From: Haloplanus sp. GDY1
Lineage (GTDB): Archaea > Halobacteriota > Halobacteria > Halobacteriales > Haloferacaceae
DNA length: 64,000 nucleotides
Assembly (NCBI RefSeq): GCF_023703775.1
Contig: NZ_CP098514.1
Coordinates: forward strand, 124,001-188,000
Reading direction: 5' to 3'
Shown here: positions 1 to 64,000 of the stretch, one piece after another
Layout: each line of letters begins with the position of its first letter
Position numbering within the stretch: the first letter of the stretch is position 1
Program-made: the position numbers and the translations under genes
The notes under the pieces: generated by a model
Seen by the model: only the letters and a program-made list of their open reading frames with translations
The model's database searches: none
What the model was told of the DNA's origin: nothing

Positions 1-1
1 C

Positions 2-805
2 GACCTCTACCCCGACCGCGTCGGGCAGATGGCCGGGGTCCACGGGACGGCGGCGCAGACCGCGGCCGTCGTCGCGCCGACGCTCACCGTCGCCCTCGTC
101 GCCGCCGAATCGTGGCGGGCCGTCTTCTGGCTGCTCGCGGCGGTCGGCGCGACGTTCTCGCTCCTGTTTCTCGTCGTCTCCCGGCGGCGGGACGGCGGGG
201 TTCCCCGCGGCGCCGACCACGACTTCCTCGCGGCGCTGGCCCACTGGCGGGTCATCCTCGCGGCCGTCGTGATGGTCGGCGGCGCCGGCTTCGTCTGGCA
301 GGGCGTGTTCAACTTCTACGTCACGTATCTCGTCACGACCAAGGGGATGGTCGCCGGGCGCGCCGGGACGCTCCTGACGGTGGCCTTCGCGGCCGGGCTG
401 CCGGCGTTCTGGCTGGGCGGCAGCCTCGCCGACCGGCTCCCACACGTGCCCTACATCCTGGCGCTCGGGGCGGGCGTCGCCGCGGGCGTCGCGGCGCTGA
501 CCGTCGCCGGGTCGCTCCCCGCCCTCGTCGCGGTGAGCGTCGCGCTCGGCCTCGTCGCCCACAGCCTCTTTCCCGCCCTCGACGCCTACGTCCTCGGGAC
601 GGTGCCCGACAACCGCGGGAGCGCCTACGCCGTCTACGGCGGCCTCGCGCTCCTCGTGCAGGCCACCGGGAGCGGCGCGGTCGGACTGCTGGGCGAGATC
701 TACCCCTTCGACGCCATCTTCCGGGGGTTCGCCCTGGGCCTCCTCGCGCTCCTCGCGCTCCTCGCGGCCCTGTATCTGCGCGGTGCCTTCCCCACCGCCG
801 AGTGA
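2..805 (+). CDS. MFS transporter, C-terminal part (5' truncated by window edge)
   Basis: The reading frame is open from the window edge to a TGA at 803-805, so the N-terminal half lies outside. The visible 267 residues are almost entirely hydrophobic helices separated by short charged loops (for example SRRRDGG and GGSLADRLPH), the pattern of the second half of a 12-helix major facilitator permease. The GGSLADRLPHVPY stretch resembles the loop motif conserved between helices 8 and 9 of MFS carriers. The substrate cannot be judged. An internal ATG at 29 is not a credible start because the hydrophobic frame is already open before it. It is followed by a regulator gene on the same strand after about 70 bases. 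Confidence 0.75.
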   Translation, partial: DLYPDRVGQMAGVHGTAAQTAAVVAPTLTVALVAAESWRAVFWLLAAVGATFSLLFLVVSRRRDGGVPRGADHDFLAALAHWRVILAAVVMVGGAGFVWQGVFNFYVTYLVTTKGMVAGRAGTLLTVAFAAGLPAFWLGGSLADRLPHVPYILALGAGVAAGVAALTVAGSLPALVAVSVALGLVAHSLFPALDAYVLGTVPDNRGSAYAVYGGLALLVQATGSGAVGLLGEIYPFDAIFRGFALGLLALLALLAALYLRGAFPTAE

Positions 806-875
806 AGTATCAACTAGGTTACTGAATGAGATTCTGGCGAAGGATTTTTACCCTGGATTGGTAACTCACGGCGTG

Positions 876-1484
876 ATGTCAGGGCTGTTACCGTCACAGT
901 TGGAGGGGGACGTGAGCGCGGAGGGGGACGGTGAACTCCGCGTCCTGTCCCTGACGGACGACGACGCCGAGGACCTCATCGGTTCGATCTCCTCGGAGAC
1001 GGCCCGTTCGATCCTGACCGCCCTGGAGGATCGCCCCGCGACGGCGTCGGAACTCGCGGAGTCGGTGTCGACGTCCCTCCAGAACGTCCGTCACCACCTC
1101 GGCAACCTCGAAGAGGCCGGGCTGGTCGAAGTCGCGGACACGCGCTACTCGGTGAAGGGACGCGAGATGAAGGTGTACGCCCCGACGCAGGACTCGCTCG
1201 TCGTCTGCGTGGGGTCGGACGCCGACAAGGAGCGCTTCCTCGACTCGCTGGATCGGCTCGTGGGCGTCCTCGCCGTCCTCGCGGTGGGGGCGTTCGCGGT
1301 CCAGCGGGCGTTCGGCGCCGGCGTCGTCGACCTCGGCGGCCCCGGGACCGCGCCCCGCGTCGGCGACGGCGTCGGGAACGCGACGGGGCCCCTGCTGGGG
1401 CTGCTTCCCCCCGGCCTCGCCTTCCTCGCGGGCGGGCTCCTGATCGTCGCGACCCTCGTCGTCTGGGACTACTACGCCCGCTGA
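876..1484 (+). CDS. Winged-helix (ArsR-like) regulator with C-terminal membrane segments
   Basis: A 202-residue protein. Residues about 25-100 form a winged helix-turn-helix of the ArsR type: an ARSILTALEDRPATASELA helix pair, then SLQNVRHHLGNLEEAGLVEV as recognition helix and wing. Two hydrophobic segments follow (about 128-145 and 175-198), so the DNA-binding domain is probably tethered to the inner face of the membrane. I chose ATG 876 over the longer frame from 783 because the upstream codons overlap the permease end and a T-rich box (844-849) lies about 28 bases before 876, as expected for a leaderless archaeal gene. The target and signal are unknown. The secreted protease-like gene starts 6 bases after its stop. 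Confidence 0.75.
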   Translation: MSGLLPSQLEGDVSAEGDGELRVLSLTDDDAEDLIGSISSETARSILTALEDRPATASELAESVSTSLQNVRHHLGNLEEAGLVEVADTRYSVKGREMKVYAPTQDSLVVCVGSDADKERFLDSLDRLVGVLAVLAVGAFAVQRAFGAGVVDLGGPGTAPRVGDGVGNATGPLLGLLPPGLAFLAGGLLIVATLVVWDYYAR

Positions 1485-1490
1485 TCCGCC

Positions 1491-3137
1491 ATGTTCGACG
1501 CCCCCCGCGCACGCGTCGCCCTCCTCACGCTCGTCGTCGTTCTCGCGGCCGTCCAGCCGGTACCGGCGGGTGCGACCGACACGCCGCCGGCGACCGCGGC
1601 CACGGACGGCGGCGGGGAGGTCGGCACGACCATCGGCTCCGCGGTCCAGCGACACCCGTCGGGCGCCGGCGCGACGGCCGATGCGCTCCGGTCGGTCCGG
1701 GCCGACGCGGTCCACGCTCGCGGCCTCACGGGCTCCGGCGTCGACGTGGGCGTCATCGGCCGCGGCTTCGACGCGAGCAACGGGGTGATCGCACCCCACG
1801 TAGTCGAGCGACGGCGGATCGGCGGCCCGGCGGGGGCGACGGCTCACGACACCGCCGTCGCCGAGGTGGTCTCGGAGACGGCCCCCTCCGCGAACCTCTA
1901 CCTCGTCGGCGTGGGCCGGACGCCGACGCCGGCGGAGTACGCCCGGGCCGTCGAGTGGCTGACCGACCGCGGGGTCGACGTCGTCGTCGACTCCGGGAGC
2001 TACTTCCCGAGCGTCGCGGGCGACGGGAGTCGGATCACCGCCGCGGCGGAGCGGGCGACCGACGAGGGCGTGGTGTTCGTCACCTCCGCGGGGAACTACG
2101 CCAACCGTCACTGGGCGGGCGAGGGGGCCGTCGACGGCTGGGTCACCTTCGCCGAGGACGACGCGGCGAACCACCTCGCCGACGGCGACCCCATCCGGGG
2201 CCGCGTCGTCGCCCGCCTGCGCTGGCAGTCGAGCGCCGACTACGACCTCTATCTCTATCGCAACCTCCCGAACGCGCCCGACCGCGTCGTCGCGAAGTCG
2301 GCGGCCGACGAGAGCGGCCCGGGACTGACCGTCGAGGGCGTCGACGTGGCCGTCCCGCGCGGCCGGTACTACCTCGCCGTCTACGCCGACGACGTGGCCG
2401 ACGACTCCCCCCTCCGGCCGGCCCGGATCCAGGTGTTCGCCGCGCGCCACGAACTCGAACACGCCACCGCCCACGGGAGCATGGTCGCGCCGGCGACGGG
2501 CGACCGCGTCGTGGCCGTCGGCGCGGCCGCGGACGGCGAACTCGCCGGCTACAGTTCCCGCTCCGCGAACGGCACCGTCGACCTGGTCGCGCCGGGGGAC
2601 GCCCGGACGCGCGCCGCGTCCGACCTCGTCGGCACCTCGGCCGCCGCCCCCTACGTCGCCGGCACCGCGGCGCTCATGGAGTCCGCCGGCCGCGACCCCT
2701 CGCCGGAGCGCGTCGAGACCATCCTCGAACGCACCGCCGACGGCGAGGGCGACTCGCTGGACGCCCTCGCGGCCGTCGAGGCGGCGAGCGACGACGCGAC
2801 CGGCGGGACGGCCGCCGGCGACCCGGCGACCGACGACCGCTCGGTCGACGCCGGCGTGACGGACGGGCGGACGGCCGACGACCGGTCGACGCGTGACCGC
2901 TCGGCCGACGGCAACGCCACCCGCTCGGGCGGCCGCGACGACGGCTCGCGACCCGTCGGCGCCGACGGGGACGGCCGCTCCCGGGACGGCGTGAGCGACC
3001 GGAACGGTGAGGACGACCGGGACCGAACGGAACGACGGGACGATGGCCAGGCTGACGACCCGCGTCGCGCCGGCGGCTCCGGCGAGGCCGGCGACTCCGA
3101 GCGCGACGACCGGTCGGCCCGGCGGGACCGGGCCTGA
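1491..3137 (+). CDS. Secreted subtilisin-like (S8 family) protein with substituted catalytic Asp
   Basis: A 548-residue protein with a Sec-type signal peptide (about 1-28, ending PAGA) and a subtilisin fold. The oxyanion Asn is N202 (SAGN), the catalytic Ser is S383 (GTSAAAPYVAG), and H119 lies in AHDTAVAE, where family members have a GHGT motif. The strand that should carry the catalytic Asp (V-I-D-T-G) reads VGVIGRGF, with Gly90 at the Asp position. The only nearby acid is D94. Residues about 240-320 form an inserted beta-rich domain (YDLYLYRN), like pre-peptidase C-terminal modules. Residues 430-548 are a disordered Asp/Arg/Gly tail. It may be a binding protein or pseudo-protease rather than an active protease. 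It lies 6 bases after the membrane-anchored regulator gene and is probably co-transcribed with it. Confidence 0.8.
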   Translation: MFDAPRARVALLTLVVVLAAVQPVPAGATDTPPATAATDGGGEVGTTIGSAVQRHPSGAGATADALRSVRADAVHARGLTGSGVDVGVIGRGFDASNGVIAPHVVERRRIGGPAGATAHDTAVAEVVSETAPSANLYLVGVGRTPTPAEYARAVEWLTDRGVDVVVDSGSYFPSVAGDGSRITAAAERATDEGVVFVTSAGNYANRHWAGEGAVDGWVTFAEDDAANHLADGDPIRGRVVARLRWQSSADYDLYLYRNLPNAPDRVVAKSAADESGPGLTVEGVDVAVPRGRYYLAVYADDVADDSPLRPARIQVFAARHELEHATAHGSMVAPATGDRVVAVGAAADGELAGYSSRSANGTVDLVAPGDARTRAASDLVGTSAAAPYVAGTAALMESAGRDPSPERVETILERTADGEGDSLDALAAVEAASDDATGGTAAGDPATDDRSVDAGVTDGRTADDRSTRDRSADGNATRSGGRDDGSRPVGADGDGRSRDGVSDRNGEDDRDRTERRDDGQADDPRRAGGSGEAGDSERDDRSARRDRA

Positions 3138-3179
3138 CGCCGTGGCCCGACGGTCGCCGCGTCGGCCCGGAGGGGTTCC

Positions 3180-3569
3180 GTGACCCCGGACGTCACCGAG
3201 TCGCGGATCGAGGAGTACTGGGACTGGATCGCCGTCGCGCTCTTCCTCCTGCTGACGGTCGACCTGCTGACGACGCTCGCGGCGGCACGGCTCGTCGGCC
3301 GCGGCGCCGAGAGCAACCCGCTGATGCGGTGGCTCGTCGGCCGGTCCACGCTCGTCGTGATCGGCGCCCACCTCGCCGTCGTGGTGGTCGTCACCGGCTT
3401 CTTCCGCCTCCTCCTCGACCGGTTGCGGCTGACGCCGCCGCCCGCGGACCACTACTTCGCGCTCCTGATCGAGGGGTGGCTGGGCGTCCTCGTCGCCGTC
3501 GGCCTGGCCGTCTTCGCCAACAACCTCGCGGTGATCGTGCTGGGGCGAGGGCTGTTCGGACCCCCGTAG
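3180..3569 (+). CDS. Small integral membrane protein, DUF5658-like
   Basis: A 129-residue protein with a GTG start and three to four predicted membrane helices (about 17-35, 57-78, 92-120). The TVDLLTTLAAA...ESNPLMRWLV arrangement (a polar helix with Asp, then E-x-N-P-x-M) matches my memory of the DUF5658 family, which is common in archaea and has no known function. No enzymatic motif is visible. It lies 42 bases after the subtilisin-like gene on the same strand. The family assignment is from recall of the motif and a profile search would settle it. Confidence 0.65.
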   Translation: MTPDVTESRIEEYWDWIAVALFLLLTVDLLTTLAAARLVGRGAESNPLMRWLVGRSTLVVIGAHLAVVVVVTGFFRLLLDRLRLTPPPADHYFALLIEGWLGVLVAVGLAVFANNLAVIVLGRGLFGPP

Positions 3570-3657
3570 TCGCGGCCGCCGGGCGACGACTCACCGATCC
3601 GGGAGTGTGAACGTGTCGTCGGCCCCGGATCCCGGCCGTGGCGACGCGGGCGGCTAT

Positions 3658-4119
3658 TCACGGGGTCGCGTCTCCCTCGCGGACGTAGTCGACGGACGCC
3701 CGGACGAGGGAGCCGACGGCGAACCCGGCCGTTCCGAAGACGAGCGCCCCGGCGGCGGCGACGGCGAGACCGGTCGGGTCGAACAGGAACGAGAGCCGTC
3801 CGGGGAGACCGTGGCTGGACAGGCCGAGCAGTGCCCACTCGGCGTCGAACCCGAGGTAGGCTGCGAACGGCGCGACCCACGCAGCGACGAGTCCGCCGTT
3901 CCGATACCCGACGCCGGCAGCGACGACGATGCCGAGGGCAGTCGCGTCACCGGGAAGCAACACGACCCCGCCCGCGACGGCGAACACGCCGGTCGCGTAC
4001 GCGGCGAACGTGCCGAGGAAGACGGCGGCAGCGCCGACGACCTCGAGGGTGCGGTCGACCTGCTCGCCGAGGAGTAGCCGGCGGAGAATCGCGCGAGTCG
4101 CGTCGTGGGAGTCGATCAT
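3658..4119 (-). CDS. Orphan polytopic membrane protein
   Basis: A 153-residue protein beginning MIDSHDATRAILRRLL. The ATG at 4117-4119 is chosen because residues upstream in this frame are Arg-rich shadow sequence. About four hydrophobic segments (residues 28-50, 54-72, 76-92, 112-135) separate short loops, with a basic N-terminus on the cytoplasmic side. I see no motif I recognise. It lies just downstream (15 bases) of the beta-propeller lipoprotein gene on the same strand, so the two may be co-transcribed. Confidence 0.6.
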   Translation of the reverse strand: MIDSHDATRAILRRLLLGEQVDRTLEVVGAAAVFLGTFAAYATGVFAVAGGVVLLPGDATALGIVVAAGVGYRNGGLVAAWVAPFAAYLGFDAEWALLGLSSHGLPGRLSFLFDPTGLAVAAAGALVFGTAGFAVGSLVRASVDYVREGDATP

Positions 4120-4133
4120 CGGTCGGTGTGCCC

Positions 4134-5186
4134 TCAGCGCTCGATGGCGAACAGCCGTTCGTTGTTCGCCGCGTAGAGGGCGTCGTCGCCGGCGACGACC
4201 GTTCCGACGGTGCTGTTCGTCTCCAGTTGCCACCGGTGCTCGCCGGCCCGCGAGAACGCGTAGATCCGGTCGTCGTTCGAGCCGGCGTACACCGCGTCGT
4301 CGGTCACCGCCGGCTGGTAGACGGTGCTGTTCTCGTCGGCGTACGACCAGCGCTCGGCGCCGTCCGACCGATCGAGCGCGACGAGCGTCCCGTGGTCGCG
4401 CCCGCTACAGCCGAGATACACCGCGTCCCCGTCGACGACGGGTCGGGTCCCCCGCTTCGGCGACGGCGTGTCGACCGCCCACCGGACGGAGCCGTCGGCG
4501 CGGTTCAGCGCGATCAGCCGTCCCGCCCGACCCGGCTCCGTCGACGTGGCCACGTACACCGTCTCCCCTTCGACCGTGGGGCTCCGGGTCTCGGCGTCGG
4601 TCCGATACCGCCACCGACGCTCGCCGTCGGTATCGAACGCCGTGACGACGCCGTCGACGCGGTTGGTGAAGACGACGCCGTCGGCCGTCGCGGCCGGCGT
4701 CGTGAGGCGCTCGCCGCCGGTGTCGACGCGCCAGTCCACCGTGCCGGCCTCGGCGTCGACGGCGAGCAGGTCGTCGGCGTTCGCGTACACCCGCCCGTCG
4801 CCGACGGCGACGCCCCCCCTGAGCGGCGACCCGACGAACCACGCCCGCTCGCCGCCCGGCCGCCGAAGCGCCCGGAGGCCGTCACAGCCCGGGACGTAGA
4901 CCCGGCCGTCGTCGACGGCGATGTCGCTCCGCAGGCAGAGCCGGCGGTCGAACTCGCTCTCGCTGTACTCGGCCGTCCACTGCGTGCCTCCGTCGGCCGG
5001 CGACAGGGCGTACAGCGTCAGGCGATCCATCGCGTAGAGGACGCCGCCGTCGAGGAGGGGCGTGCCGCGGATGCTCCGCCGCCAGCGGATCCGATCCGAC
5101 GAGGGTCCGGACGACCCGATGCAACCGGCGCCGACGCCGGCGAAGACGCTCCCGACGGCCTGGAGGGTGGTTCTGCGGGAGACCAT
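4134..5186 (-). CDS. Tat-exported PQQ-type beta-propeller lipoprotein
   Basis: A 350-residue protein. The N-terminus MVSRRTTLQAVGSVFAGVGAGC has a twin-arginine motif followed by a hydrophobic core and a lipobox Cys, so it is probably exported folded by Tat and anchored by a lipid. The rest consists of about seven repeats, each with a strand such as GRVYVP, GVVFTN, DAVYLG or DAVYAG followed by a W-containing strand (VDWRVDT, RRWRYRT, VRWAVDT, ERWSYAD). This is the blade signature of PQQ-like/BamB quinoprotein propellers. No dehydrogenase cofactor residues are evident, so a scaffold or binding role is likelier than an enzyme. Codons upstream of 5186 look like out-of-frame sequence, so the Tat start is preferred. 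Confidence 0.8.
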   Translation of the reverse strand: MVSRRTTLQAVGSVFAGVGAGCIGSSGPSSDRIRWRRSIRGTPLLDGGVLYAMDRLTLYALSPADGGTQWTAEYSESEFDRRLCLRSDIAVDDGRVYVPGCDGLRALRRPGGERAWFVGSPLRGGVAVGDGRVYANADDLLAVDAEAGTVDWRVDTGGERLTTPAATADGVVFTNRVDGVVTAFDTDGERRWRYRTDAETRSPTVEGETVYVATSTEPGRAGRLIALNRADGSVRWAVDTPSPKRGTRPVVDGDAVYLGCSGRDHGTLVALDRSDGAERWSYADENSTVYQPAVTDDAVYAGSNDDRIYAFSRAGEHRWQLETNSTVGTVVAGDDALYAANNERLFAIER

Positions 5187-5245
5187 GGTCCGGAGATGTG
5201 TTCCGCCGGAAAAGAACGTTGCTGTCGGTCGCTCTCTCGGAGACG

Positions 5246-5644
5246 TCACTCCCGGGCGTCGTCGGTGTTGAGCCTGTAGTAGGTGGTCGTCCCGTCGCCC
5301 GTCTCGACTTCCTTCTCCGCGACGGTTCCCTCGGCCACCAGTTCGTCGAGCGCCTCGTCGACGTCGTCGATCAGCATGCCGCTGGCGACGACGTCGCCCG
5401 CCAGATCCACCAGTTCGTCCTGAATCTCGGTCAGCACCTCGCGGATCGTCTCGGGGCGGGCGTCGTTGCCGAAGTCGACGCCGCGGACGATTTCGGTGCG
5501 CGTGTACGCGTTGTCGACGTTCTCCGAGAGGAACGCGACGATCAACTCCTTCTCGTCCTCGTAGTCGCCGACGGGAGTGGTCCCCGCGGCCGTCGCACTA
5601 TCCGCCCGGGACCCGTCGTCCCACTCGTCGTCGGAGATTGGCAT
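5246..5644 (-). CDS. Acidic haloarchaeal protein with a wing-like C-terminal domain
   Basis: A 132-residue acidic protein. Residues 1-30 are a disordered Asp/Ser/Gly tail. From about 35 it is helical (EKELIVAFLSEN...YTRTEIVRGVDF...ETIREVLTEIQDELVDLAGDV), ending with DELVAEGTVAEKEVETG and TTYYRLN, the strand-turn-strand pattern of a winged helix. It probably binds DNA or a protein partner, but no named family is recognised. The ATG at 5642-5644 (MPISDDEW) is preferred to an upstream in-frame start because the acidic haloarchaeal composition begins there. Confidence 0.6.
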   Translation of the reverse strand: MPISDDEWDDGSRADSATAAGTTPVGDYEDEKELIVAFLSENVDNAYTRTEIVRGVDFGNDARPETIREVLTEIQDELVDLAGDVVASGMLIDDVDEALDELVAEGTVAEKEVETGDGTTTYYRLNTDDARE

Positions 5645-5740
5645 GCACGTCGGTATCCGTCGTCGCCGTATCAACGTTTCTCCACGTCGCCCCGGGTGAG
5701 ACGTGGGCGCGAGCCGGGCCGTCGCGCCCGCGACACGCCG

Positions 5741-6610
5741 TCACCGTCGCAGCCGCGACGCGATCCGGTGTGCGACGTCGAGTCGGCGGAGGCCGTACTC
5801 GGCGCCCGCCACGGCGAGGAGGACGCCCAGGTAGAGGAACCAGCCACCGAAGTAGAGCGCGTGGGGATCCTCCACGCTCGCGGTGAACTCGGCGCTCGCG
5901 TCGACGAGGACGAACACCGAGAGCAGCGTCGCCGGGGCGACCAGCAGGTGCCGAACCAGGAGGTAGAGCGGAACCGCCGCGAGCAGCCACATGCCGACGG
6001 CACCGAACGGATACAGCACCCACCCGATCCCACCGGTGAGCGTCACTCCGAGGCGAGCGGCGAACCACACCATCACGGCGGCGTGGAGCAGTCCGCCCGC
6101 GGCGGCGACGGCGGCCGCGCGTCGCCGCGGGGCGGGCAGCGACGGCCGCGGGGCCGCGTCCGAAACCGACGGCAGGGGACGCCACGCACGCCGGACGACG
6201 TACTCGACGACCCCCAGAAACAGGAACCCGACCGTCCACACCGACGCGTTGGTCATGTAGCGGACGACGTAGAGTCCGTCTTCGACGACCGTGATACCCG
6301 TCGGCTCGGCGAGCCCTTCGAGTTCGGCGACGTCCCGGAAGGTGGGACCGGGGGGCGTGAGTTCCATCCCCAGGACGTAGCCCGTCGTGAGGACGAGCGC
6401 GACGGCGGGCGCGAGGAGGCCGTACCGGACCGCGAGATACGCCGGCAGCGCCGACACGACGACCAGCCCGCCGTACCGCCACCCGACCCCCACGAGCGAG
6501 TAGTTCGACGGGCCGACGGCGTAGCCGAGGTGACCGGCGACGGCGAGTAGCACCGCCGCGTGACTCAGGCCGAAGGCGAGACTGACGGCCACCGCTCGTC
6601 TGGAGGGCAT
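5741..6610 (-). CDS. Orphan polytopic membrane protein
   Basis: A 289-residue protein with about eight hydrophobic segments. It appears to be two similar halves: each begins with a helix ending in LSHAAVLLAVAGHLGYAVG or LLHAAVMVWFAARLGVTLTG, then two more helices, then a loop before a segment with an acidic residue followed by GGWFLYLGVL or MTNASVWTVGFL. This suggests an internal duplication. The loops contain VVEDGLYVVRYMTNAS (first half) and TASVEDPHALYFGGW (second half). No family is recognised. It is transcribed alone. Confidence 0.6.
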   Translation of the reverse strand: MPSRRAVAVSLAFGLSHAAVLLAVAGHLGYAVGPSNYSLVGVGWRYGGLVVVSALPAYLAVRYGLLAPAVALVLTTGYVLGMELTPPGPTFRDVAELEGLAEPTGITVVEDGLYVVRYMTNASVWTVGFLFLGVVEYVVRRAWRPLPSVSDAAPRPSLPAPRRRAAAVAAAGGLLHAAVMVWFAARLGVTLTGGIGWVLYPFGAVGMWLLAAVPLYLLVRHLLVAPATLLSVFVLVDASAEFTASVEDPHALYFGGWFLYLGVLLAVAGAEYGLRRLDVAHRIASRLRR

Positions 6611-6707
6611 ACGCCGAACGTGGCGGGCCGGCCCCTTTGTTGTCCCGGCGGGACGCCCCCGTGCCGGGCGGGCGACTCGTCACACCGGCTCGCCGCGACG
6701 CCGGGCG

Positions 6708-7649
6708 TCAGTCGGCCGTCGCCGATCCCTCGCCGTCGGGGTCCGGCCCGTCCGGGCTCCCGGCCCAGTAGTCCTCCAGCGGACCGTCGACACCGGTCAG
6801 TTGGATCCACGCCTGGGAGGTGATGCCGAGGATGAGTATCGAGACGACCGACGACTCGAGCGCCAGCGCCGTCTGACCGAGCAGGGCCACCGGTGACCGG
6901 AACGTCGCTTCCGGCACGAACTCCCCGATCAGCAGGCTGAATCCCAGGTTGATCCCGTAGGGGACGACGACCGCCGCTCCCAGTCGAAGCCGGTTCCCCG
7001 CGACGACGCGCCAACTCCGGACGAACGCCGTCGGAACCGTCGCGTCCCGGACGGCGAGTTCCTGCCCGACGAACGAGAAACTCAACTGGACGAACGCGAC
7101 GGGCAGCAGGACCACCACCAGCGCCGGGACGAAGAGAAGCGGCGTGTACGCCGATCCGGTGAGCGCCGTCCGCAGCGATTGCGGGAGCACGGCCACGACC
7201 GCTATCGTCCCGAGGAAGACGGCGATCACGCCGGCGAACGTCAGGGCGAAGATGGCGAGGAGTCTGAGCAGCGTGGCGACGAAGTATCGGAGCGTCGTCC
7301 ATCCGAGTCTGCGAAACACCAACAGCTCCGGGAGACGGTCGCGTCCGTCGTCGACGAGCGTGCGGACGGCGACGATCTGTATCGGGATCGTCAGCACGCC
7401 GCCGGTGATCCCACCGAGGAGCGCAGCGGTCGCCGACACCACCGTCGGGAGGGTCGTGCCGGGCGCCGGCGCCCCGGACGGTGCCGCGGCCCCGGCCATC
7501 CCGAGGGGAACGTACGTCGTCGCCAACACCCAGACGAACGCACTCTGGAGGACGCTCGCGACGAAGAGGGTCGTCATCAGGAGGGCACCGTTTCGCGTCA
7601 GGGCGCGTTCGAGACCGCCGGCGACGACCTGCCGAACGTGGAGACCCAT
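6708..7649 (-). CDS. Polytopic membrane protein of a haloarchaeal paralogous family
   Basis: A 313-residue protein with about six membrane helices in pairs. Two FVGQE/FVRSWRVV-type segments (SFVGQELAVRDATVPTAF, then VRSWRVVAGNRLRLG) are closely mirrored in the 8630-9397 gene (FYGQAIVVDGTTVIASF, KRSYRVVRANLLATVG), so the two are paralogues. I recall such proteins under DUF7847-type names but am not certain. The start MGLHVRQ (7647-7649) is preferred. The palindrome at 7692-7708 lies about 43 bases upstream, the same spacing as at its paralogue. It is probably a target of the neighbouring winged-helix regulator. Function unknown. Confidence 0.65.
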   Translation of the reverse strand: MGLHVRQVVAGGLERALTRNGALLMTTLFVASVLQSAFVWVLATTYVPLGMAGAAAPSGAPAPGTTLPTVVSATAALLGGITGGVLTIPIQIVAVRTLVDDGRDRLPELLVFRRLGWTTLRYFVATLLRLLAIFALTFAGVIAVFLGTIAVVAVLPQSLRTALTGSAYTPLLFVPALVVVLLPVAFVQLSFSFVGQELAVRDATVPTAFVRSWRVVAGNRLRLGAAVVVPYGINLGFSLLIGEFVPEATFRSPVALLGQTALALESSVVSILILGITSQAWIQLTGVDGPLEDYWAGSPDGPDPDGEGSATAD

Positions 7650-7691
7650 GGGCCGGGGTTCACCGCGTCGAGAGTTCAAACCCGCGGGTTC

Positions 7692-7708
7692 TTTTCCGGC
7701 TCGGAAAC
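7692..7708. promoter_or_regulatory. Palindromic operator, copy 1
   Basis: The sequence contains TTTCCG, three bases, then CGGAAA (7693-7707), a perfect inverted repeat. Its near edge is 44 bases upstream of the start of the membrane-protein gene that runs leftward from 7649. A weak TATA-like stretch lies between them. The same palindrome recurs at 7833-7847 and 9441-9455 at the same distance from two other starts, so it is read as a binding site for a dimeric regulator acting just upstream of the core promoter. Confidence 0.7.
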
Positions 7709-7831
7709 CGTCGCGCGGGTGGAACCGCGGGGGACGGACCGGTCCCGGAGGGCCGGAGCGAAGCGGGGGAGGTCGGGGCGGGGACCGGCACGCTGAGGGA
7801 GGGCAGCCGGACGGTAAAGCGCGGGTGTAGA

Positions 7832-7848
7832 CTTTCCGGCCCGGAAAA
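7832..7848. promoter_or_regulatory. Palindromic operator, copy 2 (regulator promoter)
   Basis: TTTCCG-n3-CGGAAA at 7833-7847. Its near edge is 43 bases before the GTG start of the winged-helix regulator at 7890. A good TATA-like box (TATTAATT, 7859-7866) sits between, about 27 bases before the start, which supports a leaderless transcript from 7890. The site suggests that the regulator controls its own gene. Confidence 0.72.
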
Positions 7849-7889
7849 CGAGTGGAGGGTATTAATTGGTCCGGGCTGAAGGCTCCGAC

Positions 7890-8237
7890 GTGAGTGAGGG
7901 TCCTTCCACCGAGGAACTATTCGCGCTCCTCGACGACGAGTATGCGCGGGCGATCCTCACTCGGACGAGTATCGAACCGATGTCCGCCAAAACCCTGAGC
8001 GACCGATGCGATGCCTCCCTGCCCACGATATACCGGCGCACCGAGCGCCTCGTCGACTGTGACCTGCTGGCCGAACGAACCGAAATCGGCGAGGACGGCC
8101 ACCACTACAGCGTCTTCGAGGCACGGCTCGACAGCCTCACCGTCGAACTGGACGAGGGTGACCTCTCGGTGACCGTCGAAGCGGAGGCGACCGAGGACCC
8201 GGCCGACCGCTTCACCGACCTCTGGGAGGGGATCTGA
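7890..8237 (+). CDS. Winged-helix transcriptional regulator (autoregulated local regulon)
   Basis: A 115-residue protein starting with GTG at 7890; the TTG at 7866 overlaps the TATA box and is unlikely. Residues about 10-75 form an ArsR/MarR-like winged helix: LLDDEYARAILTRT, SAKTLSDRCDASLPTIYRRTERLVDCDLL as the recognition helix, then the wing ERTEIGEDGHHYSVFEA. The C-terminal strand region (SLTVELDEGDLSVTVEAEA) may dimerise. Its stop is followed after one base by a small membrane-protein gene, a pairing I recall as common in haloarchaea. Palindromes before its own promoter and before two membrane-protein genes suggest it controls them, and their position upstream of TATA is more typical of activation. 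Confidence 0.8.
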   Translation: MSEGPSTEELFALLDDEYARAILTRTSIEPMSAKTLSDRCDASLPTIYRRTERLVDCDLLAERTEIGEDGHHYSVFEARLDSLTVELDEGDLSVTVEAEATEDPADRFTDLWEGI

Positions 8238-8238
8238 C

Positions 8239-8565
8239 GTGCTCCGAACCATCAGCACGGGACTGTACGTGAACTACCTCGCGTTGCTGGCGGTGACGCT
8301 TTTGGGTCTGGTGCTCGGCCTCGCCATCGTCTTCCAGGCCTACCGTGGGTACCGACGCAACCGGAGCCAGCCGATGCTGTGGCTCGCGGTGGGGTTGATC
8401 CTGCTCACGGTCGTCCCGTTCGTGGTGTCGCTGACGGTCGCGTCCGTCGGGACCGCGCTCCGCTTCGACCCGGTGGTCTACACCTACTACGCCCCGATTT
8501 TCAACAGACTCATCGAGGTCTCCGGGCTGGTCTGCATCCTCTACTCGCTCTATCGTCGACCCTGA
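8239..8565 (+). CDS. Small membrane protein partnered with the winged-helix regulator
   Basis: A 108-residue protein with a GTG start one base after the regulator stop, so it is almost certainly in the same operon and translationally coupled. Three hydrophobic helices are visible (about 13-33, 46-68, 90-105). The first is followed by a basic loop (AYRGYRRNRSQPMLW) and the protein ends YSLYRRP. The composition resembles haloarchaeal DUF7521-type proteins that sit beside winged-helix genes; this family name is from recall. It may act as the membrane signal input for the regulator. Confidence 0.7.
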   Translation: MLRTISTGLYVNYLALLAVTLLGLVLGLAIVFQAYRGYRRNRSQPMLWLAVGLILLTVVPFVVSLTVASVGTALRFDPVVYTYYAPIFNRLIEVSGLVCILYSLYRRP

Positions 8566-8629
8566 CTCCGAGACGACGGGACGGCCGACGCCGATCCCGG
8601 GGACGGACGGGGTGTCGACCGACCGGGCG

Positions 8630-9397
8630 TCAGTCGGCGAGTTCGTCGTAGACCGCGACGGAGAACGTCAGCATGAACGCCGAGGCGACGCTGCCGAGCA
8701 CTGCCGCGAGTAGCCCCACGCCGACGAGCAGGGGCGTCGAGAGCGCCGGCAGGCCGTACGTCGCGGCGGCTTCGGGACTGGCCAGTACCGAGACGCCGGC
8801 GTAGACGCCGCCGGAGAGCGCGCCGATCACCAGCGCGAGAAGCACGTAGCCGACCGTCGCCAGCAGGTTCGCCCGGACCACGCGATAACTCCGCTTGAAC
8901 GAAGCGATGACGGTCGTCCCGTCGACGACGATGGCTTGGCCGTAAAACTGGACGAAGAACGCGACGACGAGATACGTCAGCCCCGCCACGGCGGCGAGTG
9001 CGACGAACGCCATCCTGACGGCGTCGTGGGTTACGAACGCGCCGACGCCGGCCGCGAACCCGATGGCACCGAGGACGCCGTTGACCACGAGCAGGACGAC
9101 GTAGGCGGCCAGCAGCCGGAGGTAGTTGGCCTTCCCTTCGGCGACGAACCGCGACAGCGAACTTCGGGTGGTGAGCGCCTCGTCGGCCATCCCGAGCATG
9201 CCGCCCTGCACGAACGGCATCCCGACGAGCAGGACCGCGGAGGACCCCAACGAGAGGAGTACCGACGCCGTCGGGTACGTCGACTGCAACAGCAGTTGGG
9301 GCAACAGCAGCACGAACACGAGCAGTTGCGGGACCAACAGGCCGGGGGCACGCGCGAGCGCCCCCGGTGTGCGGCGGAGTGCTTGGAGGACTCCCAT
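8630..9397 (-). CDS. Polytopic membrane protein, paralogue of the 6708-7649 product
   Basis: A 255-residue protein with about six membrane helices. It shares the arrangement GQAIVVDGTTVIASFKRSYR then VRANLLATVGYVLL with the 6708-7649 product, and an N-terminal LVPQLLVFVLLLPQLLL-type helix. I chose the ATG at 9395-9397 (MGVLQALRRTPGAL). A TATA-like GTTATAC (9420-9426 on the minus strand) lies 23-29 bases upstream and the palindrome 9441-9455 lies 44 bases upstream. The promoter layout matches that of its paralogue, which indicates co-regulation. Function unknown. Confidence 0.68.
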   Translation of the reverse strand: MGVLQALRRTPGALARAPGLLVPQLLVFVLLLPQLLLQSTYPTASVLLSLGSSAVLLVGMPFVQGGMLGMADEALTTRSSLSRFVAEGKANYLRLLAAYVVLLVVNGVLGAIGFAAGVGAFVTHDAVRMAFVALAAVAGLTYLVVAFFVQFYGQAIVVDGTTVIASFKRSYRVVRANLLATVGYVLLALVIGALSGGVYAGVSVLASPEAAATYGLPALSTPLLVGVGLLAAVLGSVASAFMLTFSVAVYDELAD

Positions 9398-9439
9398 GGA
9401 CGGAAGACGGGCGCCTCGGGGTATAACCCCCGACACACG

Positions 9440-9456
9440 TTTTCCGACTCGGAAAA
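9440..9456. promoter_or_regulatory. Palindromic operator, copy 3
   Basis: TTTCCG-n3-CGGAAA at 9441-9455, extended by T and A to a 17-base match. Its near edge is 44 bases upstream of the membrane-protein start at 9397, exactly as at copy 1, with a TATA-like GTTATAC between. It is the third member of the set. Confidence 0.7.
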
Positions 9457-9540
9457 GACGCCGCAGTCCGTCGATCGAGCACTGAGTGTGACGGTCGCAC
9501 ACCGCCGACGAACTAACCGGTGAGGGATCGGGAGGAAGAT

Positions 9541-9614
9541 GCTCCGACTGGGATTCGAACCCAGGTCATTGCCGTGAGAGGGCAATATGATTGGCCGGAC
9601 TACACTATCGGAGC
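9541..9614 (-). tRNA. tRNA-Glu (anticodon CUC)
   Basis: Read on the minus strand the 74 bases fold as a complete cloverleaf. The acceptor stem is GCUCCGA paired with UCGGAGC. The anticodon arm is UUGCC-CUCUCAC-GGCAA, giving anticodon CUC, and the T arm is CUGGG-UUCGAAU-CCCAG. The CCA end is not encoded and no intron is present. An AT-rich box TTTAAATATC lies about 48 bases upstream (9660-9669). It decodes GAG. Confidence 0.97.
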
Positions 9615-9729
9615 CCGTCGACGCACCGCGCGCCGATCACACCAACAGCGAGGGTGTGACGATATTTAAACTCCACTATATCGGACGGGCGGGGAGTAAA
9701 GGGGCTCGGGAACGAGGGCTTCGACGACC

Positions 9730-10461
9730 ATGAGTCTCGACAACAGCGCGGCCGTCGTGACGGGTGCGAGTTCGGGAATCGGCGAGGCGACCGCCCACGA
9801 GCTAGCGAGCCGGGGGGCAGGGGTCGCCCTGGCCGCGCGGAGCGAGGAGCGACTGGACGCCATCGCCGCGGATCTCGAAGCCGAGTACGGGACGGAGACG
9901 CTCGTCGTTCCGACGGACGTGCGCGACGAGGCGGCGGTCGAGGGGCTGATCGAGTCGGCCGTCGACGCGTTCGGTGGGCTGGACGTTCTCGTCAACAACG
10001 CGGGACTCGGCCGCGGCGGCGAGGTGGCCGACCTCTCGACCGAGGAGTACCGCGCGATGATGGACACGAACGTCGACGGCGTCTTCTTCGCGACGCGGGC
10101 GGCCCTCCCGCATCTGACGGCGTCCGACGGCAACCTGATCTTCGTCGGGAGTTTCGCGGGGCAGTACCCCCGGCCGGGGAACCCGGTGTACGCCGCGACG
10201 AAGTGGTGGCTGCGCGGGTTCGCCCACAGCGTCGAGGGGCAGGTCGGGCCGGACGGCGTCGGCGTCACCGTCGTCAACCCGACGGAGGTGCGGACGGAAT
10301 TCGGCGACGAGGACGGCGACGCCTTCGCCGAGCGGTTCGACCCCGGCGAGGTGAGCGAGCCCGAGGAGATCGCGGACGCCGTCGGCTTCGCCGCCGCACA
10401 AGACCACTCGACGGTCCACGAGATCGACGTCTACCGCCGCGACAAGTTCGAGGGCTGGTAG
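9730..10461 (+). CDS. Short-chain dehydrogenase/reductase
   Basis: A 243-residue NAD(P)-dependent oxidoreductase of the classical SDR type. The cofactor motif TGASSGIG is at residues 11-18, NNAG near 91, and the catalytic Ser (FVGSFAG) and YxxxK (YAATK) follow near 142 and 155. Arg in LAARSEERL after the second strand favours NADP(H). Downstream of the active site, VTVVNPTEVRTEFGDEDG is the usual substrate loop with P-x-x-V-x-T. The substrate cannot be deduced. It is transcribed alone after the tRNA. Confidence 0.88.
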   Translation: MSLDNSAAVVTGASSGIGEATAHELASRGAGVALAARSEERLDAIAADLEAEYGTETLVVPTDVRDEAAVEGLIESAVDAFGGLDVLVNNAGLGRGGEVADLSTEEYRAMMDTNVDGVFFATRAALPHLTASDGNLIFVGSFAGQYPRPGNPVYAATKWWLRGFAHSVEGQVGPDGVGVTVVNPTEVRTEFGDEDGDAFAERFDPGEVSEPEEIADAVGFAAAQDHSTVHEIDVYRRDKFEGW

Positions 10462-10491
10462 TCGGACGGTGGATCGGTACGATAATCCGTC

Positions 10492-10674
10492 TCAGACCGA
10501 CTCGACGCCGGCCGTCGGGGCCGTGTGCTTGACGCGCTGGAGCCGGCGGGTCGCCGCCCCCTTCGTCGGGTAGGCCTCCCCGCTCGTCGCGAGGATCGAC
10601 CCGTCGTCGTCGCGGAGCCGCCAGCGGAACTCGCCGGCGTCGGTTTCGAACACCTGAAACGTCGCTTCGGGCAT
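10492..10674 (-). CDS. DUF1508 (YegP-like) small protein
   Basis: A 60-residue protein, MPEATFQVFETDAGEFRWRL then RDDDGSILATSGEAYPTK, ending in a basic helix (ATRRLQRVKHTAP). The F-x-V-[FY]-x-D-x-x-G-E-[FW]-R-W-R-L and G-x-I-[IL]-A-x-S-G-E-x-Y motifs define DUF1508, the alpha/beta fold also found in haloarchaeal HVO_2922-like proteins. Its function is unknown. I chose the internal ATG at 10674 because upstream residues in the frame are Arg-rich shadow sequence. Confidence 0.85.
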   Translation of the reverse strand: MPEATFQVFETDAGEFRWRLRDDDGSILATSGEAYPTKGAATRRLQRVKHTAPTAGVESV

Positions 10675-10706
10675 GTTCGACCGGACGGGCGCGACGACGA
10701 AACGCC

Positions 10707-10970
10707 TTACGAGAGCTGTCTGGACCACCAGCGGAGCCAGTCCGCGAGGGGGCCACGCATCCCGTCGACGTGGACCCGAACGGTGCCGTCGAGGTGCCAG
10801 CGGGCGAACTCCGAGTCCGAGTCCATCCGCAGGGGGACGTCGACGGTGACGTCCTCGAAGGTACACTCCAGGTCCTCCTCCCTATCGATGGCGGTGTCGA
10901 GCACGTCGTCGACGAGGTGGAGCCACGTCTGCCCGTCGGCCGAGGGCTCCCCGGACGGATCGTTCGACAT
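10707..10970 (-). CDS. Small acidic hypothetical protein
   Basis: An 87-residue protein (MSNDPSGEPSADGQTWLHLV...). An N-terminal helix (WLHLVDDVLDTAIDREE) is followed by alternating strands (LECTFEDVTVDVPLRM, WHLDGTVRVHVDG) and a Trp-rich end (LADWLRWWSRQLS) that could form an amphipathic helix. The layout resembles small haloarchaeal alpha/beta proteins, but no named family is recognised. It lies 32 bases upstream of the DUF1508 gene on the same strand. Confidence 0.6.
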   Translation of the reverse strand: MSNDPSGEPSADGQTWLHLVDDVLDTAIDREEDLECTFEDVTVDVPLRMDSDSEFARWHLDGTVRVHVDGMRGPLADWLRWWSRQLS

Positions 10971-11054
10971 CACGTACTGATGGTCGCGGGGACGGCTTGT
11001 ATCTTCGCCTCCCGGCCCCGAAGCGTTTTCCTCGCCAGCGACGAACGGAGTGGC

Positions 11055-11717
11055 ATGCCGCGCCTCGATCCCGGATCGACGCCGGGGCTTCGGGACCTGT
11101 TCGAGCGTCGTGGACTCAACGCCGCCCTCGGCTGGGGGTTCGTCGGCGTCCTCTCCGTCGCCGTCGGCGTGGCGGTCGCCGGTGGGCGACCGCTCTGGGC
11201 CGGGTTCACGCTCGTCCTCGTCGCCCTCGCCGTCGCGCCGGCGGTCGCCTTCCGTCGCGTCGACGCGATGGTGCCGTGGGAGGTGCTCGCGCTCGCCTCC
11301 GTCCCCGCGCTGGGTCGACTCCTCGTCGTCGGGCAGACGGTCGGCGACGTGACGCTTACGGGGCGGATCACGACGTACGTCGCCGTCGCCGCCGCCGCGC
11401 TCATTCTCGCGGTCGAACTCGACGTGTTCACGCCCGTGCGGATGACCCACTCCTTCGCGGTGGTGTTCGTCGTCATCGCCACCGTCGCCACCGCGGGCCT
11501 GTGGGCCGAGGCCCGGTGGCTCTCGGACGTCCTCCTCGGGACGACCATCCTGCTCGACGGCCGCCCGGAACACGTGATCGAGGAGGCGCTCATGTGGGAC
11601 TTCGTGGCCGCGACGGTCGCCGGCGCCGTCGCGGGCGTGGTCTTCGAGTACTACTTCCGGCGGTTCGCGGACGCCGGTCCCCGGTATCCGACCCAGCGCG
11701 CCGGGGGTGAGGACTGA
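11055..11717 (+). CDS. Polytopic membrane protein, upstream partner of the DUF2238-like gene
   Basis: A 220-residue protein with about six hydrophobic segments, starting MPRLDPGSTPGLRDLFERRG. A conserved-looking acidic loop, LLDGRPEHVIEEALMWDF, is followed by a last helix (AATVAGAVAGVVFEYYFRR). The next gene starts one base after its stop, and the two proteins have similar size and topology, so they probably form one complex or represent tandem related proteins. Function unknown. Confidence 0.65.
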   Translation: MPRLDPGSTPGLRDLFERRGLNAALGWGFVGVLSVAVGVAVAGGRPLWAGFTLVLVALAVAPAVAFRRVDAMVPWEVLALASVPALGRLLVVGQTVGDVTLTGRITTYVAVAAAALILAVELDVFTPVRMTHSFAVVFVVIATVATAGLWAEARWLSDVLLGTTILLDGRPEHVIEEALMWDFVAATVAGAVAGVVFEYYFRRFADAGPRYPTQRAGGED

Positions 11718-11718
11718 G

Positions 11719-12366
11719 ATGCGCCTGCGCGACCACCTCGGCCTGAGTCAGCGCCGGCAACGACAGCTCTCGCGGGCCATGCAGGCGACGCTCGTCGGCC
11801 TCGTCTTCGTCGGCCTCTACGACGGCAACGCGGGCATCGTCGTCAACGCGGCCATCGGCCTGGGCGTGACCCACCTCCCCGCGGTGCTGGAGCGGGACTA
11901 TCACCTCCCGATGGATCCCGCGCTGACGCTCTGGATCACCGCCGCGGTGTTCCTCCACGCGCTCGGCACCGCGGGGTTGCCCGGGTCGACGGTCAACCTC
12001 TACCGGAGCGTTCCGTGGTGGGACCACCTGACGCATACGCTGTCCTCGTCGGTCGTCGCCGCGGCGGGGTACGCCACCGCCCGCGCCGTCGAACTCCACT
12101 CGGACGACGTCTCGCTGCCCGATCGGTTCATGTTCGTGTTCATCCTGCTGTTCGTCCTCGCGTTCGGCGTCTTCTGGGAGGTCATCGAGTTCGGCGTGAC
12201 GGTCGTCGCCGAACTCACGGGCACGCGGAGCGTCCTCGTCCAGTACGGCCTGGAGGACACGATGCTCGACCTCCTGTTCGACACGCTCGGCGGCGTCGTC
12301 GTCGCCGTGTGGGGGACGGCCCACCTGACCGATCTGGCGGGCGCCATCTCGGAGCGGTTCGACTAA
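11719..12366 (+). CDS. DUF2238 (YjdF)-like membrane protein
   Basis: A 215-residue integral membrane protein. The motifs WWDHLTHTLSSSVVAAAGYA, FGVFWEVIEFG and DTMLDLLFDTLGGVV place polar D, H, E and D residues inside helices. This is the pattern of the DUF2238/YjdF family (D-x-x-x-H, E-x-x-E, D-x-x-x-D-x-x-x-N/T-x-x-G). I chose ATG 11719, one base after the preceding stop; an in-frame GTG 12 bases earlier is less likely. It ends in a 4-base tail-to-tail overlap with the convergent regulator gene. Biological role unknown. Confidence 0.75.
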   Translation: MRLRDHLGLSQRRQRQLSRAMQATLVGLVFVGLYDGNAGIVVNAAIGLGVTHLPAVLERDYHLPMDPALTLWITAAVFLHALGTAGLPGSTVNLYRSVPWWDHLTHTLSSSVVAAAGYATARAVELHSDDVSLPDRFMFVFILLFVLAFGVFWEVIEFGVTVVAELTGTRSVLVQYGLEDTMLDLLFDTLGGVVVAVWGTAHLTDLAGAISERFD

Positions 12367-12893
12367 CGGCCGCGCTCGGTGACGGCCTGTGCGACGGAGA
12401 CGGCGGCGAAGGCCGTACAGACGACGACGGCGTAGCCGAGCCCCGACACCGAAGCGAAGGGCCGGACGCCGAGGGCGGCCAAGCCGACCGGGACCGAGAC
12501 GACGGCGGCGACGATGAGGTACCACCGCCACCACCGGAAGTGGTTGCCGTCCGTCACGGCGTCGAGATACGGGAGGCAGTCCTCGGCCCCGTCGGCGAGT
12601 TCGACCTGTCCCGCGCGTCGGTCGTAGTCGACGATGTTCTGGTCGGCGAGTTTGGGCAGGTGCATCTGGTAGAGGGCGGTCTGCACCCGCTTGCGCTGCT
12701 TGTACGTCACCGCGCTCCGCTCGCAGTCGTTCTCGATGGCGGCGATGTACTCGCTCAACTCCCGCAGGTCGACCGGTCCCTCGTGGTCCCGGAGGTAGTG
12801 GATGACCTCCCGGCGGCGCTCGTTTCGCAACATCGAGAACAGCGCGTCCCTGGTGAGTTCGTCGGTGTCGGCCGGAAAGAGTTGCGGTGACAT
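12363..12893 (-). CDS. DUF7344-type winged-helix protein with two membrane helices
   Basis: A 176-residue protein. Residues about 14-100 form a haloarchaeal winged helix: DALFSMLRNERRREVIHYLRDHEGPVDL, RELSEYIAAIEN, then a VTYKQRKRVQTALYQMHLPKLADQNIVDYDRR stretch typical of DUF7344 (the V/Q-x-A-L-x-H/M-x-H-L-P-K-L motif). Two membrane segments follow (about 123-142 and 150-170). It is probably a membrane-tethered transcription regulator with an unknown signal. It is divergent from the 13150 regulator across a 256-base intergenic region and convergent with the DUF2238-like gene (CTAA shared stop). Confidence 0.8.
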   Translation of the reverse strand: MSPQLFPADTDELTRDALFSMLRNERRREVIHYLRDHEGPVDLRELSEYIAAIENDCERSAVTYKQRKRVQTALYQMHLPKLADQNIVDYDRRAGQVELADGAEDCLPYLDAVTDGNHFRWWRWYLIVAAVVSVPVGLAALGVRPFASVSGLGYAVVVCTAFAAVSVAQAVTERGR

Positions 12894-13149
12894 CGATCAC
12901 CCGGCTCGCTCCCCACCGCCACCGATCGCTCCCCGGTCCCCTCGATACATACCCTTACACCCGCGTTCGGGCGCCATAGTGTTATCTCCTGCCTCGCCGT
13001 CGCGGCTCTCTCACGGCGTCCGCTCGACACCGCTCGCCGCTCACTGCGTGCACGATCACCCGGTCGGTGTGCGTCACGTGAGCGATGCGCCGCACGTCAC
13101 GCACGGAGGGAAGGGTTATGCCCGTGGGGCCGGCAGTCGGGAACGATCC

Positions 13150-13929
13150 ATGTCCAGCGACCCCTCGGAGGTCTGGGACCTCGTGGTTCGGCGCGCCGAC
13201 CTGCTCGGGGAACTGCGCGACGGGCCACGGGAGAAGCGGGCGCTGGTGTCGGCGCTGTCGGTCTCGCGGTCGACGGTCGACCGCGCGGTCGCGGAGCTCT
13301 CGACGCTCGGTCTCGTCGCGGAGACGGACGGTCGGATTCGCTCGACCGTCGCCGGCGACCTGATCGCGGCGCTCTACCGCGACGCGGCGGCGAGCGTCGA
13401 CGAACTGCTGTCGCTGGCGCCGTATCTCGAGGGCCTCGACGAACCCATCCGCCCGCCGCCGACGTTCTTCGGCGCGACCGAGGTGGTGACGGCCGACGAC
13501 GACGCCCACGCCCCCGGCGAACGCCTGATCGACGCGTTCCTCGACGCGGATCGGTGCCGACTCGTCCGCGGGTCCATCCGACCGGCCTTCTCCGCCGACG
13601 TCCGCGAGCGGATGGTCGACGGGTCGCTCGCCGTCGACGCGACCCTCTGTCCGGACTCCGTGGCCGTGTTGCGCTCCTATCACGGGGCCGACCTGGAGCA
13701 GGTCCTCGAACTGGAGCGCGTCACCGTCCGGGAGTACGCCGAGCCGCTCCACTCGGGGCTGTATCTGTTCGAAACCGACGGCGACGCCAGCGTGCGGCTG
13801 TCCATCCACGACGAGACGACCGACCGGGTTCGCGCCCTACTCGGCACCGACCGCCCCGAGGCGGTGGGCTGGGCCGAGCGCACGCTCCGTGACGTCCGCG
13901 AGCGGTCGTCGCGGCTCACCGGGCGGTGA
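13150..13929 (+). CDS. Helix-turn-helix regulator with FilR1-type middle domain
   Basis: A 259-residue protein. Residues 5-70 form a winged helix (RALVSALSVSRSTVDRAVAELSTLGLVAETDGRIR). From about 110 it has an alpha/beta ligand domain with GATEVVTADDDAHAPGERLIDAFLDADRCRLVRGSIRP, an L-x-x-S/P-x-x-A-V-L-R-S-Y segment, and HSGLYLFETDGDASVRLSIHD. This order matches haloarchaeal regulators with the methanogenesis-regulator FilR1 middle domain (DUF1724). The ATG at 13150 is chosen as the first start inside the conserved frame. It probably senses a small molecule. Targets unknown. Confidence 0.78.
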   Translation: MSSDPSEVWDLVVRRADLLGELRDGPREKRALVSALSVSRSTVDRAVAELSTLGLVAETDGRIRSTVAGDLIAALYRDAAASVDELLSLAPYLEGLDEPIRPPPTFFGATEVVTADDDAHAPGERLIDAFLDADRCRLVRGSIRPAFSADVRERMVDGSLAVDATLCPDSVAVLRSYHGADLEQVLELERVTVREYAEPLHSGLYLFETDGDASVRLSIHDETTDRVRALLGTDRPEAVGWAERTLRDVRERSSRLTGR

Positions 13930-14083
13930 CCGCGGAGCGCGTGGAACCTCTCGTGCCGACGGCGCCGGGGAGTGCCGCGTCCGGGGCTCCCGGACGCGGG
14001 GCCGGCGACGCCCTCCGGCGGTCGCGCGGCTCGCCGACGCTCCCCGCCGAGGGTTTATTTTTCTGCCCCACTCCGTGTGTACC

Positions 14084-14485
14084 ATGCGCATGGAACTCCG
14101 GGTCTGCAAGCTGTGTCACGAGGGGGAGCACGGCAACGAGCGAAAGACGGCCGTGACGCGGGACATGGTCCGCTGTGCGCGTCGGGTCCGCGAGTACAAG
14201 GACCTCATCGGCCTCGACGAACTCCACATCACGATGGTGTCGGAGGGCGACCCCGGCGGCGCCGAGGCGCTCCCCGTCGTCGTCGCGAGCATCGAGGACG
14301 ACCGGATCAGCCTCTCGGACACGCAGCTCGTGATGGAGGACGACGACGGCAACTTCCTCGTCTACCCGGAGCCGAAGGACATCCTCGAAGTCCTGACCCG
14401 CAACATCGATCAGATGAGCGAGCAGACCCGACAGGACGTGACGGTCGACCTCTCGACGGAGGGGGCGGAACTGCTCTCGGCCTAA
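14084..14485 (+). CDS. Conserved hypothetical protein with N-terminal Cys motif
   Basis: A 133-residue acidic protein starting MRMELRVCKLCHEGEHGNER. C-x2-C-x2-GEH plus a later Cys (MVRCARRV) may bind a metal. The rest alternates strands and helices (DELHITMVSEGD, LPVVVASIEDDRISLSDTQ, YPEPKDILEVLTRNIDQMSEQ) and ends VDLSTEGAELLSA. I do not recognise a named family. A T-rich TATA box (TTTATTTTT, 14054-14062) lies about 27 bases before the ATG, consistent with a leaderless message. Its stop shares CTAA with the convergent broken lipoprotein gene. Confidence 0.65.
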   Translation: MRMELRVCKLCHEGEHGNERKTAVTRDMVRCARRVREYKDLIGLDELHITMVSEGDPGGAEALPVVVASIEDDRISLSDTQLVMEDDDGNFLVYPEPKDILEVLTRNIDQMSEQTRQDVTVDLSTEGAELLSA

Positions 14486-15083
14486 CGCTCCGGGGAGGGG
14501 TACGTCCCCCTGCCGACTTCGGTCGTCCCGTTGGCGGTCACCCAGCCGTCGCGTGGCCCGGTGACGTCGAACGAGACCCGGTCGGCGTAGCCGTTCCCCG
14601 TCCACCCGCCGGCGAACCACTCGTTCGAGCCGACGAGGACGACGCTCCCGGCGACGCTCGCGTTCGCGGGCGCGTCGTACGAGAGATACGCCGGCGCGTC
14701 GTAGGCGAAACAGGTCGTCTCGCCACGGTTCGGGAGCGGACATTCGGTCAGGTCCCGCGTCACCGCTCCCGTCCCGTAGAACGTCGGCGACTCGCCGACC
14801 GGCGTCCGCGTCTCGATGGGGTAGTCGGCCGTCCGGGTGACGCTCACGCTCACCGTCCGCCGGTCGACCTTCTGGTGGTCGGGGTCGGCGGGGTCGTACG
14901 TCGCGGCGCCGCCGACCTGGGGGAGCGGGACGAATCGTCACGTCCTCCAGGGTCCCCGTCGCGTCGACGCCGACGCCGTACTCGTAACTGCTGGCGTAGC
15001 TCTCCGGGGTCGGCCCGAGGAACGCACAGCCGGCGGTGAGCGCGAGCGCGGCGAGCAAGAGGGAGGACGAACCGGCGGGACAT
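14482..15083 (-). pseudogene. Lipoprotein gene interrupted by two frameshifts
   Basis: Three consecutive minus-strand frames together make one sensible protein. Frame 1 begins MSRRFVLP (15083). Frame 2 supplies LAALALTAGCAFLGPTPESYA, a lipobox signal, and TLEDVTI. Frame 3 supplies FVPLPQVGGAATYDPADPDH and continues through TRTADYPIETRTPVGESPTF to the stop at 14482. Removing one C near 15062 (CTCCCTCTT) and one base near 14935 (GACGATTCGTC) would restore one open frame of about 200 residues. It is either a genuine pseudogene or a site of two sequence errors. The product would be an exported lipoprotein, possibly with a Cys pair (TECPLPNRGETTCF). Function unknown. Confidence 0.7.
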
Positions 15084-15158
15084 GACCGACGCCCCGAGAG
15101 TCGACAACGGACGCACGAAATCGTTCACGGGCGGCCGGGGCCGGCGGGACGGCGTCGG

Positions 15159-16151
15159 CTAGTCGTCCGGCGTGCCGCCGTCGGTGGCGGTGGTTCGGCC
15201 GCTCTCGCGTTCCTCCTCGAGGCGGCGCTCCCAGCGCACGCGCAGGAGGTTGCCGTACATCGACAGCACGAGGCCGACGAAGAGGACGAAGATGCCGGCG
15301 TTGATGCCGACGGTGAGCAGGAGGTGTTCGGGCCCGCCGCCGACGGTGAGTTCCCGTGGCACCGGATACCCCTCGTCGAAGATGGAGCCGATCATCACGC
15401 TGACGATGCCGACGACCGTGAGCGCGCCCATGACGTTGCTGACGGTGTTCCACGACGGCGCGAGCGTGAGGTCGGAGATGTCGCCGTCGGCGTGGGTCTC
15501 GGGGATCAGTTCGCGGGGGATGAACGCCTTCGGTTCGACCGGGTAGAAGGCCGGGTGGAAGCCGTGTTCGAAGACGTGGAACATGACCCCCATCAGCATG
15601 ATGACCCCCAGGAGGCCGTGGAAGACGACGAACGCCATCGCGGCGGTCTTCGTGCCGAAGTACTGCATCAGGCCGGTCTTGCTCCAGATGAGCAGGCCGC
15701 TGATCGTCAGGAGGAACAGTTCGATGGCGAAGATGAAGACGACGCCCTTGCCGATGTAGGAGAGCAGGGGGATCGACTCGTGGTCGCCGCCGGCGAACTG
15801 CTTGGCGTTCGGGTGGCGTTCGTCGGCGTTGCCGAGGACGAACTGCACGTCCTGGATGAACGCCCGCACGTCGTCGCCGGTGGGCACGATCGCCCGGAAG
15901 TTGCTCCGGCCGGTGTCGGTCGTGAGCATGAGGATGGCCCAGAAGCCGATGAGCGAGATGAGGCCGAACCCCGCGACCCGGTGCAGGGCCGTGACGCCCT
16001 CTGCGCCCCCCATCAGCGTCAGCAGCCACCAGAGTTCGTCGTTGAAGGTGAGGCTGTAGCCGGTGAAAAAGAGGAGGAACACGTCGAGCGCCAGCAGCGA
16101 GTGGAACGTGGTCGTCACCCGCGTGAACTTGCCGTGATCGAGGTTGGTCAT
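15159..16151 (-). CDS. Formate dehydrogenase cytochrome b (gamma) subunit
   Basis: A 330-residue integral membrane protein with about six helices. Histidines positioned to ligate two b hemes lie at the start of helices: TTTFHSLLALDVFLLF, GVTALHRVAGFGLISLIG, VVFHGLLGVIMLMGVMFHVFEHGFH. This is the layout of FdnI/NarI-like di-heme cytochrome b subunits, which pass electrons from the ferredoxin subunit to quinone. The FEHGFHPAFYPVEPKAFIP loop also resembles formate dehydrogenase gamma subunits. It overlaps the upstream small membrane gene by 4 bases (ATGA) and is the last gene of the four-gene fdh operon. Confidence 0.82.
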   Translation of the reverse strand: MTNLDHGKFTRVTTTFHSLLALDVFLLFFTGYSLTFNDELWWLLTLMGGAEGVTALHRVAGFGLISLIGFWAILMLTTDTGRSNFRAIVPTGDDVRAFIQDVQFVLGNADERHPNAKQFAGGDHESIPLLSYIGKGVVFIFAIELFLLTISGLLIWSKTGLMQYFGTKTAAMAFVVFHGLLGVIMLMGVMFHVFEHGFHPAFYPVEPKAFIPRELIPETHADGDISDLTLAPSWNTVSNVMGALTVVGIVSVMIGSIFDEGYPVPRELTVGGGPEHLLLTVGINAGIFVLFVGLVLSMYGNLLRVRWERRLEEERESGRTTATDGGTPDD

Positions 16152-16528
16152 TCGGTCTCACCTCCGTCGGTCGCGACGGCCTCCCGACGCTCCTCCTCCG
16201 GGTCCTGCATCTGCGCGGCGAGGCGACGGAACGCACCCCAGTGGACGAACACCATCAGGAGGATGAACAGTCCCATGAGCACGTCCGCGGCGTGGATGAA
16301 GGCGATCAGGAAGTCGAGCCAGGGGACCGTGTTCCCGACGACCCAGTCGGTGCCGACGCCGCCGCCGTCGACCGTCGGCGAGATGCGGAACAGCCCCTCG
16401 TAGAAGACGGCCGTTCCGGCGGCCCACCAGACGGACACCAGCGCGAGAGCGATCCCGCCCACGGCGCTGATCGCCACGGCCGTCGGACTGTAACTGCTGG
16501 TCTCGGGAAGGTCACTTTCGTAGCTCAT
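16148..16528 (-). CDS. Small membrane protein of the formate dehydrogenase operon
   Basis: A 126-residue protein with two membrane helices (about 17-45 and 70-98). The first is a long AVAISAVGGIALALVSVWWAAGTAVFYEG, the second contains IAFIHAADVLMGLFILLMVFVHWG. Two His (H79 and H96 region) lie on the second helix. It starts immediately before the ferredoxin gene stop and ends in a 4-base overlap with the cytochrome b gene, so it is translationally coupled and very probably an accessory membrane subunit. I do not know a bacterial equivalent. Confidence 0.72.
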   Translation of the reverse strand: MSYESDLPETSSYSPTAVAISAVGGIALALVSVWWAAGTAVFYEGLFRISPTVDGGGVGTDWVVGNTVPWLDFLIAFIHAADVLMGLFILLMVFVHWGAFRRLAAQMQDPEEERREAVATDGGETE

Positions 16529-17191
16529 TCAGAACGCCTCCGCGTCCTCCTGTCCGAAGATGATCTCCATGGCGACGTCGTTGAAGAACGTGCCGCTGTC
16601 CCGCCGCTCCAGTTCGGACGAGATCTGGTCGGCGTCGCCGACGAGGATGGCGTCGGTCGAACACTCCTCGGCACAGGCCGGTCCCTTGCCGACGTCCTGG
16701 CGCTCCTCGCACATCGTACACTTGTCCATCGTGCCGCCGGTGCCGAAGATCCGTGCGGCGCCGTCGTCCGACTCCGGGAACTGCGGGGCGCCGAACGGAC
16801 ACGCCGACAGGCAGTACTGACAGCCGACACAGAGGTCGTCCTGCACCTGCACGAAGCCGTCCTCCTTCTTGAACAGCGAGTCCGTCGGACAGACCGACAC
16901 GCAGGGAGCGTTCTCGCAGTGGTAACACTGCATCGGGACGCTCGTCTCGCCGGGCGATCGGTTCTGTTCGAGGGCGCGGGCGCTGTGGGCGTTGAGTCCC
17001 TGGGCACCCTCCTGACCCTCCAGCATCGTCGAGACGCTGATCCGCTGTTCGTCCTTCGGCGTGTCCCACGTCCGGTTGCAGGCCACGACGCAGCCGCCGC
17101 AGTCGATGCAGGCCTCGACGTCGGGGAAGATACGGGCGCCGTCGCCCGTACTCATCACGCCCTCGCGCATCCGCTCTTGGTTCGTGGACAT
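16529..17191 (-). CDS. Formate dehydrogenase iron-sulfur (beta) subunit
   Basis: A 220-residue protein with four Cys clusters for [4Fe-4S] centres in the DmsB/FdnH order: CIDCGGCVVAC (about 28-38), CYHCENAPCVSVC (about 89-101), CVGCQYCLSAC (about 121-131) and CTMCEERQDVGKGPACAEEC (about 157-176). It wires electrons from the molybdopterin subunit to the cytochrome b. It has no signal of its own and no FdnH-type C-terminal membrane anchor, so it presumably hitchhikes out with the Tat substrate. It begins 3 bases after the catalytic-subunit stop. Confidence 0.88.
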   Translation of the reverse strand: MSTNQERMREGVMSTGDGARIFPDVEACIDCGGCVVACNRTWDTPKDEQRISVSTMLEGQEGAQGLNAHSARALEQNRSPGETSVPMQCYHCENAPCVSVCPTDSLFKKEDGFVQVQDDLCVGCQYCLSACPFGAPQFPESDDGAARIFGTGGTMDKCTMCEERQDVGKGPACAEECSTDAILVGDADQISSELERRDSGTFFNDVAMEIIFGQEDAEAF

Positions 17192-17194
17192 GAG

Positions 17195-20100
17195 TTATTG
17201 CACCGCGTTGTAGTCGCGGACGTCGAACTCCTTTTGCTGGCCGAACCCGTCCTCGTCCTGCGGGAACGTGAAGCTGGACAGGTCGACGTCCATGTTCAGT
17301 TCGTCCACCAGCGACTGGGTGGCGGGCTGAACTTTCACCATCGCGGCCTTCGTCTCCTGCATCTGGGTCTCGACGTCGTAGCCGCGCGACGTGATGGTGT
17401 TGACGCTCTCGCCGATGGCGAAGGGCATGTTCCCCTCGGGGTAGCGTTCCTCCATGCTCTCCCCGTGGAACATCCCCGCCCAGTGGAAGGGGAGGAACGT
17501 CTCGCGCTCGCTCGGTCGGTAGGTCACGCGGGCCTTCACCAGGATCGAGCCCCGGTCGGCCGAGGAGACGACCACCAGATCACCCCCGTCGATCCCGAGG
17601 TTCTCCGCCATCGACGGATGGATCTCGGCGTACATGTGTGGCTGGAGGTCCGCCAGGTAGGTGTTGGAGCGCGACTCCGAGCCGCCGCCCTGGTGTTCGA
17701 CCTGCCGGCCGCTGGTCATGATGGTGTTGAGGCCCTGCTCCTGGATGGTCCGCATCACCCGCGTCTGCTCGCGGGCGTTGTTCTGGTCGAGGCGGTAGAA
17801 GTTGATCTGCTGGCCGTTCGCGGGCCACTGCTCGACCAGGTCGGGCCGTGGACTCTCCAGGGGTTCGCGGTGGACCGGCACCGTGTCGAGGAAGTTCCAG
17901 ACGACGCCCCGCGCCCGCCCCCTGCCGGTCGGCGCGTCCGGCTGTTTGTAGTCGTACTGCTCGTAGAACTCCTCGTCGAAGTCCGCCCACTCGTACTTCT
18001 CGTTCATGTCGACCGCGGTGTCGTAGACGGACTTGTCCTCGCGCAACGCGTACTCGTAGGGGAGCGTCAGCGCGTCGGGGTTGGTGAGGTCGTCGGGCAT
18101 CGTCGTCGCGAAGCCCGGATACTGTGGGACCCCCTGGATGGTGCCGTCGTACCAGTCCGGTTCGTACGGATCGCGCAGGAGGTCGAGTCCCTCCTCGCCC
18201 TGCTGATCGACGGTTTCCTGCATCGGGTAGTCGTCGCCGGCCCACTCGTCGGGGGTCGGCGCCTGCACCCCCCACCGCGCGCGGAAGTCCTGGCCGCCGT
18301 CGCGCGGATCCATGTCGTCGTTCCAGATGATCGGCGTCCCCGGGTGGCCCTCGCCCCAGCACGGCCACGGCAGCATCCAGAACTCGTCCTCGACGGGGGT
18401 GCCGGTGGCCCCCTTGAGGTCCTCCTGGCTGAACGCCCAGTCGTACTCGCGGTGGAGTTCGAGGCGCTCGGGGTCCTGGATGTAGCCGATGGTCCGCACG
18501 CCGATGTTGATCTCGCGGAGGCACTCCTCGTAGGTGCTCTTGCCGTTGTAGAGTTCGGGACCGGAGCCCCAGTCGAAGTGCTCGCCGAAGCCGAGGCGGT
18601 CCGCGAGTTCCTGCATGATCCGCATGTCCGGCCGGCTGTTGTGCGACGGGGGTCGCACCGGTTCGGACCACTGTACCGACCGGTGGGAGTTGGTCACCGA
18701 CCGCCAGTGTTCGTACTGGCTCGCCGCCGGGAGGATGATGACGCCGTCCTCGCGTTCCGGCAGCGCGCCCGCCCCCGAGGGGAACATGTCGACGATGACC
18801 AGCAAGTCGAGTTCCTCCATCGCCATCTTGGCCTTCTCCATCTCGCTGATGGAGTTGACCGAGTGCCCCCAGAAGAAGGCGATCTTCACCTTGTCCGGCT
18901 GGTAGATCGGCGTCTGCTGGAGCCGGTCCTCCTGGTCGAGGGCGGCCTCGAACCACCGCGCGACCGTGAGCCCGTTCTGGAACATCATCGACCGCTCGCT
19001 CGGCATCGCCTCGTCGATGTCGTCGACTCCTTCGGTCGTCGGGCTCTGCCGGACGTACTTCTCGGCCGGCATCTTCTCGAACCGGTCGTAGAGGTCCGGG
19101 AACGAGGTCGACCCGCTCGTGTACGGGCTCTGATTCCAGACGTCCGCCCAGTAGCGCCAGGACCCGGGTGAACTGTTCGCGTAGTACCCCGGGAGGATGT
19201 GACTCGCCACCGCGAGGTCGGTCGCCCCCTGGACGTTGGAGTGGCCGCGCATCACCTGCAGGCCGCCGCCGGACCGGGCCGCCGACCCCGTGGCGAGCGA
19301 CAGCGCCGCGTACGAGCGGATGTGCTGGGTGCCGTTGTTGTGCTGGGTGCCGCCCATCGCCCACTCGATCTGGACGTGCGGCTTGTTCTCGATGACGAGG
19401 TCGCCGAGCTGTTCCAGTTCGTCGACCGACAGCCAGGTGATATCCGACACCGTCTCCAGGTCGTAGCGGTCGAGTTCGGCTTCGAGGTCCGGCCAGCCCA
19501 TCACCCGCCCCTGGAGCATGTCCTGGTCGAGTTCGCCCTGATCGCGGATGTAGCGGATCAGCCCCATCATCAGCGCCGCGTCGGTGCCGGGGCGCATCCG
19601 GAAGAAGTGATCCGCGTGGGCCGCCGTCTTCGTGTATCGGGGTTCGACGACGACGACCGTGCCGCCGCGTTTCTGCCCCTCCAGGATGTGCTGCATCGCG
19701 ATGGGGTGGGCCTCGGCGGGGTTCTGGCCGATGATGAGATCCATCTCGAAGTTGCGATAGTCGTTGATGGTGTTCGTCATCGCGCCGTAGCCCCACGTGT
19801 TCGCCAGCCCCGCGACGGTCGTGGAGTGACAGATCCGCGCCTGGTGGTCGATGTTGTTGGTACCCATGAAGGCCGCCAGTTTCCGGCTGGCGTAGGCCTC
19901 CTCGTTGGCGTGGTGGGCGCTGCCGAGCAGCATGACGCTCTCGCGACTGTGCTCCTCCCAGACCCGTTCCACCTCGCTGGTGATCTGCTCGTAGGCGTCG
20001 TTCCACGAGACCTTCTCCCACTCGCCGTCCACCTTCCGTATCGGGTGTTTCAGGCGACGGTCGGAGTGTTCGCTACCCAGGATCGCCGCGCCCTTCGAAC

Positions 20101-20377
20101 AGAGCGATCCCGCGTTGACGGGGTGTTCCTCCCAGGGCTCCTGGCCGACGAACGCGTCGCCCACCCGTTCGCCTCTGAAGCCACAGCCGACGGCACAGAA
20201 GTTACAGATGGTCTTCGTGAGCTCCCCCTCCGTGTCGGCGGCCGACTGGTCTTCGCTCCCCGTCTGTGCGAGCGCCTGTCCCGCACCGCCACCGCCGAGA
20301 GCGACGGCACCGGCCAGAGCACTCGCCTTCATGAACGAGCGCCTGTCGAGGTCTATCGAGACTGGTTCAGTGCTCAT
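17195..20377 (-). CDS. Formate dehydrogenase catalytic (molybdopterin, alpha) subunit, Tat-exported
   Basis: A 1060-residue molybdopterin oxidoreductase. A twin-arginine signal (DRRSFMKASALAG, 11-23, ending ALAQT) directs folded export. A [4Fe-4S] site is formed by C58, C61, C65 and C93 (CNFCAVGC...CSKG). The metal ligand is Cys183 followed by His184 in RICHSTTVAGLANTWG, the pair that corresponds to Sec140-His141 of E. coli FdhF. GAMTNTINDYRN just after is also formate-dehydrogenase-like. Residues beyond about 890 form the C-terminal MGD-binding barrel (MYAEIHPSMAENLGIDGGD). It oxidises formate to CO2 outside the membrane and feeds quinone. It is larger than usual, with an acidic insertion around 690-850. 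It is first in its operon and divergent from the ferredoxin-rich partner. Confidence 0.88.
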   Translation of the reverse strand: MSTEPVSIDLDRRSFMKASALAGAVALGGGGAGQALAQTGSEDQSAADTEGELTKTICNFCAVGCGFRGERVGDAFVGQEPWEEHPVNAGSLCSKGAAILGSEHSDRRLKHPIRKVDGEWEKVSWNDAYEQITSEVERVWEEHSRESVMLLGSAHHANEEAYASRKLAAFMGTNNIDHQARICHSTTVAGLANTWGYGAMTNTINDYRNFEMDLIIGQNPAEAHPIAMQHILEGQKRGGTVVVVEPRYTKTAAHADHFFRMRPGTDAALMMGLIRYIRDQGELDQDMLQGRVMGWPDLEAELDRYDLETVSDITWLSVDELEQLGDLVIENKPHVQIEWAMGGTQHNNGTQHIRSYAALSLATGSAARSGGGLQVMRGHSNVQGATDLAVASHILPGYYANSSPGSWRYWADVWNQSPYTSGSTSFPDLYDRFEKMPAEKYVRQSPTTEGVDDIDEAMPSERSMMFQNGLTVARWFEAALDQEDRLQQTPIYQPDKVKIAFFWGHSVNSISEMEKAKMAMEELDLLVIVDMFPSGAGALPEREDGVIILPAASQYEHWRSVTNSHRSVQWSEPVRPPSHNSRPDMRIMQELADRLGFGEHFDWGSGPELYNGKSTYEECLREINIGVRTIGYIQDPERLELHREYDWAFSQEDLKGATGTPVEDEFWMLPWPCWGEGHPGTPIIWNDDMDPRDGGQDFRARWGVQAPTPDEWAGDDYPMQETVDQQGEEGLDLLRDPYEPDWYDGTIQGVPQYPGFATTMPDDLTNPDALTLPYEYALREDKSVYDTAVDMNEKYEWADFDEEFYEQYDYKQPDAPTGRGRARGVVWNFLDTVPVHREPLESPRPDLVEQWPANGQQINFYRLDQNNAREQTRVMRTIQEQGLNTIMTSGRQVEHQGGGSESRSNTYLADLQPHMYAEIHPSMAENLGIDGGDLVVVSSADRGSILVKARVTYRPSERETFLPFHWAGMFHGESMEERYPEGNMPFAIGESVNTITSRGYDVETQMQETKAAMVKVQPATQSLVDELNMDVDLSSFTFPQDEDGFGQQKEFDVRDYNAVQ

Positions 20378-20466
20378 GGTGTGTATCGTCCCCTCGGTAT
20401 GCGCGTGTCATTCACACACGTGCATATACTATGAGGCATAGGGATGACATTATATAAATTAATGCT

Positions 20467-20482
20467 TTTAGGTTGACCTAAA
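20467..20482. promoter_or_regulatory. Perfect 16-base palindrome in the fdh divergent promoter
   Basis: TTTAGGT-TG-ACCTAAA, a perfect 7+2+7 inverted repeat in the 194-base region between the catalytic formate dehydrogenase gene and the divergent ferredoxin-rich gene. It sits in a strongly AT-rich stretch next to TATATAA (20451-20457). Its central location makes it a candidate operator for coordinate control of both transcripts. The regulator is not identified. Confidence 0.55.
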
Positions 20483-20571
20483 TTGTTCGAACGAAAGTGG
20501 TGGTTACGGAAACTGAAAGTGAAGTTTGGTTCGCAGCAACTCTTATGTCCGTGGTACCATTTGACACGGGT

Positions 20572-22704
20572 ATGAACGTCGGCGCGATGGTGTGTTCCTG
20601 TGTGGACACGTGCGACATCGACCTGGAGGGCGTCAGGGACGGCGTCCGCGACGTGGAAGTCGTCGCGAGTTCCTCGCACCTCTGTGGCGAGGGGCTCCCG
20701 GGGATGGTCCACCTCATCGACGAGTACGACCTCGACCAACTCCTGGTGACGACGCCCGACTCGGGCTGTCAGGAGCGCATCCGCGAGGCAGCCGTGGAGC
20801 AGGGACTCCACCCCGACGCCACCGCGTTCGTCGACCACCGCGAGGGCGCGGCGTGGGTCCACGACCGGGACGCCGCGACGGCCAAGACCGCCCGCCTGCT
20901 GAACGCCCGCCGGGCCGGCATCGACCACGAACCCGTCTCCCGGACCGTCTCGCGGGACGCGGGCGACGCCGTCGCCGTCGTCGGCGACCCCGAGACGGCG
21001 GCCGCCCTCGCGGACACCGCCGACGTGACGCTCGTCGCCGACGGCGCCGACTTCGACGACGCCGACGCCGACCTCTCGGGCGTCGACCTGGCCCGCGGCC
21101 GCGTCGTCGACGTGGTCGGCGAGTACGGCGGCTTCGAACTCGAACTGCGCGCCCGGGTCACCGAGGACTGCATCTCGTGTCTGGACTGCGTCCGCGAGGG
21201 GCCGGACGGCACGGTGACGCGCAGCCCGGTCGATATCGCCCCCGAGGCGCCGGACGGCGAGTGGGTCGACTGCTGTCCGGTCGACGCCATCGACCTCGAC
21301 GGCGTCGAGCGGACGCTCGAAGCCGATCAGGTGATCTACCCGGCCGCGACCGGCACCACCCGGGGCGGCCGGGTCGGCCTCTACACCGGCCCCGTCGACG
21401 GCGCGACGATCGCGGCCGTCGAGGACCTGCTCGGCGGGATCGAGAAGCCCCAGCACCTCGACTTGGACATGGCCGTCTGTGCCGCCGGCGAGTCGAGTCA
21501 GGTCGGCTGTAACGCCTGCGTCGACGCCTGTCCCCACGGCGCCGTCTCCCGCCCCCGGATCGACGAGGTGTCCTTCGACCTCGTCGCCTGCCAGGACTGT
21601 GGCGCCTGTACCAGCGCCTGTCCCACCGGGGCGACGACCCTCCGTGACCCCTCGAACGAGCGCATCGCCCGCGAGGTGGAGGCGCTCCTCGACCCCGAGG
21701 CCGACGCGGACGGCGGCGGCCTCCTCGGCGGCCGCGGCGCCGACGCGGGCATCGACACGCCCGTGGTCGCCTTCGTCTGTTCGGAACGCGCCGCCGACGC
21801 CCTCCGTCGGTGCGGCCGCCTGGCCCGCGAGGACGACGACCTGCGCTACCCCCCCATCCTGCCCGTGCGGGTGACCTGCACCGACACCGTCGGCGAGGCG
21901 CACGTCCTCCACGCCCTGGCGGCCGGCGCCGACGGCGTCGCGGTCGTCGGCTGTGGCGGCGACTGTCTCCACGCCGGCCCGGACCCCAAGCGGGACCTCG
22001 TCCGCCGTCTCGACCGGGCGACGACCGACCTCGGCCTGGGCGAGCGCGTCACCTTCCTCGCGCCGGACCCCGCCGAACCCGGGGCCTTCGTCGAGGACCT
22101 CTCCCGGTTCGTCGTCGGCCTCGACGCGACGCCGGTCCCCCCCGGCGACCACGAGGCGACGGGGACCGTCAGGGACGACAAGCCCAACCCGCCGTTCAAC
22201 AGTCACGACTGGACCCTGGAGAGCGTGCGCGCCGTCCTCGACCACGTCGACCCCGAACGCGACGTGATCCGCGGCCTGACGGACTTCGGCTGGATGGAGG
22301 TGTCCGACGCCTGCAACCTGACGCCCACCTGTTCGAACCTGTGTCCGACCGACGCCATCCGCCGCACCGACGACGCCGACCTCGAGTTCAGCCACGAGGA
22401 CTGCGTCAACTGCGGGCTCTGCGAGGACGGCTGTCCGGAGACGGCCATCACCATGCGGGACGGCCTCGACCTGACGCGCCTGCCCGAGAACCGCGGCGGC
22501 GAGCGCTGGGAGACGGTCTACGAGGGCGAGATGCGAGCCTGCGTCCGCTGTGGCGAGCCCTTCGCCAGCGAGGGGACGGCCGAACACGTCGCCGACCAGG
22601 TCGGCGGCCTGGTGGAGGGCATCGCGCCGGACGGCGACCACAGCGTCTTCGACTACTGTGCGGACTGTCGGGGTGCCCTGCTGTTCGAGGAGGGTGGCCG
22701 CTGA
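20572..22704 (+). CDS. HdrA/MvhD-like multi-[4Fe-4S] electron-transfer protein
   Basis: A 710-residue protein. The N-terminus (VCSCVDTCDIDL, SSSHLCGEG) resembles the HdrA N-domain, followed by a shortened nucleotide-binding region (AVAVVGDPETAAALA) without a clear FAD GxGxxG. Ferredoxin-like sites follow: CISCLDC, CNACVDACPHGAV with CQDCGACTSACPTGA, an MvhD/FlpD domain (VAFVCSERAADALRRCGR...VTCTDTV...VGCGGDCLHAGPDPK), then CNLTPTCSNLCPTDAI and CVNCGLCEDGCPETAI. A CVRCGEPF...CADCRG zinc ribbon ends it. It is annotated in halophiles as a hydrogenase iron-sulfur subunit, but no hydrogenase is here. It probably transfers electrons for formate oxidation. The start at 20572 has MNVGAMVCSC as its first conserved residues. 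Confidence 0.78.
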   Translation: MNVGAMVCSCVDTCDIDLEGVRDGVRDVEVVASSSHLCGEGLPGMVHLIDEYDLDQLLVTTPDSGCQERIREAAVEQGLHPDATAFVDHREGAAWVHDRDAATAKTARLLNARRAGIDHEPVSRTVSRDAGDAVAVVGDPETAAALADTADVTLVADGADFDDADADLSGVDLARGRVVDVVGEYGGFELELRARVTEDCISCLDCVREGPDGTVTRSPVDIAPEAPDGEWVDCCPVDAIDLDGVERTLEADQVIYPAATGTTRGGRVGLYTGPVDGATIAAVEDLLGGIEKPQHLDLDMAVCAAGESSQVGCNACVDACPHGAVSRPRIDEVSFDLVACQDCGACTSACPTGATTLRDPSNERIAREVEALLDPEADADGGGLLGGRGADAGIDTPVVAFVCSERAADALRRCGRLAREDDDLRYPPILPVRVTCTDTVGEAHVLHALAAGADGVAVVGCGGDCLHAGPDPKRDLVRRLDRATTDLGLGERVTFLAPDPAEPGAFVEDLSRFVVGLDATPVPPGDHEATGTVRDDKPNPPFNSHDWTLESVRAVLDHVDPERDVIRGLTDFGWMEVSDACNLTPTCSNLCPTDAIRRTDDADLEFSHEDCVNCGLCEDGCPETAITMRDGLDLTRLPENRGGERWETVYEGEMRACVRCGEPFASEGTAEHVADQVGGLVEGIAPDGDHSVFDYCADCRGALLFEEGGR

Positions 22705-23330
22705 TGGACGACGACGCCCTCTACGCCTCGCGACTCGAACTCGTCGACTTCCTGATCGAGGCGCTCCACGACGTCCCCGACGAGGCGTTCGTCGAACGCC
22801 TGCTCTCCGGCGAGTTCCGGACGCCCGAGGGCGAGGTGAACGAGCCCCTGGACCACGGCTTCGCGGAGTTGCGGGCCTTCGTCGCCGAGAACGAGGGCCG
22901 CGACCCCGGGGCCGTCCACGACGACGTCGAACGCGAGTACACGCGCGTGTTCGTCGGCCCGCGACCGCCGGTGGTCGCCCACGAGACGTACTACCGCGAC
23001 GACACCGACTTCATGGGCGAGGGCCTCGCCGACGTGGAGGCGAGCTACGGCGCCGCCGGCTGGTCGCCGCCCGAGGACTACCCCGAGGAGAACGACTTCG
23101 TCGCCGTCGAACTCGCCTTCCTCCGCCACCTGATCGACAGGCAGCGGGCGGGCGCCGAGGAGGCGGTCGGCTTCGAGCGGGTCTTCCTCGAGGAACACGC
23201 CCTGCGGTGGGTCGAGCCGTTCACGACGGAGCTACGCGAGCAGACCGACAGCCGGCTCTACGTCGCGGTCGCGGGCATCTACGAGGGACTGCTCGCCTTC
23301 GAGGACGAACTCGTCGCCCAGCTGGGCTAG
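22704..23330 (+). CDS. TorD/DmsD-type molybdoenzyme maturation chaperone
   Basis: A 208-residue all-helical acidic protein starting at an ATG that overlaps the preceding TGA (TGATG). The EYTRVFVGPRPPVVAHETYYRD segment (about 73-94) is the core motif of the TorD/NarJ family (E-Y-x-R-L-F-x-G-P, then P-x-x-S-x-x), and NDFVAVELAFLRHLIDRQ with FLEEHALRWVEPFTTEL matches the later helices. Such chaperones bind the Tat signal of the molybdoenzyme until its cofactor is inserted, so it probably serves the adjacent formate dehydrogenase. It converges on the small membrane genes with a 4-base CTAG overlap. Confidence 0.85.
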   Translation: MDDDALYASRLELVDFLIEALHDVPDEAFVERLLSGEFRTPEGEVNEPLDHGFAELRAFVAENEGRDPGAVHDDVEREYTRVFVGPRPPVVAHETYYRDDTDFMGEGLADVEASYGAAGWSPPEDYPEENDFVAVELAFLRHLIDRQRAGAEEAVGFERVFLEEHALRWVEPFTTELREQTDSRLYVAVAGIYEGLLAFEDELVAQLG

Positions 23331-23569
23331 TCGCGGTCGGCGAGGGCGACGACGCCGACCAGCCCGACGATGGAGAGGCCGAGCAGGACGAGCACCGCCG
23401 GCGCCGCCAGCGCCATCGCCTGCTCCATCCTGAAGTACCACCGCCAGGTCTTGGCGAACTCGGCGAGGACGGCCACCGTCGCCGCGCCGAGGACGACCAG
23501 CACCAGACTCCCGACCGACAGGACGGTCAGGCGCCGCAGGAGCGTCGCCGGTCGGGACAGGTCAGTCAT
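23327..23569 (-). CDS. Small membrane protein, third of three overlapping genes
   Basis: An 80-residue protein with two membrane helices (about 13-36 and 51-75) joined by AEFAKTWRWYFRMEQAMA. The K-T-W-R-W-Y-x-R-x-E loop is very similar to KGTWHWAIHLESTIS of the 105-residue protein encoded just upstream, so the two are related halves of a pair. Its start overlaps that gene by 8 bases. It lies between the chaperone and the DyP-like gene and probably belongs to the formate dehydrogenase locus. Function unknown. Confidence 0.68.
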   Translation of the reverse strand: MTDLSRPATLLRRLTVLSVGSLVLVVLGAATVAVLAEFAKTWRWYFRMEQAMALAAPAVLVLLGLSIVGLVGVVALADRD

Positions 23570-23879
23570 CGATCACCACCCGCCCGATCAGGAGGAGGGC
23601 CGCCGAGGGGAGCAACAGCGCCAGCACCCCGGCGACGAACACGCCCATGAAGCTGATCGTCGACTCCAGGTGGATGGCCCAGTGCCACGTGCCCTTGATC
23701 TCGGCGATGATTCCCACGGTCCCGACGGTCAGCAGCGCCAGCACCAGCAGCGTCCCCAGCCCGTAGGTCACGCCGCGGAGGTAGCCGAGCGCGCGCGCCG
23801 GCGTCGACCCGCCCGCCGCATCCGCGCCGCCGCCCGTCGCCCCCACGGCGTCCCGCTCGCCCGACTCGGTCTCAGCCAT
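23562..23879 (-). CDS. Small membrane protein, second of three overlapping genes
   Basis: A 105-residue protein starting MAETESGERDAVGATGG, with an acidic/glycine N-terminal tail and two membrane helices (about 40-60 and 76-100) joined by AEIKGTWHWAIHLESTISF. It is topologically equivalent to the 80-residue protein that follows. The two His residues (H67, H70) flanking the helices could bind heme, but this is speculation. Its start lies inside the preceding 48-residue gene (8-base overlap) and its end overlaps the next gene by 8 bases. Confidence 0.68.
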   Translation of the reverse strand: MAETESGERDAVGATGGGADAAGGSTPARALGYLRGVTYGLGTLLVLALLTVGTVGIIAEIKGTWHWAIHLESTISFMGVFVAGVLALLLPSAALLLIGRVVIDD

Positions 23880-24018
23880 CCTCACCCCCGATGGCCGGTG
23901 CGTACGTTCGGTACATGTCGTAGACGACGACCGCCGCGACGCCGGCGCCCACCAGCAACAGCGGGACGGCGAGCCGAAGCGGCAGTGGACCGTACGTGGC
24001 ACCGAAACTCTGGTGCAT
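23872..24018 (-). CDS. Tiny single-helix membrane protein, first of three overlapping genes
   Basis: A 48-residue protein, starting MHQSFGATYGPLPLRLAVPL, with one membrane helix (about 15-34) and a short tail DMYRTYAPAIGGEDG. Support comes from an ATG, a composition distinct from shadow frames, and an 8-base overlap with the start of the next gene, the same coupling seen between genes two and three. Bases 24019-24163 upstream hold the divergent promoters of this group and of the DyP-like gene. Function unknown. Confidence 0.6.
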   Translation of the reverse strand: MHQSFGATYGPLPLRLAVPLLLVGAGVAAVVVYDMYRTYAPAIGGEDG

Positions 24019-24163
24019 GTGAACTCTCCTCGTGACCGGATACTGGGGCGCTCAGCGGTAAATAGCCTCGGGTCGATCCGCCCGCGAGGCGTGTCGAGGC
24101 GGGGACGGACGGCCTCGGACGCGGGAGTCTTAATACGCTCGGCGCCCTGCATGGGGCACGCCT

Positions 24164-25393
24164 ATGACCTCCCGACGGTCGGCACTCGCACGCCTCGGGG
24201 CGGTGGCCGGCACCCTCGGTCTCTCGGGGTGTGCGCGGGTCCTCGGATCGGCGAGCGACGGCGTCGACACGGGCCTGCCGCCCAACCCCCACGCCGACTC
24301 GCTGCCCGCCCGACAGTACGTCCAGGGCCCCTACCTGCCGACCGACGCGGCGGGCAACGACCTGCAGCCGCGATACCGGCGCGTGTTGCTCCTGCGCCTC
24401 GACGTCGACCCTTCGGTCGAGGCGGCCCGAACGGTCGAGCGCGCGATGCGAACCGTCGAGGCCGCCTTCGACTGGCGTGGAGACGGCCTGTTTCACCTCC
24501 TCGCCTGGGGGACCGACTACTTCGAGCGCATCGGCGAACTGGGACGGGCGCCCATCTCGAAGCCACGGGTCGTCTCCCGCACCGACGACCCCGCGCTCCT
24601 CTCGTTCGACGCCGTGCTGGTGCTGGAGAGCGACGTCCCCTCTCACCTCTCGGCCGTCGAGAACGCCATGTTCGGGGCCGCGACGACGCTGCAGGGCCAG
24701 CCCGTCGACCATCCCCTCGGTGACGTCCTCTCGGTCGCGGAGCGCCGCACCGGCTTCCTCGGCGAGGGGCTCCCGGCGAAACACGCGGACGTGGAGGGCA
24801 TCCCCGCCGGCGCGCTCTCGGCCGACGACCCGACGTTCATGGGCTTTTTCTCCGACCGGCAGGGCACGCAGGCGAGCGAGGACCGGGTCGCCATCGACGG
24901 CGGCCGCTTCGACGGCGGGACCACCCTCCACGTCGCACACCTGACACAGGACCTCGACACGTGGTGGGAGGGGTTGGACGACGCCGGCCGCGTCGCGCGG
25001 ATGTTCTCGCCGGAGTTCGATCCCGCCGAAATCGCCGACTTCGGCGCGAACGTCCCCTTCACCGACGCCGTCCGAGAGCACGCCCGCGAGTTCGACGTGG
25101 TGGGACACCACGAGAAGGTCGCGCAGGTCCGACGGGAGGGCGAACCGCTGCTCCTCCGGCGTGACTTCAACACGACCGACGGCGGCCACGCCGGCGTCCA
25201 CTTCCTCTCGCTCCAGCGGACGCTCGACCACTTCCGGCGGACGCGCCGGGCGATGAACGGCTGGTACGTCCGCGACGACAGCGAGGCCATCACCGACCGC
25301 GAGAACAACGGCATTCTGAACTTCGTCGACGTGCAGTCGCGGGCGAACTTCTACGTTCCGCCGCGCGACGAGCGCGCCTTTCCCCTGCTCTAG
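24164..25393 (+). CDS. Tat-exported DyP/EfeB-like lipoprotein (DUF7405-like)
   Basis: A 409-residue protein. MTSRRSALARLGAVAGTLGLSGC is a twin-arginine signal plus lipobox. The fold resembles dye-decolorising peroxidases. GFFSDRQGT (about 227) is at the place of the GxxDG motif, followed by TTLHVAHLTQDLDTWWE. VVGHHEKVAQVRREGEPLLLR corresponds to the region bearing the proximal heme His, and GGHAGVHFLSLQRTLDHFRRTRRAMNG to the last helix. The classical GxxDG Asp-Gly is not conserved exactly, so peroxidase activity is uncertain. Haloarchaeal relatives are, from memory, named DUF7405. A TATA-like box lies about 30 bases upstream. It adjoins the formate dehydrogenase locus. Confidence 0.72.
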   Translation: MTSRRSALARLGAVAGTLGLSGCARVLGSASDGVDTGLPPNPHADSLPARQYVQGPYLPTDAAGNDLQPRYRRVLLLRLDVDPSVEAARTVERAMRTVEAAFDWRGDGLFHLLAWGTDYFERIGELGRAPISKPRVVSRTDDPALLSFDAVLVLESDVPSHLSAVENAMFGAATTLQGQPVDHPLGDVLSVAERRTGFLGEGLPAKHADVEGIPAGALSADDPTFMGFFSDRQGTQASEDRVAIDGGRFDGGTTLHVAHLTQDLDTWWEGLDDAGRVARMFSPEFDPAEIADFGANVPFTDAVREHAREFDVVGHHEKVAQVRREGEPLLLRRDFNTTDGGHAGVHFLSLQRTLDHFRRTRRAMNGWYVRDDSEAITDRENNGILNFVDVQSRANFYVPPRDERAFPLL

Positions 25394-25572
25394 TCGACGT
25401 CCTTGATGACGGAGTCCTGCTCCACCGGTTCGACGATGTCCTCGAGCGCGATGTCGCCGTCGACCTCGCCCACGTTGCGCTCGTGGGGGCCGATGTTGTA
25501 CTCCCAGACCTCCTCCCCCTTGTACGTCTCCACGGCACCCTTCGGACGCCAGTTCAGGTCTTCTCGTGCCAT
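25390..25572 (-). CDS. Small conserved protein
   Basis: A 60-residue protein, MAREDLNWRPKGAVETYKGE, then EVWEYNIGPHERNVGEVDGD, ending VEQDSVIKDVD. An alternative ATG four codons upstream exists. The shorter start is preferred because a TATA-like TTTACTATC (about 25593-25601) lies 25 bases upstream of it. No family is recognised. It converges with the DyP-like gene through a shared CTAG stop overlap. Confidence 0.6.
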   Translation of the reverse strand: MAREDLNWRPKGAVETYKGEEVWEYNIGPHERNVGEVDGDIALEDIVEPVEQDSVIKDVD

Positions 25573-25633
25573 GCGATACCACATCTCGTGGCGCCGCGAT
25601 AGTAAAGTTGTCGCCGGGGTGGGCGACCGTCGC

Positions 25634-25975
25634 CTACACCGGCGGCGCGTTCGGCGGGCGGTCGTCGTCGCCGGAGAAGGCGCCGACGAACAGGTCGACG
25701 TGGAGGCCGAGGATCGTGCTCTCGTCGAGGCCGGTCTCGGCGGCCTGCTCCGAGAGGAGGTCCGCGAGGTCGGCACTCGGCGTGTAGCGTATCACCTCGC
25801 GCTCCACGTCGACGTCGAACGCGATCTCGGTGGCGCCCGTGACCAGATACTCGATTTCGAGCAGCGCCTGCTCGACTTTCGTCTCGACGGCGGCCTCGCG
25901 GTCCTCCATCCGCGCCTCGGCCCACTCGTCGGCCGCGTCGAGGAAGCGGTCGCTCATCTCGACGGTCAGGCTCAA
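25634..25975 (-). CDS. Small helical acidic protein, third gene of an overlapping trio
   Basis: A 113-residue protein with an acidic amphipathic helix (DRFLDAADEWAEARMEDREAAVETKVEQALLEIEYLV) followed by strand-helix sequence (EIAFDVDVEREVIRYTPSADLADLLSEQA) and a short hydrophobic tail. The start is ambiguous: a TTG at 25975 overlaps the stop of the zinc-ribbon gene by 3 bases, and an ATG at 25957 is 18 bases downstream. No family is recognised. Confidence 0.6.
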   Translation of the reverse strand: MSLTVEMSDRFLDAADEWAEARMEDREAAVETKVEQALLEIEYLVTGATEIAFDVDVEREVIRYTPSADLADLLSEQAAETGLDESTILGLHVDLFVGAFSGDDDRPPNAPPV

Positions 25976-26112
25976 AACGAGACGCCCTCCCCCTGGAACG
26001 CCGGTTCGAACTCCGCGTACGACTCACAGGCGGGACAGGTCGTCGCGAACACGTCGCGCTCGGCGAACTCGAAGCGGGCGAAGTGCCCGCACTCGCGACA
26101 CTCGTAGCGCAT
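25972..26112 (-). CDS. Small two-CxxC zinc ribbon protein
   Basis: A 46-residue protein, MRYECRECGHFARFEFAERD, then VFATTCPACESYAEFEPAFQ. Two knuckles (C-R-E-C and C-P-A-C) about 18 residues apart make a classic zinc ribbon of the type abundant in haloarchaea. Its ATG overlaps the stop of the upstream membrane-protein gene (ATGA) and its stop overlaps the next gene, so the trio 26366-25634 is one operon. Confidence 0.75.
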   Translation of the reverse strand: MRYECRECGHFARFEFAERDVFATTCPACESYAEFEPAFQGEGVSF

Positions 26113-26366
26113 CACTCGGGCGGCCAGGGATCGGGTGACGGCTCCGTCTCGCCCAGTTCGCTGTAGAGCAGCGCCATCACCACCAGCAGGCCGCCCATCA
26201 CGGCCAGGCCGACGAGCCCCGATATCGGCGTCTGACCGACGCCGCCGCTCGACAGCGGCCCGAGTCGCTCGTACACCTGGAGGATCGTCAGGAGTATCCA
26301 GACGCCCGCGGCGAGGACGCCGACGGTGACGATGCCCGCCTGTGAGAACGCCGTTCTGAGTCCCAT
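26112..26366 (-). CDS. Small two-helix membrane protein, first gene of an overlapping trio
   Basis: An 84-residue protein with two helices (about 12-32 and 47-66), MGLRTAFSQAGIVTVGVLAA then VWILLTILQVYERLGPLSSG, and an acidic, proline-rich tail (GETEPSPDPWPPE). The start at 26364-26366 is preferred over an ATG-like codon 15 bases upstream that overlaps the promoter. No family is recognised. Confidence 0.65.
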   Translation of the reverse strand: MGLRTAFSQAGIVTVGVLAAGVWILLTILQVYERLGPLSSGGVGQTPISGLVGLAVMGGLLVVMALLYSELGETEPSPDPWPPE

Positions 26367-26407
26367 GGTAACTCGACACACGGAATTGTATCCCGACCGT
26401 CAAAAGC

Positions 26408-27106
26408 TTACTCCCCGTCGAGGTCCCAGCCGGCCTTCTCGGCCGCCTCCGCCAGCGGGACGAACTCCCAGTCGGCCTCGGCGGCGACGCGTTCGTCCTC
26501 GCCGGCGACGCCGACCACCACCATCCGGTCGGCGTAGAACATCGACCGGGGGCCGACCTCGGAGAGGCGCTCGCCCGGCCCGGTGCCGGTGCCGCTGAAG
26601 AAGTCGGCGTCCACGCCGTGGTCGCGCTGGAAGCGGTTGATGACCGGCGTCTCCACCCGGCCCACGATGCCGACCCAGTCCGCCCACCGCCCCGCGTCCG
26701 CGAAGGCCGCGGCCGGGTGCGCGAGTCGCTTCGCCGCCCGGTAGGTCAGCGCCATCGTCATGTCGTCGGCGTCGTCGCCGTGCGGGGCCGCGCCCGTCGT
26801 CGCCCGGGGTTCGTCGTCCGGCACGCCCCCCTCGGCGGCCTCGCGGTCCCCGGCCGGCGAACTCCCGGCGCCGCCGCCCTCGACGGGGATGCCGACGGGT
26901 CTGTCGTCACCCTGTCGGGGCACCCGCGGCGTCGCCGCGGGGCCGTCGGCCTCGTCCGCCCGCGGCGTGTCCGCCGTCGCGAACCCGCCGGCCGGTTCCT
27001 CGTCGGGGTCGCCCTCCCCCCGCCAGAACCAGTCCCCGCGGTTCGGCTCCTCGGCCGATCCCTCCTCCTCCGTGTCGACGTCGTCTAGGTCGATGCGGTC
27101 GGTCAT
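26408..27106 (-). CDS. DUF7124-like acidic haloarchaeal protein
   Basis: A 232-residue protein. The first about 120 residues are a disordered acidic, Gly/Pro-rich region starting MTDRIDLDDVDTEEEGS with a PNRGDWFWRGEGDPDEE motif. The C-terminal domain (DMTMALTYRAAKRLAHPAAAFADA, WADWVGIVGRV, NRFQRDHGVDADFFSGTGTGPGERL, MFYADRMVVVG) is globular and matches what I recall as DUF7124, found only in haloarchaea. Function unknown. The ATG at 27106 is chosen because the acidic composition starts there. Confidence 0.7.
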   Translation of the reverse strand: MTDRIDLDDVDTEEEGSAEEPNRGDWFWRGEGDPDEEPAGGFATADTPRADEADGPAATPRVPRQGDDRPVGIPVEGGGAGSSPAGDREAAEGGVPDDEPRATTGAAPHGDDADDMTMALTYRAAKRLAHPAAAFADAGRWADWVGIVGRVETPVINRFQRDHGVDADFFSGTGTGPGERLSEVGPRSMFYADRMVVVGVAGEDERVAAEADWEFVPLAEAAEKAGWDLDGE

Positions 27107-27251
27107 AGTCTCGAAGTCACCCGTCCGCGGATTCCCCCACCGCAGAGCCGTGCTAGCCACACGTTACCAGTCACCACAATAAAAGCTATCGCCCGACGGC
27201 CCCCCGGATGTCGCAAATAGTTAACAAGCATTACGATCCATTGTGGAACGC

Positions 27252-28034
27252 ATGTCCGAAACGACTCAACGGCTGGAACCGCTGGACCCCCGACCCCTGG
27301 CGGGTCGAACCTGCGTCGTCACCGGTGGCTCCCGGGGCATCGGTCGGTCGATCGCCTTCGAACTCGCGCGCTGTGGGGGCGAAGTCGCCGTGAACTACCG
27401 CAGTTCCGACGCCGAGGCCCGCGCGGTCGTGGATCGGATCGAGGAGTCGGGCGAGACGGCGATGGCCGCCCAGGGGGACGTCTCCGACCCCACGCAGGTC
27501 GGGCGGATGGCCGAGGAGGTCCACGACGAACTCGGATCGGTCGACGTCCTCGTCAACAACGCCGGCATCACCATCGACCGGAAGTTCGAGGAGATGACCC
27601 ACGAGGACTGGCAGCAGGTGATCGACGTCAACCTCGGCGGGACGTTCAACTGCACGAAGGCCTTCTTCGAGGACATCCGGTCGGCGGAGCACGGCCGCCT
27701 CATCAACATCTCGAGCGTGGTCGGCCAGCAGGGGAACTACGGCCAGGCGAACTACGCCACCTCCAAGGGCGGGCTGTTCGCCTTCACGCGGACTCTGGCG
27801 CTCGAACTCGCCGGCGACGGGTCGACGGCCAACTGCGTCGCCCCCGGGTTCGTCAAGACGGACATGCTGGAGAAGGTCCCCGAACGCGTCCAGGAGCGGA
27901 TCAGATCGAAGATCCCCCTCGACCGGTTCGCCGAACCGGAGGACATCGTTGGCATGGTCCGCTTTCTGGCCAGCGATCACGCGAGCTACATGACGGGCCA
28001 GGTGCTCGGCGTCAACGGCGGCCTGGAGTGGTGA
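27252..28034 (+). CDS. 3-oxoacyl-ACP/acetoacetyl-CoA reductase (FabG/PhaB-like SDR)
   Basis: A 260-residue short-chain reductase. Cofactor motif TGGSRGIGRS near residue 24, NNAG near 103, catalytic Ser in INISSVVGQQGNYGQANYATSKGG with the YxxxK (Y-A-T-S-K), then NCVAPGFVKTDM and the C-terminal GQVLGVNGGLEW typical of FabG/PhaB. GQQGNYGQ before the catalytic Tyr is characteristic of acetoacetyl-CoA reductases used in polyhydroxyalkanoate synthesis. Haloarchaea lack bacterial fatty-acid synthase, so a PHA or CoA-linked role is likelier than ACP. Starting ATG 27252 rather than the GTG 9 bases before. Confidence 0.8.
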   Translation: MSETTQRLEPLDPRPLAGRTCVVTGGSRGIGRSIAFELARCGGEVAVNYRSSDAEARAVVDRIEESGETAMAAQGDVSDPTQVGRMAEEVHDELGSVDVLVNNAGITIDRKFEEMTHEDWQQVIDVNLGGTFNCTKAFFEDIRSAEHGRLINISSVVGQQGNYGQANYATSKGGLFAFTRTLALELAGDGSTANCVAPGFVKTDMLEKVPERVQERIRSKIPLDRFAEPEDIVGMVRFLASDHASYMTGQVLGVNGGLEW

Positions 28035-28078
28035 CCACCCACCGCGGCACCTTTGCCCGTGGCGTGCCACGGTGACCC

Positions 28079-28645
28079 ATGGTCACCGTCGCCGCGATTC
28101 CCGGCAGCCTCCGGGAGCGAAGTTACACGCGCCTGGCGCTCGCCCGCGCCCTCGACGCCGCCGAGGCGGTCGGCGCCGAGGCCGAGATGCTCGACCTCCG
28201 GACCTTCGACCTGCCGCCCCTGAACCCCGACGTCGACGACCGGGGCGACGCCGACGCCTTCGCCCGCCGGGTTCGCGGGGCCGACGCCGTGTTGCTCGGC
28301 ACGCCCACGTACCACGGCTCTTACTCCGGCGTGCTGAAAAACGCCCTCGATCACTGCGGGTTCGACGAGTTCGAGGGCAAGACGGTCGGTCTGCTCGGCG
28401 TCGCGGGCGGGGCCTTCCCCATCACCGCGCTCGAACACCTCCGTTCCGTCTGTCGCGCCCTCGACGCGTGGGTCCTCCCCCATCAGGCGGCCGTCCCCAA
28501 CGCGTCGGCGGCGTTCGAGGACGGCGCCCTCGTCGACGAGCGTCTCGAGACGCGCGTCGCCACGCTCGGCCGCCGCGTCGTCGAGTACGCCGCCATCGAA
28601 CCCGACCCGGCGACCTTCGAGAGCGACCAGAACGTGGGGGGTTGA
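28079..28645 (+). CDS. NADPH-dependent FMN reductase
   Basis: A 188-residue flavodoxin-like reductase. The phosphate-binding loop IPGSLRERSYTRLAL (8-22) matches the G-S-x-R-x-x-S-x-x/N motif of the FMN reductase family, followed by LRTFDLPPLNPDV, LLGTPTYHGSYSGVLKNALDH (the conserved P-x-Y-x-x-S-x-x-G-x-L-K-N-A-x-D motif) and GLLGVAGGAFPITALEHLR. It reduces flavin or quinone-like substrates with NAD(P)H. It starts 44 bases after the SDR gene on the same strand. Confidence 0.88.
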   Translation: MVTVAAIPGSLRERSYTRLALARALDAAEAVGAEAEMLDLRTFDLPPLNPDVDDRGDADAFARRVRGADAVLLGTPTYHGSYSGVLKNALDHCGFDEFEGKTVGLLGVAGGAFPITALEHLRSVCRALDAWVLPHQAAVPNASAAFEDGALVDERLETRVATLGRRVVEYAAIEPDPATFESDQNVGG

Positions 28646-28730
28646 TGCACACGCTCCTGCCCGTCGCCGCCGGCGCTCACCGGCCGTCCGAATGGGAATC
28701 CCTTTGTCGGGCGCCCGCACAGACACGTCC

Positions 28731-29324
28731 GTGACGACGTGGGTCGAGAACCCCCGCGGTGGGCGGGACCGCGGGCCGCGCGGCGTCGCCCGCGCGTGGG
28801 TCGAGGTGGTGGTGCGCCCCCGGCGCTTTTTCAGTCACGGGGTCGCGCCCGGCGATCAGGCGCCGGGCCTCGTCTTCGCCGTCGTGACGGCCGTGGCCTA
28901 CGCCCTCGGCCTCGCCCTTCTCGACCCGGCGCGGTTCCCCGCGACCGGCGCGCTCCGGGCCGCCGTGGTCGTCCTCCTCGTGGCCCTCCTGGTCGCACCC
29001 GCCGTCCTCCACCTGCTCGCGGCGCTCCAGACGCTCGCGCTGATGGCGACGGTCCGCGACCGGGCGGGCGTGAGCGAGACGGTACAGGTCATCGCCTACG
29101 CGACGGCGCCCGCGCCGCTCGCGGCGGTTCCGGTCCTCGAACTCCGGGTTGCCGCCTGTCTCTACGGGGCCGCGCTGCTGGTCGTCGGCCTCGCGGTCGT
29201 TCACGACACGACGGTGGGGCGGGCGACCCTCGCGGGGGCGCTCCCGGCCGCGCTCCTCTTCGGGTACGGCTTCGGCGGCTTCGGCGCCCTCGCCGCCCTG
29301 CTGCGGGCCTGGTACATCATCTAA
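28731..29324 (+). CDS. YIP1-family membrane protein
   Basis: A 197-residue protein starting with GTG: (M)TTWVENPRGGRDRGPRG, RAWVEVVVRPRRFFSHGVAPGDQ, then about five membrane helices. The TTWVENP start and VRPRRFF motif before the first helix match haloarchaeal YIP1-domain proteins, whose role in archaea is unknown. The start codon was chosen on that N-terminal motif; the ATG 39 bases upstream is not in the conserved part. Confidence 0.72.
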   Translation: MTTWVENPRGGRDRGPRGVARAWVEVVVRPRRFFSHGVAPGDQAPGLVFAVVTAVAYALGLALLDPARFPATGALRAAVVVLLVALLVAPAVLHLLAALQTLALMATVRDRAGVSETVQVIAYATAPAPLAAVPVLELRVAACLYGAALLVVGLAVVHDTTVGRATLAGALPAALLFGYGFGGFGALAALLRAWYII

Positions 29325-29377
29325 CGCGTCGAGTAGTTTCGACAATCGTTTTAGGTTGCGGCTGTTCGATTCCTCCA

Positions 29378-31459
29378 ATGGATTGGATCACCCACGAAGA
29401 GGACGTCTGGTTTGATTTCCGCGGCTCCAGCCCGGACCAACTGGTTTCGGGACGGTACTACAAGGGAACGGTCGACGGCTTCGCCGACTTCGGCGTGTTC
29501 GTCGACCTCTCCCCCGGCGTGACCGGCCTGCTCCACCGGAGCGAACTCGACCGCCGGCTCGAGAGCCTCGACTGGGAGCCCGGCGACACCGTGTTCGTCC
29601 AGGTGAAGAACGTTCGCGACAACGGCAACGTCGACCTCGCGTGGTCGATCCGCCAGTCGGGCAGCGAGTTCCGCGGCGCGAAGGTCCACGACCCCGAGGG
29701 CGACGCCGACGGCGAACGGATCGACGAATCGACCGACGACGCCGACGACGGTGGCCCCGTCAGGACGACGCCGACCCCCCGCGACGACGAGGCGCTGAAC
29801 GGCGAGGACGCGTCCGACGACACCGAGGCGTCCGACGACGACGCGGCGTCGGCCACTGACGGCGCCGCCGAGACGGGCGCCGGCGAGTCGGACGCCGGCG
29901 AGTCGGACGCCGCCGACGCGGACCCGAGGGGAGCGGACGCGACGGAGGCGGACGCCACCCCCGACCGCGTCCCCGTCGAGTCGCTCGAGGATCGCGTCGG
30001 CGAGACGGTTCGCCTCGAGGGCGAACTCGTCGGCGTCCGCCAGACCAGCGGCCCGACGGTGTTCGAACTCCGCGACGGCACGGGCGTCGTCGACTGCGCG
30101 GCGTTCGTCGAGGCGGGCGTCCGCGCCTACCCCGACGCCGAAGTCGGGAACGTCGTCCGCCTCGACGGCGAGGTCGAACGCCGCTACGAGGAACTCCAGG
30201 TCGAGACCGAGGCGCTGACGATCCTCGAGGACGAGGAGGCCGCGGCGGTCGAGGAACGCCTCGCCGACGCGCTGACGGCCGAGGCCCGCCCCGAGTCGGT
30301 GACGACGCTGATCGAGCACGACGCCCTCGACGCCGTCGAGGAGTCGCTGATCGACGCCGCCGAGACGATCCGACGCGCGGTCCTCGAATCGCGTCCCGTG
30401 GTGGTCCGTCACGCCGCCACCGCGGACGGCTACGTCGCCGGCGCCGCCATCGAGCGCGCGGTCCTCCCCCTGATCCGCGAGGAACACGCCGCCGCCGACG
30501 CCGAGTACCACTACTTCACCCGCCGGCCCCTGGAGGGCTCCGTCTACGACATGGACGACGCCACCAACGACGTGACCCGCATGCTCCAGGACCGCGACCG
30601 CCACGACGAGAAACTCCCGCTGGTCCTGCTGGTCGGCACCGGGAGCACGGTCGAGTCCAGCGACGGGCTGGGACTGCTCGGCATCTACGGCGCCCGGCGC
30701 GTCGTCGTCGACGCCGAGGTGGCCGACGCCGCCGTCGCCGACGACTGCGACGCCATCGTCAACCCCGGCCTGGCCGGCGTCCCCGCCGCCGACCTCTCGA
30801 CCGGCGCGCTCGCGGCCACCCTCGCCGCGACGGTCGGCCCCGACGTGGCCGACGACCTCTCGCACCTGCCGGCCATCTCCTACTGGGACGACGCCCCCGA
30901 GTCGGCTGTCGACCTCGCCGCCGAGGCGGGGTACGACGCCGACCGCACGCGCGAACTCCGCGAGGCCATCGCGCTGGAGGCGTACTACCAGTCCTACGAG
31001 GACAAGCGCGAACTCATCACGGACCTGCTGTTCGACGACGCCGGCGGCCTCGCCGGCCACATCAGCGAGCAGTTCCGGCAGAAACTCGACGCCGAGGTCG
31101 ACACCGCGACGGCGAACCTCGACCGCCGCGAGGAGGGCGGCGTCACCGTCGACGTCCTCGACACCGACGCCTACACCCACCGCTTCGACTTCCCGCCCAC
31201 GAGCCTGCTGCTCGACGAACTCCACCGCCGCCGGAGCGAGGCGGGCGCGCACCTGACCGTCGGCGTCGGCACGGACGAACTCTACCTGCGGAGCGACGAC
31301 GACCTGGACGTGCGGGGCGTCGCCGGCGACGCCGCTGATCGCGCCCCCGACGCCGGCATCACGGCCGCGAGCGTCCGCGACGGCCGGATCGAGTTCCTGT
31401 CGGGCCGCCGCGACGCCGCCGTCGACGCCGTCGTCGACGCCGCGGTCGACCGACTGTAG
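29378..31459 (+). CDS. RecJ-like DHH protein with S1 and OB domains and degenerate active site
   Basis: A 693-residue protein. S1 RNA-binding domain at about 20-95 (GRYYKGTVDGFADFGVFVDL, VTGLLHRSEL), an acidic linker (about 105-200), an OB-fold (GETVRLEGELVGVRQTSGP, about 205-280), then a DHH phosphoesterase fold and a DHHA1-like end. The active site is altered: motif I reads HAATADGY (H345, D350), motif II has Gly420 (LVGTGS) where Asp is expected, and DHH is Asp445-Ala-Glu. Active RecJ and GAN nucleases need these acids, so this one is probably a structural, Cdc45-like or RNA-binding paralogue. It starts 53 bases after the YIP1 gene. Confidence 0.82.
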   Translation: MDWITHEEDVWFDFRGSSPDQLVSGRYYKGTVDGFADFGVFVDLSPGVTGLLHRSELDRRLESLDWEPGDTVFVQVKNVRDNGNVDLAWSIRQSGSEFRGAKVHDPEGDADGERIDESTDDADDGGPVRTTPTPRDDEALNGEDASDDTEASDDDAASATDGAAETGAGESDAGESDAADADPRGADATEADATPDRVPVESLEDRVGETVRLEGELVGVRQTSGPTVFELRDGTGVVDCAAFVEAGVRAYPDAEVGNVVRLDGEVERRYEELQVETEALTILEDEEAAAVEERLADALTAEARPESVTTLIEHDALDAVEESLIDAAETIRRAVLESRPVVVRHAATADGYVAGAAIERAVLPLIREEHAAADAEYHYFTRRPLEGSVYDMDDATNDVTRMLQDRDRHDEKLPLVLLVGTGSTVESSDGLGLLGIYGARRVVVDAEVADAAVADDCDAIVNPGLAGVPAADLSTGALAATLAATVGPDVADDLSHLPAISYWDDAPESAVDLAAEAGYDADRTRELREAIALEAYYQSYEDKRELITDLLFDDAGGLAGHISEQFRQKLDAEVDTATANLDRREEGGVTVDVLDTDAYTHRFDFPPTSLLLDELHRRRSEAGAHLTVGVGTDELYLRSDDDLDVRGVAGDAADRAPDAGITAASVRDGRIEFLSGRRDAAVDAVVDAAVDRL

Positions 31460-31504
31460 GGCCGAGCGACACGCTTAACCTCGCGACCCGACGACACGGG
31501 GACG

Positions 31505-33202
31505 ATGACTGCTTCCGGGGAGGGCGTCGCCGCCACGACCGACGAAGCGTTCGACCGGGTGTGTGAGGACCTCGTCGAGCGCATCCTCTCGGGCGACCTG
31601 GACCGCGACGACCTGGAGTCGGCGAAACTCGACGCCTGCGCCGAACACGGCGCCTCGAAGGTACCGAAGAACGCCCACATCCTCCAGTACGCGCCCGACG
31701 AGCGCCGCGACGAGGTGCAGGCGGTCGTCCGCCGCAAGCCCGTCCGCACCGCGTCGGGCGTCTCGCCCGTGGCCATCATGACCGCGCCGCACATGTGCCC
31801 CCACGGGAAGTGTCTCTACTGTCCCGGCGGCCCCGCCTCCGAGTTCGACAGCGCCCAGAGCTACACGGGCCACGAACCGGCCGCGGCCCGGGGCGAACAG
31901 AACGACTACGATCCCTACGGCCAGGTCACGCTCCGCCTCGAACAGCTCAGACACATCGGCCACCCGGTCGACAAGGTGGAACTCATCCTGATGGGCGGGA
32001 CGATGACCGCGCGGAGCCACGACTACCAGGAGTGGTTCGTCAAGCGGGCGCTCGAAGCGCTGAACGACTACGACGCCGACTCGACGCCGAACCCGGCCGA
32101 GGGGCGGAGCTTCGCGCCCGACCCCGAGTCCGTCGAGTTCCGCTACCTCGAGGACGTGATCGCCGAGAACGAGACGGCCGACGTCCGCAACGTCGGCACC
32201 ACCTTCGAGACCAAGCCCGACTGGTGTGGCCCCGAACAGATCGACCGCATGCTCCGGCTGGGGGGGACGAAGGTGGAGGTGGGCGTCCAGACCACCTACG
32301 AGCGGATCAACCGCGAGATGCACCGCGGCCACGGAGTGCAGGCCTCCATCGACGCCAACCGCCGCCTGCGCGACGCCGCGTTCAAAGTGGGCTTTCACAT
32401 GATGCCGGGCCAGCCCGGCATGACCGAGGCGATGTGTCTGGAGGACTTCCGGCAACTGTTCGAGGACCCCCGGTGGCGCCCCGACTACCTGAAGATCTAT
32501 CCGACGCTCGTCGTCCGCGGCACCCGGACCTACGACATGTGGCGCCGCGACGAGTTCGACCCGCTGGACAACGAGGCCGCCGCCGACCTCGTGGCGGAGG
32601 TGATGGGGATGATCCCCAAGTACACGCGCCTCCAGCGGGTGCAGCGGGACATCCCCGCCGACCACATCGACGCCGGCGTCTGGAAGTCGAACCTCCGGCA
32701 ACTGGCCGCCCAGCGGGCCGCGGAGAAGGGCATCACGCAACGGGACATCCGTGCCCGCGAGGTGGGGCACAACGACGCCGATCCGGACCCCGAGCGGGTC
32801 GAACTCGACGTGCTGACCTACGAGGCCGGCGGCGGCACCGAACACTTCCTCAGCTTCGAGGACCCCGAGGCGGACCTCCTGATCGGCTTCTGTCGCCTCC
32901 GCTTTCCGAACGACCCCGTCCGTCGCGAACTCGACGACGCCGCCCTCGTGCGCGAGCTCCACGTCTACGGGAGCGAGGCGGGCATCCGCGAGGAGGGCGA
33001 GGGCGACTGGCAACACCGCGGCTACGGGCGCCGCCTCCTCGCCCGCGCGGAGGAACTGGCCGCCGAGGCCGGCTACGACAAGGTGAGCGTCATCAGCGGC
33101 ATCGGCGTCCGGCGGTACTACCGCGACAAGCTCGGCTACCACCAGGACGGCCCGTACGTGTCGAAGGACCTCGGCCGCCGGGGTCGCCCGTCGGCGCGGT
33201 AG
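31505..33202 (+). CDS. elp3: Elongator protein 3: tRNA U34 modification radical-SAM/acetyltransferase
   Basis: A 565-residue archaeal Elp3. The radical-SAM cluster is C98, C103 and C106 (MCPHGKCLYCPGGP). The core continues with LILMGGTMTARSHDYQEW, LRLGGTKVEVGVQTTYE and MPGQPGM. The C-terminal GNAT domain has EGDWQHRGYGRRLLARAEELA as the acetyl-CoA loop and ISGIGVRRYYRDKLGYHQDGPYVSK as the Elp3-specific end. It installs the cm5 side chain on wobble uridine of tRNA using acetyl-CoA and SAM chemistry. It begins 45 bases after the RecJ-like gene and is followed directly by a tiny membrane gene. Confidence 0.95.
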   Translation: MTASGEGVAATTDEAFDRVCEDLVERILSGDLDRDDLESAKLDACAEHGASKVPKNAHILQYAPDERRDEVQAVVRRKPVRTASGVSPVAIMTAPHMCPHGKCLYCPGGPASEFDSAQSYTGHEPAAARGEQNDYDPYGQVTLRLEQLRHIGHPVDKVELILMGGTMTARSHDYQEWFVKRALEALNDYDADSTPNPAEGRSFAPDPESVEFRYLEDVIAENETADVRNVGTTFETKPDWCGPEQIDRMLRLGGTKVEVGVQTTYERINREMHRGHGVQASIDANRRLRDAAFKVGFHMMPGQPGMTEAMCLEDFRQLFEDPRWRPDYLKIYPTLVVRGTRTYDMWRRDEFDPLDNEAAADLVAEVMGMIPKYTRLQRVQRDIPADHIDAGVWKSNLRQLAAQRAAEKGITQRDIRAREVGHNDADPDPERVELDVLTYEAGGGTEHFLSFEDPEADLLIGFCRLRFPNDPVRRELDDAALVRELHVYGSEAGIREEGEGDWQHRGYGRRLLARAEELAAEAGYDKVSVISGIGVRRYYRDKLGYHQDGPYVSKDLGRRGRPSAR

Positions 33203-33376
33203 ATGCCCTCGTCCGAGCGGTTCCTGCGGGCGCTCCTGCTCTCGGCGGTGCCGGCCGCCGTCGCGGTCGCCCTCGGGCCGCCCGACCCCTACGCCTGGAT
33301 CGTCGTCGGGCTCGGCGTCCTCCTCGGCGTGCTGCCGTCGGCGTATCTCCTCGCCGGGGCGTTCGCCCGCGACTGA
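33203..33376 (+). CDS. Small two-helix membrane protein
   Basis: A 57-residue protein whose ATG follows the elp3 stop without a gap (TAG-ATG). It reads MPSSERFLRALLLSAVPAAV then AVALGPPDPYAWIVVGLGVL, ending LLAGAFARD. Two hydrophobic stretches (about 9-25 and 32-52) are separated by a Pro-rich turn. It is almost certainly co-translated with elp3. Function unknown. Confidence 0.6.
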   Translation: MPSSERFLRALLLSAVPAAVAVALGPPDPYAWIVVGLGVLLGVLPSAYLLAGAFARD

Positions 33377-33422
33377 GCGGCGGGGCAACGGGATTCAAGG
33401 CGGCGGCCCCCGAAGGGCGGCC

Positions 33423-33941
33423 GTGACCGATTCGGACGCCGGCCGGCGACACGACCGCCTCGACCGCACCCCGACGGCCGGCCCCCACAACTCGCTGTGG
33501 CGCTGGACGGACGCGAAGGGGCCGCTCCGGGTCGTCGTGAACTACCTCGCCGTCTGGCTGATCCGGGTTGCCCCGAGCCTGCGGCTGAAAAACTGGGTCC
33601 TCCGACGACTCGGCGCCACGGTCGACTCCGGCGTGGCGGTCGGCCTGGAGGCGACCCCCGACGTGTTCTGGCCGGAACTGATCACCCTCCGGGCGGACGC
33701 CATCGTCGGCTACGACGCGACGCTGCTCTGTCACGAGTTCCTCCAAGACGAGTACCGCACCGGCGAGGTGGTGATCGGCGAGCGCGCGCTGATCGGCGCG
33801 GGGGCGGTTATCCTCCCCGGCGTCGAGGTCGGCGCGGACGCGAAGGTGGCCGCCAACTCGCTGGTGACCGAGGACGTGCCGCCGGGGACGACGGTTGCGG
33901 GCGTCCCCGCGACCCCGGTCGAGGGGGGCGTCGGCGACTAG
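33423..33941 (+). CDS. Left-handed beta-helix acyltransferase
   Basis: A 172-residue protein with a GTG start. After a basic hydrophobic segment (about 38-58) it has hexapeptide-repeat turns: LGATVDSGVAVG, VIGERALIGAGAVILPGVEVG, ADAKVAANSLVTEDVPPGTTVAGVPATPV, the typical end of maltose O-acetyltransferase/DapH-like trimeric acyltransferases. It probably transfers an acetyl or other acyl group to a sugar or membrane lipid-linked substrate. The substrate is not visible. It converges with mscS through a 4-base CTAG overlap. Confidence 0.82.
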   Translation: MTDSDAGRRHDRLDRTPTAGPHNSLWRWTDAKGPLRVVVNYLAVWLIRVAPSLRLKNWVLRRLGATVDSGVAVGLEATPDVFWPELITLRADAIVGYDATLLCHEFLQDEYRTGEVVIGERALIGAGAVILPGVEVGADAKVAANSLVTEDVPPGTTVAGVPATPVEGGVGD

Positions 33942-34720
33942 TCCCGGATCAGCGCGAACCCGTCCGCGAACACCTTGCTGTTCGGGAGGACGTACTCCTC
34001 GCCGTCCGCCTCGACGTGCGTGACGAACAGGTCGATCTCCTGGACGATGCCGCGGACCTCGCCGACGCGGATCTCGTCGCCGATGGTGTAGGGCTGGTGG
34101 AGCAGGAGGTAGGAGCCGACCGCCCCGGCCGCGAGCAACTGCCTGAACGCGAGGCCGCCGAGGAAGACGACCGCGAAGACGTAGGCCGCGAGCAGGACGA
34201 TCAGGGCGGCGGTGGCGACGCCCACTTGGCCGAGGGCGATCAGCACGGCCAGATAGAAGACGCTGTACTTCGCCACGAGGGGGAGGACGTTGATCTGCGG
34301 GAGTTTCACGCCGCGGAACCGCTCGGAGATGAGAAGTTCCACCTTGTCGCCGAGGACGACGCCGACGATGAGGACGATGATGGCGAAAAACAGCTGCGGG
34401 AGGAAGCCGGCGACGGCGTTCCAGAACTGGGCGACGTACTCGATTTCGGCGACGGCGACGGCGGCGAACACCGCGATGCCGAAGACGAAGTAGCCCGCGA
34501 TGGCCGCGAGGATCGACACCGTCGAGGTGCCGAACTCGCGGGCCGTCCGCTCGAAGGCCGTCCCCTCGATGGCGCCGGGGACGCCCGCCCGCCGGAGGAG
34601 CCGGCGGGTGACGACCCGCGTCAACCACCCCAACAGGAGGCCGAGCACGAGCGTCGCCACGGCCAGCCAGAAGCGAAGCGGGACGGCCGCGAGGACCTCC
34701 CGCACCGAACCGCCTTGCAT
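33938..34720 (-). CDS. MscS-type mechanosensitive ion channel
   Basis: A 260-residue channel. Membrane helices at about 10-30, 55-80, 88-105, 132-150 and 156-175 precede the MscS beta domain (YLLLHQPYTIGDEIRVGEVRGIVQEIDLFVTHVEADGEEYVLPNSKVF), which contains the G-D-x-I and V-P-N-S/N-K motifs of the family. It releases solutes on hypo-osmotic shock. It begins one base after dacZ, so the cyclic-di-AMP synthase and the channel form one operon, linking both to osmoregulation. Confidence 0.9.
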   Translation of the reverse strand: MQGGSVREVLAAVPLRFWLAVATLVLGLLLGWLTRVVTRRLLRRAGVPGAIEGTAFERTAREFGTSTVSILAAIAGYFVFGIAVFAAVAVAEIEYVAQFWNAVAGFLPQLFFAIIVLIVGVVLGDKVELLISERFRGVKLPQINVLPLVAKYSVFYLAVLIALGQVGVATAALIVLLAAYVFAVVFLGGLAFRQLLAAGAVGSYLLLHQPYTIGDEIRVGEVRGIVQEIDLFVTHVEADGEEYVLPNSKVFADGFALIRD

Positions 34721-34721
34721 C

Positions 34722-35531
34722 TCAGTACTCCTCCGGATCGATCTCCAGGATCAGATCGCCGCCCTTGAACGCCCGGACCATCCCGTCGGACTCGGAGAGG
34801 ACGATGGCGATGGCGTTGGTGTCCCGGGTGATGGCGCCGCCGGCCATGTGGCGCGCGCCGAGTCCCTTCGGGATGTCGACGCCCTCCGCGGACGGCTCCA
34901 GATAGCGGTACGCCGAGACGATCTTCCCCGAATCGGAGACGACGAAGGCACCGTCCAGCCGCGAGAACTCCTTGAGCATCACGTTCACGATGGGATCGCC
35001 GACGTGGACGTGGGACTTCTCGAAGGGGTTGTAACTGAGCGGGCGGGACTTGTTCATCACCTTGCCGGCGTCGCCGACGACGAAGAGCGCGCCCACGGGC
35101 TTGCCCTTCTGGCCTTTCTTCCCGAGGTCGATGGCCACCTCGAACACGTCGCGGATGACGCCGGGTTCGGCCCGCGAGTCGGTGAAGAGGTCGTAGATGC
35201 CGGAGCGCATCGTCTCGTCGACGCGCACCCGGACCAGACAGTCGGCGTCCTCGCCGAACATCTCGACGGTGCAGGCGACGGTGTCCCCCTCCGCGACGTA
35301 CCCCCGTTCCATCGCCCCTTCGACGCCGAACTTGATCCGGTCGCGCGTGTTGTCGAAGGCCAGCGGGAGTTCCACGAAGGTGTCCGCGCCGACGTCGTTC
35401 GCGGCGGCGATCACCACCCGACTCACGTCCACGTCGTCGAACCGCTCGTAGTAGGAGGTCGACGGGGAGAACAGAAACAGACCGTCGATGTCCGCCACGA
35501 GGTCGTCGAGAGCATCCCGTAACGTCGCCAT
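34722..35531 (-). CDS. dacZ: Diadenylate cyclase DacZ
   Basis: A 269-residue archaeal diadenylate cyclase making c-di-AMP from two ATP. An N-terminal alpha/beta (pyruvate-kinase-like) domain (1-110) is followed by the DisA-type DAC domain with D193-G-A (RLDGAFVVSDSG) and G225-A-R-H (LGARHMAGGAITRDTNAIAI). It matches the DacZ characterised in Haloferax volcanii, where c-di-AMP is essential and involved in osmoregulation. It forms an operon with mscS, one base apart. Start ATG 35531 gives the full domain. Confidence 0.93.
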   Translation of the reverse strand: MATLRDALDDLVADIDGLFLFSPSTSYYERFDDVDVSRVVIAAANDVGADTFVELPLAFDNTRDRIKFGVEGAMERGYVAEGDTVACTVEMFGEDADCLVRVRVDETMRSGIYDLFTDSRAEPGVIRDVFEVAIDLGKKGQKGKPVGALFVVGDAGKVMNKSRPLSYNPFEKSHVHVGDPIVNVMLKEFSRLDGAFVVSDSGKIVSAYRYLEPSAEGVDIPKGLGARHMAGGAITRDTNAIAIVLSESDGMVRAFKGGDLILEIDPEEY

Positions 35532-35604
35532 TGACGGAACGTCGAGACGCGGCGAAATAAAGGTTTGCGGACCGTCACACGCCCGTCATGCGTTTCTCGA
35601 TCCG

Positions 35605-36918
35605 CTACCGCAGTCGCTCGACGTGATCGATCCGCCGCTGGACGAGTTCCGGTTTGCCGATGTCCTCCCTGACGCGCAGGCCGTTGCCCCCGGCCGCGAG
35701 CGCCGCGTCCGCGATGGCCTCGGCGTCCGCGATGGTCCCGTCGACGCCGACGACCGCGAACGACCGCGAGGTGGTGGTGTAGAGGCCGTCAGCGCGGGCG
35801 TCGACGCTCGCGTAGAACAGCAGCGCCTCGCCCGCCTCGGTACCGTTCTCGGCGGCCGCCCGCTCGACGCTCCCCTCGTCCACCTCGATCCGGGCGCCGG
35901 CCTCGGGATCGGTCGGGTAGCCCGCCGGGACGGCGTACTTGCAGACCGTCGCCCGCGGCGAGAACTCGAGGTCGGGGAGCGGGTCGCCGTCCCGGGCGGC
36001 CGTCAGCACGTCGAGGAACGGCGTCTCCATGACCGGCAGGGTGTTCATCGCCTCGGGGTCGCCGAAGCGGGCGTTGAACTCCACGACCCGCACGCCCTCG
36101 GCGGTGAGCATGAACTGGCCGTAGAGGACGCCCGTGTAGTCGTCGAGCGCGTCGACCGTCGCCTCGAGTACCGCGACCGCGTCCTCGTAGTCCGCGTCGT
36201 CCATGAACGGCAGCGTCCGGTCGGCGTCGCTGTAACTCCCCATGCCGCCGGTGTTCGGCCCCTCGTCGCCCTCGTAGGCGCGCTTGTGGTCCTGCACGGC
36301 TGGCGTCGTGCGCACGTCGCCGTTGGCGACGAACGCCTGGACGGTGAACTCCTCGCCGACGAGGCGCTCCTCCAGCACGACGCGGTCGTAGTCGGACTCG
36401 CGGAGGTAGGCCTTGGCCTCCGCCTTCGTCACCTGGTCGCCGGTGACGCGGACCCCCTTGCCGCCGGTGAGGCCCGCGGGCTTGACCGCCAGGTCGCCGT
36501 CGTAGGCGTCGACGTACTCGCAGGCGGCCGCCACGTCGTCGAACGTCTCGAACTCCGGACAGCCCGGAATCCCCGCTTCGCGCATGAACCGGCGCTGATA
36601 GGCCTTGTCCGTCTCGATGCGCGCCGCCTCGGCCGTCGGGCCGAAGGTGTAGACGCCCGCGTCGTTCAGGGCGTCGGCGACGCCGGCCGCGAGCGCCGAT
36701 TCGGGGCCGACGACCGCGAGCGTGGCGCCCACCTCCGTGGCGACGTCGACGATGGCGTCGGCGTCGGTTTCGTCGACCGTTCGCATCCCCTCGGCCAGGT
36801 CGGCGATGCCGGGGTTGCGGTTGCTCGCACAGGCGTAGAGCTCACAGTCCGGCGCGACGGCGCGGGCGATGGCGTGTTCGCGCCCGCCGCCGCCGACGAG
36901 GAGCACTGTCTCGGACAT
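35605..36918 (-). CDS. purD: Phosphoribosylamine-glycine ligase (GARS)
   Basis: A 437-residue ATP-grasp enzyme of purine synthesis. It begins with TVLLVGGGGREHAIARAV and has the PurD signatures LAVVGPESALAAGV, FMREAGIPG, AVKPAGLTGGKGVRVT (ATP loop), VLEERLVGEEFTVQAFV, NTGGMGSYS and EFNARFGDPEAMNTLPVM. The C-terminal domain (DVRADGLYTTTSRSFAVVGVDG...AGGNGLRVREDIG) is complete. It joins glycine to phosphoribosylamine. Single gene with its own promoter, 73 bases upstream of dacZ in the opposite sense of operon flow. Confidence 0.95.
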   Translation of the reverse strand: MSETVLLVGGGGREHAIARAVAPDCELYACASNRNPGIADLAEGMRTVDETDADAIVDVATEVGATLAVVGPESALAAGVADALNDAGVYTFGPTAEAARIETDKAYQRRFMREAGIPGCPEFETFDDVAAACEYVDAYDGDLAVKPAGLTGGKGVRVTGDQVTKAEAKAYLRESDYDRVVLEERLVGEEFTVQAFVANGDVRTTPAVQDHKRAYEGDEGPNTGGMGSYSDADRTLPFMDDADYEDAVAVLEATVDALDDYTGVLYGQFMLTAEGVRVVEFNARFGDPEAMNTLPVMETPFLDVLTAARDGDPLPDLEFSPRATVCKYAVPAGYPTDPEAGARIEVDEGSVERAAAENGTEAGEALLFYASVDARADGLYTTTSRSFAVVGVDGTIADAEAIADAALAAGGNGLRVREDIGKPELVQRRIDHVERLR

Positions 36919-36968
36919 ACAGGCTGACCCCCGCGAAGCCGCCTAAGCGTTGCCCTTCGCCGCGCCGC

Positions 36969-38204
36969 TCACCGACCGCTCGCCGGCGATCCGGCGACCC
37001 CCGACCGCCCGCCGGCGGCGACGAAGAGGGCGACGGCGACGACGCCGGCGGCGACGCCCGCGACGCCCAGGGGGAGTCCGTACCCCACCCGCGCCGCCGG
37101 CAGGGTAAAGAGCGGCGGCCCGAGCGCCCCCGCCCCGAGGACGACGCTCGTCCGCAGGCTCATGACGCCCCCGCGGAACTCGGGGCCGGCGAGCGCCGAC
37201 AGCGCCGACGCCACGGACGGCAGGACGAGGCCGTGACCCACGCCGAACACACAGAGCGCGAGGAGCACGCCGGCCGCCGACCCGGCCGCCCACACGCCCA
37301 CGAGGCCGACCGCGTAGCCGACGAAGCCGGCCGCGATCAGCCCCAGGTTCGACAGGTACCGCGCGAACCGGCCGTTGAACACCGCCACGACCGCCGCGAG
37401 CGACAGCGCGCCCGTGACCAGCGCACCCACCCGACCCGACGCCAGCCCGTACCGTCCCTCCAGCAGGAACGGGACGGCGGTGAGGACGCCGCCGAAGAAG
37501 AGCGCGAACCCGACGAGCGTCGCGCCGTACACCGTCAGCGCCTCCCGCGTCGGGAGCGACGCGGCCGCGGCCCGGAGATAGGAGCCCTCCGACGTCGTCC
37601 CCGACTCCGCGCCCGTTCCCCCGCCGTCCGCCTCCGTCGGCGGGTCGAGGTAGCCGTAGACCAGCACCGCGACGACGACGCTCGTCCCGTAGAGGTAGAA
37701 GGGGGTGTCCCACGACCGGACGGCGAGCACCCCGCCGAGGACGGGCCCCGCGGCGGCGCTGACGGAGACGCAGGCGCTGACGACGCCCATCACGGCGTTG
37801 CGCCGCGTGCCGTCGTAGTAGTCGCCGACGAGCGCCATCGCCAGCGAGGCGAGGATGCTCCCGCCGACGCTGCCCTGGACCACCCGGAGGGCGAGGACGG
37901 TCCAAAACTCCGTCGTCAGCGTCACCGCCACGCCCGCGACGCCGAAGATCAGGAGGCAGGGGACGATCACCCGCCGACGGCCCAACCGGTCGGCGTACAT
38001 CCCCACGACGGGCGCGAGGACGGCACCCGGCGCCGCGAAGGCGGTGATCACGAGGCCGCTCCGCGCGCTGGAGACGTCGAACGCCTCGGCGATGGCCGGG
38101 AGCACCGGGCCGATGATGTTGACGTCGAGGGGCCCCACCGCCGCAATCGCCAACAGGAGATACAGTCTCGGGGATCGCCACGGGACGTCGCCGTCGTCCG
38201 TCAT
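36969..38204 (-). CDS. MFS transporter
   Basis: A 411-residue permease with 12 predicted helices. It has the loop motif GMYADRLGRRRVIVPC between helices 2 and 3 (G-x-x-x-D-R-x-G-R-R) and MALVGDYYDGTRRNAVMG after helix 4. The VSACVSVSAAAGPVLGGVL helix 5 motif (antiporter motif C, G-P-x-x-G-G) indicates a drug:H+ antiporter-like family. The substrate is unknown. Start MTDDGDVPWRSPRLYLL. It precedes the Lrp-type regulator gene (44 bases away). Confidence 0.85.
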   Translation of the reverse strand: MTDDGDVPWRSPRLYLLLAIAAVGPLDVNIIGPVLPAIAEAFDVSSARSGLVITAFAAPGAVLAPVVGMYADRLGRRRVIVPCLLIFGVAGVAVTLTTEFWTVLALRVVQGSVGGSILASLAMALVGDYYDGTRRNAVMGVVSACVSVSAAAGPVLGGVLAVRSWDTPFYLYGTSVVVAVLVYGYLDPPTEADGGGTGAESGTTSEGSYLRAAAASLPTREALTVYGATLVGFALFFGGVLTAVPFLLEGRYGLASGRVGALVTGALSLAAVVAVFNGRFARYLSNLGLIAAGFVGYAVGLVGVWAAGSAAGVLLALCVFGVGHGLVLPSVASALSALAGPEFRGGVMSLRTSVVLGAGALGPPLFTLPAARVGYGLPLGVAGVAAGVVAVALFVAAGGRSGVAGSPASGR

Positions 38205-38247
38205 CGCCCGGGCCGACGGACGGCACCGTAATCAACGGTTCGGGACG

Positions 38248-38853
38248 CTACTCGGCGCCGTCCGCCGCCCCCGCCTCGAACCGCTCGTATCGCGACTCGA
38301 ACCGGCTCTCACAGGAGGGACAGCAAAACAGGTGGAGGTCCCCGCCGATCCGCGCGCTCGTCCCCTCGCTCGTCACCGTGTTTCCACACTCCGCACACGA
38401 GAGGGCGAAGCCGGTCCCTCCGACCGACGGCGTCCACTCGCCGTCCGTCAGGAGCGTCACCTCGTAGTCGTCGACGGCGTCGTCCGCGAAGGTCGCGTCG
38501 AGCCACCGTGGGACGTTCCCGTCCGGGATGCGGGCGTGACAGAGCAGGTCGCGCTCGGCGGTGAGAAAGACGTGTTCGACCGCCTCGGCGTCCCGCAACG
38601 ACGCCCGCGCGTCGTCCACCGCGGCGGTCGGCGCCTCGATGCGCACCAGCACCGGCACGCCCTCCCGGAGTTTCGAGCGATCGACGTCGACGGTGAACCG
38701 CCGAATGACGCCCATCTCCCGGAGGCGATCCACGCGATCCGACACCGCGGGCGGGGAGAGGTCGACGTCCTCGGCGATCTCCGCCCACGGCTTCCGGGCG
38801 TCGCCCATCAGCGAGCGCAGGATCTCCAGATCGGTCTCGTCGAGTTCGCGCAT
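38248..38853 (-). CDS. Lrp/AsnC-type regulator with C-terminal TRASH metal-binding domain
   Basis: A 201-residue protein. Residues 1-60 are the Lrp winged helix (LDETDLEILRSLMGDARKPWAEIAEDVDLSPPAVSDRVDRLREMGVI) and 70-145 the ligand-binding domain. The C-terminal 50 residues hold a TRASH zinc finger: CAECGNTV...LHLFCCPSCESRF, Cys ligands spaced as in archaeal metal-sensing TRASH proteins. It probably senses a transition metal and controls a transporter. The MFS gene lies downstream on the same strand. Confidence 0.85.
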   Translation of the reverse strand: MRELDETDLEILRSLMGDARKPWAEIAEDVDLSPPAVSDRVDRLREMGVIRRFTVDVDRSKLREGVPVLVRIEAPTAAVDDARASLRDAEAVEHVFLTAERDLLCHARIPDGNVPRWLDATFADDAVDDYEVTLLTDGEWTPSVGGTGFALSCAECGNTVTSEGTSARIGGDLHLFCCPSCESRFESRYERFEAGAADGAE

Positions 38854-38898
38854 GCCGGAGGGAACGACCGGCAGGGGGTTGTACTTTCGGTCGCATTA

Positions 38899-38934
38899 CC
38901 CTCCGTGAGGGAAGCCCACGACTTTAGTCGTGGG
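38899..38934. mobile_element. Solitary IS200/IS605-type end hairpin (tnpB-less remnant)
   Basis: Two adjacent perfect hairpins: CCCTC-CGT-GAGGG (38899-38911), and CCCACGACT-TT-AGTCGTGGG (38915-38934), preceded by GCATTAC and GAAG. The second hairpin, with GAAGCCCACGACT...AGTCGTGGGAG, matches the right-end structure that I know from haloarchaeal IS200/IS605 and tnpB-associated elements. TTAC just upstream resembles the insertion target of that family. No tnpA or tnpB is nearby, so it is a remnant or a small palindrome-associated element. It may double as a terminator for the 38940-39248 gene. Confidence 0.55.
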
Positions 38935-38939
38935 AGAAG

Positions 38940-39248
38940 TCACGGCTCCTCGGCGTCGGCCTCCGCGGCGTCGGCCTCCTCGCTCTCCGCCGGCAACAGG
39001 TCGTCCGGGCTCCGTCGCCGCTGGGGCTTGGCCAGATGCCGCCGCATCCGTTCGCGGTCGGCCTCGGTGATTCGCCGCCCCTCGCGCCCGTCGGTCCCCC
39101 TGGCCGCCCCGTCCTCCGCCCTCGCCTCGTCGCTCGCACCCTCCTCGTCGCCCGGGGTTCCGGTCCCGACCGCTCTCCCACCCGCCACAGCCAGCAGTAT
39201 CACGGCGACGAGCACCACCACGGCCGCAAGCGTCGTGTGCTGCACCAT
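38940..39248 (-). CDS. Small membrane-anchored acidic protein
   Basis: A 102-residue protein with one N-terminal membrane helix (TTLAAVVVLVAVILLAVAGG, about 5-24), then a charged cytoplasmic or extracellular region with GRRITEADRERMRRHLAKPQRRR and an acidic tail. No family is recognised. It sits between the hairpin remnant and the intergenic region before aglJ. Confidence 0.55.
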   Translation of the reverse strand: MVQHTTLAAVVVLVAVILLAVAGGRAVGTGTPGDEEGASDEARAEDGAARGTDGREGRRITEADRERMRRHLAKPQRRRSPDDLLPAESEEADAAEADAEEP

Positions 39249-39382
39249 TTCGGTCCCGCCGCCGCTACTCCTGTCAGCCTAATCAAACGTGTGGACGTGA
39301 AAACGACCCCGGTCGTTTAACCCGGTTTGAACCGGTTTAATCGGTGTTCCGCGACCCCTCGGAGCCGGTCGATTCGCCCCGT

Positions 39383-40288
39383 TCACTCCCCCTCGCGCAG
39401 GCGCTCGCGGTGCAGCGAGAGGATCAGATCCGCGAGGACGCCGAACATCAGCAGTTGGACGCCGACCAGGATGGCGAAGGCGGCGACGACGGCCATCACC
39501 TCGTGGGAGACGCGGCGCGTGACCCACTCGACGCCCACGTAGGCGGCGATCAGGACCCCCGAGACGGTCGACACCGTCCCGATGCTCCCGAAGTAAAAGA
39601 GGGGGTTGTTCGTCTTGGCCCGGCGGTAGAGTTCGAGGACGATGATCCCCCCGTCGCGGATGGGGTGGAGGTTGGTGTTCGACCCCGAGGGTCGGGGGAG
39701 GTACGTGATCGGCACCACCGTCGTCGGAATCCCGCGTTTGGCACACTCGACCGCCATCTCCGTCTCGATGCCGAAGCCGTCGGCCGTGAGGTGCATCCGC
39801 TCGAAGGACTCCACGGTGAACGCGCGGTAGCCCGAGAGGATGTCACCGAAGGACTCGCCGTGGATGAACCCGAAGGCCGCGTTGATGAGCCGGTTGCCGA
39901 CGCGGTTGAGCCGCGTCATCGCCCCCGGGCGCATGTCGGCGAAGCGGTCCCCGATGACGTGCGCCGCCTCGCCCGAGCGCAGGGGCTCGAGGAGGGCGTC
40001 GGCGTCCGCGGCGCGGTACGTGCCGTCGCCGTCGAGCATGAGGACGTACTCCGCGTCGACGTGTTCGCGGACCGCCTCCCGGACCGCCTGGCCCTTGCCC
40101 GTGCCCGTCTGCTCGACGACGCGGGCGCCGGCCTCCGCGGCGCGTTCACGGGTGTCGTCGGTGGAGCCGCCGTCGACGACGAGGACGTCCGCGAAACCAG
40201 CGTCGCGGAAGTCCGCGACGACGTCGCCGATGGTCTCGGCCTCGTCGAGGGTGGGGACGAGGACGGTGACGGCGTCGAGGTCGGGCAT
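39383..40288 (-). CDS. aglJ: AglJ-type dolichyl-phosphate hexose transferase
   Basis: A 301-residue GT2 glycosyltransferase starting MPDLDAVTVLVPTLDEAETI. DXD-type region MLDGDGTYRAAD (about 82-90). The metal and acceptor region includes HVIGDRFADMRPGAM and GDILSGYRAF. Two C-terminal membrane helices (about 232-258, 268-290) match AglJ of Haloferax volcanii, which loads the first hexose onto dolichyl phosphate for N-glycosylation. The AGAR and TNNPLFYFGSIGTVSTVSGV segments also fit. It is the left boundary gene of the N-glycan locus. Confidence 0.86.
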   Translation of the reverse strand: MPDLDAVTVLVPTLDEAETIGDVVADFRDAGFADVLVVDGGSTDDTRERAAEAGARVVEQTGTGKGQAVREAVREHVDAEYVLMLDGDGTYRAADADALLEPLRSGEAAHVIGDRFADMRPGAMTRLNRVGNRLINAAFGFIHGESFGDILSGYRAFTVESFERMHLTADGFGIETEMAVECAKRGIPTTVVPITYLPRPSGSNTNLHPIRDGGIIVLELYRRAKTNNPLFYFGSIGTVSTVSGVLIAAYVGVEWVTRRVSHEVMAVVAAFAILVGVQLLMFGVLADLILSLHRERLREGE

Positions 40289-41655
40289 CGTTATACTTGG
40301 CCTCTCCGGGGGAGTGCAAAAATCGTTCCCATCCTGTCTTGCCGCATCGTTCATAGCATGTGCGCTAGCGAGTTTTTGAGAGCGCTGTCGAAGACCGATT
40401 GACAGGAACGTGAGGCCCAATCGTGGCTTTGGCTGTGGCCGAGGCCCGACTATGACGCAGCAGCCGGTGAGAGTGATTTGACACCGTGATCCGAATCCTG
40501 TTGCAGTTTTCGGCGTTGACTCCGTGGATCCCACCGTCCCTGGGTCGTGTCTGCAACACCGATCCGTTGGCGGTGTCGTTGGTCGTGTCTCTCTCAGTTC
40601 AGGAGTATCCTACTCTGGACAGGGCGTGCTCCGTCGTCGAGACAGTTCCTAGTCCGGAGAGAAGGCGTTAGGATCTCTTCATAATCGGCCTATACGGCCG
40701 CAAGGAGGTATTGTCTCTGTGTTTTGGATGGCTATGGAGCGACCAGATCGCTGGCGAACAGGCGAAACGCAAACCCCCTCAGCGGTCTTCGCTCCTGGTT
40801 GAGGCCCCAGCGAACGCCAATCTGGGGAGCATCCAGGCGCTCTTCGGGAGAGCCCCTGCTGAAGGCCCCCCACCGCCTCGGCAACGCAATCGTATTCACT
40901 GCTGTCGGACCCGTGGTACCGGCCACGTGTCCCCACCCACCACGGTGATTCCCGTACAGTTCACATCTGGCTCCACGTGTCGGCAAGCGTGTCCCAGGAC
41001 TGCACACATCGCAATCCGCCAGTACTCACGCACGCTTCACCACGCTGTTGCGTCTCGCTGCAGGCTGCATACCTGTGCCGTCGCGCAGACCCAGGCACTC
41101 TGAATCCGATTTGGTGGAGGGGGTGCACACTGAACTGCAACCCACTCCAACGTTCGGTGTCACCGTTACCGTCCCCAATCAGCAGACGGGACCCGATTAT
41201 GAACCGCTCAACAGCCGTCGCTTGCCCAGTCCGCTCGGAGTACCTCCGTCCCAATCCCTGGCGGCACATCACTTTCTACCGATTTTTCGGCCGTTGCGTC
41301 CCCACACACGACCTCCGGAACATCTTCATAGCTATCTTAGCAACCCGCCTAGCCCTAACTTGCGGGCACAGCCCCCCGATTAGGACCCCCCGCCCCGACG
41401 TCCTGCCGCAGAGAGATCGCCTCTAGCTGCAGCTCCGCCTGGGATCTCAGTATGGCGACTTTCTTCGACAGTCACCAGCGAGCAGCAGGTCCGGCTATTC
41501 GATTCTGCAGCGACCGCGCTGGCGGTCAGCATACGACGGGGTAGCGCAGAGGACTGGTGGGTTCGTGACTCATCCACCGAACTGCAACGGCCGGGATGAG
41601 CCTATTCGACTCGTTCCGCTCGTGTGTTGGTCTGCGGATGTACCCTTGGTCTCCA
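40289..41655. other. 1.37 kb non-coding or decayed stretch
   Basis: No frame with haloarchaeal codon use or a recognisable domain is visible. Stops are frequent, the base composition is less GC-rich than the aglJ side, and short frames are unlike known families. A small palindrome CGGCC-TATAC-GGCCG (about 40687-40701) is present. I see no tRNA or rRNA. It may be decayed genes from a mobile element, or an unrecognised RNA. It separates aglJ from the nonulosonic acid island. Confidence 0.5.
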
Positions 41656-42420
41656 CTACTGAGTGCCGGGTTCAGCACTCACGTCGTCGCCTGCTTCCAC
41701 TCCGCTATCCGCACCAGTAAGGCGCTCCTCGGCCTTCTCACGATCCTCTGGATACCCGACGTCGATGCGCCAGCCGTCCATCCGGATGGCGTCGATGGTG
41801 CGCCCGCTCTGGATCAGGAGATCGATAGCGTCGGGGAGTTCGTACTCGCCGCGGTCGGAGGGTTGAACGAGATGGCAGGCGTGGAAGATGGCTGGCGTGA
41901 ACGTGTAGAAGCCAGTCATCACGAGGTTCGAGGGCGGGTCGTCGGGTTTCTCGACGACGCGGGTTATCTCGCCGTACTCGTTGGTGTCACAGACGCCGTA
42001 TCTGGACGCTTCCTCCCACGGAACCTCCTCGACGAGGAACGCGGCGTCGGCGCGGTCCTCGGCCTGGCGGTTGACGACGTCGCCGAGGTTCGCGTCGAAG
42101 ACGTTGTCGCCGAGCATGAGCATGAAGTCGTCGTCGACGTACGGCTCCGCGGTGAGGAGCGCGTGGGCGAGGCCGAGTTGCTCACGCTGGTGGGCGTAGG
42201 TGATAGGGACGTCGCGGTACTCGTCGTCGTAGCGCTCCATGATCTGCTCTTTCTTGTAGCCGACGACGACGACGAACTCGGAGACGCCGATGTCGATGAG
42301 GGAGTCGAAGGCGTACTCGATCAGGGGTTTGTCGTCGACTTCGACGAGGACTTTGGGTTTGTCCTCGGTGAGGGGGCGGAGACGGGTGCCCTTGCCGGCG
42401 GCGAGGATGACTGCTTTCAT
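41656..42420 (-). CDS. AglF-like sugar-1-phosphate nucleotidyltransferase, copy 1
   Basis: A 254-residue enzyme. GKGTRLRPLTEDKPKVLVEV is the nucleotide-binding and catalytic K motif (G-x-G-x-R-x-x-P-x-T-x-x-x-P-K). VVVVGYKKEQI, LMLGDNVF (metal-binding Asp), VEKPDDPPSNLVMTGFYTF and GWRIDVGYPEDREKA follow. It activates a hexose-1-phosphate, usually to UDP- or dTDP-glucose. From the GDNVF to GYPEDR motifs it is highly similar, also in DNA, to the 56261 gene, but in opposite orientation. Lies at the left edge of the island. Confidence 0.85.
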   Translation of the reverse strand: MKAVILAAGKGTRLRPLTEDKPKVLVEVDDKPLIEYAFDSLIDIGVSEFVVVVGYKKEQIMERYDDEYRDVPITYAHQREQLGLAHALLTAEPYVDDDFMLMLGDNVFDANLGDVVNRQAEDRADAAFLVEEVPWEEASRYGVCDTNEYGEITRVVEKPDDPPSNLVMTGFYTFTPAIFHACHLVQPSDRGEYELPDAIDLLIQSGRTIDAIRMDGWRIDVGYPEDREKAEERLTGADSGVEAGDDVSAEPGTQ

Positions 42421-42836
42421 GTGATATGTCGAGCGAATCCACTTGATCTTTCGCTACGTCAGAATCTGCTTTAGGAATCCACGATCCGTGCCAACGAGTC
42501 AGTCGTAATCGAGTGGGGATTTGGTCCTCACCCCTGTCAAGCAGACCTGGCTTCTTTGCGAATGTTCGAGAAAGGATGCACCGGGTGTCTGGAATCGCCT
42601 GAAGCTCGTCGTCGATAGCGACGACCCTCTGGGAACGTCAATTTCCGTCACTGTGGGTGAGGTTTTGACGACACATGAGTCGAAAGGTTCGCATCCGTAG
42701 CCGTGATTGTCATTCGTATGTGAAGAAGTTTGGTGAGTCTACTCATCTCACTGATTCCAGTATAACGGAATGGTCTCGTCCGCGATGATTGATCCGACAC
42801 CCCTAATTCGGTCGCCTTCAAATCGCCAGACAAGAG
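42421..42836. other. Intergenic divergent promoter region, 416 bases
   Basis: No gene is visible between the AglF-like gene and the dehydratase. There is a short hairpin GTCGTCG-ATAG-CGACGAC (about 42608-42625) and a TATA-like CTAATTC near 42803-42809, about 28-34 bases before the 42837 ATG, consistent with a near-leaderless transcript. The region is clearly AT-richer than the flanking core genes. Confidence 0.5.
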
Positions 42837-43865
42837 ATGTTCGACGGCAAGAACGTGTTGATAACTGGCGGAGCCGGGTCGGTCGGCCGCGTGTTGACAC
42901 GAAACCTCCTTGACGAAGATCCGAACGTGGTCCGTCTGCTCGACAACAGCGAACCCGCACTCGCCGACCTTCGCGCCGAATTCGACGACGGCCGGTGCCG
43001 GTTCCTCGCGGGCGACATACGTGATAAAGACCGTCTCATGCGGGCCATGCAGAACGTTGACGTGGTGCTTCACACGGCCGCGATGAAACACGTCGACATC
43101 TCGGAGTACAACCCCTTCGAGGCCGTCAAAACGAACGTTTTGGGGGTGCAGAACGTCGTCGACACGGCCATCGACGCCGAAGTCGAACGGCTGGTGTTCA
43201 CTAGCAGTGACAAGGCGGTCAATCCCGCCAACACCATGGGTACGACTAAACTCCTCGGTGAAAAACTCGTGACGGCCGGGAACAAGTACCGTGGCGACGT
43301 CGACCTCTCACTCGCATCGGTGCGCTTCGGCAACGTCCTCAACTCCTCGCAGTCCGTCATTCCGATCTTCCACAAACAGATCCGACAGGGCGGTCCAGTC
43401 AAGTTGACCGACCGCCGAATGACCAGATTTTTCCTCTCGTTCAAGAGCCTCGCCGATCTCGTGTTGCGGTCGGCGGAGTACACGCAGGGTGGCGAGGTGT
43501 TCGTCCGGAAGATGCCGGCCATTCGAATCGAGGACCTCGCGGAGGCGATGATCTCGTGGCTCGGACCGCACTATGGGCACGATCCGGAAGACATCGATGT
43601 CGAGATAATTGGCCGGCGAATCGGGGAGACGCTGGACGAGAAGCTCATGACCGAGCGCGAAGCGGCTCGCGCGCTGGAGAACGACGAACTGTACGCGATC
43701 CCTCCGGAGACGAGCGAACGAACGGATTATCTGGACTATCCGGGGATTGAGGGATTCGACTCGGCAGAGACTATCGTTCGCTCCTCAGAGAACGCGGAAC
43801 CGCTGACGAAAGACGAAATCGTTGCGATTCTTAAGCGAGAGATGGAGGTTCCAACCGATGAGTGA
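42837..43865 (+). CDS. UDP-N-acetyl-sugar 4,6-dehydratase (PseB/CapE/FlaA1-like)
   Basis: A 342-residue SDR-extended enzyme of the polysaccharide-biosynthesis dehydratase family. NAD motif TGGAGSVGRVL (10-20), MKHVDISEYNPFEAVKTNVLGVQNV (family signature) and SSDKAVNPANTMGTTKLLGEKL where the Tyr of YxxxK is replaced by Met as in this family (SDKAxxPxNxMGxTK). RMTRFFLSFKSLADLV and GGEVFVRKMPAIRI follow. It probably makes a UDP-4-keto-6-deoxy-HexNAc, the first step of pseudaminic/legionaminic acid synthesis. First gene of the rightward operon; its stop overlaps the next start by 8 bases. Confidence 0.83.
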   Translation: MFDGKNVLITGGAGSVGRVLTRNLLDEDPNVVRLLDNSEPALADLRAEFDDGRCRFLAGDIRDKDRLMRAMQNVDVVLHTAAMKHVDISEYNPFEAVKTNVLGVQNVVDTAIDAEVERLVFTSSDKAVNPANTMGTTKLLGEKLVTAGNKYRGDVDLSLASVRFGNVLNSSQSVIPIFHKQIRQGGPVKLTDRRMTRFFLSFKSLADLVLRSAEYTQGGEVFVRKMPAIRIEDLAEAMISWLGPHYGHDPEDIDVEIIGRRIGETLDEKLMTEREAARALENDELYAIPPETSERTDYLDYPGIEGFDSAETIVRSSENAEPLTKDEIVAILKREMEVPTDE

Positions 43866-44802
43866 GCGTACTGTCGTCGTCACTGGCGCTGCAGGGTTTA
43901 TCGGCCGCTGGGTCGTAAGCGAACTCTTGGATCGGGGTGTCACCATCCGAGGACTGGACGACTTCTCTAACGGGAGCCGTGAGAATATTGCTGAATTCGA
44001 CGACGAGCGGTTCTCGATCGTCGATGGAGACGTACGTGATCGGACTGTTGTCGAATCGCTCTTCGACGACGAGGTGGACGCCTGTATCCATCTCGCGGCC
44101 GAAATTGACGTACAAGAGAGTCTCGACGACCCAATGGATCACTTCCAGACGAACGTCGTCGGTACCCAGAATGTCCTTGAAGCCTGTCGAGAGCAGGAAA
44201 CCCGGCTCGGCCTCGTGGGAACCTGCATGGTCTACGACATGCTCAACGCGGGCGAGGGAATTGACGAGGACCACCCTGTGAAACCCGCCTCGCCGTACGC
44301 CGGGTCGAAGCTGGCCAGTGAGAACATGGCCGAGTCCTACTATCACGGCTACGACCTTCCAGTGACTATTCTGCGTCCTTTCAACACGTACGGGCCGTTC
44401 CAGAAGACGGGGATGGCAGGCGGGGTGGTCTCCATCTTCGTCGACCGTGACTTAGACGACCGGACCCTGAAGATTTTCGGCGACGGGACCCAGACCCGGG
44501 ACCTCCTCTACGCGACCGACTGTGCTCGGTTCATCGTCGATGCGACGTTCAGCGACGACACTGTCGGTGAGGTGATCAACGCGGGAACTGGCGAGGAGAT
44601 CTCCATCAACGACCTCGCTGACCTCGTGGCTACGGAGGGCACCGATATCGAACACGTCGAACATCACCATCCCCAGAGCGAAGTCCAGCGCCTCCAGTGC
44701 GATCCGAGCAAGGCACGTGACCTGCTCGGATGGACACCGGAGGTGTCGCTGCAAGAGGGTGTCGATCGTTTGCGGACGTGGATGCGGAACGGTGAACCAT
44801 GA
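43858..44802 (+). CDS. NAD-dependent sugar epimerase/dehydratase (LegB-like?)
   Basis: A 314-residue extended SDR. TGAAGFIGRWVV is the NAD loop, HLAAEIDVQES the second motif, SPYAGSKLASE the YxxxK, RPFNTYGPFQKTGMAGGVVSIFVDR the substrate part. It could be a second 4,6-dehydratase of the LegB type (NTYGP motif) or a 4-epimerase. Having it beside a PseB-like enzyme leaves open whether the sugar follows the pseudaminic or legionaminic route. The start ATG 43858 overlaps the previous gene and its stop overlaps the next start by 4 bases. Confidence 0.8.
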   Translation: MSERTVVVTGAAGFIGRWVVSELLDRGVTIRGLDDFSNGSRENIAEFDDERFSIVDGDVRDRTVVESLFDDEVDACIHLAAEIDVQESLDDPMDHFQTNVVGTQNVLEACREQETRLGLVGTCMVYDMLNAGEGIDEDHPVKPASPYAGSKLASENMAESYYHGYDLPVTILRPFNTYGPFQKTGMAGGVVSIFVDRDLDDRTLKIFGDGTQTRDLLYATDCARFIVDATFSDDTVGEVINAGTGEEISINDLADLVATEGTDIEHVEHHHPQSEVQRLQCDPSKARDLLGWTPEVSLQEGVDRLRTWMRNGEP

Positions 44803-45986
44803 CCGAGTCTCCGGCGAAGTACGGTGGGCGACCGGTCCGAACGGACGTTCTCGGCTACGGGAGGCAGAGCATCACCGACGCCGAGAAGGAGGCCGTTGTC
44901 GACGCACTTGACGGCGACTACATCACACGCGGACCGACCGTCAATCAGTTCGAAGAGCGCGTCGCGGCTCACGTCGGCATCGACCACGCCGTCGCCGTCA
45001 CGTCCGGCACAGCGGCACTCCACCTCTCCGGGCTGGCGGCCGGATTCGGCCCCGGAGACGAGGTGGTGACGACGCCGTTGACGTTCGCCTCGACGGCTCA
45101 CGCGGCGACATACACCGGTGCGACGCCGGTCTTCGCTGACATCGATCCGGAGACGCGGACGCTCGATCCGGATGCGGTCAGAGAGCGACTCGGTCCGGAT
45201 ACGGCTGGCATCGTGCCCATGCACTACGCCGGGTACCCGGCCGACATCGACGTATTCCTCGACATCGCCGACGACCACGACTTGACGCTCCTCTGGGACG
45301 CCTGCCATGCCTTCGGCGGAACGTGGCGCGGCGACCCCATCGGCGCTCAGGCGGATCTGAGCATCTTCAGTTTCCACCCGGTCAAGAACATCACGACGGG
45401 AGAGGGCGGAATGGTCGTCACCGACGACGACGAACTCGCCGCACGCGTCCGAAGCCTTCGGACCTTCGACATGTCGTACGACGTTCCCGGCCACGAAGAC
45501 GAACCGTGGTATCAGGTCGTCGACGGCGTCGGCTACAACTACAACATGACCGATATGCAGGCCGCGCTCGGGCTGGCACAACTCGACCGGCTGTCGGCGT
45601 TCAAGCGGCGGCGCGACGAAATCGCCGCTCGCTACGACGAGGCGTTCGCCGACATTGAGGGGCTTCGGACGCCCCCCAACTGTGAGACTGCCGATCCGAT
45701 GTACCACCTGTACGCCGTCGAAATTCGCGACGGGTTCGGCTGCGACCGCACCGAGTTCGTGAACGCGATGCACGCGGAGAACGTCGGTGTCCAGGTTCAC
45801 TACGTGCCGCTCCACTACCATCCGTTCTTTCAGCGCGAGTACGACTACGAACGCGGGATGTTCCCCGAAGCCGAGCGAGTGTACGAGGGACTAGTGAGTC
45901 TACCGCTCTTCCCGGAGATGTCGGACGAAGACGTTGAGGACGTGGTTCGGGCAGTCCGGCGGATTCATCGGCATCACACGGCTTGA
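44799..45986 (+). CDS. DegT/PseC/LegC-type PLP sugar aminotransferase
   Basis: A 395-residue PLP enzyme of the DegT/DnrJ/EryC1 family. Lys196 in FSFHPVKNITTGEGGMVV is the PLP lysine; AVTSGTAALHL binds the phosphate; DACHAFGGTWRG supplies the ring Asp. VGYNYNMTDMQAALGLAQL is the family signature. It aminates the 4-keto sugar made by the dehydratases. The VQVHYVPLHYHPFFQ segment matches PseC-like sequences. It overlaps the preceding gene by 4 bases (ATGA) and thus belongs to the operon. Confidence 0.88.
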   Translation: MTESPAKYGGRPVRTDVLGYGRQSITDAEKEAVVDALDGDYITRGPTVNQFEERVAAHVGIDHAVAVTSGTAALHLSGLAAGFGPGDEVVTTPLTFASTAHAATYTGATPVFADIDPETRTLDPDAVRERLGPDTAGIVPMHYAGYPADIDVFLDIADDHDLTLLWDACHAFGGTWRGDPIGAQADLSIFSFHPVKNITTGEGGMVVTDDDELAARVRSLRTFDMSYDVPGHEDEPWYQVVDGVGYNYNMTDMQAALGLAQLDRLSAFKRRRDEIAARYDEAFADIEGLRTPPNCETADPMYHLYAVEIRDGFGCDRTEFVNAMHAENVGVQVHYVPLHYHPFFQREYDYERGMFPEAERVYEGLVSLPLFPEMSDEDVEDVVRAVRRIHRHHTA

Positions 45987-46075
45987 TCCCGAGCGCCGCA
46001 TGACGGGAGCGTTCGAGACGGGGGATTCCGACCGTACCGAAACGATTTATCACTCCTGTCTCGAAGTTCGGAGGT

Positions 46076-46825
46076 ATGGATGAGAAGGTCGTCGCCACGA
46101 TCCAAGCCCGAATGGGTTCGACCCGTCTTCCCGGGAAAGTGATGCTCCCGTTGGCCGGCGATCACGTTCTCACACACGACGTTCGGCGGGTCGAGACAGC
46201 CCGGACCATCGACGAAGTCGTCGTCGCTACCTCTACGGCGGGTGCGGACGACATCGTCGCTCGATACGCGGCTCGTTCCGGGGCGACAGTCACGCGGGGC
46301 AGCGAGACTAACGTGCTCGACCGACTGTTCAAGGCGGCCACCGCTACCGACGCCGATATCGTCGTCCGCATCACGGCCGACTGTCCACTTCTCGATCCAG
46401 AAACCGTCGACACCGTAGTCGAGTGTCTCGTAAATACGGATGCCGATTACGCCGCGAACATCCTCAACCGCTCTTTCCCGCGTGGACTCGACGTTGAGGC
46501 GTTCACCGCCGAGAGCTTCGAACGGGTTCATACCGAAGCGAGCACGCCGTCACAGCTCGAACACGTCACCCCGTACTACCACCAGAATGAGGACCAGTTC
46601 GATCTGGTGAACGTAGCGTCCGACGCCGTGTTCGACGAACCATGGATGCGTGACCGGACCGATCTGCGACTGACTCTCGACGAGGCCGACGACTACGAAC
46701 TTCTGCGTGCCGTCTACGAGAGCGTTTCGTTCGACGGCGTGTTACCGGTCCGTGAGGCCATTCGATACATCGACAGCGAGGAGCTCAGCGAGCTGAATTC
46801 GGCCATCGAACAGAAAGAGGTCTGA
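46076..46825 (+). CDS. SpsF/PseF-type cytidylyltransferase
   Basis: A 249-residue enzyme. IQARMGSTRLPGKVMLPLAG (9-28) is the SpsF/CMP-KDO/NeuA-like nucleotide-binding motif; DADIVVRITADCPLLDPE holds the metal-binding D, RGLDVEAFTAESFERVH and DLRLTLDEADDYELLRAVY complete the SpsF family. It probably activates the nonulosonic acid with CTP to give the CMP-sugar donor. It begins 90 bases after the aminotransferase stop and has its own T-rich promoter (about 46046-46052). Confidence 0.82.
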   Translation: MDEKVVATIQARMGSTRLPGKVMLPLAGDHVLTHDVRRVETARTIDEVVVATSTAGADDIVARYAARSGATVTRGSETNVLDRLFKAATATDADIVVRITADCPLLDPETVDTVVECLVNTDADYAANILNRSFPRGLDVEAFTAESFERVHTEASTPSQLEHVTPYYHQNEDQFDLVNVASDAVFDEPWMRDRTDLRLTLDEADDYELLRAVYESVSFDGVLPVREAIRYIDSEELSELNSAIEQKEV

Positions 46826-46898
46826 GCGTTCGTAGGGGCCACGCAACGATCCGGCACGAGTACGAGGATTTTTGCTCTCCATCGACACTGCATTAGCT

Positions 46899-47948
46899 AT
46901 GGGAGTTTTCGACATCGGCGACCGCTCCGTCGGTCCGACCGAACCGACCTTCGTCATCGCCGAGGCTGGCTCGAACCACAACGGCGACCTGGGAACAGCG
47001 AAGGAACTCATCGACGTCGCCGTCGAGGCCGGGGCCGACGCCGTGAAGTTCCAAACGTTCAGGGCGTCAGATATGTACGTCGAGGACAGCGGCGGCGTCG
47101 AGTACCTGGACGACGACCGGAGCATCTACGACGTCATTGAGTCGATGGAGATGCCGTACGAGTGGATTCCGGAACTCCACGACTACTGCCGGGACCGCGA
47201 CATCTACTTCATGTCCACTCCGTTCGACGAACGCTCCGCGGCGGAATTGGCCGAGTATGTCCCCGCGTGGAAAGTCGCGTCGTACACGAGCAGTCACCAC
47301 CCGTTTCTGCGCCACCTCGCGGAGACGGACAAGCCCATCGTCATGTCGACGGGCGCCCACGACCTTGACGAGGTCGGGGAGTCGGTGGCGACGCTCCGGG
47401 ACGCGGGCGCAACGGAACTCGCTCTGTTGCAGTGCGTCGCGGCGTATCCGACACCGCTCGAAGAGATCAACGTCCGAGTTATCCAGACGCTCCGCGAAGA
47501 GTTCGACGTGCCAGCCGGGCTCTCCGATCACACTCTCGATCCAGTTACTGCACCCTCGGCGGCCGTCGCTCTGGGAGCGAGCGTCGTCGAGAAACACTTC
47601 ACGCTCGATAAGACGATGGACGGCCCCGACCACCAGTTCGCTCTCGAACCGGACGAGCTCGACGCGATGGTGACGGCGATTCGAGACACGGAGCGAGTGT
47701 TGGGCAGCGACGAGAAGAGCGTCCTCGATGTGGAGACAGAGCTGTACGACATCGCCCGGCGGCGGATTCACGCGACGGCCGACATCGAGGCAGGGGACCA
47801 ATTCACCGAAGACAACATCGGCGTCCTCCGATCCGGCCAGCGATCGAAGGGATTGCATCCGAAGTTCTACGACGAACTCCTCGGTGAGACGGCGGCAAGA
47901 CTCGTCTCGAAAGACGAAGGTATCTCCTGGGACGACGTGGCGAACTGA
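46899..47948 (+). CDS. NeuB/PseI/LegI-type nonulosonic acid synthase
   Basis: A 349-residue enzyme with a TIM-barrel NeuB domain and C-terminal SAF domain. FVIAEAGSNHNGDLGTAKELI is the family signature; GADAVKFQTFRASDMY, FMSTPFDERSA, KPIVMSTGAHDLDEV, LLQCVAAYPTPLEEINVRVI, GLSDHTLDP and SVVEKHFTLDKTMDGPDHQFALEPDEL (metal and PEP site) follow. RRIHATADIEAGDQFTEDNIGVLRSG is the SAF domain. It condenses phosphoenolpyruvate with a 6-carbon diamino sugar. A TATA-like box at about 46867-46873 supports the ATG 46899 as a leaderless start. Confidence 0.9.
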   Translation: MGVFDIGDRSVGPTEPTFVIAEAGSNHNGDLGTAKELIDVAVEAGADAVKFQTFRASDMYVEDSGGVEYLDDDRSIYDVIESMEMPYEWIPELHDYCRDRDIYFMSTPFDERSAAELAEYVPAWKVASYTSSHHPFLRHLAETDKPIVMSTGAHDLDEVGESVATLRDAGATELALLQCVAAYPTPLEEINVRVIQTLREEFDVPAGLSDHTLDPVTAPSAAVALGASVVEKHFTLDKTMDGPDHQFALEPDELDAMVTAIRDTERVLGSDEKSVLDVETELYDIARRRIHATADIEAGDQFTEDNIGVLRSGQRSKGLHPKFYDELLGETAARLVSKDEGISWDDVAN

Positions 47949-48042
47949 TTGCATAGCTGCATCGCGTTCTTGAGACGGGAGTCGTCGCGGCGCCCCCTGT
48001 CACAACCCGTAGATTTTACTCATTTGTAGCGATAAAGGTTGC

Positions 48043-48726
48043 ATGACCATTCTTTGTGTCGTCGCTCACCCCGACGATGAAGTCTTGGGTATCGGTGGAA
48101 CACTTGCCCGCCATGCCGACGCCGGCGAGGATGTCCACGTCTGCATCCTTTCGGATGGCGTAACATCACGCTACGACGATACGGAGGCTGCGTCGGCCGA
48201 GATTGACCAGCGACGAAACAACGCCCGCCGGGCATGCGACCACCTCGGTGCGACAGTGACCTTCCACAGCTTTCCCGACAACCGATTCGATACTGCACCC
48301 TTGCTCGACATGGTACAGACCGTCGAAGCGGAGATTGAACGCTGTGATCCGAACGTCCTCTACACGCATCACTACGGTGATCTGAACGTCGATCACGAAC
48401 TGACCTGCCGCGCGACGGTCACCGCGACTAGACCACTCAAGGAGTCAGGAGTCAACCGAGTGTACGCATTCGAGACGCTCTCTGCGACCGAGTGGTCCGT
48501 CCCGGAGTCGACTAACGCTTTTCAGCCAACGACGTTCGTGGATGTGACGGAGCATCTTGACCGGAAGCTGACGGCTCTTAACGAGTACGAGAACGAACTT
48601 CGAACACCGCCGCATCCGCGCACGCCCCGAACCGTCCACCAGAACGCGTCGGTCTGGGGAGCGAAAAGTGGGGTTCCTGCCGCGGAACCGCTTGAACTCC
48701 TCCGGGAAGTTCGACACTACTCCTGA
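48043..48726 (+). CDS. PIG-L family sugar N-deacetylase
   Basis: A 227-residue zinc hydrolase. VVAHPDDEVLGIGGTLARHA is the PIG-L signature (H-P-D-D-E); THHYGDLNVDHEL supplies the second zinc His. The ILSDGVTSRYDD motif also fits. It removes N-acetyl groups from sugars. In this locus it could free an amino group for later formylation. It stands 94 bases after the synthase and overlaps the convergent formyltransferase by 10 bases. Confidence 0.85.
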   Translation: MTILCVVAHPDDEVLGIGGTLARHADAGEDVHVCILSDGVTSRYDDTEAASAEIDQRRNNARRACDHLGATVTFHSFPDNRFDTAPLLDMVQTVEAEIERCDPNVLYTHHYGDLNVDHELTCRATVTATRPLKESGVNRVYAFETLSATEWSVPESTNAFQPTTFVDVTEHLDRKLTALNEYENELRTPPHPRTPRTVHQNASVWGAKSGVPAAEPLELLREVRHYS

Positions 48727-49967
48727 ACGAACACTTTGAGAACTCGCGTATCGACCTGCTGTCCGTCGATCACGTACGTCACCTTGAGCGTGTACGTTCC
48801 GGAGGTCGTATGCGCGTACGAAACGGTAGTATCGTACGTGTCCGCCACTGTCGTCGCGTCAGTCAACTGCACCTCCCCGTCGAATGTCACTGACACCTCC
48901 AGCTCGCGTTGAGTGCTAGTATGACAAATAAGTGTTAGTTCACCGAATTCCCCAACGTTGAGGTTGGTTCGGTAGCTGGTCCCCCCGTCCGGACCCCGAA
49001 TTCCGGTGTAGATCCAGTCCGATGGTGCGTGATGGCGACCGAATCGGCTCCCTACCTCGATTCCGGTGTCGGCTGCATACCTGTCCGCCCACCGTTCCGG
49101 ACCTCGTTCAGGTTGCAGTCGTTCAATTCGAAAGACCCCGTCGCCCGTGGCCACATCGATGCCGCTTCCCTCCGTGATAGCGAGGACCTCACCTTGGCTG
49201 CCGTTGTCGGATGTTTTTCGCACCTGCTCAGCCTGCCAGACTCGAATCCGGCGGCCGTTATAGAAGGTGTACGCACCCGGGTAGGGGCGTGTCTGGGCAC
49301 GTACCCAGTCAGTCTGCTCACTCGGTGACTGCGTCCAATCGATGAGTCCATCCTGCGGTTGGCGACGAGGGCGGTAAGTCGCTTCAGCAGGGTTCTGTGG
49401 CGTCGCATCGATTCTCTCTCGTTCAAGCGAGGGACGGATCTCCTCAAGGATGTCGCGGGCGGCAACCGCGAGTGCGTCCAAGACGGTTCCGATGTCATCA
49501 CGAGCATCGACGGGTACGGATCGCTGTGTCACCACGTCGCCAGCATCGACACCAGCCGTGTAATAAAAAAACGAGAGCCAGATTTCGGATGCACCGTGAA
49601 TGAGGCTCCAGTTGACCGGTGCGCCGCCACGTCCTTCAGGTAATCGACTCGCATGAAACCCGAAGAACCCGATCGTCGGTATCTCCAAGGTTCGTTCGTT
49701 GAGGATATCTTCCCAACCGGGACAGAGACACACATCGGAGTCCAACGCGTCTAGTCGACGGTACGTACGCTCGTCGTTGATGTCGTCCGTCTTGATCAGT
49801 TTGCAGTCCACCTCGGCAACGAGATCTGCGACTGATCTGAAGTTCGCCTGCCTTCGAGCAGCGTCTTCATCCGGCGTCACCACGCCGACAATATTCCAGC
49901 CGGTGTCAAGACAGAACGAGAGGACGTGTCGCGCGAGTGCCCGATTCCCGACGATGACGGTCCGCAT
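48717..49967 (-). CDS. Formyltransferase fused to a C-terminal beta-sandwich
   Basis: A 416-residue protein. Residues 1-200 form a formyl_trans_N domain (VVTPDEDAARRQAN; CPGWEDIL; FFGFHASRLPEGRGGAPVNW with H105; AGVDAGDVV with D141); 205-310 form a formyl_trans_C domain. The Asn of the usual N-x-H motif is Gly103, as I recall in some sugar formyltransferases. Residues 315-416 (LTLICHTSTQRELEVSVTFDGEV, VADTYDTTVSYAHTTSGTYTLKVTYVIDG) look like an immunoglobulin-like beta-sandwich, an unusual addition. It probably formylates an amino sugar with N10-formyl-tetrahydrofolate. Confidence 0.8.
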   Translation of the reverse strand: MRTVIVGNRALARHVLSFCLDTGWNIVGVVTPDEDAARRQANFRSVADLVAEVDCKLIKTDDINDERTYRRLDALDSDVCLCPGWEDILNERTLEIPTIGFFGFHASRLPEGRGGAPVNWSLIHGASEIWLSFFYYTAGVDAGDVVTQRSVPVDARDDIGTVLDALAVAARDILEEIRPSLERERIDATPQNPAEATYRPRRQPQDGLIDWTQSPSEQTDWVRAQTRPYPGAYTFYNGRRIRVWQAEQVRKTSDNGSQGEVLAITEGSGIDVATGDGVFRIERLQPERGPERWADRYAADTGIEVGSRFGRHHAPSDWIYTGIRGPDGGTSYRTNLNVGEFGELTLICHTSTQRELEVSVTFDGEVQLTDATTVADTYDTTVSYAHTTSGTYTLKVTYVIDGQQVDTRVLKVFVQE

Positions 49968-50003
49968 GCTCCGATCGGAGGCGGCAACACAGTTAAATAT
50001 TGA

Positions 50004-51002
50004 TCACTCCACGGCACCGAGTACGGCGTCACAGACGGTCTTCCGTCCGGTTCCGGGGACGACACTTTGCCCCCGTTCTCTGTATCGACGCCGCCGAACC
50101 GGGTCGTCAATCAGGCCGTCGATCGAAGTTCGCAGATTCGACGCGTCGGCATTCATGGGAAGTACGGTCGCGAGATCCCGCTCGGCAAGGGCCTCCGCGA
50201 TCAGTCGCTGATTCTCCGCTTGGACGACGGCGACGGAGGGCGCCCCTAATGCAAGCAACTCGTAGCTCGTGCTCCCGCAGGCGGTCACCGCCATATCGGC
50301 GTCGAACATCAGTTCCGGCAGGTTCGGTGGCGTCTCAACCACGGTGCAGTTGAGGGCGACGTCGTCGACGGTTCGCCGAACGGCGTCGCCGTTGGAAAAC
50401 CCCGGGCCGATCACGACGGTCACGGACGCGTCCAATCCGTCGAGCGCTCGGATCACCATGGGCGTCTGCCCGCGAATGTCACTCCCACCCATCGTGACGA
50501 GCACCTCGGACACCGTCTCGCGCCACGGTGGCGTTTCACCAGCGAGGCGCGTCACCTCGTCCCGCAGGAGCAGATGCTCGCTCCCGAGACACCACGTCGG
50601 TTCGGCACCGGTGTAGTCGTAGTCAAGGTCCGGGGCGTAGATGTTCCCGTTTACGAACGCGTCCGCACAGATGGTGTGTCGAGCGTCGTCCCCAGCGACT
50701 ACGAGAGGGACGTGCCGTCGGACGGCGCGTTGATATCTGGTGTTGACCGGATAGGCGTCGGCGTACACCACGTCCGGATCGACGGCGCGAATCCAGTCGA
50801 CGAACGGTCCGGGCTCTCCCCGTGTCGGGAGCGCCACCACCGAGACGCCGTCTGGACACGTGTCCTTGACAGCAGTTGGCGTCGTCGTCGCGTACGTCAC
50901 CTCGTGCCCGCGAGAGCGTGCCTCCCCCGCGAGTGCGCTCGTCCGGACGAGATGTCCATACCCGATATTGGGGCCGCCGTCCGCTCGAATCACCACGTGC
51001 AC
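50004..51002 (-). CDS. PseG-type UDP-sugar hydrolase
   Basis: A 332-residue GT-B-like enzyme. RADGGPNIGYGHLVRTSALA contains the PseG signature G-x-G-H-x-x-R with the catalytic His; VVYADAYPVNTRYQ, GSDIRGQTP, VIGPGF, ADMAVTACGSTSYELLALGAPSVAVVQAENQ follow. It cleaves UDP from the N-acylated diamino sugar before condensation with PEP. LegG-type enzymes of related fold also epimerise C2; the sequence does not separate the two. It is 36 bases upstream of the formyltransferase gene and thus co-transcribed with it. Confidence 0.83.
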   Translation of the reverse strand: MHVVIRADGGPNIGYGHLVRTSALAGEARSRGHEVTYATTTPTAVKDTCPDGVSVVALPTRGEPGPFVDWIRAVDPDVVYADAYPVNTRYQRAVRRHVPLVVAGDDARHTICADAFVNGNIYAPDLDYDYTGAEPTWCLGSEHLLLRDEVTRLAGETPPWRETVSEVLVTMGGSDIRGQTPMVIRALDGLDASVTVVIGPGFSNGDAVRRTVDDVALNCTVVETPPNLPELMFDADMAVTACGSTSYELLALGAPSVAVVQAENQRLIAEALAERDLATVLPMNADASNLRTSIDGLIDDPVRRRRYRERGQSVVPGTGRKTVCDAVLGAVE

Positions 51003-51114
51003 GTCTCACCGTTCGACGGCGGCAAGTATAAGCCGGTGGGATTCCGCTCCTCAACCCCTGTTATGGCACCACCGAGAGCAGAATAGCTAAACCCGCCGCT
51101 CTGCAACGTCGGCT

Positions 51115-51825
51115 ATGGATGTCGTTTTCCTCGGACTCAACGATGTCGGCTTCCGAATCTACGAGTGGTTGTGTGACCGCGAGGATGCCGACGTCGCGGC
51201 TCTCGTGACCGAGCGGACGCAACTCGACCTCGTCCGTGAACTTGCCCCCGATATGGTCGTGTCCGTTGGGTTCGATCACCTCGTTCCGGCGGAAATACTC
51301 GATATCCCCGACCACGGCTGTGTGAATCTCCATCCGGCGTATCTGCCGTACAACCGGGGGATGAGTCCGAACGTATGGAGCATCGTCGAGGACACGCCAG
51401 CCGGCGTCACCCTGCACTACATGGATGCCGACTTCGACACCGGTGAGATCATCGCTCGCCGCGAGGTCGACACGTCGTTTTCCGACACCGGGAAAGATCT
51501 TTATCGACGACTCGAAGCGGAACAGTTCGATCTGTTCACGGACGTCTGGCCCGACCTCGTCGCTGGCGACGTGGAGTCGACACCGCAGACGGACGCCGAG
51601 GGGACGTACCACACCATCGAGGACTTTCAGCGACTCTGCGAAATCGACCCCGACGAGGAGGTTCGCGCCGGGGACTTTCTGACCCGACTCCGGGCGTTGA
51701 CGTTCCCGCCGTTCGACAACGCCACCGTAGAAATCGACGGGGAGCGGTATTACGTTGACATCGACGTTCGACCCGCTGAGGAAGGGGACGAGGAGGCACG
51801 AGAAGGATTCCTCGAATCCTACTGA
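51115..51825 (+). CDS. Sugar formyltransferase, second copy
   Basis: A 236-residue formyl_trans_N enzyme. APDMVVSVGFDHLVPAEILDIP, CVNLHPAYLPYNRGMSPNVW (catalytic N and H of N-x-H and R-G), GVTLHYMDADFDTGEII (catalytic D) are complete. It lacks a methionyl-tRNA formyltransferase C-terminal domain. It probably formylates the 4- or other amine of the sugar nucleotide. It is divergent from pseG; both promoters lie in 51003-51114. Confidence 0.82.
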   Translation: MDVVFLGLNDVGFRIYEWLCDREDADVAALVTERTQLDLVRELAPDMVVSVGFDHLVPAEILDIPDHGCVNLHPAYLPYNRGMSPNVWSIVEDTPAGVTLHYMDADFDTGEIIARREVDTSFSDTGKDLYRRLEAEQFDLFTDVWPDLVAGDVESTPQTDAEGTYHTIEDFQRLCEIDPDEEVRAGDFLTRLRALTFPPFDNATVEIDGERYYVDIDVRPAEEGDEEAREGFLESY

Positions 51826-52058
51826 CAGAGATGCACTCCTGGAGGCGACGAGGGTTTCGTGAAGTGGTCCGTTGCTCCCCAGCACGGAAACAGCCATCCA
51901 AGCACCGGGGCTGAGGGAGGAGAGACCCTCGTCTATCCCTCAAGCTCGCACGAATCCAAATCCGACGGTCCAGAACACCATCTGGTAGATTCTCCAGGTT
52001 GTATTTGGTTGGGTACCGCAAGGACAATCTATTAGCGTCTCGCCGCGAGGATTGTCGG

Positions 52059-53162
52059 TTACCCATTTCGTGGCTTCCTCTCAACCAGGTCCGCAAATAG
52101 GTCCTCGTACGCTTCGGCCACTGTATCGATCCCGAATGCCGATGCCCGCTTTCGGACGTCGAACGATCTGTCGTCTTCCAACTGCGCCACCATCGAATCT
52201 GCCAAGCCATGGACATCGTCGACAGGTACAAGACGTCCGTACGCACCCTCCTCTAAGATTTCAGCTGGACCGCTCTGACAGTCGGTCGCGACGACTTGTG
52301 TCCCGCAGGCCATCGCCTCAACGAGGATGTTTCCGAACCCCTCCCAGCGCGAGGGCAAGACGAACAGATCTGCCGAGGCCAAATACGCATAAATGTTGTC
52401 GACGAACCCAGGAAAATCGATATCCTCGACGATTCCCAGACTATCGGCAAGCCGACAATATTCCTCCGTCTTCGGTCCCTGACCGGAGATTATCAATCGT
52501 AGCTCCCGCGATACGTTTTCCTGTGCGATAGCGAACGCACGAAGCAGCGTCTCGAATCCCTTCTGTTCGATGTGACGGCCAGCCCCGAGAATCACGTCGG
52601 CTTCGTCGAACCAGGGATGCTCCGGATCCCGGCTTGCCTGCCGTTTGAGGCGATCCGAGACGATCGGATTGTAGATGACGGTGATATCCTCCCGAGAGAG
52701 TCCCATGGTCCGCACTAGATCGTTCCGTACACCTGCGGACACCGCGACACAGTGGTCTGCGTTCTGGTAAACGGATCGGGCAGCCAGGAACAGCAGCACG
52801 TCCTTCGTCGATCCAAGCTCACTCGACGGCATATTGTGGACGCTCGGAACGAACGGGATGTCCTCGTTCGTGGCAAGCGCCATGGCCGCTGCGACGTTGT
52901 TGTGGGGCATCATCGAATAGAGGAGATCCGGTTCTGCACGCCGCAGGTATCGGTGTAGCGAGGGCACACCGGTGAGGACTCGACGCGCGGAGAGGTCGAC
53001 GACGTTCACATCCTCGTGGAGTTCACCGAGTAACTGTCCTTCGGCGCTCACGAGGACGAGGTCGACATCGTGCCCACGCTCCACCAACCCCGTCGAGAGG
53101 TTCACTGCGACACGTTCAGCCCCCCCGACTCGCAACGATGTCGTCGATATAGCGAGATGCAT
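52059..53162 (-). CDS. GT4-type glycosyltransferase
   Basis: A 367-residue GT-B enzyme. STTSLRVGGAERVAVNLSTGLVERGHDV is the N-terminal loop of GT4 retaining transferases, GAGRHIEQKGFETLLRAFAIA and DLFVLPSRWEGFGNILVEAMACGTQVVATDCQSGPAEIL (donor site E-x-F-G-x-x-x-x-E) the C-terminal half. The start MHLAIST (53160-53162) fits this family. It probably extends the glycan. It is convergent with the formyltransferase gene across a 233-base gap with no visible gene and lies in the AT-richer island. Confidence 0.85.
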   Translation of the reverse strand: MHLAISTTSLRVGGAERVAVNLSTGLVERGHDVDLVLVSAEGQLLGELHEDVNVVDLSARRVLTGVPSLHRYLRRAEPDLLYSMMPHNNVAAAMALATNEDIPFVPSVHNMPSSELGSTKDVLLFLAARSVYQNADHCVAVSAGVRNDLVRTMGLSREDITVIYNPIVSDRLKRQASRDPEHPWFDEADVILGAGRHIEQKGFETLLRAFAIAQENVSRELRLIISGQGPKTEEYCRLADSLGIVEDIDFPGFVDNIYAYLASADLFVLPSRWEGFGNILVEAMACGTQVVATDCQSGPAEILEEGAYGRLVPVDDVHGLADSMVAQLEDDRSFDVRKRASAFGIDTVAEAYEDLFADLVERKPRNG

Positions 53163-53299
53163 TCTCTGTCCCGCCGAATGGTTCGGAGCTATTTCTATCG
53201 CTCGCATCCTGGACCTATCGTCGCCAGCGTCAGGACACGAGTTCGTCAGATCTGAACAGAAAAGCAACAGTCTTCAATATCGTTCGACATGCTGTAGCC

Positions 53300-54700
53300 A
53301 TGACTCGGCGGTTATTGATCCCCGTTATGCCCCATCGGGATCCCTCGTTCGTGGGGCGCCTAGGGACCGCTCTTGAAGAAAGGGGATTCGAGATTGACTA
53401 TCTTCCGAAAAACGACCGTGCTCTCCGTGAGCTAGCCGAATACGTCCCAGAGTCTCGGATTCTCGCTGACTATCTGGACCACGAACCTCAACGGTCGCTT
53501 GAAGAAATCTGTGATAAGGTTGGCATTTCGAGCGTCCGAGATGAAGTGTTCCCGCAGATGGTGTATGACTTTGCCTACTCTGTCCCGAGCTATCGCGCCG
53601 ATCCTCTCGCCGGACGCGCCGACTTGGACTTCAACCGATACAGACGGCTGCTCCACAAGTCGCTTGACTATTTGGTTGAGTACTATACGAGGACCGACGC
53701 CGGCCTCCCAGTGCAACACGTAGGTGGGGAGGTGCTCAGACGAGCCCTCCAGCGCGTCGCGGACGCACACGACGTAGCATCAGTGTGGGTTGGATTCTCT
53801 CCGATACCAGGACGAGCGAGCCTCTATCGAGATGAATCGGTAACTTGGGACATGTTCGAAACGAAGCCGTTCGAAGAACTGACGACAGATGAGAGGGAGC
53901 GTGCTCGCGAGTTGATTCGGAATACGAGAACGGACTCACCCGTCGTGGGGAGCAACGAAGGTAACTTGGATGGCGACGACGGTTCGGTAGCAGTGGATGT
54001 CTACAACAAAATTAAACGTATCACTGCCGAGAGGAAGGAAGTCGTTCCAGAGATCAAACACTGGCTCCAGCACAACGTCGTCAGGCAACTGCTAAAGAGG
54101 TACGCAAACTATCGGTATCTCTCTGCGGACGAATCGACCAAATTCATAGACTCTGAAGAGTTCGTGTTTTTCCCGCTGCAGTTCTTTCGAGAGTCACGTG
54201 TCACGGTTCGGGCAAAGCCGTTCTACAATCAAAGTTGGCTAGTGGAGTACCTCTTTCGCTCGGTACCCGCGGGATATGAACTCGCTGTGAAGGACCATCC
54301 ACAGCAACTGGGCTCACAGCCGCGTTCGTGCATCGATGCGATCGCCCGTCACTCGACGGCACTCCATCCGGGCACGAACGCCCACGACGTCGTTGAGGAG
54401 GCGTCAGCAATCGTCACGCTGAACAATACCGTCGGATATGAGGCACTCATTCACGGAAAACCCGTCGTCACGTTGGGCGATGCCTTCTACAGCCACCGGG
54501 GATACACGTACGACGTAAATAATATGACATCTCTGCCCGAAACCCTAGCAGATGCGGTAGCATCAGACGGGCTGACCGAATCCGAAGTTGTCGAATTCGC
54601 TCACGGTATCCTCTCGGGAAGCGTTCCCGGGGTGTGGGGCGATCCTGCGGATGGAAACGTGAGACGTCTAGCCACCTCCATTATTGAGTACATCGCGTAA
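53300..54700 (+). CDS. Capsule-type (KpsS-like) glycosyltransferase
   Basis: A 466-residue GT-B protein. VFFPLQFFRESRVTVRAKPFYNQSWLVEYL, YELAVKDHPQQLG (acceptor H-P), SAIVTLNNTVGYEALIHGKPVVTLGDAFYS are the C-terminal signature of the KpsS/LipB capsule-synthesis family, which uses CMP-Kdo or similar nonulosonate-like donors. The N-terminal part is unlike known members. It is a good candidate to transfer the CMP-activated nonulosonic acid. AT-rich composition, unlike the flanking core genes. Confidence 0.75.
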   Translation: MTRRLLIPVMPHRDPSFVGRLGTALEERGFEIDYLPKNDRALRELAEYVPESRILADYLDHEPQRSLEEICDKVGISSVRDEVFPQMVYDFAYSVPSYRADPLAGRADLDFNRYRRLLHKSLDYLVEYYTRTDAGLPVQHVGGEVLRRALQRVADAHDVASVWVGFSPIPGRASLYRDESVTWDMFETKPFEELTTDERERARELIRNTRTDSPVVGSNEGNLDGDDGSVAVDVYNKIKRITAERKEVVPEIKHWLQHNVVRQLLKRYANYRYLSADESTKFIDSEEFVFFPLQFFRESRVTVRAKPFYNQSWLVEYLFRSVPAGYELAVKDHPQQLGSQPRSCIDAIARHSTALHPGTNAHDVVEEASAIVTLNNTVGYEALIHGKPVVTLGDAFYSHRGYTYDVNNMTSLPETLADAVASDGLTESEVVEFAHGILSGSVPGVWGDPADGNVRRLATSIIEYIA

Positions 54701-54711
54701 CTTCCGCTACG

Positions 54712-56124
54712 ATGAAAATCGGTCAGACATCCGCAGTTCATTTTCTTTCGCAACTCTCCCTCTCTCTCATGGGGTTCTTAGCGAATCTCTATCTGGCCAA
54801 CGTCTTGGGTGCGTCGGTCCTCGGGACGTACTTTTTGTCCGTCTCCATTATCATTTGGCTGAGCGTGCTGGGGGATATCGGGATCCACAACGCATTGAAA
54901 AAGCGGTTGAGCGAAGGATGCCGGTCTGATCACGTGTGGACCGCGTCGGTCGTCCTGCAACTCGCCACGCTGGTCGTACTCTCCGCGGGCGTCGTTCTAT
55001 TCAGCGGTTCCTTGAACCGGTACGTGGGTGCACCGATCGCGATGATCGTACTCGTCGCCCTGTGGACGAACGTCGCTTTCGAGTTCGTCAAGGCAACTCT
55101 CGACGGTGGTCACAAGGTTCACATATCGAGTCTTCTTGATCCGGCAAACGTGGGGGTTCGCTCGGTCGTGCAGATTGTATTTACCTTCGCTGGCTATCGT
55201 CTCTTCGGTCTCTTTTTCGGCTTCGTGCTCGGAGAGATAATCGCCCTCGTCATCGGATTGAAATTCGTAACAAAGCGAGTCACGACCCCAAACCGGACGG
55301 ACTTTCGACGATTGATCGACTTCGCGAAGTTCTCGTGGATTTCGCCCGTCAAGGGGCGGTCGTTTCTCTCCATGGACACGATCATTCTAGCATGGTTTGT
55401 CGCCAACTCACAGATCGGCGTCTACGAGATTGCGTGGAATGTGGCTGCGATCTTCGCTATCTTCACCGCTTCGGTCGGCCGCGCCATGTTTCCCGAAATG
55501 AGTCAAGCCTCAACAGAGAATGACGGCGACCGGATCGCGACCTATACCGAACTCTCGCTCTCGTTTTCGGGGTTGTTCATCATTCCAGGACTTGTCGGGA
55601 GCGTGCTCCTCGGCGAATTCGTTCTCTCTCTCTACGGTGCCGAGTTCACTGCCGGCTACACCACGCTTATCGTGCTTGTTTGTTCAAGGTTGGTTGCCAG
55701 CTTCGAATCTCAGTTCACAAACACGCTCAACGCCGTTGACCGTCCTGAACTCACGATGCGGTCGAACCTCCTGTTCGTTGGGACGAACGCCGTCGCAAAC
55801 GTCGTGCTGATCGACCAGTTCGGAATCATGGGGGCGGCAGCAGGAACAACGGTTGCGGTACTCCTGAGCGGCGGATACGCATATTCCCTGGCAGTTTCTG
55901 AAGTCCCGTTCGTCATCCCGTTCGATGAGTTTGCCCGGCAGGCTGGTTCAGCGGTGATTATGGGCGTCGTCGTCTTCGTTGGGATGGGTCTTGTCCCGTC
56001 CACACTGATTTGGAACCTTGGACTGATCTGTCTGGGAGCAATCGTGTATCTCTTCGTGTTGCTGGCCCTCTCCGATACGTTCCGAACGGCCGTTGTCAGC
56101 AACGTCCTCTCCTCGGATGTGTAG
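54712..56124 (+). CDS. Lipid-linked oligosaccharide flippase (Wzx/AglR-like)
   Basis: A 470-residue protein with 12-14 membrane helices of the MOP polysaccharide flippase type. QTSAVHFLSQLSLSLMGFLANLYLANVLGASVLGTY is the typical start; IGIHNALKKRLSEG, ILAWFVANSQIGVYEIAWNVAAIFAIFTASVGRAMFPEMSQ and ALNAVDRPELTMRSNLL follow. It probably moves the dolichol-linked glycan across the membrane, as AglR does. It starts 11 bases after the KpsS-like gene. Confidence 0.85.
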   Translation: MKIGQTSAVHFLSQLSLSLMGFLANLYLANVLGASVLGTYFLSVSIIIWLSVLGDIGIHNALKKRLSEGCRSDHVWTASVVLQLATLVVLSAGVVLFSGSLNRYVGAPIAMIVLVALWTNVAFEFVKATLDGGHKVHISSLLDPANVGVRSVVQIVFTFAGYRLFGLFFGFVLGEIIALVIGLKFVTKRVTTPNRTDFRRLIDFAKFSWISPVKGRSFLSMDTIILAWFVANSQIGVYEIAWNVAAIFAIFTASVGRAMFPEMSQASTENDGDRIATYTELSLSFSGLFIIPGLVGSVLLGEFVLSLYGAEFTAGYTTLIVLVCSRLVASFESQFTNTLNAVDRPELTMRSNLLFVGTNAVANVVLIDQFGIMGAAAGTTVAVLLSGGYAYSLAVSEVPFVIPFDEFARQAGSAVIMGVVVFVGMGLVPSTLIWNLGLICLGAIVYLFVLLALSDTFRTAVVSNVLSSDV

Positions 56125-56260
56125 TACCCGTTATCATGCGAGTGATCTTGATCTCAGTTCTCTGTCATCGAATCCCCACGAGTCACCGTCGCCACCGTTG
56201 CCGCCCAATCGAGCGTCGAACTGAAAGCTATTTAGCCCCGTGAGATAGTGAGATGGGGAC

Positions 56261-56977
56261 ATGCAAGCAGTCGTACTCGCCGCCGGCGAGGGCACCCGCC
56301 TCCGCCCCCTCACGGAGGACAAACCCAAGGGCATGGTCGACGTCGCGGGCAAACCGATCCTCACACATTGCTTCGAACAGCTCGTCGACCTCGGCGCCGA
56401 GGAACTCGTCGTCGTCGTCGGCTACCGCAAACAGGACATCATCAGCCACTACGGCGACTCCTTCGGTGACGTCCCCATCACCTACACCCACCAGCGCGAG
56501 CAGAAGGGACTGGCCCACGCCCTCCTGACGGTCGAGGAGCACGTCGACGACGACTTCATGCTCATGCTCGGGGACAACGTCTTCCGGGCGAACCTCGGCG
56601 ACGTGGTGAGCCGTCAGCGCGAAGATCGCGCCGACGCCGCCTTCCTCGTTGAGGAGGTGCCGTGGGAGGAGGCCTCCCGCTACGGCGTCTGTGTCACCAA
56701 CGACTACGGCGAGATCACGGAGGTGGTCGAGAAGCCCGAGGACCCGCCCTCGAACCTGGTGATGACCGGCTTCTACACGTTCACGCCGGCCATCTTCCAC
56801 GCCTGCAAACTCGTCCAGCCCTCGAACCGCGGCGAGTACGAGATCAGCGAGGCCATCGACCTGCTCATCCGCTCGGGCCGGACCATCGACGCCATCGGCA
56901 TCGAAGGGTGGCGGATCGACATCGGCTACCCCGAGGATCGCGACGAAGCGGAGCGACGGATCGAGAACGAGGAGTAA
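56261..56977 (+). CDS. AglF-like sugar-1-phosphate nucleotidyltransferase, copy 2
   Basis: A 238-residue enzyme. GEGTRLRPLTEDKPKGMVDV (nucleotide/catalytic motif), VVVVGYRKQDI, DVPITYTHQREQKGLAHALL, FMLMLGDNVF, LVEEVPWEEASRYGVC, VEKPEDPPSNLVMTGFYTF and GWRIDIGYPEDRDEA. It is a paralogue of the 41656 gene, with near-identical middle and C-terminal blocks, in opposite orientation. TATA-like CTATTTAG lies about 28-35 bases upstream of the leaderless ATG. It marks the return to high GC at the right edge of the island. Confidence 0.86.
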   Translation: MQAVVLAAGEGTRLRPLTEDKPKGMVDVAGKPILTHCFEQLVDLGAEELVVVVGYRKQDIISHYGDSFGDVPITYTHQREQKGLAHALLTVEEHVDDDFMLMLGDNVFRANLGDVVSRQREDRADAAFLVEEVPWEEASRYGVCVTNDYGEITEVVEKPEDPPSNLVMTGFYTFTPAIFHACKLVQPSNRGEYEISEAIDLLIRSGRTIDAIGIEGWRIDIGYPEDRDEAERRIENEE

Positions 56978-57081
56978 GACCGATCCGACGCAGGTTACGG
57001 CGGTACCAGCAGCCTAATAAGAATCTTCGGCGAACGACTCGACGAACCAATGGGACGAGTGTTGTCAAGCCGGGAGTCGAT

Positions 57082-57978
57082 ATGAGTGGTCGGCCGCTCA
57101 CTATCGTCGTTCCGGTGTACAACGACCCGGAAGGGGTCAAGCGAACGCTACACTCTCTAGATTCGCAGTGGGTACCTGACATATCCGTGGCAGTCGTAGA
57201 TAATGGATCGTCCGACGAGACTCACCGCGTCGTCAAGAACTTCGCCCCGACTCACATCGACCTGTGCTGTCGCTCCGAATCGACCATCCAGTCCTCCTAC
57301 GCCGCCCGCAACACCGGCATCCGCCACGTCGACGCGGACGTGATCGCTTTCCTTGACGCCGATGTGACCGTGGCTGACAACTATTTTGACCGCGCGCTTG
57401 CACACTTGGAGCGTAACGACCTCGATTACCTCGGCTGCCGCGTCGACCTCACCATTCCCGACGGCCAACACACCCGAACCGCCCGATACAACGCCCACAC
57501 GGGCTTTCCGATCCAGCAGTACCTCGACCGTCACCGCTACGTCCCCACCTGCGCCCTGTTCGTCCGCCGCGAGGTGTTCGCGGACGTAGGCCTGTTCGAC
57601 CCGCGCCTGATCTCGGGCGGTGACATGGAGTTTGGGAACCGGGTCGACGCCACGGAGTATGATATGGGCTACTGCGCCGATGCCGTCGCCTCCCACCCCG
57701 TTCGCACCTCCCTTCGCTCCCTCTACGGCAAGAACGTCCGCGTCGGACGGGGTCACTGCCAGCTCCAGCGGTACTATCCCAAGCGGTACGGCGAGCCGCC
57801 GATCCCCCCGCGACACGAGCCTCTCGACGTGGAGACGGCCGACCTGTCGATCGACGACCGCCTCGCCTTCGGCGCCCTTTCGACGGCGATGACGGCGGCC
57901 CGGGCGAGCGGCTACGCACGAGAACTCCTGTCGCCGTCCGACACCGGGGCGGACGTGGACGGGCCGCCGTCGCTGTAG
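57082..57978 (+). CDS. GT2 glycosyltransferase
   Basis: A 298-residue GT-A transferase: TIVVPVYNDPEGVKRTLHSL, VAVVDNGSSDETHRVV, SSYAARNTGIRHVDADVIAFLDADVTVADNYFD (the DXD region), CALFVRREVFADVGLFDPRLISGGDMEFGNRV. It transfers a sugar from a nucleotide donor. The C-terminal part (YGKNVRVGRGHCQLQRYYPKRYGEPPIPPRHEP) is shared by some AglE/AglG-like proteins. ATG 57082 lies 105 bases after the nucleotidyltransferase stop and defines the conserved start. Confidence 0.85.
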   Translation: MSGRPLTIVVPVYNDPEGVKRTLHSLDSQWVPDISVAVVDNGSSDETHRVVKNFAPTHIDLCCRSESTIQSSYAARNTGIRHVDADVIAFLDADVTVADNYFDRALAHLERNDLDYLGCRVDLTIPDGQHTRTARYNAHTGFPIQQYLDRHRYVPTCALFVRREVFADVGLFDPRLISGGDMEFGNRVDATEYDMGYCADAVASHPVRTSLRSLYGKNVRVGRGHCQLQRYYPKRYGEPPIPPRHEPLDVETADLSIDDRLAFGALSTAMTAARASGYARELLSPSDTGADVDGPPSL

Positions 57979-58018
57979 CGAACGGTACGGCTTTGTCGGT
58001 CGGGCCGTGTTTGCTTGC

Positions 58019-58138
58019 ATGAGCGACATCGCGGACTTCTGGAACGCGTGGAGCGCGGAGACGGCGACGAAGACACGCGAAGCCATCGGAGTGGCCCGCG
58101 ACCGCAACGCCAGGCGTCTCGAACGAACCGTCGATTGA
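58019..58138 (+). CDS. Possible small protein of 39 residues
   Basis: An ATG frame reading MSDIADFWNAWSAETATKTR then EAIGVARDRNARRLERTVD, charged and helical, in an otherwise non-coding gap between the GT2 gene and the convergent aglG-like gene. It shows haloarchaeal codon use but has no recognised family, and could be chance. Confidence 0.3.
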   Translation: MSDIADFWNAWSAETATKTREAIGVARDRNARRLERTVD

Positions 58139-58239
58139 TACTACCGGCTGTACGTCGAGCGAGACGGCGCATCGTGACGCGAGCACGAAAGTGTGAACGC
58201 GGCCCGGCTCGTTGAGGGAGTGATCGACAGCGGTACGAC

Positions 58240-59187
58240 CTACTCCTCGACCGTCTCCACCTTCTCCAGCAACCCGGGCGTCAGGAAGGCGTAGAGATAC
58301 CCTAGTCCCACCGCTCCAGTAAAAACGAAAATCGTCAGAATCTGCAACACGGCGGCCACGGAGGGCTTCGTCACACAGCCCTTCACCCGCCGCGGCACCC
58401 GATCCAGAAACAGGAAGCGAAGGTAGTCGGTCTCGTCGCCGTCCTCGTCGGGATACAGCAGGCTCATCACGCGCTTGGAGTAGCCCTGCCAGAACGACCG
58501 GGCGACGAGCCAGGTGAACTCCCCGCGGTAGTCGAACAGTTTGTGATCCACCACGGCGTCGTCGGTGTAGACGACGCCCTGGCCGGTCAACTCGCGGATC
58601 CGGATACAGACGGGCGCCTCGTGGGCCTGGATGTGTTTGTCGCCGCGGCGGCCGGTGTGGGTGTCGTAGCCGCCGGCCTCGAGGAAGACGTCCCGTCGGA
58701 ACGAGATGTTCGACCCGTAGCCGTTGCGCACCTCCTCGCCGTCGTCGGCGAAGCCGGGTTCGACGCAGCCGACGAGCCAGTAGAACTCGGCGGGGAAGAA
58801 GTCGGGTTTCTCGGTCTGCCAGTCGGGGCGCACGTCGCCGGCGACGGCGACGGCGTCGGTTTCCTCGTAGGTCGACACGAGTTCGGCGATCCAGTCCTCG
58901 TGGGCGACGGCGTCGTCGTCGATCATCGCCACGACCTCGCCGGAGGCGAGTTCGGCGCCCTTCGTCCGGGAGTAGGAGATGCCGTGGTTCTCCTCGTTGC
59001 AGTGTGTGAGCACGTTCTCGACGTCGCCGAAGTCCTCCAGCACCCGCTCGTAGACGGCCTCGTTGCCGTCGACGACGAGGACGACCTCCAGCGGATCGTA
59101 CGTCTGTGCGAGGGCGCTCTCGACGGCCTCGGTGAACGCCTCGTACCGATCCATCGCGTACGTACAGACGACGACCGACACCTGCAT
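58240..59187 (-). CDS. AglG-like glycosyltransferase
   Basis: A 315-residue GT2 enzyme closely resembling AglG of Haloferax. MQVSVVVCTYAMDRYEAFTEA, DPLEVVLVVDGNEAVYERVLEDF, HCNEENHGISYSRTKGAELASGEVVAMIDDDAVAHEDWI, FPAEFYWLVGCVEPGF, EVRNGYGSNISFRRDVFLEAGGY and a C-terminal membrane helix (about 285-310). AglG adds the second (glucuronic acid) residue in Haloferax. The start at 59185-59187 has a TATA-like CTTATTC 27 bases upstream. Divergent from aglB. Confidence 0.85.
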   Translation of the reverse strand: MQVSVVVCTYAMDRYEAFTEAVESALAQTYDPLEVVLVVDGNEAVYERVLEDFGDVENVLTHCNEENHGISYSRTKGAELASGEVVAMIDDDAVAHEDWIAELVSTYEETDAVAVAGDVRPDWQTEKPDFFPAEFYWLVGCVEPGFADDGEEVRNGYGSNISFRRDVFLEAGGYDTHTGRRGDKHIQAHEAPVCIRIRELTGQGVVYTDDAVVDHKLFDYRGEFTWLVARSFWQGYSKRVMSLLYPDEDGDETDYLRFLFLDRVPRRVKGCVTKPSVAAVLQILTIFVFTGAVGLGYLYAFLTPGLLEKVETVEE

Positions 59188-59331
59188 CGCCCGGACGTTC
59201 CGCCGAGGCGAGAATAAGCGTTTTCGTTGGTGGTCGAGCCGTCCTCTCACGGCCGCAATTCGGCACCCAAAGCCGTTCCGGCCATCGAAAGATAACAAGG
59301 TTTATGCCCGTAATCCAAGTCCGTTCGGCCA

Positions 59332-62300
59332 ATGAGCGACGATCAGAGTCAGGGGTCCTCGTCGGTCGCAGACCTCTTTTTCGACTGGTATCACGTCCCC
59401 ACGCTCGTCCTCGTCGTCGCCGGAATGCTCGCCATCCGTCTCCAGGAGTACGACAGCTACGTCCGGGACGGAACGGTGTACTTCTCCGGCAACGACGCCT
59501 GGTATCACCTCCGCACGGTCGAGTACACGGTGCGTCACTGGCCGTTCACGATGCCGTACGATCCGTGGACGAACTTCCCGTACGGCACGAACGCCGCCCA
59601 GTTCGGGACGCTGTACGACCAGATCATCGCGACGGCGGCGCTGGTCGTCGGCCTCGGCAGCCCGTCGAGCGACCTGATCGCGAAGACGCTGCTGGTCGCC
59701 CCGGCGGTGTTCGGCGCGCTCTGTGCCGTGCCCGTCTACGCCGTCGGCAAGCGCCTCGCGGGCCGGACCGCCGGCGTCTTCGGCGCCGTCGTCCTCCTGC
59801 TCCTCCCCGGCCAGTTCCTCCAGCGCGGCCTCGTCGGCTTCGCCGACCACAACGTCGCCGAGCCGCTGTTCCAGACCATCGCCGTCCTGGGGCTGATGAT
59901 CGCCCTCGCCGTGGCCACGCGCGAGAAACCCGTCTGGGAGCTCGTGGTCGACCGGGACCTGGACGCGCTCCGCCGACCGCTCGTCTGGAGCGTCGCCGCC
60001 GGCGCGGCGGTCGCGGTCTACATGTGGGTCTGGCCGCCGGGCGTCCTGCTCGTCGGCATCTTCGGCACCTACCTCGTCTACCAGCTCGTCAGCGACTACG
60101 TCACCGGCGGCTCCCCCGAACCCGTCGCGTTCGTCGGCGTCGTGTCGATGGTCGTGGCGGCGATCCTGATGCTCCTCCAGTTCGAGGAGGCGAGCTTCGG
60201 CCCGACGGACTTCGGCCTCCTCCAGCCGGTCGTGGCGCTCGGCGTCGCCGCCGGCGCCGCCTTCCTCGCGGGGCTGGCGCGCGTCTTCGACGACCGGAAC
60301 CTCGACCGGGAGTACTACCCGGTCGCCGTCGTCGGCCTGATCGGCGTCGCCGTGGGCGTCGTCGCCGTCGCCCTCCCCGACCTGTTCGGGACGATCCGCA
60401 CCAACGCCCTCCGCTTCATCGGCTTCAGCGCCGGCGCGGCCACCCGGACCATCGCGGAGGCCCAGCCGTACCTCTCGCCCGACTCCCTCCAGCAGAACGC
60501 GATGACGCCGACCGGCCGGATCATGGCCGACTACGGCTTCACCCTCTTCACGGGCGTCGTGGGCGTCATCTGGCTGCTCGCGAAACCGCTGGTGCGTGAC
60601 GGCGAGACGGAACGTGTCGCCTACGCCGCCGGCTCGCTCGCCCTGCTCGGACTGCTGTTCGTCGTCCCGGCGCCGTTCCAGGCCGTCGCCGACGCCGTCG
60701 GCGTCGTCTCCGAACTCGTCGGCGTCGCGCTGGTGGCGCTGATCCTGTTGGGCGCCGTCCTCCAGACCAACTACGACGCCGAGAAGCTCCTCTTCGTCGT
60801 CTGGGCGGCCTTCATCACCTCGGCGGCGTTCACGCAGATCCGGTTCAACTACTACCTCGCGCCGGTCGTCGCCGTCGCGAACGCCTACCTGATCGGCCAG
60901 CTACTCAACTCGCTCGACCTGCGAGTCGGCTCCGTCGACGCGCTCCGGAACCTGCAGGGGTATCAGGTGCTCGCGGTGCTCGCGGCCGCGATGCTGATGA
61001 TCACCCCGGTGTTGCTCGTGCCGATGAACGTGCGCAACTCCGGCAACCCGTCGTTCGACCGGAGCAACACCGCCTGGCAGGCGGCACAGGGCGGCGGTCC
61101 CGGGGCCATCACCGAGTGGGAGGGGTCGCTCCAGTGGATGGAGTCGAACACCCCCGCGCCCGGCACCTTGGGCGGTGCGAACAACGAGATGGAGTACTAC
61201 GGCACCTACGACCTGACGGACGACTACGACTACCCGGCGGGTGCCTACGGCGTCCAGTCGTGGTGGGACTACGGCCACTGGATCACCGTTCGCGGCCACC
61301 GCATCCCGAACGCCAACCCGTTCCAGCAGGGCGCCACCGACGCCGCGAACTTCCTGCTCGCGGCGAACGAGTCGGCCGCCCAGGAGGCGCTCGGGGAGCG
61401 GGATCAGGAGGCGGCCGGCACGCGGTACGTGATGGTCGACTGGCAGATGGTCAACCCGCAGTCGAAGTTCGGGGCGCCGGTCGTCTTCTACGACCGGGGG
61501 AACGTCTCCCAGGCCGACTTCTACGGCCCGGTGTACTCCAGCAACCTCCGGAGCCTGTTCTACATGCGTAGCCAGCGGTACTACGAGAGCCTGATGGTGC
61601 GCCTGTACGCCTACCACGGGAGCGCGATGCAGCCGCAACCGGTCGTCGTCGACTGGGAGCAGCGACGCGCCGAGACCCAGGCCGGCGAGACGGTCTCCAT
61701 CCGCGCCGGCCCGCAGGGCCAGAACCGGACGCTGCTCCGCCAGTTCGACAACGTGTCGGCCGCGCGGTCGTACGTCGAGCAGGACGGCTCGGCACAGATC
61801 GGTGGCGTCGGCCACTACCCCACCGAGCGGGTGCCGGCGCTCGAACACTACCGGCTGGTGACGGTGAGCGAGTCGAACGCCACCAGTTCCTCGCAGTACC
61901 AGGCGTCGGCGCGTCGCACCTTCGCCACGACGGGCGTGCCGCCGTCCTCGCAGACCATCTACGAGCCCTCGTGGGTGAAGACCTTCGAGAAGGTGCCGGG
62001 AGCGACGGTCACGGCCGACGACCTGCCCCCGAACACGACGGTTCGCGCGACGGTGCCGATGCACGTCCCGACGACCAACCAGACGTTCAGTTACCGCCAG
62101 GAGGCCCGGACGAACGCCGACGGGGAACTCTCGATGACGCTCCCCTACTCCACGACGGGGTACGACGAGTACGGCCCCGAGAACGGGTACACGAACGTCA
62201 GCGTCCGCGCGGAGGGGCCGTACCTGCTCCAGACGGCGCTGCTGAACGACAACGGCTCGCTCGTCCAGTACCGCGCCCAGGTCAACGTCAGCGAGGGCCG

Positions 62301-62532
62301 GGTCAACGGCGACGTCGCCGAGCCGAAGCCGGTGACGTTCGAGGCGCGCAACCCGCTCCAGAACATCTCGCTCAGTCCCGGCAACGACTCCGCCGAGTCG
62401 CTCGACCCGGCCGAACCGGTCGCGCCGGCGGACGGGTCGACCGACGGCGAGGATCCCGACGGATCGACCGACAGTGACGCGTCGCCGACCGGACCGTCGG
62501 CGCTCCGCGCACCCGATGCCGTCCGGACCTGA
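59332..62532 (+). CDS. aglB: Oligosaccharyltransferase AglB (STT3)
   Basis: A 1066-residue N-glycan transferase. An N-terminal domain with about 13 membrane helices carries the first acidic motif (GNDAWYHLRTVEYT) and GTLYDQIIATAAL. The catalytic WWDYG motif is at 644-648 (QSWWDYGHWITVRGHR), opening a large soluble beta-rich domain outside the cell. The C-terminal 60 residues are a disordered acidic, Asp/Ser-rich tail. It transfers the lipid-linked glycan to Asn in N-x-S/T sequons. A TATA-like TTTATGC (59306-59312) about 25 bases upstream supports the leaderless ATG. Confidence 0.96.
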   Translation: MSDDQSQGSSSVADLFFDWYHVPTLVLVVAGMLAIRLQEYDSYVRDGTVYFSGNDAWYHLRTVEYTVRHWPFTMPYDPWTNFPYGTNAAQFGTLYDQIIATAALVVGLGSPSSDLIAKTLLVAPAVFGALCAVPVYAVGKRLAGRTAGVFGAVVLLLLPGQFLQRGLVGFADHNVAEPLFQTIAVLGLMIALAVATREKPVWELVVDRDLDALRRPLVWSVAAGAAVAVYMWVWPPGVLLVGIFGTYLVYQLVSDYVTGGSPEPVAFVGVVSMVVAAILMLLQFEEASFGPTDFGLLQPVVALGVAAGAAFLAGLARVFDDRNLDREYYPVAVVGLIGVAVGVVAVALPDLFGTIRTNALRFIGFSAGAATRTIAEAQPYLSPDSLQQNAMTPTGRIMADYGFTLFTGVVGVIWLLAKPLVRDGETERVAYAAGSLALLGLLFVVPAPFQAVADAVGVVSELVGVALVALILLGAVLQTNYDAEKLLFVVWAAFITSAAFTQIRFNYYLAPVVAVANAYLIGQLLNSLDLRVGSVDALRNLQGYQVLAVLAAAMLMITPVLLVPMNVRNSGNPSFDRSNTAWQAAQGGGPGAITEWEGSLQWMESNTPAPGTLGGANNEMEYYGTYDLTDDYDYPAGAYGVQSWWDYGHWITVRGHRIPNANPFQQGATDAANFLLAANESAAQEALGERDQEAAGTRYVMVDWQMVNPQSKFGAPVVFYDRGNVSQADFYGPVYSSNLRSLFYMRSQRYYESLMVRLYAYHGSAMQPQPVVVDWEQRRAETQAGETVSIRAGPQGQNRTLLRQFDNVSAARSYVEQDGSAQIGGVGHYPTERVPALEHYRLVTVSESNATSSSQYQASARRTFATTGVPPSSQTIYEPSWVKTFEKVPGATVTADDLPPNTTVRATVPMHVPTTNQTFSYRQEARTNADGELSMTLPYSTTGYDEYGPENGYTNVSVRAEGPYLLQTALLNDNGSLVQYRAQVNVSEGRVNGDVAEPKPVTFEARNPLQNISLSPGNDSAESLDPAEPVAPADGSTDGEDPDGSTDSDASPTGPSALRAPDAVRT

Positions 62533-62536
62533 CGGG

Positions 62537-63481
62537 ATGGAGCGACGCCTCCGTCCCCTGGTCGTCGTCTACCTCAAGGGGATCTGCATGGGGGCGGCCG
62601 ACGCCGTCCCGGGCGTCTCGGGGGGCACCATCGCCCTCATCACCGGCATCTACGAGCGCCTGATCGCCGCCATCACCGCCGTCACGCCCGAACGGGTGTG
62701 GTCGCTCCTGGCCGCGCCGCTGCCGGGCCGCCGCGACGACGCCCGGGCCGCCTTCCGGGCGGTCGACGGCTGGTTTCTCGGCGCACTCGGTGGTGGAGTT
62801 CTCACGGCCGTCCTCGTGGCGACGCGGGTGCTCCACGTCGCCCTCGACGCCGAACCGGTCGTCACGTTCGGCTTCTTCTTCGGCCTGATCGCCGCCTCGG
62901 CCGTCGTCCTCGCGGGCGAGGCGACCCTCGATACGCCGGGACGGGTCGGCGCCGCCGTCGCCGGCTTCCTCCTGGCCTTCCTCTCGGCCGGGCGCGCGGG
63001 GACGGCGCTCCCCTCGACGCCGCTGGTCACCGTCGCCGTCGGCGCCGTCGCCATCAGCGCGATGGTGTTGCCCGGCATCTCGGGGTCGCTCATCCTCGTC
63101 ATCCTCGGACAGTACGAGTTCCTGATCGAGCGGCTGACGGCCTTCGTCGACGCGCTCCTCGGACTCGTCGTCGGGGGCACCGTCGCCGCCGCCGTCGGCC
63201 CCGCGACCACCGTCGTCGCCTTCGGCGTCGGCGCCCTGGTCGGCCTGTTCACCGTCGCCCACGCCGTCCGCTGGGCACTCGACTGCTACCGCCACGCGAC
63301 GCTCGCCTTCCTCGTGAGCCTCGTCGTGGGCGCGCTCCGCGCCCCGGTCGTCGAGGCGGGCGAGGCGCTGGCGCCCGGGGGGTGGACGACCGACGCGATC
63401 CTCGCCTTCGCGCTCGCGGCCGTCGTCGGCGTCGTCCTCGTGGCGGCGCTCGAACGCTACACCGACGGCATCGAGATCTGA
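62537..63481 (+). CDS. DUF368 polyprenyl-phosphate transporter (PopT-like)
   Basis: A 314-residue membrane protein. YLKGICMGAADAVPGVSGGTIALITGIYERL is the DUF368 signature (G-x-A-D-x-x-P-G-x-S-G-G-T), with a second inverted copy in LPGISGSLILVILGQYEFLIERL. Bacterial DUF368 (PopT) proteins recycle undecaprenyl phosphate back across the membrane. The position 4 bases after aglB suggests it recycles dolichyl phosphate after glycan transfer. ATG 62537 is preferred; an in-frame ATG at 62516 would overlap the aglB end. Confidence 0.88.
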   Translation: MERRLRPLVVVYLKGICMGAADAVPGVSGGTIALITGIYERLIAAITAVTPERVWSLLAAPLPGRRDDARAAFRAVDGWFLGALGGGVLTAVLVATRVLHVALDAEPVVTFGFFFGLIAASAVVLAGEATLDTPGRVGAAVAGFLLAFLSAGRAGTALPSTPLVTVAVGAVAISAMVLPGISGSLILVILGQYEFLIERLTAFVDALLGLVVGGTVAAAVGPATTVVAFGVGALVGLFTVAHAVRWALDCYRHATLAFLVSLVVGALRAPVVEAGEALAPGGWTTDAILAFALAAVVGVVLVAALERYTDGIEI

Positions 63482-63491
63482 TCCCGACGGC

Positions 63492-63641
63492 TCACTCCCG
63501 CGTGACCGCCAGGTTCCGCACCTCCGCCCCACACTCCGGACAGACCGTCAGGCGCTGCTCGCTCGCCTCCCGGTGGGCACACGACCGGCACTCGTAGTAG
63601 CCGCCCGCCGGAGTGTACGGATCTATGCGATTGTGACTCAT
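63492..63641 (-). CDS. Rubrerythrin-like zinc ribbon protein
   Basis: A 49-residue protein, MSHNRIDPYTPAGGYYECRS then CAHREASEQRLTVCPECGAE, ending VRNLAVTRE. C-R-S-C and C-P-E-C knuckles with the DPYTPxxxYYEC start and VRNLAVxRE end match haloarchaeal rubrerythrin-like domain proteins. It probably binds zinc or iron. Function unknown. Confidence 0.85.
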   Translation of the reverse strand: MSHNRIDPYTPAGGYYECRSCAHREASEQRLTVCPECGAEVRNLAVTRE

Positions 63642-63722
63642 ACTCACGACGGTCGTACACCGTACAGTCAAATTACTGTTTCGATCGGAGTAGTGAACGT
63701 GGACGAGTCGACGGACGTTTGC

Positions 63723-64000
63723 TCAGTCGTCGAGGCGGGCGACACAGACGAACGTCTCGGGGCGGGACGCCGCGCGCTCGATAGCGAAGCCGGCGTCGGT
63801 CTGGAGGGCGACGGCGTCGCCGAGGGCGTAGGTCTCCTCGCGCGGCGGGCCGGCCTCGCCGGCGCCCGCCCGGTCCCAGTCGACGGTGACGAGGCGGCCC
63901 CCCGGGCGGAGGACGCGAGCGACCTCGGCCATCGCCTCGGGATCCGCGAACTCGTGGAAGGTCATCGTCGAGACGGCGGCGTCGAGTTCGCCGTCGCCGA
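63723..64000 (-). CDS. Class I SAM methyltransferase, C-terminal part (truncated by window edge)
   Basis: The frame runs to the window edge and stops at 63723. It carries GELDAAVSTMTFHEFADPEA (motif post-I), VARVLRPGGRLVTVDWDR (motif III, L-R-P-G-G), ALGDAVALQTDAGFAIERA, with a final strand FVCVARLDD. This is the second half of a Rossmann methyltransferase like UbiE/COQ5. Substrate unknown; the first half lies outside the window. Confidence 0.8.
   Translation of the reverse strand, partial: GDGELDAAVSTMTFHEFADPEAMAEVARVLRPGGRLVTVDWDRAGAGEAGPPREETYALGDAVALQTDAGFAIERAASRPETFVCVARLDD

Follow-up and report, generated by a model that had tools for sequence, protein, structure and literature searches.

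A candidate palindrome-reading winged-helix switch with a DUF7521 membrane partner in Haloplanus and other haloarchaea

In Haloferax volcanii, the single-domain TrmB protein OxsR activates promoters from upstream of the BRE/TATA and represses them from downstream (PMC9426492). Activation by GvpE likewise depends on an element that precedes BRE and TATA (PMC8241225). CsmR, another regulator of Haloferax volcanii, binds next to the TATA box and represses (PMC13286277). In Bacillus subtilis, the autorepressor SdpR is sequestered by the membrane protein SdpI upon ligand (PMC1626106). Here, we analyze a locus of Haloplanus sp. GDY1 in which a small winged-helix gene with its membrane-protein partner, and two flanking membrane-protein genes, stand behind copies of one palindrome. 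All coordinates refer to the window, which is the whole 64,000-nucleotide stretch of DNA that was analyzed.

Each of these described systems resembles the locus in part. The likeness to OxsR lies in a single winged-helix domain and a palindromic motif upstream of BRE/TATA. However, OxsR belongs to another HTH family, reads a CG-repeat motif, is a thiol sensor without a membrane partner, and serves a genome-wide, oxidative-stress regulon. GvpE shares the placement of its upstream activating sequence before BRE and TATA, but this is a 20-nt element read by an unrelated regulator at gas-vesicle genes. CsmR likewise has a palindromic motif in a fixed place beside the TATA box; its motif is TATCA-n4-TGATA, and it represses motility genes within a large regulon. 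Since the motif differs, we rejected CsmR as an already-described version of the cassette regulator.

The SdpR/SdpI pair offers a different kind of likeness: a small ArsR-like HTH protein and a polytopic membrane protein encoded in an autoregulating two-gene operon. By analogy, the membrane partner at our locus could relay a signal. Nevertheless, the cassette regulator falls far below the cut-off of the SdpR autorepressor model (NF033789; 13.2 bits against a cut-off of 100, E 0.064), and DUF7521, the family of its partner, is separate. The cassette also has two further membrane-protein genes behind identical operators, and the sign of its regulation may be opposite. The regulator is thus not an SdpR by this model, and SdpR/SdpI serves as a working analogy only. 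The sequence-only reading knew of no described regulon of this kind, and we found no relevant paper on DUF7521, DUF7847 or this system in the literature searched, from which subscription journals were largely missing. Relative to that literature, the arrangement, which recurs across haloarchaea, appears to be an undescribed membrane-linked gene switch.

The palindrome TTTCCG-n3-CGGAAA occurs in three perfect copies, at exactly the positions first read from the sequence. Operator 1 (7693-7707; TTTCCGGCTCGGAAA) precedes the leftward ATG at 7649 by 43 intervening bases, operator 2 (7833-7847; TTTCCGGCCCGGAAA), which is putatively autoregulatory, precedes the rightward GTG at 7890 by 42, and operator 3 (9441-9455; TTTCCGACTCGGAAA) precedes the leftward ATG at 9397 by 43. 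The equal spacing noticed earlier stands, the near edges having then been put at 43-44 bases from the starts. A TATA-like box between site and start had also been claimed in each case, and each is present. The regulator has a good element on the forward strand (TATTAATT; 7860-7867, or -30 to -23 of a leaderless-type start), and target 2 has a good leftward TTATAC (9421-9426, reverse strand), while the leftward TTTGAA of target 1 (7675-7680, reverse strand, at about -31) is weak. Because these elements stand about 30 bases before the starts at 7649, 7890 and 9397, all three promoters look leaderless. The operators lie wholly upstream of the TATA elements, with a gap of 9-12 bases between site edge and TATA, which is the arrangement of upstream-activated haloarchaeal promoters.

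We find that these sites are unique to the locus. Across the genome of 3,435,985 bp (3.44 Mb), exact TTTCCG-n3-CGGAAA is present in these three copies only, all within one 1.8-kb stretch, compared with 0.09 copies predicted genome-wide from base composition and none of a reversed control pattern. A loose genome search that allowed two mismatches gave 81 matches vs 24 for controls, many of them TCTCCG..CGGAGA types.

The gene at 7890-8237 (forward strand) encodes a 115-aa winged-helix protein, identified by profile search as ArsR-like, with the recognition segment CDASLPTIYRR. It belongs to HTH_20 (PF12840; 30 bits, cut-off 27, E 5e-7), and its profile also finds solved ArsR-type structures. 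With 26.9 bits against a cut-off of 35, it lies outside the family of the HVO_A0261 N-terminal domain (PF25213). One base past its stop codon begins a second gene (8239-8565, forward strand), presumably cotranscribed with it. The product of this gene had been proposed as the membrane partner, and it is indeed a small membrane protein, assigned by profile to DUF7521 (PF24365; 44.4 bits, cut-off 27). We know of no role for DUF7521. In a phylum sample, matches to DUF7521 were found in at least 32 genomes of its own order among the matches listed, in 1-10 copies each, and matches in some other families were mostly weak. Most haloarchaeal genomes among the matches listed have the domain, often in several copies, and it is also present in the control genome, Haloferax volcanii.

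The regulator, used as a query over 84,980 species genomes, returned 80 loci, nearly all of them in named haloarchaea. By tblastn, a DUF7521 gene immediately follows the regulator gene at 79 of them. At 65 of the 80 loci, a site with no more than two mismatches to TTTCYG-n3-CRGAAA lies at -66 to -50, compared with 0.4% of control windows drawn at random from the same DNA. When the region from -150 to -5 was scanned, sites with at most one mismatch peaked at -61 to -56 before the regulator, and relatives also have a conserved TATA at +12 to +19 bases from this site. At the other 15 loci, no site within two mismatches stands where it would be expected; GC-type sites occur at some of them. Thus, the motif is neither scattered through the genome, where it has three copies, nor missing in relatives, the two outcomes that the sequence-only reading had named in advance as counting against its proposal. 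Haloferax massiliensis has the entire unit, and its three sites each stand 42-43 bases from a start; Halomicrobium katesii has it too, with a degenerate site at target 1. Target homologues away from the regulator are mostly without the site.

Sites also occur in trans and before other classes of gene. We searched 12 genomes with TTTTCYG-n3-CRGAAA, which gave no control matches and had matches in 11 of the genomes, most of them 41-46 bases before regulator or membrane-protein genes. In Halobonum, the regulator on contig C5 has a site before it, and a second contig, C68, has a site 42 bases before a distant target 1 homologue. A genome with genes as in Haloferax mucosum has sites 42 bases before a target 1 homologue and 43 bases before a CAAX prenyl protease-like gene (Pfam E 2e-18). 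A further site, 45 bases before an ABC transporter ATPase gene, is on a different contig of this genome. Exact sites are found 43 bases before genes for DrrA-type ABC ATPases (L212, L213) and 45 bases before a LolA-like lipoprotein gene (L214). Two genes that diverge from the regulator also have sites: in L221, an exact one 46 bases before the gene of a “putative sensor” membrane protein, and in L237, TTTCTG..CGGAAA 43 bases before a lipoprotein-like gene. Exceptions are a site that has neither a regulator nor a target homologue nearby (contig C76 of genome G105), and sites in Natrialbaceae that have another spacing and lie before a universal-stress gene.

The half-site varies with the recognition helix of the regulator. 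Regulators with ..ASLPT(I/V)YRR have TTTC-type half-sites, whereas T[T/C]GCTG/CAGC[G/A]A half-sites accompany 10 of 11 regulators of the ST type (..MSxSTVYRR) and 0 of 87 of the PT types (..PT.YRR). The GC half-site type forms one clade in the regulator tree (support 100/95), and the joint change of helix and half-site therefore counts as one evolutionary event, not ten. In the same genome, a paralogue of the regulator (C1:926405; ..MSDPTAYRR) has its own palindrome before its start, CTTCCG-n3-CGGAAG, in a single genome copy, and a related congener protein has the same palindrome type. Given this pairing of helix and half-site, together with the paralogue's own palindrome, it is most likely the neighbouring regulator that reads the site. 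Judged from these sequence comparisons, the sites most likely belong to the local regulator, with the 7890 product as their putative binder.

The two flanking genes, both on the reverse strand, encode predicted membrane proteins of related fold. Target 2 (8630-9397; 255 aa) is a DUF7847 protein (PF25231; 163 bits, cut-off 28.7, E 1e-47). Target 1 (6708-7649; 313 aa) is polytopic and has no Pfam or NCBIfam match, DUF7847 included. We modeled both with AlphaFold (pLDDT 78 for target 1 and 89 for target 2). The target 1 model matches CysZ (Z 13.3) and PNS1 (Z 11.7), with the next unrelated fold at Z 8.1, and the target 2 model matches PNS1 (Z 13.0), CTL1 (12.7) and CysZ (11.3), with the next unrelated fold at 7.6; helical bundles may score high by accident on this scale. 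Foldseek alone gave no significant match for the target 2 model, and it was a second aligner that found the CysZ/CTL group. For both targets, the matches to this fold (Z 10.6-13.3 over 193-252 residues) extend over the whole chain and are well above those to other folds, which places both models in the shared fold. Since two separate models lead to one pair of groups, clear of others, a common fold is fairly well indicated, and we describe both targets as predicted CysZ/choline-transporter-like (CTL1/PNS1) membrane proteins. Their identity to CysZ and CTL1/PNS1 is about 10%, and a transport role is at most putative. The two had been called paralogues. Remote homologues is the better term: their predicted folds agree with each other, but by sequence they are alike over only 36 aa by BLAST (E 3e-5) and, for target 1 against the DUF7847 set, over 37 columns by profile-profile comparison (94% probability).

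From these observations, we propose as the likely reading that the palindromes at the regulator's own promoter and at those of its neighbours are bound by a dimer of the 7890 product, which thereby co-controls both targets. DUF7521 would probably be a membrane partner that passes on a signal, and activation is the favoured sign. Some 50 bases ahead of three leaderless-type promoters, the winged-helix protein would bind TTTCCG-n3-CGGAAA, autoregulating its own operon and controlling the two flanking membrane-protein genes. Because the site is symmetric, it would most likely be bound by a symmetric dimer. Depending on membrane state, DUF7521 would probably hold or modify the regulator, and a membrane-borne signal would lead to activation through recruitment of TFB/TBP. 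Activation is favoured because the site lies just upstream of the TATA, and by analogy with described promoters we lean towards it with moderate confidence. The mix of target types across relatives, comprising CysZ/CTL-like proteins, a CAAX protease, ABC exporters and lipoproteins, suggests a part in envelope stress or in defence against membrane-active agents. The small regulon originally claimed is thus borne out by genome-unique sites, by their position at 65 of 80 loci, by the recurring unit, by the sites in trans and by the joint change of helix and half-site in one clade; direct binding, activation and a signal from DUF7521 are its proposed parts.

We give the opposite sign a real, though minority, chance. 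The regulator would then repress its own operon and both targets, until a membrane signal caused DUF7521 to sequester it and the promoters were released. A small ArsR-like HTH gene and a membrane-protein gene in a two-gene operon are the layout of SdpR-SdpI (PMC1626106), there is the weak match to the SdpR model, and CsmR is a repressor that binds beside the TATA in Haloferax (PMC13286277). However, a score of 13 against a cut-off of 100 argues against an SdpR-like protein, and operators wholly upstream of the TATA, at the gap seen here, occupy the activating position of OxsR and GvpE. The weak TATA of target 1 would also be in keeping with helper-dependent promoters.

The reader of the sites might instead be another, genome-wide haloarchaeal factor, of which the HTH gene is merely one target. 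The exact sites before the ABC ATPase genes of L212 and L213, with no regulator homologue detected in the 10 kb examined, fit such a factor, but we consider it improbable. The sites move with the HTH gene between families, the half-site changes along with the recognition helix of this very protein, and in the two congeners sampled neither exact TTTCCG-n3-CGGAAA nor an orthologue of the cassette regulator was found. For this genome, we reject a genome-wide motif, since all three exact sites are inside the cassette. It is harder still to credit that the palindromes reflect chance or DNA structure (e.g., terminators or repeats) and have no regulatory role. The window does contain 57 perfect 6-n3-6 palindromes, and one other half-site is likewise present three times. 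That triple, however, is spread over 58 kb, whereas the three operators share one spacing from starts, are unique in the genome and are kept over many genera. We rejected chance on the observed excess of genome copies over the 0.09 expected and of loci with sites over control windows.

With the 7890 product as the probable reader of its own palindromes, a wider and more tentative picture can be drawn. Haloarchaea may share an undescribed family of membrane-partnered one-component switches (wHTH plus DUF7521), each reading its private palindrome at 41-46 bases before leaderless genes. As the half-site drifted with the recognition helix, paralogous circuits within a cell would remain insulated from one another, and every member would govern small, mobile cassettes for envelope defence, which could settle at tRNA genes and similar sites. 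The operator of the partner regulator provides a first handle on DUF7521, with targets that can be predicted from sequence. Haloferax volcanii has DUF7521 and lends itself to testing both sign and signal. How archaeal regulators gain new specificities can also be studied, in genomes where parallel circuits differ in half-site.

The limits of the cassette can be placed by comparison across genera. DNA similarity to Haloferax massiliensis and Halomicrobium katesii begins at 6756/6760, is interrupted by gaps between genes, and ends at 9456, one base past the outer edge of operator 3. The true unit spans about 6756-9456, narrower than the 6708-9456 originally delimited. Unit and sites occur in other families and were therefore inherited as a block (Haloferacaceae, Haloarculaceae); the regulator tree gives the Haloferacaceae/Haloarculaceae pair a support of 100/94. 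Among the 11 congeners searched, no regulator orthologue is as close, the best congener match being 59%. The cassette appears to be discrete and horizontally transferred, and we regard its block-wise transfer as established at the level of sequence comparison.

Next to the cassette lies tRNA-Glu(CTC) (9540-9614, reverse strand). Congener homology takes in this tRNA, the gene on its right, or both, and stops at the tRNA 3' end. To the left of 9534-9539, where that end lies, there was no congener match in stretches of 8-15 kb, except for 74 bases at 4136-4209 in a single congener. Because congener homology stops at the tRNA 3' end, the cassette is on the variable side of the junction. No integrase was noticed in the 11 genes called to the left of the tRNA, part of them compared with Pfam, and a search of the 64-kb window found the tRNA 3' end only once. 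Insertion of the cassette at tRNA-Glu(CTC) is likely but not proven. A displaced copy of a tRNA 3' end is the usual mark of integration, and in two congeners a copy of 46-51 bases of this tRNA 3' end lies a few kb away.

The genome of Haloplanus sp. GDY1 encodes a second regulator (C1:926405; loci L144 and L229), a paralogue of the 115-aa winged-helix regulator of the cassette, and it is accompanied by two DUF7521 copies. Its start is preceded by a private, single-copy palindrome, CTTCCGATACGGAAG. Judging from this arrangement, the paralogue, the two DUF7521 copies and CTTCCGATACGGAAG apparently form a parallel, insulated circuit. We also find an excess of palindromes in this genome when two mismatches to the cassette operator are allowed (81 versus 24 in the control). 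The form TCTCCG-n3-CGGAGA is common among these 81 and possibly represents a different motif.

In Natrialbaceae (L081-L128), TTTCTGGGTCGGAAA is strongly conserved at roughly +880 to +1180 relative to the start of the regulator. It lies ~60-110 bases upstream of a gene for a universal stress protein, close to the regulator pair, a spacing unlike that of the other targets. At a further locus, L010, an exact TTTCCGTTCCGGAAA occurs at 1501, 42 bases upstream of a long open frame that, by eye, looks like aconitase; this copy may be due to chance or be a site of another regulator.

All of 29 homologues conserve cysteine 40 of the cassette regulator (window 8007-8009), which immediately precedes the recognition helix. 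This residue could conceivably have a redox role resembling that of C24 in OxsR, the thiol-sensing TrmB regulator of Haloferax volcanii.

To the right of the cassette, homology with congeners (window 9534-9614; L275-L285) reaches its limit at the 3' end of tRNA-Glu(CTC). In two congeners, copies of this end, 46-51 bases long, are present a few kilobases away. These sequence comparisons indicate that the tRNA 3' end is an integration hotspot. On the variable side of this junction, left of the cassette, a reverse-strand gene (4134-5249) encodes a PQQ/BamB-like beta-propeller protein whose N-terminal start resembles that of a lipoprotein.
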